Under the pieces are notes generated by a model that was not told the DNA's origin, did not search any database, and was given only the letters and a program-made list of their open reading frames with translations. Below, one piece after another: positions 1 through 27,033 of a stretch of DNA of 27,033 bases. Each line of letters opens with the position of its first letter. The first letter of the stretch is position 1. A program made the translations under genes and the position numbers. The stretch is from a virus, in IMG/VR virus record IMGVR_UViG_3300024346_009716, positions 1 through 27,033 of that record. The stretch is one strand, 5' to 3'.

Positions 1-1
1 A

Positions 2-769
2 TGTTTCGTTTTTGAAAGTAATGTTTTTGATGCTGTTTTTGATTTTCTTAGAGGCTTGCTAAAAAACAACCCAGACAAAGAAAAACTTTGTGTTGTAATA
101 GATAGTATGGATGGGCTTCTACCCCAATCAGAACTTGAAAAGAGGACTAGTGACGCAGCAAAAGTAGCTGCTGGAGCTTTAATGACTTCAGATTTCCTTA
201 AGAGAGTTAGTCTTGGCATGTGTAAATTTGGACATATGCTAATTATGATTTCTCAGATCAGGGCAAAGGTAGATATTAACCCTTATGCAAAAGGAGACCC
301 AAATAATCAGACAAATGCAAGTGGTGGAAACGCTGCTTTACATTATCCAGATTGGATCTTAGAATTCCAAAAACAATTCAAGTCAGATAAAATCTTAGAA
401 AAGCCAACCGAACAAATCGGGCCTAATAATAAAATATATGGACATATGGCTAAAGTTCTTATTTGCAAGTCTACTAATGAATCTACAGGTCAACTTGTAA
501 AATACCCAATTAAACACGGCAGGATTAATGGAAAATCTATTTGGGTCGAACGTGAAATTGTAGAGATGCTCCTCATGTGGGACTTTATGGGTAAAAAGGG
601 TTCTTGGTTTGACTTTGATGAAGAGATAATATCTTATTTGGCAGACAAAGAGGTTGAATCAAAAACTAAATTTCAGGGCATGGCATCTATATATGAATAT
701 CTCGAAAAAAACCCTAAAGTGTCAGAGGTCCTAGAACAGTTTGTAAAAGAAAAAATTCTATCTGAATGA
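2..769 (+). CDS. RecA/UvsX-like recombinase, 3' part (5' end outside window)
   Basis: The reading frame is open from base 2, so the gene begins upstream; the TTG at 56 is only an internal codon. The product is a RecA-fold ATPase expected to coat single-stranded DNA and drive strand exchange in phage recombination and repair. Visible RecA features are a Walker B strand (LCVVIDSMDGL), the following acidic segment (PQSELEKRTSD), the strand MLIMISQIRAKV matching RecA's LLIFINQIRMK, and a loop-2 region ending in SGGNAALHYPDWILEF, matching RecA's TTGGNALKFYAS. Walker A must lie upstream. The C-terminus is Glu/Lys-rich. The stop overlaps the next start (ATGA at 766), suggesting translational coupling. 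The family is clear; whether it is closer to UvsX or bacterial RecA cannot be decided from this part. Confidence 0.88.
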   Translation, partial: CFVFESNVFDAVFDFLRGLLKNNPDKEKLCVVIDSMDGLLPQSELEKRTSDAAKVAAGALMTSDFLKRVSLGMCKFGHMLIMISQIRAKVDINPYAKGDPNNQTNASGGNAALHYPDWILEFQKQFKSDKILEKPTEQIGPNNKIYGHMAKVLICKSTNESTGQLVKYPIKHGRINGKSIWVEREIVEMLLMWDFMGKKGSWFDFDEEIISYLADKEVESKTKFQGMASIYEYLEKNPKVSEVLEQFVKEKILSE

Positions 770-1173
770 TATTTACATCAATACACGGTAGAGACTTAAA
801 AATGAAAAACCCCACGAAATACTTAATTAAGTGGGATAAAAAATGCAGGAGCAAGATACAAAAAAGAGTGAAAGATTTGCTCTATAAACATTGGCTTGCA
901 GATGTTGTCTTTGAAGAGTTCCCTGTAATGGGTTCTAGGATGACCATTGACTTTTACAACGCGAATAAGAAAATAGCAATAGAGGTTGATGGAGGTCAAC
1001 ACTACAAGTATAATAAATTTTTTCACGCGAATGATAGGCAGAAGTTTCTAGAACAATTAAAAAGAGACGAAACAAAAGATAACTTCTGTGAAATGAATAA
1101 AATAGAACTTATAAGAATCATAGAATCAGATAAATTAGATGACAATTTATTGAAAACACTAAAAATTATATGA
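766..1173 (+). CDS. VSR/DUF559-like PD-(D/E)XK endonuclease
   Basis: This 135-residue basic protein resembles the Vsr/DUF559 branch of the PD-(D/E)XK nuclease fold. The core reads MTIDFYN...IAIEVDGGQHY, giving candidate catalytic residues Asp62, Glu73, Asp75 and His79. It is followed by a helix with QLKRDETKDNFC and the strand IELIRI, the usual end of this fold. The family includes very-short-patch repair nicking enzymes, some phage homing endonucleases and uncharacterised phage nucleases. The start overlaps the recombinase stop (ATGA); an alternative ATG lies at residue 13. Being coupled to a RecA-like gene fits a role in recombination or repair, but a free-standing homing-type endonuclease is equally possible. 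No partner recognition domain is visible. Confidence 0.72.
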   Translation: MIFTSIHGRDLKMKNPTKYLIKWDKKCRSKIQKRVKDLLYKHWLADVVFEEFPVMGSRMTIDFYNANKKIAIEVDGGQHYKYNKFFHANDRQKFLEQLKRDETKDNFCEMNKIELIRIIESDKLDDNLLKTLKII

Positions 1174-1409
1174 ATCCAAAAAAACAAAACAAACAAGAAT
1201 CAACAATACCCGAAAGCCTCCTTACCCGCCTTTATGATAGTACTGGATGCATGTCTTACGGTACAAAAGGACTCCTACTTTTTTATGTTAACGATGAAGG
1301 GACCCCATCTGTTTTCTCTAATACAAGTAACGCTTGTATAGATATGGCTCTCCATAAACTTGTAGAGCTATACATGACACAACCACAAAGACCAAACGAC
1401 AACTTATGA
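1170..1409 (+). CDS. Small protein of unknown function
   Basis: This is a 79-residue open frame that overlaps both neighbours by ATGA (1170-1173 and 1406-1409), which is good evidence that it is translated. I do not recognise the family. The N-terminus is polar and Lys/Gln-rich. The middle (GTKGLLLFYVNDEGTPSVFS) looks like a pair of beta strands, and the C-terminal third like an amphipathic helix. There is no signal peptide, membrane segment or metal motif. It lies in the replication operon, but a function cannot be named. Confidence 0.65.
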   Translation: MNPKKQNKQESTIPESLLTRLYDSTGCMSYGTKGLLLFYVNDEGTPSVFSNTSNACIDMALHKLVELYMTQPQRPNDNL

Positions 1410-1699
1410 AAATTTTACTTATACTCGCTTTCCTTTTGGCTGTTAACACTTCTTGCTATGCTCATTGCGGAAATTCTTGCTACCAAAATTCATATAGACC
1501 TCCATCGACAGGGTTTCTTCCTTGCGGGTGCAGCTACTATTCAAGGAAGAAATTTGTTGGTTGGGATTGTAACAGAAAGCCCATCTATCGTTATGTTAAA
1601 ATAAGTTCACATAAACGTTGCAGGGAAAGACATTATGTGCATAATAGATATAAACCAAGATACTACCTCCCCACTTATAAAAAACCACAAAAAAGATAA
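1406..1699 (+). CDS. Exported cysteine-rich basic protein
   Basis: This 97-residue product begins with a classic signal sequence: Lys2, a hydrophobic core (ILLILAFLLAV) and a plausible signal peptidase I site after CYA near residue 20. A lipoprotein reading at Cys17 (NTSC) is weaker. The mature part has several cysteines (about positions 21, 25, 40, 42, 55 and 72) and is rich in Arg, Lys, His and Tyr, with a strongly basic C-terminal half. This suggests a small disulfide-stabilised periplasmic or secreted protein. It overlaps the upstream gene by ATGA and sits directly before the helicase gene, an odd place for an exported protein. Superinfection exclusion or envelope modification are possible roles, but these are guesses. 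Confidence 0.7.
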   Translation: MKILLILAFLLAVNTSCYAHCGNSCYQNSYRPPSTGFLPCGCSYYSRKKFVGWDCNRKPIYRYVKISSHKRCRERHYVHNRYKPRYYLPTYKKPQKR

Positions 1700-1708
1700 A
1701 TTTAAATA

Positions 1709-3253
1709 ATGATATTCTCATATGAAATAGAAAAGAAGGTTCTGAGCGGGCTTTTGCAGCACCCCGAAAAGTGGGAAGAGGTTTCTTCCTTTCTTAATGA
1801 TTCCGATTTTTACAGTGAAGACTCTAAGGTTAATATTTCTATATTCAAGCTCATAAGAAACGCTCTTGATAACGCGGAAATTATAGATGAAACAATTCTC
1901 ATCCAGCGACTTGATCAACTTAAAGTTTCTTTTCCAGACAGCATAGATATTTCTGAATATGTTTTTTCTTTGGCTTTTTATAAGATAAGCGGTGAGATTT
2001 TTATCTCATCGGTTAAGGAGCTTAAAAAATATACAGCAAGAAGAGAAATTTATAATTCCTGTAAAGATGTAGCCTCCTTCGTGAAGAAGGCTGACCCAAG
2101 CTTAAAGTATGGAGAAATAGTTGAGAAGGCTGATAAAATTTATAACGACAGTATACAAAAGTTTGAAATATCAGACTCTGGTCCTGTGGATTTGTTTGGC
2201 ATGATGGAAGATGTAGTTGAAGAGAGGGGTAATAACCCCGTTACATTCTTTGGCTTAAAAGGCCCTCATAAAAGACTAGAGGAAATTTACGGATCTTTAC
2301 TCTTGGCTGGGAACATTACTGTTGTTGTTGCTCGATCTGGAGTAGGCAAGACTCAATTTTGTATGGATTTTACAACTAAGGCAGCAGCCTTGAATAATAA
2401 GGTCCCAATCCTTCATTTCGACAACGGAGAAATGAGCGAAGAGGAGTTGATATATCGTCAGTGTTCTGCTATATCTGGAATTCCAGTATGGTTACTCCAA
2501 ACTGGAAAATGGAGAACATCAACCTATGGAGATCTCACCCAAGAACAAGTTGTATCTAAAGTTCGATCCGCTTGGAAAAAAATCAAAGGTATTCAGTTTT
2601 ATTATGAAAATGTAGCTGGTATGTCTGTTGATGAAATGTGTTCCGTTTTGAAGAGGTTTTATTATTCAAAAATAGGAAGAGGAAACCCTCTTATCTTTAG
2701 CTTCGACTATATTAAAAGCGATTTCAGTAACTTGGGTAAGTCTGATGGTTGGCAACAAGTAGGCAGAATGGTTGACAGCTTTAAGCAAGCTATCCATAAA
2801 GAGTTATGCTTTGATGGTAAGCCTTGTGTTTCCATGATAACTTCTGTACAGTCTAACAGATTGGGAATTACAACAAACAGGCAAGCTGGCAGCATTGTTG
2901 ATGACGAAAGTGTAGTGTCTCTATCCGACAACATTACTCAGTTCTGTTCTCACTTATTCCTTTTGCGTAAAAAAGTCGCAGAAGAAATACATGAAGAAGG
3001 TGATAGTTTTGGAACACATAAACTAATCAATTTGAAGTCTCGCCATATGGGCAAATCCGCATTAAGAGGGATAAACCCAGTTAGGATGCCAGACGGAACT
3101 AATAAAAACAATTACCTTAACCTTAAGATAGAAAACTTCAACATAAAAGAGGTCGGAGATTTGCAGGACTACGTTGACTCAGTAAATAACGAAGATGTCG
3201 GAGTGGTTGAGAATGATATATCTGACGATATACCAAATGTATTATCTACATGA
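1709..3253 (+). CDS. DnaB-like replicative DNA helicase
   Basis: At 514 residues this matches the size of DnaB-family hexameric helicases, which unwind the fork 5' to 3' and recruit primase. Residues 1-110 resemble the DnaB N-terminal domain (EKKVLSGLLQHPEKW...DSDFYSEDS). The RecA-like domain carries Walker A ARSGVGKT at 208-215, a DNGEMS segment matching DnaB's 'E-M-S' catalytic region, and a Walker B strand ending in FDYIKSD with Asp333. The later SVQSNR and KSRHMGKSA segments match the DnaB motif 3 and C-terminal regions. The C-terminal tail is acidic. The gene starts 9 bases after the previous stop and overlaps the primase gene by ATGA, the usual helicase-primase pairing. Confidence 0.9.
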   Translation: MIFSYEIEKKVLSGLLQHPEKWEEVSSFLNDSDFYSEDSKVNISIFKLIRNALDNAEIIDETILIQRLDQLKVSFPDSIDISEYVFSLAFYKISGEIFISSVKELKKYTARREIYNSCKDVASFVKKADPSLKYGEIVEKADKIYNDSIQKFEISDSGPVDLFGMMEDVVEERGNNPVTFFGLKGPHKRLEEIYGSLLLAGNITVVVARSGVGKTQFCMDFTTKAAALNNKVPILHFDNGEMSEEELIYRQCSAISGIPVWLLQTGKWRTSTYGDLTQEQVVSKVRSAWKKIKGIQFYYENVAGMSVDEMCSVLKRFYYSKIGRGNPLIFSFDYIKSDFSNLGKSDGWQQVGRMVDSFKQAIHKELCFDGKPCVSMITSVQSNRLGITTNRQAGSIVDDESVVSLSDNITQFCSHLFLLRKKVAEEIHEEGDSFGTHKLINLKSRHMGKSALRGINPVRMPDGTNKNNYLNLKIENFNIKEVGDLQDYVDSVNNEDVGVVENDISDDIPNVLST

Positions 3254-4299
3254 CCGATTACAAAAAAATATTAGAAGAGCTAGGGTATAGGTTAAAAGAC
3301 CACGGATCTTATTGGAGAACAAATGCTCTATATAGATCTGGAGACAACGCCTCTGCAATTCAAATATACAAAGATACGGGAGTTTGGAAGGATTTTGTGG
3401 AAGACACTGAGTTCTTGCCATTTCAAGCTCTATTAGAAAAGACTCTAAATACAAAAGACCAGTCAATATTAAAGCCTTACCTAAATAACAGTTCTTTAAA
3501 TACGCTAAGTCGCCCATACCAAAAAAAACTTTTGAAAGAAGAAAAAACATACAGTCGAGCAGCCTTAACAAAGTTACTGCCTCATTACGATTTTTATTTA
3601 GACAAGGGAATATCCCAAGCTACACTGGAAAAATTTAATTGCGGTTTAGCTATGTCTAACAAAATGTATCAAAGAATGGTGTTCCCTATTTTTCGTTCTG
3701 ATGGAAAAATACACGGATTCTCAGGTAGAAAAATAACAAACGACAAAAAACCGAAATGGCTTCATGTCGGAAGATGTTCTGATTGGTTTTATCCTTATTA
3801 TTCAGTTAAAGAGATAGAGAAAGAGATCTTGTTAAAGAAAACCCTTCATATAGTTGAGTCTATAGGAGATTGTCTGTCGCTTTATGAAAGCGGAGTAAAA
3901 AACGTTTTAGTATCCTTCGGTTTAAATATATCCCCAAAATTTATATCAAAGTTGAGCGCGATGCCAATTGATAAAATATTCGTATCTTTTAATAATGATT
4001 TTAATTCAGAAAGAAACAGGGGTTTTGAGGGTGCTATTAAATCAATATTTAAGCTCTCAGATTGCACTGATTTTGAAAAGATATATTTTGCCCCGCCAAC
4101 AAGTAATGACTTTGGAGAAATGACAAAAGATGAAATTGATCTTTACATAAAACACTGTAATGCGTTAGATCATGAAGAATCTTCTTCTTCAATTCTATCC
4201 ATTGCAGAAGATATGGAAGATCGTGGTATAAACAAAGCATTTTCGTCTAATTTTAAAAAATACAAGAAAACATACAATTTTAATTATGGAAACATCTAA
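3250..4299 (+). CDS. DnaG-type Toprim DNA primase
   Basis: This 349-residue protein follows the DnaG plan and would make RNA primers at the fork with the upstream helicase. A short N-terminal segment resembles a primase zinc-domain fold but lacks a zinc-ligand cluster. Next is the Toprim_N core, including MVFPIFRSDGKIHGFSGRKI at 143-162, then Toprim motif I (IVESIGD, Glu203 and Asp207). The second Toprim acidic motif reads FNNDF at 247-251: Asp250 is kept, but the usual first Asp appears to be Asn. The gene overlaps the helicase by ATGA and its last 14 bases overlap the next gene. No C-terminal helicase domain is present, so it depends on a separate helicase. Confidence 0.82.
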   Translation: MTDYKKILEELGYRLKDHGSYWRTNALYRSGDNASAIQIYKDTGVWKDFVEDTEFLPFQALLEKTLNTKDQSILKPYLNNSSLNTLSRPYQKKLLKEEKTYSRAALTKLLPHYDFYLDKGISQATLEKFNCGLAMSNKMYQRMVFPIFRSDGKIHGFSGRKITNDKKPKWLHVGRCSDWFYPYYSVKEIEKEILLKKTLHIVESIGDCLSLYESGVKNVLVSFGLNISPKFISKLSAMPIDKIFVSFNNDFNSERNRGFEGAIKSIFKLSDCTDFEKIYFAPPTSNDFGEMTKDEIDLYIKHCNALDHEESSSSILSIAEDMEDRGINKAFSSNFKKYKKTYNFNYGNI

Positions 4300-5329
4300 C
4301 AAACCTCTATCCGCATCTAGGATTAAAACACTGCAAATGTGTTCTTGGCAATACTGGTCAAAATATCATTTGCGTTTACCCGATAAATCTAATCATGGTT
4401 CTCTTCGTGGCACAATTTGTCACGCAGTTTTTGAATTATTGGGAGATCCAAGACATAAACATCATTATACTAAAATAGTAAAAAAACAAAACATTCAAGC
4501 ATCTCCAGCAATCGACAGGATGGTTTTGGCTTATTCTAAAAAGTATGGTATAGATGATTTTGAGAATCTAGATTTAGTAAACCAAATGATCTTGGAGGGT
4601 TTAAATTATGATTTCTTTGGAGACAAGGACGGAAAGCCAACAAAAGCTATATCAGAAGAAAAGTTTGATATAGCTGTAAATGAAGATGGGAAGTCTTACA
4701 GAATTCTTGGATTTATAGACAAGCTTTATTTGTTTAAAAGAAAAAAAACCGCCCTCATTAGGGATTTTAAAACATCCAAGGCAATCTTCGCGGGAAAAGA
4801 ATATGAAGACAATATGCAGGATTTAATGTATTGTTTGGCTATTAAACATTTATACCCAGAATATATTAAAAGAAAGATGGAGTTTCTTTTCTTGAAGTTT
4901 GATTGTAATAACGAAGGCTTGCTTGAAATGGAGCCAATTGATACAGACGAATTAGAGGGCTTTGAATATTTTTTAACAGAAGTCCAAGGAATTATTAATA
5001 ACTTTGATGAAAAAACAGCGAAGAGTAACTTGGCTTATGACAAGGGTTACCCGAAGAAAGAGGATGGGTTCGCTGGGAAGATTGTTTGCGGTTTCGCTGA
5101 TTACGCTGGCAAACTTAAGAAGGACGGGACTCCAATGTGGCATTGCCCCTTTAAATTCGCCTTTGATTATTACCATCTCCTTGACAAAGATGGCGTATTT
5201 GTTTCTTCTGCATATGATAAGGAAGCCTTGCAGAAAAAGCTTGACGATGGTGTTGGTAACGAGATTAAAAAACTCAGATATAAGGGCTGTCCAGCTTTTC
5301 GGGTTGACAATGTTAGCAATCTGCTTTAA
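4286..5329 (+). CDS. RecB/Cas4-like PD-(D/E)XK exonuclease
   Basis: This 347-residue protein resembles the RecB/AddB/Cas4 nuclease family (PDDEXK_1). The N-terminus SASRIKTLQMCSWQYWSKY followed by RGTICHAVFELL matches the family's opening helices, including the conserved His. The catalytic core is GFIDKL (Asp145), then IRDFKTSK (Asp160, Lys162), then a helix with NMQDLMYCLAI matching the QxxxY motif. Family members resect DNA ends, often using an Fe-S cluster held by one N-terminal and three C-terminal cysteines. Here Cys19, Cys268, Cys287 and Cys335 are candidates, but their spacing is not the usual one. Placement between primase and polymerase fits replication or recombination. It overlaps the primase gene by 14 bases. 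Confidence 0.8.
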   Translation: METSNKPLSASRIKTLQMCSWQYWSKYHLRLPDKSNHGSLRGTICHAVFELLGDPRHKHHYTKIVKKQNIQASPAIDRMVLAYSKKYGIDDFENLDLVNQMILEGLNYDFFGDKDGKPTKAISEEKFDIAVNEDGKSYRILGFIDKLYLFKRKKTALIRDFKTSKAIFAGKEYEDNMQDLMYCLAIKHLYPEYIKRKMEFLFLKFDCNNEGLLEMEPIDTDELEGFEYFLTEVQGIINNFDEKTAKSNLAYDKGYPKKEDGFAGKIVCGFADYAGKLKKDGTPMWHCPFKFAFDYYHLLDKDGVFVSSAYDKEALQKKLDDGVGNEIKKLRYKGCPAFRVDNVSNLL

Positions 5330-5332
5330 TAT
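5304..5332 (+). promoter_or_regulatory. Sigma70-like promoter before the PHP-domain gene
   Basis: A perfect -35 box TTGACA (5304-5309) and a -10 box TAATAT (5327-5332) are separated by 17 bases. The -10 box ends only six bases before the ATG at 5339, so transcription would start at or beside the start codon. The promoter lies inside the 3' end of the upstream nuclease gene. Confidence 0.55.
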
Positions 5333-5338
5333 TAAATT

Positions 5339-6037
5339 ATGGTACCGCTATTTAAGAGTCAATTCAGTATTGGCAGATCTATTTTAACTGTTGATGATAT
5401 TGTTGATATTGCGAAAAACAAATCATTAGAAGAGGTTGTCTGCGTGGAAGATTCTTTTTTTGGTTTTAGATCTTTAAAAAGCAAGCTTTCAGAGGCGGGT
5501 ATCAAGTTTATTTTCGGGATCAGGTTATCAGTTGTTCAGGACTCTAACGACTCTGATTTGCGTCCTAGCAAACTTGTATTTTTTGCTAAAAATAATGATG
5601 GGGTAAAAGCCTTGAGGTCTCTTTATACTTCCGCTCACACAAGCGATAATGGTTCGCTTTCTCTTGCTGATTATAAAAAATCATTTTTCAAGGACATAAA
5701 AGTAGCTGTACCTTTCTACGATTCTTATATTTATAATAATATTTTTATGTTTGGATTGTCAGAGCTATCCTTAAGTGGTATCGAACACACTTACTTTGTT
5801 GAGGAAAATAACCATCCTTTTGATTTTCAAATAAAGAGGGTGATAGATTCTTTGGGTGTCGAGACAACCCAATGTAAGAGTATATACTATAAAAACAAAG
5901 AAGACTTTCATGCCTTCCAGATGCACAAAGCTATCTGTAACAGGAGAATGGGCAGAAGCCCTACTTTTTCAAACCCTAATCTGAACGATTTCTCATCTGA
6001 TGAATTTTGTTTGGAATCTTATGTCGAAAACAGATAA
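5339..6037 (+). CDS. PHP-domain subunit of a split DnaE-type DNA polymerase
   Basis: This 232-residue protein matches the N-terminal PHP region of bacterial DNA polymerase III alpha. The order is FSIGRSILTVDDIVDIAK, a strand ending in VCVEDSFFGF, then GIKFIFGIRLSV, and at the C-terminus SSDEFCLESYVEN, which corresponds to the 'SDEFYLKSPEEM' region where PHP passes toward the catalytic domain in DnaE. The HxH and DHG-type metal ligands of active PHP domains are replaced (KSQFS, EDSFF), so it is probably structural. In E. coli this domain holds the proofreading exonuclease. Here the gene stops where DnaE would continue, an exonuclease gene follows, and the polymerase core comes after that. It probably assembles non-covalently with them. 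Confidence 0.72.
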   Translation: MVPLFKSQFSIGRSILTVDDIVDIAKNKSLEEVVCVEDSFFGFRSLKSKLSEAGIKFIFGIRLSVVQDSNDSDLRPSKLVFFAKNNDGVKALRSLYTSAHTSDNGSLSLADYKKSFFKDIKVAVPFYDSYIYNNIFMFGLSELSLSGIEHTYFVEENNHPFDFQIKRVIDSLGVETTQCKSIYYKNKEDFHAFQMHKAICNRRMGRSPTFSNPNLNDFSSDEFCLESYVENR

Positions 6038-6042
6038 AAAAC

Positions 6043-6070
6043 TTGACTAGTTTACATTTTGTGTTATTCT
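6043..6070 (+). promoter_or_regulatory. Sigma70-like promoter before the exonuclease gene
   Basis: TTGACT (6043-6048) and TATTCT (6065-6070) are separated by 16 bases in the short gap between the PHP gene and the exonuclease gene. The predicted transcript start, near 6077, is about six bases before the ATG at 6083. A second -10-like hexamer, TCTAAT, lies at 6070-6075. The boxes are good but not perfect. Confidence 0.5.
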
Positions 6071-6082
6071 CTAATCAGAGTA

Positions 6083-6697
6083 ATGCTTAAATACGATCAA
6101 AAATATATAGTCTTTGATACAGAGACAGAAGGATTAAACCTTCATTCATCTAAGCCTTGGCAAATTGCTTGGATTGTTTGTCAGGGTTACAAAGTTATAG
6201 AGACTCACAATAGGTTTTTAGATTTTGAGGACCTTGAAATTCCAGATATAGTAAGAAAACTTACAGGATTCTCTTGGGACACTTATAACAAAAAGAAAGA
6301 AGATCCAGAAACTGTTCTTGCCGACTTTGAGGAATACTTGTATGATCCTCAATACAAAATAATAGGTCAAAATTTATTAGGCTTTGATGTCTATATGATA
6401 GCGGAACTCCAAAGAATGTTCGGGAGGAAAAGAGACTTTACTTACTTTGATAGGATTTATGATACCCGCGCATTGGGCAAGGCTCACAGAGAGGGACTAG
6501 AAAAACCAAAAGAAAACTTCCTTAGCTGGCAGTATAAAATAATAAACGACAGAAGTCTAAAGTCAAAGGTTTCTCAAATTCAATTATTAAAGTATTTTGG
6601 TATTGACTTTGAAGAGGAAAAGTTGCATGATGCTCTTTATGATATTGAGATGTGTTACCAGATCTTTTGCGAACTTAAAAAAGCAATGAACTTATGA
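6083..6697 (+). CDS. DEDDh 3'-5' exonuclease (DnaQ-like proofreading subunit)
   Basis: All three Exo motifs of the DnaQ/DEDDh family are present: motif I YIVFDTETEGL (Asp12, Glu14), motif II NLLGFD (Asn97 to Asp102), and motif III HDALYD (His182, Asp187). At 204 residues it is a free-standing exonuclease of the epsilon type, expected to remove mispaired 3' ends during replication. I chose the ATG at 6083; a TTG eight codons upstream also opens the frame but would cover the promoter region. The gene lies exactly between the PHP and catalytic parts of a DnaE-like polymerase, and its stop overlaps the catalytic gene's start (ATGA at 6694). A proofreading role is therefore more likely than a general RNase or repair role. 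Confidence 0.85.
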   Translation: MLKYDQKYIVFDTETEGLNLHSSKPWQIAWIVCQGYKVIETHNRFLDFEDLEIPDIVRKLTGFSWDTYNKKKEDPETVLADFEEYLYDPQYKIIGQNLLGFDVYMIAELQRMFGRKRDFTYFDRIYDTRALGKAHREGLEKPKENFLSWQYKIINDRSLKSKVSQIQLLKYFGIDFEEEKLHDALYDIEMCYQIFCELKKAMNL

Positions 6698-9258
6698 TAT
6701 TTGAAGACTTTACAGATTACGATGATTGTGAGCCAGCGGGAGTAGAACTTCCAAAGACCCCTGTTAACGAGGATACCTTAATAGAGCTTGGTTTAAATTC
6801 AAATAGCTCAAACAAGGAAATAATGTACGAACTCGCTCGCAAGGGACTGAGAGATAGGGGAATTACAAGTTACAAAAACAAAGAAGTTTATTTTAACAGG
6901 GTTCAAAAAGAGTTAACAATATTGGACGAGCTTGGGTTCACTGATTATATCTTACTTAATTGGGACATACTTAATTACTGTCACGATCAAAACATACCTA
7001 CAGGGGCAGGTAGGGGTTCTGCAGCGGGTTCTCTGGTGCTTTACCTACTTGGAGTTACAAATATAGACCCTATCCCTCACGACTTGTTTTTTGAGAGGTT
7101 TGTTTCTAAGAGCAGGGCTAAAAAAGTCACAGACAAAAACGGCAAAGAGTTCCTTGTCGGCAGCTTGCTTCCAGATGTTGACTCAGACATCTCTTACGAG
7201 AAACGACAGCAGGTTATTAAATACATCGAAGATGTACATAAAGGGAAAACAGCTAAAATATTGACATTCAATACGTTTAGCTCAAAGCTTTGCATTAGGG
7301 AAGCTACTAAATATTTTGATGGAGCTAAAGAGGAGGAGGCTGGTAGGGTTAGTGATATGATCCCAAAATTACACGGCAAAGTTTTTTCTCTCAATAAAGC
7401 TGAAGAAGAAAGTGAAAAATTTACAGCTTGGGCGGATAAACACAAAAAGACATTTCAAAATGCTTTAAAGGTTGAGGGCCTTACAAAGAACGTTGGAGTC
7501 CATCCATCTGGTATTGCTATTTGTTCTACAGATATTGGCGATGTAGTTCCACTCCAAAAAACAAAAGATGGTGATCTAGTTACTGCATATGACATGAACG
7601 ATGTTGCAGACCTAATGGTGAAGTTTGATATACTCGGACTCAGAACTCTTACAATCGCTCACAAAACATGTCAAAAAATAGGTTTAGATCTAGAGTTGGT
7701 TAACGAGGAAGACCCGTTTATTTATGAGATACTGCAGAACTTCAATCACCCAGTTGGTTTGTTTCAAATTTCTGCTGACACAAACTTTAGAGTATGCCAA
7801 GAAGTTAAACCTAATAATATTAATGAACTTTCTGACGTTGTAGCGCTTGCAAGGCCAGGGGCCTTGCAATTCCTAGACGAGTATATTAATCAAAAACACG
7901 CACCAACAGATCTTAATTTGCAAAAAGACTTGGATGAAATTTTGTCTTGGTCTAATAATGTTATTCTTTACCAAGAACAATTAATGCAGATTGCCAATAA
8001 GGTTTTTGGTCTTACTTTGGACGAAGCGGAAACCTTGCGCAGAATAGTAGGAAAGAAGAAAGCAGACGAAATGCAAGAGTGGAGGGAAAAGATTTATAAC
8101 GCTGGTTTAGAAAATCATTTAGACGAAAGAATATGTGACTTTTATTGGGGTGCATTAGAAGCTTCTGCAGATTATTCTTTCAACAAGTCTCACAGTTTCG
8201 CTTATGCTAACCTAGCAGCCAAGACTGTTTACTTAAAATACAAACACCCGAAGGAATTCTTTTTGTCTGCCCTTGAGTCTTCTGAGTTCGAGCCAGAACC
8301 ATTAAAAACAGTCAACAGTGTAAACGAAGAGCTTTGTGATTTTGGCATTGTACTACTCCCTCCAAGTCTTTTTAAATCAGATATAAACTTCAAGATTGAA
8401 GGTGCAGATATCAGATACGGTTTAAACAGCATCAAGGGAATTTCTCTTAAAGCTCTTGAGAGTTTAGTAGACTTTAGAGGTGTTGAGTTTAATAATAAGT
8501 ATGAGGTTTTTGGCGCAGCAAAAGAGTGCAGGATTAATATATCTGTTTTAGCCGCTTTGATTCAGGCTGGAACTATGGATGACAAGACTGATAATAGAAG
8601 TCGTTTAGTTCTTGAGGCTCAAGCGTTCAACTTATTGACAGAGAGAGAAAAGAGGAACTTCGTTAAAATAGGAGAAAGATTTGGATATGACATATTAAAC
8701 TCTATAGCAGATGTTGTTGAAACAAAAGTTTTGGGAGATGACAACAAGCCTATAATTTCAGAGAAAAGGTTTGAAACATTTAAAAGAAACTTTTTGAAGT
8801 ATAGGGAAATTTACAATAAGAATAAAAGCCACGAAAAGTTCACAAACTGGTGGTACGAAAACAGCCTCCTTGGTTATAGCTATTCATATTCTCTTAATGA
8901 GTGCTTTGAAGCAGATTATGGCAGATTAGAAACACTTAAAGAAGTTTCTCTATTAAGCTCCGCAGATAAATTTAAAGCCGTATGTCAGGTCAAAGATTTC
9001 TTTACAAGAATATCCACTAATGGCAATAAATACATGATGATAGAGGCGTCTGACAATACTGCCTCAACAAAGTTGTTATTAATGGACAACCAAAGAGAAG
9101 AAAAACTTTCCAATTTCCTTGCTAAAAGCAAAATTAAAAAAGAGGATATAATAATTATAAATGCCACAAAAAGCGATGGAGGCACTAGTTTCGTAGATAC
9201 GATAAAAGTAGTAGATACAAAAATATTAATGAAATCAAGAGACATAAAGAAAAAATGA
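6694..9258 (+). CDS. dnaE: DNA polymerase III alpha (DnaE-type) catalytic subunit, no PHP domain
   Basis: This 854-residue protein is the catalytic portion of a family C polymerase. It begins where the PHP region would end: ELPKTPV, then a helix ending in LARKGLRDRGI. The palm holds GRGSAAGS at 106-109 and onward, PDVDSD with the metal-binding Asp161 and Asp163, and KFDILGLRTLT with the third Asp, 312, equivalent to E. coli Asp401, Asp403 and Asp555. Fingers, a helix-hairpin-helix-like region and an OB-fold-like C-terminus (FKAVCQVKDFF...KYMMIEASDN) follow. GRGSAAGSL is DnaE-like rather than PolC-like. I see no clear beta-clamp peptide at the C-terminus, which ends in a Lys-rich tail. It overlaps both neighbours by ATGA. 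Confidence 0.9.
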   Translation: MIFEDFTDYDDCEPAGVELPKTPVNEDTLIELGLNSNSSNKEIMYELARKGLRDRGITSYKNKEVYFNRVQKELTILDELGFTDYILLNWDILNYCHDQNIPTGAGRGSAAGSLVLYLLGVTNIDPIPHDLFFERFVSKSRAKKVTDKNGKEFLVGSLLPDVDSDISYEKRQQVIKYIEDVHKGKTAKILTFNTFSSKLCIREATKYFDGAKEEEAGRVSDMIPKLHGKVFSLNKAEEESEKFTAWADKHKKTFQNALKVEGLTKNVGVHPSGIAICSTDIGDVVPLQKTKDGDLVTAYDMNDVADLMVKFDILGLRTLTIAHKTCQKIGLDLELVNEEDPFIYEILQNFNHPVGLFQISADTNFRVCQEVKPNNINELSDVVALARPGALQFLDEYINQKHAPTDLNLQKDLDEILSWSNNVILYQEQLMQIANKVFGLTLDEAETLRRIVGKKKADEMQEWREKIYNAGLENHLDERICDFYWGALEASADYSFNKSHSFAYANLAAKTVYLKYKHPKEFFLSALESSEFEPEPLKTVNSVNEELCDFGIVLLPPSLFKSDINFKIEGADIRYGLNSIKGISLKALESLVDFRGVEFNNKYEVFGAAKECRINISVLAALIQAGTMDDKTDNRSRLVLEAQAFNLLTEREKRNFVKIGERFGYDILNSIADVVETKVLGDDNKPIISEKRFETFKRNFLKYREIYNKNKSHEKFTNWWYENSLLGYSYSYSLNECFEADYGRLETLKEVSLLSSADKFKAVCQVKDFFTRISTNGNKYMMIEASDNTASTKLLLMDNQREEKLSNFLAKSKIKKEDIIIINATKSDGGTSFVDTIKVVDTKILMKSRDIKKK

Positions 9259-11573
9259 ACTTAAAACTTTTCACACCACAAATACGTTCTGTAATTAAAG
9301 ATTCGGAGACTGCTTGCATTGGCATGCATAGGCATTGCCTTGACATTGATATATTTTTTGATTGCTTTCTCGATGACCTTAGCTTATCTTGCGTAAAGAT
9401 AATAGAAAAATACAAGATAAAAGAAGCTTTATATAAAGCGAGCGACTCTGTAATACAGAGGAAAAAGCGCAACAAAAACTGTTCTAAAAAATTCGACAAG
9501 TCTCTAGTTAGATTATTTAAAAATTGTTGGGAATCATCCCAAGAGATGTTTGGTTTTGATTATATACCTCCAGAAATTGTATTCTTAAATTTTCTCGATG
9601 TTGATATAGCTCCAAAAGCAATAAGAGATGTTGTTTTGATTGATAAGAATCTTGTTCAAGACATTGTCAGTGAGATAACTTTTTCTTTGAGTGATGTAGA
9701 TATATCTTTGATTGAATCTATTGAATCCATCGAATCTAAAACACCATTTTCTAGGGATAAGGAAATTATCGATATGTTTGAAGAAAACGAGGTTCTTTCT
9801 CAATTTGCTGAAAATTTAAATATAAAAGCAGTAAACAATAAGTTCGATAAGATTGTTGACTTCGACGATAAAATATCTGAGATATCGACTGTTTTATGCC
9901 GCAAGAAAAAGCCTAATGTTATATTAGTGGGGACAGCGGGGACAGGGAAAACCTCTCTTGTAGAGGGACTTGTCAACAAAATTGTAAACGGAGAAGCCCC
10001 AGAGCTTTTGTCTAATAAGGTTATTTATTCTGTTAGTTTGTCTAGCATGGTTGCAGGAACCACTTATCGCGGACAATTTGAACAAAGGTTGGAAGAATTT
10101 GTTAATGAAGCTAAAAAATACGATAATGTAATTCTTTTTATCGACGAGGTTCACACTCTGGTCGGAGCAGGTGGTTCAGGAGGCTCTAAGGAGTCCCTAG
10201 AAGCTTCGAACATACTAAAACCAGAACTAGCTCGCGGAACCATTAGCTGTATAGGAGCGACCACTATTAACGAATACAATGCCACAATCAAAAAGGATAG
10301 CGCTCTAGACAGGAGATTCGAGAGGGTGACCGTGAGGGAACCTTCTAAATTCCAAATGCGTAAAATATTGCCTACAATAACCTCTTATTACGAAGAATTC
10401 CACCATGTCTCCTACTCTAAAGAGTTTATAGATAATGTTATTGATTATTGTGAGAGGTTTAGTCCAAACAAACACTATCCAGATAAAGCCGTTGACGTTG
10501 TTGACCATTGCGGGGCTCAGGCTAAAGTTAGTCACTTTGAACTTAATCCAGAAATGAAAAAGATGCAACTTGAAATCATCAGGCTGGCTAAAGAACAAAA
10601 AAATCATGATGGTTTGTTGGCAGAATTCGAAAAGAAATTATCGGGCTGGTCTGAAAGAAAGCAGTCAAAAAGGGCGGAGGTGAAAGTCTCCCATCTTGAA
10701 TCCTTTTTCTCGAGAAAGGAAAGCCCTCTTTCGGGTGATGTATTTTTAAATGAGGTTTTTTCAGATATAGTTAAAAAGTTCGCAGGTCATAACAAGACAA
10801 TAAATGATTTAAAAGAGTCTATAATTATTTCTAATTACAATCTAAACACAAAGGTATCCTCTCCAAGCGTTTTTTGCATCAATGGAGACGATAAAACAGG
10901 AAAAACTTATCTCATGTCTATACTGAGAGAAAACTTCGAAAGATCTGGAGCTAATACGCTTAGTTATAGCGGGATACATTTCTCAGACGCATACGCATCA
11001 CAAAAAGTTATTTCTGGAGTGTCGAGCGGATCTTCTCTTTGCGAAAAAATACTAATATATCCCAACAGCATAATATTAATAGACGACTTTGATAGCATAC
11101 ACCCTTCTGTTGTAAATCTTTTTTCAGAAATATTTAAAGAGGGTAAGCTTGAGTTACCCAACGGAGACTGCGCTGATTTTTCTAATTGTAAGTTTTTCCT
11201 TACAAGCAGAAAAGCCTCTAATAACAAGCTTGGTTTTAATTCTTCTAAAGAAACTTCTGAATCAGTTATACCTATCGAGCTATGCTCTTCATTTAATTCT
11301 AATTTATTCTTGCATAAGCTTGACGAAAAGGCCTTGCGTAGAGTTTTATGGCATAAGCTAACAAAAATAAAGAAAAGCCTTAACATAAAGAATGTACAGT
11401 TGGACTTTGACTTCAATTTTCTCAAATCATTTGTTAAAGAAAACTCCTCCAAGAGGCATGAAATACAAGATCTTTCTAAGTCTTTTGATTTTAAAATAAA
11501 TAAATATGTTCAAGCTAGGTTAATAAAGGGAGAAAAGAAAATAAACCTGAAAAAACTCAAAAAAACAGGTTGA
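9255..11573 (+). CDS. ClpA/ClpC-like AAA+ unfoldase
   Basis: This 772-residue protein has the Clp/Hsp100 layout. Residues 1-150 resemble the duplicated Clp N-domain. D1 is intact: Walker A GTAGTGKT at 226-233, pore segment AGTTYRGQFEQRL, Walker B FIDEVH with Asp297 and Glu298, and an arginine-finger region DRRFERV. A short Lys/Glu-rich linker around 435-500 may be a small middle domain. D2 is divergent: Walker A GDDKTGKT at 544-551 is kept, but Walker B reads LIDDFD (Asp610, Asp611) and the FLNRID and GAR arginine motifs are not recognisable. LGF at 659-661 sits where ClpA has IGL, the ClpP-docking loop. It would unfold proteins, possibly for host ClpP. Its position after the polymerase could also suggest a replisome role. 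Confidence 0.82.
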   Translation: MNLKLFTPQIRSVIKDSETACIGMHRHCLDIDIFFDCFLDDLSLSCVKIIEKYKIKEALYKASDSVIQRKKRNKNCSKKFDKSLVRLFKNCWESSQEMFGFDYIPPEIVFLNFLDVDIAPKAIRDVVLIDKNLVQDIVSEITFSLSDVDISLIESIESIESKTPFSRDKEIIDMFEENEVLSQFAENLNIKAVNNKFDKIVDFDDKISEISTVLCRKKKPNVILVGTAGTGKTSLVEGLVNKIVNGEAPELLSNKVIYSVSLSSMVAGTTYRGQFEQRLEEFVNEAKKYDNVILFIDEVHTLVGAGGSGGSKESLEASNILKPELARGTISCIGATTINEYNATIKKDSALDRRFERVTVREPSKFQMRKILPTITSYYEEFHHVSYSKEFIDNVIDYCERFSPNKHYPDKAVDVVDHCGAQAKVSHFELNPEMKKMQLEIIRLAKEQKNHDGLLAEFEKKLSGWSERKQSKRAEVKVSHLESFFSRKESPLSGDVFLNEVFSDIVKKFAGHNKTINDLKESIIISNYNLNTKVSSPSVFCINGDDKTGKTYLMSILRENFERSGANTLSYSGIHFSDAYASQKVISGVSSGSSLCEKILIYPNSIILIDDFDSIHPSVVNLFSEIFKEGKLELPNGDCADFSNCKFFLTSRKASNNKLGFNSSKETSESVIPIELCSSFNSNLFLHKLDEKALRRVLWHKLTKIKKSLNIKNVQLDFDFNFLKSFVKENSSKRHEIQDLSKSFDFKINKYVQARLIKGEKKINLKKLKKTG

Positions 11574-11598
11574 CAATACTCACAATCTGAGTTATTAT
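11570..11598 (+). promoter_or_regulatory. Near-consensus sigma70 promoter for the small-gene cluster
   Basis: A perfect -35 TTGACA (11570-11575), a 17-base spacer and -10 TATTAT (11593-11598) lie between the Clp-like gene and four small genes. The -10 box ends seven bases before the ATG at 11606, so the predicted transcript begins at about the start codon. It is one of the strongest promoters in the window. Confidence 0.68.
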
Positions 11599-11605
11599 CG
11601 TATAC

Positions 11606-11818
11606 ATGATGAAACAAGTAACTAAAAAGCAACGTTCGGCTGTAACAGCTATTCGCAATTCAAAAGGTCGTTTTTTCGGGCTTTATACAAAGCAAGGCTC
11701 GGTACATAACGCTCAGTTGGTAAATGAAACAGATAACTATATTACAGTTTATGACCGCAATCTAGGGAAACGAGTTAAGCTCGCAAAAACCAGTATTGAT
11801 GCTGTAAAAATCAGCTAG
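11606..11818 (+). CDS. Small basic protein, possibly a beta-barrel
   Basis: The product is 70 residues and net basic. A Lys/Arg-rich N-terminus (KQVTKKQR) is followed by alternating short strands: GRFFGLYTKQ, HNAQLVNET, YITVYDRN, KRVKLAK and DAVKIS. This pattern suggests a small SH3- or Sm-like barrel and might bind nucleic acid, but I do not recognise a named family. Two consecutive ATGs (11606 and 11609) are possible starts; both lie directly downstream of a strong promoter, with no ribosome binding site. It is the first gene of a four-gene unit closed by a terminator. Confidence 0.72.
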   Translation: MMKQVTKKQRSAVTAIRNSKGRFFGLYTKQGSVHNAQLVNETDNYITVYDRNLGKRVKLAKTSIDAVKIS

Positions 11819-11821
11819 ATT

Positions 11822-11992
11822 ATGAGTGGCAGAAGAGCAAAATACTTAAGAAAAATTCTACGAGGTGAGCTTGGATCTACATCAAAAAAGCTAGACCCAG
11901 TATCTCGTAAAATTTATCGAAGACTAAAGAAAAAATTCGTAAGTTTAAACAAAGAACAAAAATCAAAATATAAAATACAAAATTATGTCTGA
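11822..11992 (+). CDS. Very small, highly basic protein (56 residues)
   Basis: An ATG at 11822, three bases after the previous stop, opens a frame of 56 residues that ends inside the start of the next gene (overlap 11985-11992). The product begins MSGRRAKYLRKILRGELG and is very rich in Lys and Arg, with a helical pattern such as YRRLKKKF. Tight packing between two other genes and the biased, non-random composition support it as a real gene. A nucleic-acid-binding role is plausible from the charge only. The family is not recognised. Confidence 0.62.
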   Translation: MSGRRAKYLRKILRGELGSTSKKLDPVSRKIYRRLKKKFVSLNKEQKSKYKIQNYV

Positions 11993-12218
11993 AAATACAC
12001 AAAATACACAAGAAAAACCTAAGTCAAAATGGCAAGAGCGAGAGCTCGGAGCTCTTTGGCGGGTAGATGGCAGGAACCAGTCTTTTTATTCTGGATCCAT
12101 CAAAGTTGGGGACAAAACAGTTAAGGTTGTCTGCTTCCCAAATAAAGATAAAGAACCAGACTCTAATCAGCCAGACTTGAGGGTTTATGAAAGTGAGGAT
12201 CGAGAAACTGCAACATAA
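11985..12218 (+). CDS. Small protein, DUF736-like
   Basis: This 77-residue protein has a polar N-terminal tail, then KWQERELGALWR, a strand pair FYSGSIKVGDKTVKVVCF, and PDLRVYESED. The pattern 'growth of a short beta hairpin, then Lys/Asp-rich turn, then PD-x-R-V/I-Y' resembles DUF736-type proteins and similar small phage proteins, whose function is unknown. It overlaps the preceding 56-residue gene by eight bases, and its stop shares a base with the next start (TAATG). The family link is tentative. Confidence 0.62.
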   Translation: MSENTQNTQEKPKSKWQERELGALWRVDGRNQSFYSGSIKVGDKTVKVVCFPNKDKEPDSNQPDLRVYESEDRETAT

Positions 12219-12478
12219 TGAGCGAAGAAACAATTACCAAAGACAAATCTGATTCAGTTTTATCTGACGAGGAAATGTTAAAATTTAAACAGGCTTTTCA
12301 CCAAAAGCTTGGCGGCAGCATTTCTTTTGCTGAAGTTATACAAGTTGTTAATGGCATGTTACTTAAAGAGGTCGATGAAAGGATTACTTCAATGAGTGCT
12401 GAAGAGCTTATATCAGCAAATTCAGAACTTTGCGGCCCCGAAAATCAAAACGAACCTGAAGATAAAACTGAAGGTTAA
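12218..12478 (+). CDS. Small acidic protein of unknown function
   Basis: This 86-residue, strongly acidic product is mostly predicted helical. Segments such as DEEMLKFKQAFHQKLGG and SFAEVIQVVNGMLLKEVDERI look like amphipathic helices, and the C-terminus is a Glu/Asp/Asn tail. It is the last gene of the small-gene unit and is followed within 15 bases by a terminator hairpin. No catalytic motif or membrane segment is visible. The acidic charge contrasts with the two basic proteins upstream; an interaction with them is possible but unproven. Confidence 0.65.
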   Translation: MSEETITKDKSDSVLSDEEMLKFKQAFHQKLGGSISFAEVIQVVNGMLLKEVDERITSMSAEELISANSELCGPENQNEPEDKTEG

Positions 12479-12492
12479 ATAAAACAACACAA

Positions 12493-12536
12493 GGGTTCTT
12501 GGGGGTTTATTTTAACCTCCAAGAATCTTTTTTTTT
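12493..12536 (+). terminator. Rho-independent terminator after the small-gene cluster
   Basis: GGTTCTTGG (12494-12502) pairs with CCAAGAATC (12519-12527), allowing one G-T pair, and the stem extends inward through GGGTT and AACCTCC-side bases. A run of nine T (12528-12536) follows. This is the clearest terminator in the window and separates the replication and small-gene block from what follows. Confidence 0.8.
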
Positions 12537-12596
12537 ATTAAGGTGTAATTATCTTGAAACAACAGCATCCTTGCAAACAATATAAATGTATTTAAA

Positions 12597-12785
12597 ATGA
12601 ACTCAAGAATAAAACCAACCTCCAAAAAGATTATAGACGAATCAGGCAGACAGATATGGCATATTTCTTACACAGACGAAAAAGGCAGGGTTTATGAATA
12701 TCAACACCATAACCTTAACATAGCAATTAGAAGCTGGTATAGTATGTTCACTACAACTCTTGGTATAAAGTCTGGAGGAGGATGA
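12597..12785 (+). CDS. Small protein of unknown function
   Basis: This 62-residue product has a basic N-terminus and a beta-hairpin-like middle (GRQIWHISYTDEKGRVYEYQHH) followed by a helix (LNIAIRSWYSMFTTTL) and a Gly-rich end. The family is not recognised. The ATG at 12597 follows an AT-rich stretch with a TATAAA hexamer at 12581-12586. It is the first gene after the terminator. The upstream intergenic stretch also carries a motif shared with the region before the gene at 14773. Confidence 0.55.
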   Translation: MNSRIKPTSKKIIDESGRQIWHISYTDEKGRVYEYQHHNLNIAIRSWYSMFTTTLGIKSGGG

Positions 12786-12819
12786 TGTCAAAAATAGTAT
12801 AATCCGTGTGATTATTTTC

Positions 12820-12848
12820 TTGATTTTCATTATAACATTACCTATAAT
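12820..12848 (+). promoter_or_regulatory. Sigma70-like promoter before the gene at 12858
   Basis: TTGATT (12820-12825), a 17-base spacer and a perfect -10 TATAAT (12843-12848) occupy the gap between two small genes. The ATG at 12858 is nine bases after the -10 box, so the predicted leader is only a few bases long. Confidence 0.6.
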
Positions 12849-12857
12849 ATATTTTAT

Positions 12858-13157
12858 ATGGAATCCTTTGATATTTTAAACATAGAGGTGGATGCGGATG
12901 ACATCTTCGAATATGTAATTGGTAATTCTTGCTATTGTCCAATAGAGACCCAAATAGATTGCGAGAGATATGCGACTTACGATCCTTTCATTTATGATTC
13001 TTTCAATAAGGAGATGATTTATCAAGACGACCCATATGTAAGCTTCTGCACTCAAGTTTCACTGCTCAAAGAAAGGTCTCCAAAAATGTCAGGTGACGAA
13101 ATACACAGAATATGTGTAGAACTTCAAGAGGTTTCCCCTAAAACTATAAAACTATAA
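12858..13157 (+). CDS. Small acidic protein of unknown function
   Basis: This 99-residue acidic protein has five cysteines (CYC, DCER, FCTQ and ICVEL contexts) and many aromatic residues in its first two thirds (YDPFIYDSFNKEMIYQ), ending in a helix and PKTIKL. No family is recognised and no transmembrane segment is present. It has its own good promoter directly before the ATG. Its last codons lie in a triplicated eight-base DNA repeat that runs into the next small gene. Confidence 0.6.
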   Translation: MESFDILNIEVDADDIFEYVIGNSCYCPIETQIDCERYATYDPFIYDSFNKEMIYQDDPYVSFCTQVSLLKERSPKMSGDEIHRICVELQEVSPKTIKL

Positions 13158-13163
13158 AACTAT
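13140..13163 (+). repeat. Three tandem copies of AAAACTAT
   Basis: The octamer AAAACTAT occurs three times without interruption, spanning the stop codon of the upstream gene and ending two bases before the ATG at 13165. Each copy supplies a TATAAA-like hexamer, so copy number could affect expression of the next gene. It could also be simple slippage. Confidence 0.85.
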
Positions 13164-13164
13164 A

Positions 13165-13257
13165 ATGACCTTAAAAAATTCCTTTCCAACATTCCCCAAA
13201 ATAAACCCATTCATCTTGGGCAACGAGCCATGCAAATGTTCTGAGTTGTTTGGGTAA
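13165..13257 (+). CDS. 30-residue protein resembling the N-terminus of the gene at 13676
   Basis: An ATG at 13165 opens a 30-codon frame ending at 13257. The peptide contains NSFPTFPK, then NEPCKCSELF. The N-terminus of the protein encoded at 13676 contains NSFPTFPK, then NEPCDCDQLF, with nearly the same spacing. Such a match over a 30-residue frame is unlikely by chance and supports this as a translated duplicate or a remnant. The C-x-C pair is kept in both. The function is unknown. If it is a remnant, the rest of the duplicated gene has been lost. Confidence 0.55.
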   Translation: MTLKNSFPTFPKINPFILGNEPCKCSELFG

Positions 13258-13274
13258 CTTTAAAAACTTTAAAA

Positions 13275-13667
13275 ATGAAAATGCCATTATCAGAAATCAT
13301 AGATAGATATACTATAACCAAACTAAAATCAGAAAGAACATCCGAAAACGTTTCTGAAGAATTGAATTCTTATAAGAATGAGATGGACAAACACAACCAA
13401 AAAGAAACCGAGCTCTTCGTTGAAAAGCTCTATAAAATAAACGGTAGACTTTGGGATATAGAAACAAAAGCATCTAGAGAGATAAACTCCAGAGAAACTG
13501 CTCCAGAAGATACTGATTATGCCGAGATAGGCAAGCTAGCTATAGACGTAAGAGAGGTGAACTGTGAAAGAAACGGAGTCAAAGCTGAAATAGTAGACTT
13601 CTTTTCAGATGGCTTTAAAGAAATCAAAATCAATTATACCAAAACAAGTTACGGTAAAAACAAATAA
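13275..13667 (+). CDS. DUF6165-like helical protein
   Basis: This 130-residue protein is mostly helical. It begins MPLSEIIDRYTITKLKSER, has a central ELFVEKLYKINGRLWDIETKASREI and a later IGKLAIDVREVNCERNGVKAEI. The order 'S-E-I-I-D-R-x-T-I-x-K-L-K', then 'I-N-x-x-L-W-D-I-E', then 'A-x-x-V-R-x-x-N-x-x-R' resembles the DUF6165 family, found in phages and near glycosyltransferase genes and of unknown function. I name it from memory of the pattern, so the assignment is tentative. There is a possible earlier start only one codon away (ATG at 13275 versus 13281). Confidence 0.6.
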   Translation: MKMPLSEIIDRYTITKLKSERTSENVSEELNSYKNEMDKHNQKETELFVEKLYKINGRLWDIETKASREINSRETAPEDTDYAEIGKLAIDVREVNCERNGVKAEIVDFFSDGFKEIKINYTKTSYGKNK

Positions 13668-13675
13668 ATGCAAAT

Positions 13676-14155
13676 ATGAACAACTCTTTCCCCACATTTC
13701 CCAAAAGATTATTTAATGAGCCGTGTGATTGCGATCAGCTTTTTGATATTAATAATAAGATTTACATACAATCTGATGCCATGATTGCTCCTCACTGCGA
13801 TGAAGGCATCCCTATTCTAGATAATAGAGACAATAATAATCCTTGTTACTATGAAGCTTACTGGAGTACCCCAATGGAGTTTGATGAATTTGGAGTTATG
13901 ATACCCCTTGTTTTTGAATCTGTAATCCTACAATATGCTAGATTAAGTGACCTCCTGTTCGGTTTCGGTGATTTAGGACCTAATGCAGATTTGAAACAGT
14001 GGATAATGAGTATTGACTCCGATACTCCTTGGACGAGTCCGCTTATTGGAGCTGCTCCACTCACAAATCCTTGCAATCCTTCTGGTAACTATGTCAACTT
14101 TGTTGAGGGCGGGGTTCCAGTACTAACACAAGTTTCACTTGCTCCATTTAATTAA
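13676..14155 (+). CDS. Unknown protein, possible virion component
   Basis: This 159-residue protein starts with NSFPTFPKRLFNEPCDCDQLF, a segment also found in the 30-residue product at 13165. The rest is rich in aromatic, Asn, Asp and Pro residues with little helix propensity (PMEFDEFGVMIPLVFES, SDTPWTSPLIGAAPLTNPC), suggesting a beta-rich fold of the type seen in virion proteins. No enzymatic motif is visible. It lies just upstream of a nuclease gene and the first clear structural gene. A structural role is an inference from composition and position. Confidence 0.55.
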   Translation: MNNSFPTFPKRLFNEPCDCDQLFDINNKIYIQSDAMIAPHCDEGIPILDNRDNNNPCYYEAYWSTPMEFDEFGVMIPLVFESVILQYARLSDLLFGFGDLGPNADLKQWIMSIDSDTPWTSPLIGAAPLTNPCNPSGNYVNFVEGGVPVLTQVSLAPFN

Positions 14156-14162
14156 AAAGTAT

Positions 14163-14705
14163 ATGTCTTACATCTCAAACAAAGCAAAAGGACTATCTGG
14201 AGCAAAACACATTACACACTCTACTGCGACAGGCTCTGATGGAGAAAGAAGATTCTATGATTCTTGTAAGTCTAAAAAACTGGATATAAAGAAGACTCCC
14301 GCAAAAGATGATATGCACAAGCACACCGACTTTATTGTTGATGGAAAATCATTCGATGTAAAAGGTCTTAAAAAATCCCACAAGGAGGGCAACATTCTGA
14401 TTGAACTAAGAAACGTTCAGGGAAAGTCTGGTTGGTGCAATAAATCTGGCAATCCAGAGTGGGTTGCTTTTGATTTTGGGTTGTTTTTTGTTTGCGTGAG
14501 TAATTCTGATTTATATGATTTATCCTGTGATATTTGTGATCTGAAAGACAAGGTATCTTCTATTGGCGCGGCGATGTACAAAGGATACACCCGTAAAGAC
14601 AGAAAAGATTTAATGACAGTCGTTAGCTTGTCAGATGTAATTAAAGGATGTGATCATTGGCTTTTGCCTTATCAGTCTTTTTACAGTCCAATGGACCTTC
14701 TTTAA
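14163..14705 (+). CDS. PD-(D/E)XK superfamily nuclease
   Basis: From the ATG at 14163 the product has 180 residues. A TTG eight codons upstream opens the same frame but would overlap the preceding gene. The fold's signature is visible: Glu28 in the helix SDGERRFYDSC, then TDFIVDGKSFDVKG with Asp56 and the Asp65-x-Lys67 pair, then a strand ILIELRNVQGKSGWC and WVAFDFGLFFVCVS. This order (acidic helix, D, D-x-K, beta strand) is typical of PD-(D/E)XK enzymes such as resolvases and restriction-like nucleases. A virion-associated or DNA-processing role is possible. It is unrelated in detail to the nucleases at 766 and 4286. Confidence 0.7.
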   Translation: MSYISNKAKGLSGAKHITHSTATGSDGERRFYDSCKSKKLDIKKTPAKDDMHKHTDFIVDGKSFDVKGLKKSHKEGNILIELRNVQGKSGWCNKSGNPEWVAFDFGLFFVCVSNSDLYDLSCDICDLKDKVSSIGAAMYKGYTRKDRKDLMTVVSLSDVIKGCDHWLLPYQSFYSPMDLL

Positions 14706-14724
14706 GCAACTATATAATTATTGG

Positions 14725-14765
14725 TTGACAAAGAAAGGTATTTAGATTGATTAAGGTGTAATAAT
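14725..14765 (+). promoter_or_regulatory. Possible promoter before the first structural gene
   Basis: A perfect TTGACA lies at 14725-14730. A good -10 at standard spacing is missing. However, the stretch ATTAAGGTGTAATAATC at 14750-14766 contains a possible extended -10 (TG-T-AATAAT, 14757-14765) that ends seven bases before the ATG at 14773. A near-identical 17-base stretch occurs at 12537-12553. This may be a middle or late promoter class; the reading is tentative. Confidence 0.4.
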
Positions 14766-14772
14766 CATTACT

Positions 14773-15762
14773 ATGCCCTCTGCAACAAGAGTACACTCTA
14801 GCGACACTCAGATCTTCATTGATAGTGTTGCTATTGCTGGTATTCAGTCAAAAAGTGTAGAAATAAACAGGGAGTATCAAGATTTAAGGCCTTTAGGATC
14901 TACGTCTAATAAAGACAAAATACTTACCTCAAATCAAACAGTAGGTATAAACTTGGATTATTTGGTTGTCCACAATGGATTTGATCCTTTCAATACTACT
15001 AATGGTCTACTCAATATATACAAACAAGAAATCAAAATAGTAGATACGACCCATCAATTTATAGCTTCTGGGGCTTATTTGCAGTCTTGTTCTTTAGATA
15101 TATCTGTTGGAGATAACCCAAGAGGCTCCGCTTTTTACGAAGCAGAAGAAATTTCTTATAATGATGGAATATTTCTAACCCCATTAGACCAAACCGAAGA
15201 TCAATACGCGAGTATTTTCAGACCGCAGGAAATAATTGTTTCTAAATCATATTTTGAAGATGGTATTGAGGGTTGTGATGGTGGCGTATGTGGTTTTTGT
15301 ATACAATCAGCTTCAATAAATGTATCCTTAAATAGGGAAGCTGTAAACAAGGTCGGAGAAATGATTCCAAGAATGAGATACCCTTCTTTGCCTATAAATG
15401 GAGAAGTATCTTTTGAAGCTGTAAAAACAAACATGAAAGAGGTGGATATTTCTTCATTAATCTTAGGGAAGGGCGATTTAACCTTTGATTTAAAAAGAAA
15501 AGCCAGAAATTTTTCTTTGCAATATAAGATAAGCGATTGCTCTTTAATTTCTGTTACTGAAAGCCTTGACTTGGATGGTAACGCGATAATAAACTTTTCT
15601 TACCAATTTCCATTAAATAATTCTGGATTAAGGGTATTGGTAATTGGAGAAGACACGGGCGGCGGCGGCGGCGGCGGTGGCGATGGCCCAGTATGTGACT
15701 TAGATAATGAATGGGATAATGTTGATACATGGTTAGATGAATGCGATTGGCCACAACCTTAG
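14773..15762 (+). CDS. Probable phage tail-tube-like structural protein with poly-Gly hinge
   Basis: This 329-residue protein is beta-rich. It opens MPSATRVHSSDTQIFIDSVA, a pattern seen in tail-tube-like phage proteins. A related block seems to recur in the second half: one near residue 30 with VEINREYQDLRPLGS, the other near 180 with INVSLNREAV, ending MRYPSLPINGEVSF. At the C-terminus eight consecutive glycines, encoded mainly by GGC, lead to a 24-residue acidic tail with two cysteines (CDLDNEWDN...DEC). The tail could be a small displayed domain on a flexible linker. The first gene after the probable promoter at 14725, it heads the structural block. Tail tube is the best guess; another virion protein is possible. 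Confidence 0.55.
   Translation: MPSATRVHSSDTQIFIDSVAIAGIQSKSVEINREYQDLRPLGSTSNKDKILTSNQTVGINLDYLVVHNGFDPFNTTNGLLNIYKQEIKIVDTTHQFIASGAYLQSCSLDISVGDNPRGSAFYEAEEISYNDGIFLTPLDQTEDQYASIFRPQEIIVSKSYFEDGIEGCDGGVCGFCIQSASINVSLNREAVNKVGEMIPRMRYPSLPINGEVSFEAVKTNMKEVDISSLILGKGDLTFDLKRKARNFSLQYKISDCSLISVTESLDLDGNAIINFSYQFPLNNSGLRVLVIGEDTGGGGGGGGDGPVCDLDNEWDNVDTWLDECDWPQP
15658..15681 (+). repeat. GGC trinucleotide run encoding eight glycines
   Basis: Six consecutive GGC codons (15658-15675) followed by GGT and GGC encode a poly-Gly hinge. This is unusually GC-rich within an AT-rich genome. Slippage by whole codons would change the hinge length without breaking the frame. Confidence 0.9.
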
Positions 15763-15866
15763 AACTTGTGTAAAGAAAAACAAAAGCATAAAGAAAAATC
15801 TTCCATAAAACTTAGCGAATTTACAGGCTTTTATTATTTAAGAAGTATTAAAATATAAAAAATACT

Positions 15867-17273
15867 ATGGCACAACAAAAATTTACCGTAACCCCAGGAA
15901 CTCACCAAGACGTACGTGATATTATCAACAGCAATTCTGACGATGCGCAAGCTAGATTATTGTCTCTTGAGACAAGCGGAGTCTCTGGAGAATCTGCATA
16001 TGAGATAGCTGTTAATAATGGATTTGCTGGTAGCGAAGCTGCTTGGTTGGAATCGCTCATTGGCGCAGATGGACAAGATGGAGTTGCAGGCTCAACTGGC
16101 TCTACAGGCCTTACTGGCCCTGCAGGACAAGACGGGACATCTGTAGTGTTAAAGGGTACTGTCGCTGATTTCGCCAGCTTGCCAGCTGGCGCTGCAGAAG
16201 GGGATCTTTATATTACTTTAGATACGGGGGACGGTTGGGTTAGTAATGGAACAGAGAGTTGGGGAAATGTCGGTGCAATTCAAGGACCCCAAGGCCCGCA
16301 AGGTGAAAAAGGAGATATTGGACTCACTGGGGATGATGGATTAACTGGTCCTGTCGGGGAACAAGGTATACAAGGGGAAAAGGGAGATATAGGAGAAACT
16401 GGAGAGAATGGTAATACTGTTCTTAGTGGAGACTTTATTCCGACAAACGAGGGCGTCGATGGAGATTTTTTTATTAGAACAGACACTTTGGAACTGTATG
16501 GTCCAAAAACTGCTGTTGGATGGGGAGAAGAGCCGACGTCTTTGGTGGGTTCAACAGGACTAGATGGCTCTGATGGCAATACAATTTTAAGCGGTTTTAG
16601 CACACCATTAAATTCAGAGGGAGCAGATGGAGACTTTTTCATTAATACAGAAACCTCTGATTTTTACGGACCGAAATCTAATGGTACTTGGAGCGCTGCT
16701 ATCTCTTTGCTCGGCGAAGATGGCGCGGGAGTCCCTACTGGTGGAACAACCACTCAAATTATAAGTAAAATAGACGGCGTTGATTTCAATACTGAATGGA
16801 TTGATAACACTGCCAATAACACTACTTACGATAATGTGGATTCTGGGCTAACGGCGATAAACGTTAAAGACGCAATTGATGAGATTGCTACAGAGATTGC
16901 TACAGCTAAAGTTAAATTCTGGTACTTAAACAAAATGGGGGATGAAGTTTCCGCTTTTTCTGGAGACGGTGAAAAGACCGCTTGGGTAGCTCCAGCTGCA
17001 GGAGAAATTCATTCTGTTCACAGTGGTTCTTCTACAGCAACCCAAGGAGGAGATATTGTCGTCGATGTTAAAAAACAAGGGTTAAGTATACTTGGTACGC
17101 TTGGCGTAATAGCTTCTGGTTTAAATAGCACAACCTCGGGGACACCACATGTACTTACAACTAACCCAACTAGTTTTGCTGCTGGAGATAGAATTTCATT
17201 TGAAATTAGCAGCTTTACCGCGACTGGAGGAGCAAAAGGACTTCATACAGACATTCTAATATCTTGGGATTAA
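15867..17273 (+). CDS. Collagen-like tail fiber protein
   Basis: This 468-residue fiber has a likely virion-attachment N-terminus (VRDIINSNSDDAQARLLSLE). Gly-x-y collagen-like segments lie at roughly 67-93 and 133-180. Two copies of a short beta module follow, each with DGDFFI, a nearby YGPK and W, separated by Gly-rich linkers. An Asn/Thr-rich region and a short helix (VKDAIDEIATEIATAKVK) that may trimerise come next. The C-terminal 110 residues are a beta-rich tip ending HTDILISWD. It probably forms a trimeric fiber for binding the host surface. The N-terminus and beta module recur in the protein at 20538. A TATAAA hexamer lies seven bases before the ATG. Confidence 0.78.
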   Translation: MAQQKFTVTPGTHQDVRDIINSNSDDAQARLLSLETSGVSGESAYEIAVNNGFAGSEAAWLESLIGADGQDGVAGSTGSTGLTGPAGQDGTSVVLKGTVADFASLPAGAAEGDLYITLDTGDGWVSNGTESWGNVGAIQGPQGPQGEKGDIGLTGDDGLTGPVGEQGIQGEKGDIGETGENGNTVLSGDFIPTNEGVDGDFFIRTDTLELYGPKTAVGWGEEPTSLVGSTGLDGSDGNTILSGFSTPLNSEGADGDFFINTETSDFYGPKSNGTWSAAISLLGEDGAGVPTGGTTTQIISKIDGVDFNTEWIDNTANNTTYDNVDSGLTAINVKDAIDEIATEIATAKVKFWYLNKMGDEVSAFSGDGEKTAWVAPAAGEIHSVHSGSSTATQGGDIVVDVKKQGLSILGTLGVIASGLNSTTSGTPHVLTTNPTSFAAGDRISFEISSFTATGGAKGLHTDILISWD

Positions 17274-17288
17274 AAACTTACTTTTTAA

Positions 17289-20200
17289 ATGATTGTTAAT
17301 CCATACATTTTCAGTTCCAATTTAGTACCCCTGACTAATACATTAATGTATGATGAGTCTGGCGTAAAGCTTTTTGATATCTTTGGAGAAATCGACACGT
17401 ATGAATATAATTCCAATATATATCAGGTTGAGATTGGCACATCTTGCACAATTATTGGGAGTTATGCTTTTTATAGTTGCAGTGGGTTAAGTGGCTCGTT
17501 TGTTATACCAAGTAGCGTTACGAGTATTGGGAGTAGTGCTTTTGGTTACGATGTACCCATCAGCAATATGTTTGTGGATACCCCTTCTAGCTTTTGGCCT
17601 CCTTATCTAGGATCAGGTGGTTTTAATTATGATGCAGCGTTTCTTTTTAATTACAATGCAATTAAAATTCATGTTTCGCCAGATTATTTTGGTGTAGGTT
17701 CTAACTATGATGAAAGTTGGAAGGACCTTCAAGAATTATCGAATGCATCTACAATTGTTAACTGGGATTGGTATCCATACCCCGTTCCTAATGAGGACGG
17801 ACCAGTTGAAAGCACTCTTTATGATATTAGTGACGCTGCTTTAGTTGGTCTTTTCGGACCAATCCCAGACAACTGGAACGATAATAATTCGCCGTATGAC
17901 GCCACTCGTTTAGAGATCGGTAAATCATGTACGAGTATTGGGAGTTTTGCGCTTAGTAATTGCACCAGCTTAATTGGTTCATTAACTATCCCAGATAGCG
18001 TTATAACTATTGGGAGTAATGCTTTTAGTTATTGCACTGGCTTAACTGGTTCATTAACTATCCCAGATAGCGTTACAACTATTAAAAGTAATGCTTTTCA
18101 GGCTTGCACTGGTTTAGGCGGTTTATTAACCATTCCGAATAGCGTTGGTAGTATTGAGAGTGCTGCTTTTAGCCTTATCTCAATAAACACATTATCTGTA
18201 TTAAATGAATTAACAACCATTTCATCTTTAGCATTTTCATCTAATACATTTTTAACAGATGCTTTTTTAGCTCCTTCTTTTTCTTCGGTAGATGGCAGTA
18301 CATTCACATCATGCAACAACCTAACTAAGGTTTACGCTAAAGACGCCGCTTCTAATGGATACACAATTGGAGTGGGCCAGAGCGTTGGAGGAGAAACAGT
18401 TGAAGTACTTAACTGGGATTGGTATCCATACCCCGTTCCTAATGAGGACGGACCAGTTGAAAGCACTCTTTATGATATTAGTGACGCTGCTTTAGTTGGT
18501 CTTTTCGGACCAATCCCAGACAACTGGAACGATAATAATTCGCCGTATAACACTGCCACTCGTTTAGAGATCGGTAAATCATGTACGAGTATTGGAAAAA
18601 AAGCTTTTTGGGTATGTGACAACCTTACTGGCAGCTTAACCATTCCAGATAGCGTTTTAATTATTGACGACAACGCCTTCACAAGTTGCTTTGGCCTTGA
18701 CGGCACATTGACCATTGAAAATGGAGTTCAAAGCATAGGAATAGGTGCATTTAGCAATAATGGTTTTACTGGTTCACTGGTTCTGCCAGACAGTTTGGAA
18801 ACTCTTGGTAGTACTGCTTTTTACAAAGCCAAATTTACAGGTGGATCATTAACTATTCCTGACAGCGTTACTAGCATCGGGCAAAGATGTTTTAAACTTA
18901 CGGAGTTTACTAGCTTATTGAGTTTCCCAAACAACATTTCTTTTGAAATCATTCCAAACGAATGCTTTAGTACTTGCTCTGCATTAACTGGTCCATTGAC
19001 TATTCCAGATAGCGTTACGACTATTGGGAGTGGTGCTTTTTACCAATGCACTGGCTTAAGTTCATTAACTATTGGGAATAGTGTTGCAACTATTGGGAGT
19101 AATGCTTTTAAGTATTGCACTGGCTTTACTTCATTAACTATTCCAAATAGTGTTAGGACTATTGAAACAGAGGCCTTCCGTGGTTGTGATTTTACTGGTT
19201 CATTGACCATTGAAAATGGAGTCACAACTATTGGAGATTATGCTTTTAGTTATTGCGATGGTTTTACTGGTTCATTAACTATTCCAAATAGTGCCGAAAC
19301 TATTGGGGATTATGCTTTTTATAATTGCGATGGTTTAGATGGTTATTTAGTAATTCCAAATAGTTTTACGAGTATTGGGAGTAATGCTTTTTATAACAAT
19401 TCTTTTGAGAATATATATATAGATTGTGCGGCTTCATCTTGGACAGGGACAAATGCTTTATCCCTCTCTCAAGCTTTAGCGCCAGTGATTTACGTTAATG
19501 ATCCTGACCCAGATGCTGCTGGATACAATGCAGCATGGAAAACAGCGCAAGGATTACAAGTGGAAACTATAATTTTAACTTGGCAAAACTACCCAGCTCC
19601 AACGCCTAATCCAATTGATCCTGCTCTAACTTACCTTTATGACTCTGGTGGTTCTTTTTTGACTCTTCTTCAAGATGATATACCCAATAACTGGAACGAT
19701 GGCAATACACCATACAATGCTGATAGAGTTGAGATCGGCACATCATGCACAAGTATTGGTAATTATGCTTTTTCAAATTCTAATAATATGACTGCAGGCT
19801 TAGTTATACCGTCTAGTGTTTTGACTATTGGTGATCGTGCTTTCAATCAATGCGATAACTTAACTGGTTCATTAACAATTCCAGATAGTGTTGATACTAT
19901 TGGGAGTTATGCTTTTAATTATTGCACTGGCTTTACTGGTTCATTAACCATTGAAAATGGAGTCCAAAACATTAGCAGTTATGCTTTTAATTATTGCAAT
20001 GGCTTCACTGGTTCATTAACCATTCCAGATAGTGTTACGACTATTGGGAGTAATGCTTTTTATATGGGGGTCTTTTTCGGCCCACCTTCTTGGTCTGGAG
20101 CATTAACTATTGGTGATGGGATAGAAACTCTTGGTAGTAGGGCTTTTCAGTATTGCTCTGGCTTTACTTCATTAACTATTGGGAATGTTCTTACAAGCAT

Positions 20201-20441
20201 TGGGGATTTCGCTTTTAAAAATTGTAGTGACATTATTCATATATATATCAATTGCGGTTCTGATAAATGGACAGGATCAAACGCTTTACAATTAACGACC
20301 GCACTTACAAAGATATATATTAACAATCCTGACCCAGATGCAGCTGGATACAATGCAGCATGGAAAACAGCGCAAGGAGTTGATGTCGGAGTAGTAATTG
20401 AGACATGGAACAATTTCCCAGCTTCAACACCAAATCCATAA
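17289..20441 (+). CDS. Giant BspA-like leucine-rich repeat adhesin (four modules)
   Basis: This 1050-residue protein is built of LRR_5/BspA-type repeats of about 23-24 residues, pattern GSLTIPdSVTtIGsnAF-x-x-C-x-gL, with about 27 copies. I see four modules, each with a header containing NWND and EIG-SCTSIG, a run of repeats, a cap (for example W-T-G-T-N-A-L with a following DPDAAGYNAAWK) and a closing W-x-x-Y/F-P motif; the first module's header is shorter. Approximate module borders are at 17758, 18409 and 19581. BspA-like repeats are known from bacterial and protist surface adhesins. Here, between two collagen-like fibers, a tail-tip receptor-binding role is likely. The N-terminus (MIVNPYIFSS) differs from that of the smaller paralogues. 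Confidence 0.8.
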   Translation: MIVNPYIFSSNLVPLTNTLMYDESGVKLFDIFGEIDTYEYNSNIYQVEIGTSCTIIGSYAFYSCSGLSGSFVIPSSVTSIGSSAFGYDVPISNMFVDTPSSFWPPYLGSGGFNYDAAFLFNYNAIKIHVSPDYFGVGSNYDESWKDLQELSNASTIVNWDWYPYPVPNEDGPVESTLYDISDAALVGLFGPIPDNWNDNNSPYDATRLEIGKSCTSIGSFALSNCTSLIGSLTIPDSVITIGSNAFSYCTGLTGSLTIPDSVTTIKSNAFQACTGLGGLLTIPNSVGSIESAAFSLISINTLSVLNELTTISSLAFSSNTFLTDAFLAPSFSSVDGSTFTSCNNLTKVYAKDAASNGYTIGVGQSVGGETVEVLNWDWYPYPVPNEDGPVESTLYDISDAALVGLFGPIPDNWNDNNSPYNTATRLEIGKSCTSIGKKAFWVCDNLTGSLTIPDSVLIIDDNAFTSCFGLDGTLTIENGVQSIGIGAFSNNGFTGSLVLPDSLETLGSTAFYKAKFTGGSLTIPDSVTSIGQRCFKLTEFTSLLSFPNNISFEIIPNECFSTCSALTGPLTIPDSVTTIGSGAFYQCTGLSSLTIGNSVATIGSNAFKYCTGFTSLTIPNSVRTIETEAFRGCDFTGSLTIENGVTTIGDYAFSYCDGFTGSLTIPNSAETIGDYAFYNCDGLDGYLVIPNSFTSIGSNAFYNNSFENIYIDCAASSWTGTNALSLSQALAPVIYVNDPDPDAAGYNAAWKTAQGLQVETIILTWQNYPAPTPNPIDPALTYLYDSGGSFLTLLQDDIPNNWNDGNTPYNADRVEIGTSCTSIGNYAFSNSNNMTAGLVIPSSVLTIGDRAFNQCDNLTGSLTIPDSVDTIGSYAFNYCTGFTGSLTIENGVQNISSYAFNYCNGFTGSLTIPDSVTTIGSNAFYMGVFFGPPSWSGALTIGDGIETLGSRAFQYCSGFTSLTIGNVLTSIGDFAFKNCSDIIHIYINCGSDKWTGSNALQLTTALTKIYINNPDPDAAGYNAAWKTAQGVDVGVVIETWNNFPASTPNP
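17758..17941 (+). repeat. Long direct repeat in the giant adhesin gene, copy 1
   Basis: About 184 bases, encoding the module border NWDWYPYPVPNEDG and the following header, recur at 18409-18595. By eye the copies are identical except near the end of the header: copy 1 codes YDATR and copy 2 YNTATR, one codon longer. Such identity contrasts with the diverged repeats around it and points to recent duplication or gene conversion. Confidence 0.92.
18409..18595 (+). repeat. Long direct repeat in the giant adhesin gene, copy 2
   Basis: Second copy of the 17758 repeat, three bases longer. Recombination between the two copies would delete or duplicate one whole adhesin module of about 217 codons while keeping the reading frame. 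Confidence 0.92.
19501..19553 (+). repeat. 53-base cap repeat in the giant adhesin gene, copy 1
   Basis: This encodes DPDAAGYNAAWKTAQG at the end of module 3. It recurs at 20326-20378 with one mismatch. It marks the cap of a leucine-rich module. Confidence 0.88.
20326..20378 (+). repeat. 53-base cap repeat in the giant adhesin gene, copy 2
   Basis: Second copy of the 19501 repeat, at the end of module 4, differing at one base. Confidence 0.88.
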
Positions 20442-20480
20442 AACACAAACAATTATTAAATACCAATACCAAAATTCACA

Positions 20481-20502
20481 ACACAATTAAAAATTCTTGT
20501 GT
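20481..20502 (+). repeat. Short inverted repeat before the second collagen-like fiber
   Basis: ACACAA (20481-20486) and TTGTGT (20497-20502) can pair around a ten-base loop. No T run follows, so it is not a typical terminator. A TATACT hexamer at 20504-20509 lies directly downstream, so an operator is conceivable. The 96-base gap holds no gene I can support. Confidence 0.4.
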
Positions 20503-20537
20503 ATATACTGAATAGGAAGAACTTTTAAAAAACCAAA

Positions 20538-22049
20538 ATGCCTCAAGAAATTTTCATACCAACAGAAGGAGTATCCACCCACCTAGAAGCAAGAAACGTT
20601 ATTAACAGTAACGCGAATGATGCAGAGGTGCGGATAGCTAATTTAGAGTCTAGATTAGATTTAGAACCTCACAATATTAATTCTTCATATGGAGAAGGAG
20701 AAACGTTTTATTTTGGTGGTTCTTCTTATAGGGTTGATGATGGAGCAACATTGAATGTAGGTGAAAGCCCAACAACCAATCCAGAAAAAGTAACCATACT
20801 TGATAATGTTGGACTTGACGGAAAAACCGTTCTTAACGGCATCGTCGTTCCGACAACTGAAGGTGTCGACGGAGACTTTTATATTAAGACAGACAGCTCT
20901 GACATTTATGGACCAAAGACTGGAGGCTCTTGGGGTTCTGCTACGTCTTTGATTGGTGCCGATGGTGCAGCAGGCGCAGATGGTGCAGCAGGCGCAGATG
21001 GTGCAGTAGGCGCAGATGGCGCAGATGGTGCAGATAACGCAACCCTTGAGTCAGTCACAACTAATGGAGCAATAACTCTGAACGATATTCAAGTTGGTAG
21101 AATTGCAACATTGCATCCGACCAATGCAGCCAACAACAACGCCGCTACTGGAACTCAATCCGCGTCAATCGGTGGTAGGAGGAACACTGCGAGTGGGACA
21201 AGAGCGACCACTTTTGGAGGCACAGATAACACAGTAAGCGGACAAGACAGCACCGCAGTCGGAGGCAACAATCAAGACGTAATTGGCGTTGAGTCGGAGG
21301 CTTTAGGTTCAACAAACCTAGTTTTAAACACAAAATACACCTCCGCACTTGGCACAGCTAATAGTGTAGTAGGACTGGCAACTTCGCCAGATACTTCTGT
21401 GGAGGCTAAACATTCTGTTATTGTAGGTGGTGAAGCTCAAATAATCGAGGACGCTGCCTACGCTGTGATACTTGGTGGTGAGGCAAATAAAGTTGTAACA
21501 ACTCATGACAGATCTGTAATCCTTGGGGGCACGAATATTACTACTGACGCATCAGACACGGCATACGTTCAGAATCTCAATATCAAAAGCGGATTCAAAA
21601 TGCCAACTGGCGCGTCTAATACTTACGTCCTAACTTCAGACGCTAATGGCGTAGGCACATGGCAAGCTGCTGCAGGTGGACCAGCGGGTCCTTCTGGGAC
21701 TACACTCTCAGGCACTACAGCAAATGCCACTCCAACAGAAATCTTTGTAGATGGAACATCTCCGAATAGGGTAGATGTAGCTACTGGTTCAACAATTACA
21801 TTTTCTGCTTTAGTCGCTGCAAGATCTGCCACTGAAAGTGCTGGCTATAAGATCGAGGGTGTTATTAAGAACGATGCTGGAACAGCCACATTAGTTGGCG
21901 TTGTAGCTAAAACAGTTTTCGCCGAAGAGGATATAGCTTGGGATATTACAGTAACTGCGGCTAATAACGCAATTACCTTTATTGTAACTGGTGATAGTGC
22001 TGATTCGGTATCTTGGGAAGTAACCCTCAATAAGATCGAAGCAACCTAA
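20538..22049 (+). CDS. Collagen-like tail fiber with trimeric-adhesin-like head repeats
   Basis: This 503-residue fiber shares its N-terminus with the protein at 15867 (ARNVINSNANDAEVRIANLE). It also has one copy of the same beta module (DGDFYI, YGPK, WG). Next is a short alternating GADGAAG stretch. Then comes a run of repeats resembling YadA-type trimeric autotransporter heads, pattern S-x-x-x-GG-x-x-N-t-a-S-G (SASIGGRRNTASGT, TTFGGTDNTVSGQ, TAVGGN, SVIVGGEA, AVILGGEAN, SVILGG). A peptide with TYVLTSDANGVGTW and a beta-rich C-terminal domain follow. It is probably a trimeric receptor-binding fiber. An AGGAAG lies 18 bases before the ATG, too far for a normal ribosome site. Confidence 0.76.
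   Translation: MPQEIFIPTEGVSTHLEARNVINSNANDAEVRIANLESRLDLEPHNINSSYGEGETFYFGGSSYRVDDGATLNVGESPTTNPEKVTILDNVGLDGKTVLNGIVVPTTEGVDGDFYIKTDSSDIYGPKTGGSWGSATSLIGADGAAGADGAAGADGAVGADGADGADNATLESVTTNGAITLNDIQVGRIATLHPTNAANNNAATGTQSASIGGRRNTASGTRATTFGGTDNTVSGQDSTAVGGNNQDVIGVESEALGSTNLVLNTKYTSALGTANSVVGLATSPDTSVEAKHSVIVGGEAQIIEDAAYAVILGGEANKVVTTHDRSVILGGTNITTDASDTAYVQNLNIKSGFKMPTGASNTYVLTSDANGVGTWQAAAGGPAGPSGTTLSGTTANATPTEIFVDGTSPNRVDVATGSTITFSALVAARSATESAGYKIEGVIKNDAGTATLVGVVAKTVFAEEDIAWDITVTAANNAITFIVTGDSADSVSWEVTLNKIEAT
20955..21035 (+). repeat. 18-base tandem repeats encoding a collagen-like stretch
   Basis: Copies of an 18-base unit containing GATGGTGCAGCAGGCGCA run in tandem with small changes and encode repeated GADGAA. 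Copy number could vary by recombination or slippage without breaking the frame. Confidence 0.8.
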
Positions 22050-22052
22050 ACC

Positions 22053-22892
22053 ATGAGTCAAACATTCAAAGGAGATATAACTAACAATGTAGTCGAGCTT
22101 AACTTACAAGCTGGGGCTGATAACATTGGAACTCCTACTGTTGCATATGATGGCACTAATAATGGTGAGATTTCTGTGCAGGTAATGGGGGACGTGGATG
22201 AATTCAGTGGTTTTCAAACCGCTGGTTCTGCTATTAAAGGATTAGTAATTGGTACATCATGCACAACTATTGGGAATAGTGCTTTTTATTTTTGCTCTGG
22301 CTTAACTGGTTCATTAACTATTGGAAATAGTGTTACGAGTATTGGGAGTTATGCTTTTGGTTTTTGCGTTGGCTTTAACGGTTCATTGACTATTGGAAAT
22401 AGTGTTACAAGTATTGAGAGTTATGCTTTTAGTGGTTGCTCTGGCTTTAACGGTTCATTAACCATTCCGAATAGTGTTACAAGTATTGGGAGTTATGCTT
22501 TTAGTAGTTGCTCTGGCTTAACTGGTTCATTAACTATTCCAGATAGTGTTACAAGTATTGGGGATTATGCTTTTGGAAGTTGCAATAGCTTAACTGGTGA
22601 TTTAGTCATTCCTAATAGTGTTACAAGTATTGGGATGTATGCTTTTAGTAATTGCGTTGGCTTTGACGGTTCATTAACTATTGGAAATAGTGTTACTAGT
22701 ATTGGGAGTTATGCTTTTTATGCTTGCGTAAACTTTACATCTGTCAACATTCTAGCGACAACTGCGCCGACAATTAGCTCTAGTGCTTTTTACAACATGA
22801 TTTTAGTATCCCCAGCAGAAATACATGTTCCAGTTGGAGCAACAGGATACGCCGCATCTTATGACGGATTAACCGTCGTTTACGATCTATAA
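22053..22892 (+). CDS. BspA-like leucine-rich adhesin, small paralogue 1
   Basis: This 279-residue protein has an N-terminal domain of about 70 residues (MSQTFKGDITNNVVELNLQ) shared with the proteins at 23485 and 24428. About eight LRR_5 repeats follow, of the type SLTIGNSVTSIGSYAF with a Cys three positions on. A C-terminal cap contains APTISSSAFYNM and EIHVPVGATGYAASYDG. The start is four bases after the fiber gene's stop, without a ribosome binding site. The N-terminal domain probably docks the protein onto the virion and the repeats probably form the ligand-binding surface; both are inferences from the family and position. Confidence 0.78.
   Translation: MSQTFKGDITNNVVELNLQAGADNIGTPTVAYDGTNNGEISVQVMGDVDEFSGFQTAGSAIKGLVIGTSCTTIGNSAFYFCSGLTGSLTIGNSVTSIGSYAFGFCVGFNGSLTIGNSVTSIESYAFSGCSGFNGSLTIPNSVTSIGSYAFSSCSGLTGSLTIPDSVTSIGDYAFGSCNSLTGDLVIPNSVTSIGMYAFSNCVGFDGSLTIGNSVTSIGSYAFYACVNFTSVNILATTAPTISSSAFYNMILVSPAEIHVPVGATGYAASYDGLTVVYDL
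22260..22730 (+). repeat. 72-base leucine-rich DNA repeats
   Basis: Near-identical 72-base units, each with a core close to GTTACAAGTATTGGGAGT, run through this gene. Close copies recur in the genes at 17289, 23485 and 24428. For example, about 60 bases near 19900 and near 24063 differ at very few positions. The similarity is at DNA level, not only protein level. Confidence 0.85.
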
Positions 22893-22916
22893 ATAAATTT
22901 AAAACAAAAAAACAAT

Positions 22917-23483
22917 ATGAAATACGCAATCACAGGTCCAAGAGGGGCAATCTTTAACATAGTAGATGTAGAGCCAACAGACGCTCCACACTATAGCGAA
23001 ATTTCTGATGCTGATGCAGCTACAGTAGAAGCTAGTGAGGGTGGATTCTTTATCGTTGATGGTGTTCTGCTAACAAGGGATGAATTCAGAGCCGCTAAAC
23101 AACAAGAAAGATATGAAGCACAAATTACTGAGTTCGGTGCTGATATTGATGGCGCAAAAGCATTCGTAAGAGATCACTTCGCCAGTAAGAGATATGATTT
23201 TGAAGTAGGTGGCATTGATTTTAATGGACTAGCAGTAAGAACTGATAGATTTACAGTAGAGAGAATTTACCAAGCAAGATTTTTGGCTAAAGAAGATGCC
23301 GCATTTACTACTGATTGGAAACTTGGTGATGGTACATTCCTTACAATCGATGCCCCAACCATTATTGGTTTATCTGATGCTGTAACAGCACACCTTAAAG
23401 AAGCATTTACAAAAGAAAAGACCGCAAACACCTCAATCGACGCCGCAACTACACTAGCAGAACTACAAGCGATCACTTGGTAA
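22917..23483 (+). CDS. DUF4376-like tail fiber-associated protein
   Basis: This 188-residue protein starts MKYAITGPRGAIFNIVD. Its C-terminal 110 residues resemble DUF4376, a domain found in phage tail-fiber and fiber-assembly proteins: KRYDFEVGGIDFNGLAVRTD, then a helix region, then DWKLGDGTFLTIDAPTIIGL and LKEAF. A short helix (RDEFRAAKQQERYEAQI) precedes it. It lies between two leucine-rich adhesin genes, which fits a fiber-assembly or adhesin-anchoring role. The precise function of DUF4376 is not established. The gene starts 24 bases after the upstream stop and ends one base before the next ATG. Confidence 0.7.
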   Translation: MKYAITGPRGAIFNIVDVEPTDAPHYSEISDADAATVEASEGGFFIVDGVLLTRDEFRAAKQQERYEAQITEFGADIDGAKAFVRDHFASKRYDFEVGGIDFNGLAVRTDRFTVERIYQARFLAKEDAAFTTDWKLGDGTFLTIDAPTIIGLSDAVTAHLKEAFTKEKTANTSIDAATTLAELQAITW

Positions 23484-23484
23484 T

Positions 23485-24426
23485 ATGAGTAAAACATACA
23501 AAGGAGATGTGACAGGTAATGTCGTTGAGCTTAATTTGCTTGATGCCAACGAAGGCACGTTGCCAAATCTTGGCACTCCTACTGTTGTTACACTTAATAC
23601 TGGACCGAATGATGTAACGCAAGTTGTTGGGGATATTCCCGCTAACTGGAAACAGGGTGACTCCTCTCTAAAGGGATTAGTGATTGGAAGTTCTTGCACA
23701 AGTATTGGGAGTACAGCTTTTGAGGGTTGCACTGGCTTATATGGTTCTTTAGTGATTCCCGATAGTGTTACAACTATTGGGAGTTATGCTTTTCGTTATT
23801 CCTCTAACTTAACTGGTTCATTAACTATTCCAAATAGTGTTGAAAGTATTGGGGATGGTGCTTTTAATTCTTGCATTGGCTTTAACGGTTCATTAACTAT
23901 TGGAAATAGTGTTACAACTATTGGGAGTACAGCTTTTAATTATTGCTCATACTTAACTGGTTCATTAACTATCCCAGATAGTGTTACGAGTATTGGAAAT
24001 TATGCTTTTGCTTTTTGCTATGGCTTAACTGGTCCATTAACAATTCCAGATAGCGTTACAAATATTGGGAGTTATGCTTTTAGTTATTGCACTGGCTTTA
24101 CTGGTTCATTAACCATTGGAAATAGTGTTACGAGTATTGGGAGTAATGCTTTTTATGCTGGTAACTTTGATAAATTAGTTGTTGGTAGTGGTGTTACGAG
24201 TATTGGAAATTATGCTTTTGGTTCCAATCTTATTCCTGTTGCTTATGCATCTTGCCCTGCATCAGCTTTTGTTGGTAGCGTTGCTTTTTATCAATGCAGT
24301 AGCTTAACCACCTTATATGCAAGAGACGCTGTAGCAAATGGCTATACTCTCGGCTCACAATCATTTGAAGGTGCAACATTAACCGTAGCCAACTGGGACA
24401 ACTACCCTAACCCAATCCCTAACTAA
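23485..24426 (+). CDS. BspA-like leucine-rich adhesin, small paralogue 2
   Basis: This 313-residue protein has the shared N-terminal domain (MSKTYKGDVTGNVVELNL). A header with GDIPANWKQGDSSLKGLVIG-SCTSIG recalls the headers inside the giant adhesin. About nine LRR_5 repeats follow, then a cap with YASCPASAFVGSVAF and a final NWDNYPNPIPN, the same W-x-x-Y-P ending as the giant protein's modules. The gene thus equals one free-standing module. It is packed one base after the DUF4376 gene's stop and ends one base before the next start. Confidence 0.79.
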   Translation: MSKTYKGDVTGNVVELNLLDANEGTLPNLGTPTVVTLNTGPNDVTQVVGDIPANWKQGDSSLKGLVIGSSCTSIGSTAFEGCTGLYGSLVIPDSVTTIGSYAFRYSSNLTGSLTIPNSVESIGDGAFNSCIGFNGSLTIGNSVTTIGSTAFNYCSYLTGSLTIPDSVTSIGNYAFAFCYGLTGPLTIPDSVTNIGSYAFSYCTGFTGSLTIGNSVTSIGSNAFYAGNFDKLVVGSGVTSIGNYAFGSNLIPVAYASCPASAFVGSVAFYQCSSLTTLYARDAVANGYTLGSQSFEGATLTVANWDNYPNPIPN

Positions 24427-24427
24427 C

Positions 24428-25222
24428 ATGAGTAAATCATACACAGGACTAACTACCAACGGAGTAACAGAACTCACCCTACAAGAAGAAGGTGGCAATA
24501 TAGGAACTCAGACTATTGTTTGGGATGATACATTTAATGGTGAGATCGATCAAGTGCAGGGTGATATACCAGACAACTGGAAGAATGGTGGCGCACTAAA
24601 GCAATTACAGATTGGTAGTTCGTGTACGGGTATTGGGAGTAGGGCCTTTTATGGTTGCGATGGCTTAACTGGTAATTTAGTTATTCCAAATAGTGTTACG
24701 ACTATTGGGAGTTATGCTTTTTATTATTGTCAAGGCTTAACTGGCGATTTAGTCATTCCAGATAGTGTTACGAGTATTGGGAGTAGTGCTTTTGGTTATC
24801 TTGGGACAACACCCCTCGGTACATTAACTATCGGAAACAGCGTTGCAAGTATTGGGAGTTATGCTTTTGCTTATAGTTACTTTACTGGCGATTTAATAAT
24901 ACCAGATAGTGTTACTACTATTGGAGATTCTGGTTTTGCTGATTGGGCATTCTCTCATGTTATGTTTAACGGCAATATAGTCATAGGCAGTGGAGTCACA
25001 TCTATTGGAAGTAGTGCTTTTTATGGAGTGGGAACTACTGCTTTATATATCAATTGCCCAGCGTCATCTTGGATAGGGACGAATGCTTTACTTCAAACCA
25101 GTCCTCTTACCAATATATATGTTCACGCTGATTATGTTACTGGCTATGATGCTACTTGGAAAGGTAATCAACAAACATCAGCTACAGTATCAACGTGGAC
25201 AAACTACCCTAACGTACCATAA
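24428..25222 (+). CDS. BspA-like leucine-rich adhesin, small paralogue 3
   Basis: This 264-residue protein has the shared N-terminal domain (MSKSYTGLTTNGVTELTLQ) and header (VQGDIPDNWKNGGALKQLQIG). About six LRR_5 repeats follow, more diverged than in its neighbours (for example SSAFGYLGTTPL and SGFADWAFSH). A cap with INCPASSWIGTNAL closely matches the cap of module 3 in the giant adhesin, and the C-terminus is WTNYPNVP. It ends the adhesin cluster; the next gene has its own promoter. Confidence 0.79.
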   Translation: MSKSYTGLTTNGVTELTLQEEGGNIGTQTIVWDDTFNGEIDQVQGDIPDNWKNGGALKQLQIGSSCTGIGSRAFYGCDGLTGNLVIPNSVTTIGSYAFYYCQGLTGDLVIPDSVTSIGSSAFGYLGTTPLGTLTIGNSVASIGSYAFAYSYFTGDLIIPDSVTTIGDSGFADWAFSHVMFNGNIVIGSGVTSIGSSAFYGVGTTALYINCPASSWIGTNALLQTSPLTNIYVHADYVTGYDATWKGNQQTSATVSTWTNYPNVP

Positions 25223-25228
25223 TTTTTC

Positions 25229-25256
25229 TTGACTTTTCTTAATTAGTATCTATAAT
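25229..25256 (+). promoter_or_regulatory. Sigma70-like promoter before the sulfotransferase gene
   Basis: TTGACT (25229-25234), a 16-base spacer and a perfect -10 TATAAT (25251-25256). The -10 box ends eight bases before the ATG at 25265, so the transcript probably begins within two or three bases of the start codon. Confidence 0.65.
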
Positions 25257-25264
25257 ACTAATAT

Positions 25265-26062
25265 ATGAAAACAGTTCACTTTACATCTGGTCTTCCTAGA
25301 GCTTGCTCTACTCTTCTACAAAACTTACTAGCCCAAAACCCTGAGGTTCACGCCACTGCCACATCTGGCATTCATGAGATTGGTTACATTGCTAGAGACT
25401 TCTTTGAAACAGAGGAATTTAAAACATTTAAAAACCCACTAGACGGCGAAAGACAATACCACAATTTCCTTAGAGGAGGTATTAAAAGCGCATTTGATGG
25501 CGACACTGATAGACCAGTTGTTGTAGATAAGTGTAGATCATGGATTGGGCATCTTGATCAATTGTTTCAAGTGTTTCCAGATGCTAAAGTATTAGTGCCA
25601 GTAAGAGATATTCGTGGTATTCTATCTAGCTTTGAGAAGATGAGGATTAAACATCCATCAAGGTTTGTCGGGGTAGAGAAGCAAAACCCCCAAAGCTGGA
25701 CAACTGTTGAGAAGAGATCACAGGGATGGCTACAAATGCCGCCACTTGGCATTGCAGTAGAGAGACTACATGATGCAGTAAAGAGACATAAGGATAAACT
25801 TCACTTTGTTCATGCAGAAGATCTAACAGCAAACCCAGTAGAAGCAATGAATGCAATCTGGGACTATCTAGAGATGGATAGATTTGAGGTTAATCCACTA
25901 AATGTAGAGCAATATACGGATGAGCATGAGCTTGGTTGGCCGTATGGTGAGCATAAGATCCGCAACGTTGTGAAGCCATTGAAGCCAGATTGGCATGATG
26001 TTTTGGGTAGAGAGTTCTCAGATCAGATTAAACAGTCGTTTGATTGGATAAATGAGCTTTAG
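25265..26062 (+). CDS. PAPS-dependent sulfotransferase
   Basis: This 265-residue protein has the sulfotransferase P-loop at residues 8-20 (SGLPRACSTLLQNLL), which binds the 5'-phosphosulfate of PAPS, and a 3'-phosphate motif at 111-123 (VPVRDIRGILSSF, Arg114 and Ser121/122). KCRSWIGHLDQLFQVFPDAKVL between them is typical of the family. Such enzymes transfer sulfate to sugars, peptides or small molecules; the substrate here is not visible. No signal peptide or membrane segment is present, so it acts in the cytoplasm. It has its own strong promoter inside the adhesin and fiber region. It may modify a phage protein or host surface sugar, or alter PAPS metabolism; this is inference. Confidence 0.85.
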   Translation: MKTVHFTSGLPRACSTLLQNLLAQNPEVHATATSGIHEIGYIARDFFETEEFKTFKNPLDGERQYHNFLRGGIKSAFDGDTDRPVVVDKCRSWIGHLDQLFQVFPDAKVLVPVRDIRGILSSFEKMRIKHPSRFVGVEKQNPQSWTTVEKRSQGWLQMPPLGIAVERLHDAVKRHKDKLHFVHAEDLTANPVEAMNAIWDYLEMDRFEVNPLNVEQYTDEHELGWPYGEHKIRNVVKPLKPDWHDVLGREFSDQIKQSFDWINEL

Positions 26063-26096
26063 TTTATTGTGTAGCTATATTTTTTGTTTTTGCGTG

Positions 26097-26102
26097 TATT
26101 AT
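26097..26102 (+). promoter_or_regulatory. Possible -10 element before the gene at 26111
   Basis: TATTAT lies eight bases before the ATG at 26111, the same distance as the -10 boxes of the clear promoters. No good -35 box lies at normal spacing, so the call is weak. Confidence 0.3.
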
Positions 26103-26110
26103 ACTATAAG

Positions 26111-26455
26111 ATGTCATGTGATACAGAAAAAATAATCATACCTATAAAAAGGGGTTCTACATTTGAGCAGAGCTTGTCTATTACAGACGAAAACGACGAT
26201 ATTGTAAATATAAGTGGCTGGTTAGTAGAAAGCGACCTAAAAGCTTCGTTAGACGAAAACGCTCTTCTTTCCTTTTCTGTTGATGATTCTTTGTTTGTTA
26301 GCGGAATAGCTACTATATCTGCTTCTCCCGCAGAAACCCTTGCTTTACCTGCTGATTTTAACCTTCTTTTTGATGTTAAATTGACTGATCTAAGTGGTGA
26401 TGTCAGTTATACAGAAACAATGTACCTAAGAACAAGCAAACACATAACAGACTAA
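26111..26455 (+). CDS. Small baseplate- or fiber-associated protein
   Basis: From the ATG at 26111 the product has 114 residues; a TTG nine codons upstream would cover the -10 element. It is beta-rich: IIIPIKRGSTFEQSLSI, then a strand pair VNISGWLVESDLKAS, then GIATISASPAETLAL and FDVKLTDLSGDVSYTETMYL. This order ('rGdtf...isG...r', a limit value, then 'yDv...dg.v.t...G.i.v') recalls small proteins encoded just upstream of tail fiber genes in many phages, some related to BppU-like baseplate proteins. The gene overlaps the next by TAATG, a fiber, which supports that role. Confidence 0.55.
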   Translation: MSCDTEKIIIPIKRGSTFEQSLSITDENDDIVNISGWLVESDLKASLDENALLSFSVDDSLFVSGIATISASPAETLALPADFNLLFDVKLTDLSGDVSYTETMYLRTSKHITD

Positions 26456-27033
26456 TGGCTGAACCAATTAAAATTACCTTGGGTAGCTTGGATGGTTCTA
26501 TAAAAACCGCAAAAGTTATGAATAAGTTAGCTGCTAGCGCAGTTACTTCTGTCGCTGGTAGGGTTGGAGATGTTGTTTTGAGTCAATATGACGTTGGTCT
26601 TGGCAACTTAAACAATACTTCCGATTTAAATAAACCAATAAGCACAGCGACTCAAGAAGCTCTAGATAATCTTTTGGTTTCAGGGGTTAATGTTAATGCG
26701 GATTGGGACTCTACGGGTGGTTATTCCGAAATATTTAATAAACCAACACTAGGAACAGCCTCTGCTTCGGATACAGGTGATTTCGCCACTTTTTCACAGG
26801 GTTCTTTAGCTGATTCTGCTTTACAAAGCATTTCTTCAAATACTGGCGTAATAATAGACGACAGTGACCCAACAAACATAATAATTGATGTAACTGGTGC
26901 AATTGGCCCACAAGGACTCATCGGCCCTAGCGGAGAGCAAGGACTTCAAGGCGACATCGGTCCTATCGGACCCACTGGCGAAGACGGCATCCAAGGCATC
27001 CAAGGCATCCAAGGACTTCAAGGAATCGCAGGT
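26455..27033 (+). CDS. Collagen-like tail fiber, 5' part (runs off the window)
   Basis: An ATG at 26455 opens a frame that continues through the window's last base, giving 193 codons with no stop. Residues 35-75 contain AGRVGDVVLSQYDVGLGN and NNTSDLNKPISTATQEALD, typical phage tail-fiber sequence, and SASDTGDFATFSQGS follows. The end is Gly-x-y collagen-like (GPQGLIGPSGEQGLQGD), including three tandem copies of a nine-base unit (GGCATCCAA, 26986-27012). The start overlaps the previous stop (TAATG). The N-terminus (MAEPIKITLGSLDG) is not shared with the two upstream fibers. Its C-terminal tip lies outside the window. Confidence 0.75.
   Translation, partial: MAEPIKITLGSLDGSIKTAKVMNKLAASAVTSVAGRVGDVVLSQYDVGLGNLNNTSDLNKPISTATQEALDNLLVSGVNVNADWDSTGGYSEIFNKPTLGTASASDTGDFATFSQGSLADSALQSISSNTGVIIDDSDPTNIIIDVTGAIGPQGLIGPSGEQGLQGDIGPIGPTGEDGIQGIQGIQGLQGIAG

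What the first reader, a model, noticed from the sequence alone, without database searches (positions are those of the whole stretch)
17289..25222. Expanded family of BspA-type leucine-rich tail adhesins, one giant and three small
The giant protein is four modules in tandem (header, repeats, cap, W-x-x-Y/F-P), and each small paralogue is one such module with a different N-terminal docking domain. The family therefore grew both by gene duplication and by fusion of modules. Many repeat units are near-identical at DNA level across genes, which would favour recombination that shuffles repeat number and surface residues. This could be a way to change host range by recombination, without a reverse transcriptase.
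Basis: partly seen in the sequence, partly recalled or inferred. Interest (0 to 1): 0.75.

Follow-up and report, generated by a model that had tools for sequence, protein, structure and literature searches.

The report
Shuffled repeat adhesins in phage tails
A group of uncultured, probably aquatic phages carries a block of tail-fibre-like genes whose leucine-rich repeats are swapped, gained and lost between genes and between unrelated phages, with five exposed residues per repeat evolving under diversifying selection, so these phages appear to remodel what they stick to by recombination rather than by a mutating enzyme.

Summary
All four ORFs are BspA-type LRR proteins (PF13306). The giant is four tandem modules (2/4/11/7 repeats, four W-x-x-Y/F-P caps). 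The three small proteins share one related N-terminal domain, S1 lacks the W-x-x-Y/F-P cap, and units are similar rather than near-identical (2 of 990 pairs reach 90%).

Two phages 98-99% identical across replication genes carry arrays of 10/6/10/4 versus 13/4/9/12 repeats, only 64-84% identical. Nearest-neighbour N-terminal segments keep their slot class in 32 of 32 genes; caps do so in 14 of 32. One 105-nt cap tract is 100% identical between slot 3 of one phage and slot 1 of another, yet keeps slot-1 ends. Repeat positions 13, 14, 17, 18 and 20 show held-out pN/pS of about 2; the framework shows 0.17. No reverse transcriptase was found. The cassette, with a DUF4376 tail-fibre-chaperone homologue and a sulfotransferase, occurs at 93-95% DNA identity in phages with T4-type and lambda-type structural genes.

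Best reading: exchangeable receptor-binding LRR adhesins diversified by recombination plus selection. Virion location, receptor, host and docking role are inferred. The giant has no close relative, so its own dynamics are untested.

The parts
17289..20441 (+). Giant BspA-type LRR protein, 1050 aa, four tandem modules (approx. 17289-17777, 17778-18428, 18429-19595, 19596-20438) with 2/4/11/7 LRR units
   Evidence: PF13306 E=2.8e-127; unit scan; W-x-x-Y/F-P at aa 159, 376, 765, 1040; only a distant relative (31% identity) found in IMG/VR
17758..17941 (+). Module junction/header, copy 1 of a recent intragenic duplication
   Evidence: 99% identical over 143 nt to 18409-18551; 97.9% over 187 nt
18409..18595 (+). 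Module junction/header, copy 2
20538..22049 (+). Fibre-like protein with weak beta-roll match; its conserved C-terminal third marks the left border of the shared cassette
   Evidence: PF21300 E=9e-4, below cut-off; C-terminal part about 79-95% aa identical in relatives with different N-termini
22053..22892 (+). S1: small LRR protein, slot 1 N-terminal domain, about 7 units, no W-x-x-Y/F-P cap
   Evidence: PF13306 E=5.7e-62
22917..23483 (+). DUF4376 protein, probable tail-fibre chaperone
   Evidence: PF14301 E=3.8e-13; PHROG 10508 tail fiber E=3.6e-20; DUF4376 chaperones V22 gp27 and A5 gp9 (PMC7289586, PMC10579305)
23485..24426 (+). S2: small LRR protein, slot 2 N-terminal domain, about 8 units, W-D-N-Y-P cap
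   Evidence: PF13306 E=4.4e-46; AF2 model pLDDT 89.2, matches BspA-type LRR structures
24428..25222 (+). S3: small LRR protein, slot 3 N-terminal domain, about 6 units, W-T-N-Y-P cap
   Evidence: PF13306 E=2.7e-28
25265..26062 (+). Sulfotransferase, conserved right border of the cassette
   Evidence: PF13469 E=5.2e-16; 89-99% aa identical in 15 of 16 fetched loci
15867..17273 (+). Collagen-like tail fibre upstream (context)
   Evidence: PF01391 E=1e-11; PHROG 3904 tail fiber E=1.4e-25

Best explanation
The small LRR genes are probably exchangeable receptor-binding adhesins of a phage tail. Each has a short, nearly invariant N-terminal domain that marks its place in the operon (inferred to dock it on the virion), a BspA-type LRR solenoid of 3-13 repeats, and a swappable C-terminal cap. 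A DUF4376 chaperone homologue sits in the operon. Diversity comes from homologous recombination at two levels: exchange of whole cassettes between phages, anchored in conserved flanks, and recombination or gene conversion among repeats and caps within and between slots. Selection then favours new residues at five exposed positions of each repeat. Shown: the LRR family, variation in array length, conserved N-termini, cap exchange, the pN/pS pattern, and presence in unrelated phages. Inferred: virion location, docking, receptor binding and host-range change. The window's giant looks like a fusion product of the same modules, but it could not be compared with relatives.
For: LRR_5 in all four; S2 model resembles BspA-type surface LRRs 4gt6, 4fd0, 4fs7, 6mlx. 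Setting: collagen-like tail fibres, lambda-type minor tail L in six relatives and tail assembly PHROG 32 in one, DUF4376 chaperone. Turnover: G001 vs G003 98.4% over 6275 nt and 98.8% over 6236 nt, while slots differ 10/6/10/4 vs 13/4/9/12 units and 64-84% identity; L028 vs L030 95.4% over 7041 nt with slot 1 of 5 vs 10 units. N-terminal 96 nt nearest neighbour same class 32/32, cap 14/32. 105-nt identical cap L15 slot 3/L19 slot 1 with slot-1-specific ends. pN/pS at positions 13, 14, 17, 18, 20: 1.6-2.4 held out, gene bootstrap 1.6-2.8; framework 0.17. Same cassette in gp23-bearing contigs at 93-94% DNA identity in DUF4376 and sulfotransferase, while the window's DNA polymerase is 51-53% aa identical to the lambda-type relatives.
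Against: No virion proteomics, host or receptor. The window's N-terminal domains match no tail family in PHROGs or Pfam. S1 and several relatives end in a different cap. Caps show some slot memory (14/32 against 6.6 by permutation, p=0.005), so exchange is not free. Near-identical phages keep identical arrays. Import of alleles cannot be separated from intragenomic shuffling with these contigs. V22-type fibres served by DUF4376 are not LRR proteins, so the chaperone may serve a different fibre of the operon.
Confidence: 0.72

Rival explanations
1. Ordinary mosaicism: whole tail-fibre alleles are exchanged by homologous recombination at conserved flanks, and the repeats merely diverge slowly within long-lived allele lineages, with no shuffling of repeats or caps.
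For: Fibre-region flanks are themselves more divergent (85-90%) than the replication genes of the same two phages (98-99%); host-recognition modules shared by distant marine phages are known (PMC10579305).
Against: Cap nearest neighbours lie in a different docking class in 18 of 32 genes; a 105-nt identical tract is embedded between slot-specific ends; a 95% identical 191-nt tract between two slots of one phage.
Confidence: 0.17
2. Hypermutation by a diversity-generating retroelement: variable codons (mostly NNT) are rewritten from a template repeat.
For: Variable codons end in T in 78% and vary mainly at the first two bases; the residue set Y/N/S/G/F/D is typical of rewritten AAY codons (own knowledge).
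Against: No RVT_1 in 12 contigs including one of 91.8 kb; 22% of the variable-codon differences touch the third base; neighbouring framework codons are equally T-ended; repeat number also changes.
Confidence: 0.03
3. Not virion parts: the LRR proteins are expressed during infection and placed on or outside the host cell, for instance for attachment or superinfection control.
For: BspA-type LRRs are typical bacterial surface proteins; the docking role is untested.
Against: No anchor domain in the family scans; genes lie among tail fibres and beside a fibre-chaperone homologue in several unrelated phages.
Confidence: 0.06
4. Assembly artefact: repeats were collapsed or joined wrongly in metagenome assembly.
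For: Short-read assembly of repeats is error-prone, and all sequences are metagenomic.
Against: Arrays recur exactly in separately assembled metagenomes (L009/L010 0 mismatches over 11.2 kb, L036/L037 0 over 11.4 kb; L015/L016 identical in all LRR genes); all frames stay open and repeats diverge enough (median 58% in the window) to assemble.
Confidence: 0.02

Closest known systems
Host-recognition module of Alteromonas phages V22, A5 and P24 (tail fibre plus DUF4376 chaperone; PMC7289586, PMC10579305)
   Same: Fibre gene(s) with a DUF4376 chaperone in one operon; the module is shared by morphologically distinct marine phages
   Different: V22/A5 fibres have lectin-like knob domains and are not LRR solenoids; one fibre-chaperone pair, no multi-slot repeat arrays reported
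Metaviromic islands in marine phages (PMC3909814)
   Same: Host-recognition genes vary among otherwise near-identical phages, with conserved N-termini and variable C-termini
   Different: LRR proteins are not named there ('leucine' does not occur in the text); here repeat-level shuffling between paralogues is resolved
BspA-type LRR surface proteins (PF13306; PDB 4gt6, 4fd0, 4fs7, 6mlx)
   Same: Same repeat family and solenoid
   Different: Encoded in phage fibre cassettes with short slot-specific N-termini
Lamprey variable lymphocyte receptors (from own knowledge)
   Same: LRR scaffold, variable repeat number, hypervariable exposed residues, recombination-based diversity
   Different: VLR assembly is programmed and somatic; here the evidence is for population-level recombination; no homology is claimed
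Diversity-generating retroelements on phage fibres (e.g. PMC6199706, PMC10743442)
   Same: Function: hypervariable receptor-binding residues
   Different: No reverse transcriptase found; repeat number varies

Membership tests
BspA-type LRR family (PF13306) | Score above the curated cut-off with repeated units | tested here: met
   98.9 to 418.8 bits against a cut-off of 27.7
BspA-type LRR family (PF13306) | BspA-type LRR solenoid fold | tested here: met
   AF2 pLDDT 89.2; Foldseek top hits are BspA-type LRR structures, E down to 1e-7. TM-scores are modest (0.3-0.6), possibly because solenoid curvature and repeat number differ
Phage tail fibre / receptor-binding protein | Encoded in the tail-fibre region with fibre chaperone | tested here: met
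   Collagen-like fibres, DUF4376; lambda-type tail L genes in six relatives
Phage tail fibre / receptor-binding protein | N-terminal domain that attaches to the virion | tested here: inconclusive
   Conserved per slot, but no match to a known attachment domain
Phage tail fibre / receptor-binding protein | Present in the virion and binds host cells | not testable with these tools
   Needs phage and host
DUF4376 tail-fibre chaperone | DUF4376 domain near fibre gene | tested here: met
   PF14301 E=3.8e-13; tail-fiber-annotated relatives in ZF40 and phiPMW
Diversity-generating retroelement target | Reverse transcriptase in the same genome | tested here: not met
   PF00078 absent in 12 related contigs and no RT domain in the ten fibre-region proteins scanned; contigs are fragments
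Diversity-generating retroelement target | Template repeat with variation only at adenines | not tested
   No template search was made; third-base changes in 22% of variable-codon differences speak against it
Metaviromic island | Hypervariable locus in an otherwise near-identical phage population | tested here: met
   Contig comparison in place of read recruitment

The most novel reading that the evidence does not exclude
A phage counterpart of variable lymphocyte receptors: a multi-slot repertoire of LRR adhesins, kept variable by recombination among a shared pool of repeats and caps that circulates between unrelated phage lineages, with diversifying selection on five residues per repeat, acting as a retroelement-free host-range engine.
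Probability: 0.35. Interest if true: 0.85.

Novelty: new variant of a known kind. Interest (0 to 1): 0.66.

Why it matters
Phages need variable receptor-binding parts, and the best-known dedicated solution is the diversity-generating retroelement. Here a different scaffold and route are visible at sequence level: LRR arrays whose repeat number, caps and exposed residues turn over while docking ends, chaperone and neighbours stay fixed. It gives testable predictions (which residues contact the receptor, which slots are interchangeable) and suggests a natural library of LRR binders against environmental bacteria.

Tried and rejected
Search for close relatives of the giant: only a 31% identical LRR protein, so its dynamics are untested. 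Search for a host or prophage with DUF4376 and sulfotransferase in 84,980 genomes: none. Relatives of the 14773-15762 tail gene: none. DNA match of the cassette to deposited phages: none; LRR relatives there are under 60% identical. PDB match for DUF4376 by sequence or fold: none significant. N-terminal domain families: no tail match. DGR: no RT. Concerted evolution within a phage: the nearest unit lies in the same gene in 10% of cases (3.5% by permutation) and in another genome in 81%, so homogenisation is weak; most repeats come from a common pool. Within-sample read-level tests were not possible.
Full report
WHAT IS THERE. The window is an IMG/VR viral contig of 27,033 bases, a linear fragment. 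Its left part encodes a replication module (UvsX-like, DnaB, primase, exonuclease, DNA polymerase III alpha, Clp-like ATPase). Its right part is a fibre region: a collagen-like tail fibre (15867-17273), the giant LRR protein (17289-20441), a beta-roll-like fibre (20538-22049), S1 (22053-22892), a DUF4376 protein (22917-23483), S2 (23485-24426), S3 (24428-25222), a sulfotransferase (25265-26062), a small protein, and a second collagen-like fibre. The four LRR proteins belong to PF13306.

CHECK OF THE DESCRIPTION. A profile of the 16-residue core finds 24 units in the giant in groups of 2, 4, 11 and 7, and 7, 8 and 6 units in S1-S3. The giant has four W-x-x-Y/F-P motifs; S2 and S3 have one each and S1 none. 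The N-terminal domains of S1-S3 are related to each other (46-52% identical) and not clearly to the giant's. Within the window 2 of 990 unit pairs reach 90% DNA identity and the median is 58%; the exception is the 143-nt, 99% identical duplicated header inside the giant.

RELATIVES. Scans of viral contigs with the neighbours (sulfotransferase, DUF4376) and the N-terminal domains gave 11 further distinct loci, sharing all or part of one order: fibre - slot 1 LRR - DUF4376 - slot 2 LRR - slot 3 (and 4) LRR - sulfotransferase. In a subgroup (L010, L021) the N-terminal domain is replaced by an unrelated-looking one (MSHT-x-K-x-PP...), with LRR, DUF4376 and sulfotransferase retained.

THE PROPOSED REFUTATION TEST. 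Two contigs (G001 and G003) are 98.4% identical over 6,275 nt and 98.8% over 6,236 nt in the replication region; other shared stretches are lower (92.6% over 10,451 nt, 79.2% over 5,083 nt). Their four LRR slots have 10/6/10/4 and 13/4/9/12 units and align at 64-84% with 42 to 660 gapped positions, while the first 32 codons of each slot stay 92-99% and DUF4376 97% identical. L028 and L030 are 95.4% identical over 7,041 nt and have 5 and 10 units in slot 1. Across genomes slot 1 has 3 to 13 units and slot 2 has 3 to 11. Mean pairwise identity falls from 92-97% at the start codon to 33-45% past nucleotide 165 in ungapped comparison. The arrays are therefore not conserved with point-mutation-level divergence. 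Near-identical phages from separate samples carry identical arrays, which argues against assembly artefact and against a fast switch.

RECOMBINATION BETWEEN SLOTS. The nearest relative of the first 96 nt is in the same docking class in 32 of 32 genes (partly by construction, because classes were named from this domain). The nearest relative of the last 120 nt is in the same class in only 14 of 32 (6.6 expected by permutation, so some slot memory remains). Examples: the cap of L13 slot 2 is closest (94%) to L21 slot 3, and that of L10 slot 1 to L17 slot 3 (92.5%), each pair across unrelated N-terminal families. The clearest tract: L19 slot 1 and L15 slot 3 share 105 identical nt, while the last codons of L19 slot 1 are those of L15 slot 1 (NIP stop, not NPIPN stop) and L15 slot 1 itself differs at many synonymous sites. 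This is what gene conversion between paralogous slots would leave.

SELECTION. In 139 canonical 24-residue units, positions 13, 14, 17, 18 and 20 carry about 3 bits of amino-acid entropy; framework positions are conserved in protein but drift synonymously. When positions are chosen in half the genomes and tested in the other half, the same five come up in all eight splits printed and pN/pS is 1.6-2.4 (mean 2.0), against 0.17 for framework positions; gene bootstrap 1.6-2.8. Recombination and repeat non-independence make these ratios approximate. In the S2 model the LTI strand spans positions 1-5, so the variable positions lie outside it, around the conserved A-F-x-x-C core residues (face inferred from DSSP, not measured).

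SPREAD BETWEEN PHAGES. L011/L012 and L028 carry the T4-type major capsid protein gp23; six other relatives carry lambda-type minor tail protein L; L018 and L020 have GroEL (L020 by family match). The window's polymerase is 51-53% identical to that of the lambda-type relatives, while DUF4376 and sulfotransferase are 93-95% identical at DNA level to a gp23-bearing and a lambda-type relative. The fibre cassette therefore moves between phage lineages.

FUNCTION. DUF4376 proteins V22 gp27 and A5 gp9 are tail-fibre chaperones in Alteromonas phages, and that host-recognition module is shared by distant phages (PMC7289586, PMC10579305). With the fibre neighbourhood this supports a receptor-binding role for the LRR proteins. 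Not shown: presence in virions, docking by the N-terminal domain (no family match), receptor, and host.

NOVELTY. LRR proteins in phages are known by annotation, as are variable fibres and shared host-recognition modules. I found no paper in the held library on recombining LRR arrays in phage fibres, though that library is incomplete. New variant of a known kind.

Noticed in passing
window 25265-26062; L015 5298-6104; L010 11565-15553; L021 10829-16655: A Sulfotransfer_3 gene sits at the right border of every fetched LRR cassette that reaches that side (one distant locus, L024, 67% identical). In L010 and L021 a row of further genes is inserted between it and the next fibre gene, and L015 has a second sulfotransferase (36% identical).
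   Followed up: partly
window 20538-22049, C-terminal third: The fibre before S1 has a conserved C-terminal domain joined to different N-termini in relatives, so the left recombination border of the cassette falls inside this gene.
   Followed up: partly
L018 2311-3939, L020 9426-11054: Phages with the same sulfotransferase-bordered cassette carry a GroEL chaperonin gene (L020 matched by family; L018 by near-identical N-terminus).
   Followed up: no
L024 8328-10001: An open frame with LRR similarity next to a 67% identical sulfotransferase in a contig of quite different gene content: a distant version of the pairing.
   Followed up: no
window 766-1173: DUF559 (endonuclease-like) protein directly after the UvsX-like recombinase.
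   Followed up: no
L015/L016 1757-1784 and 7823-8630: The 22 differences between two near-identical phages lie in small clusters outside the LRR genes, as short recombination tracts would leave.
   Followed up: no
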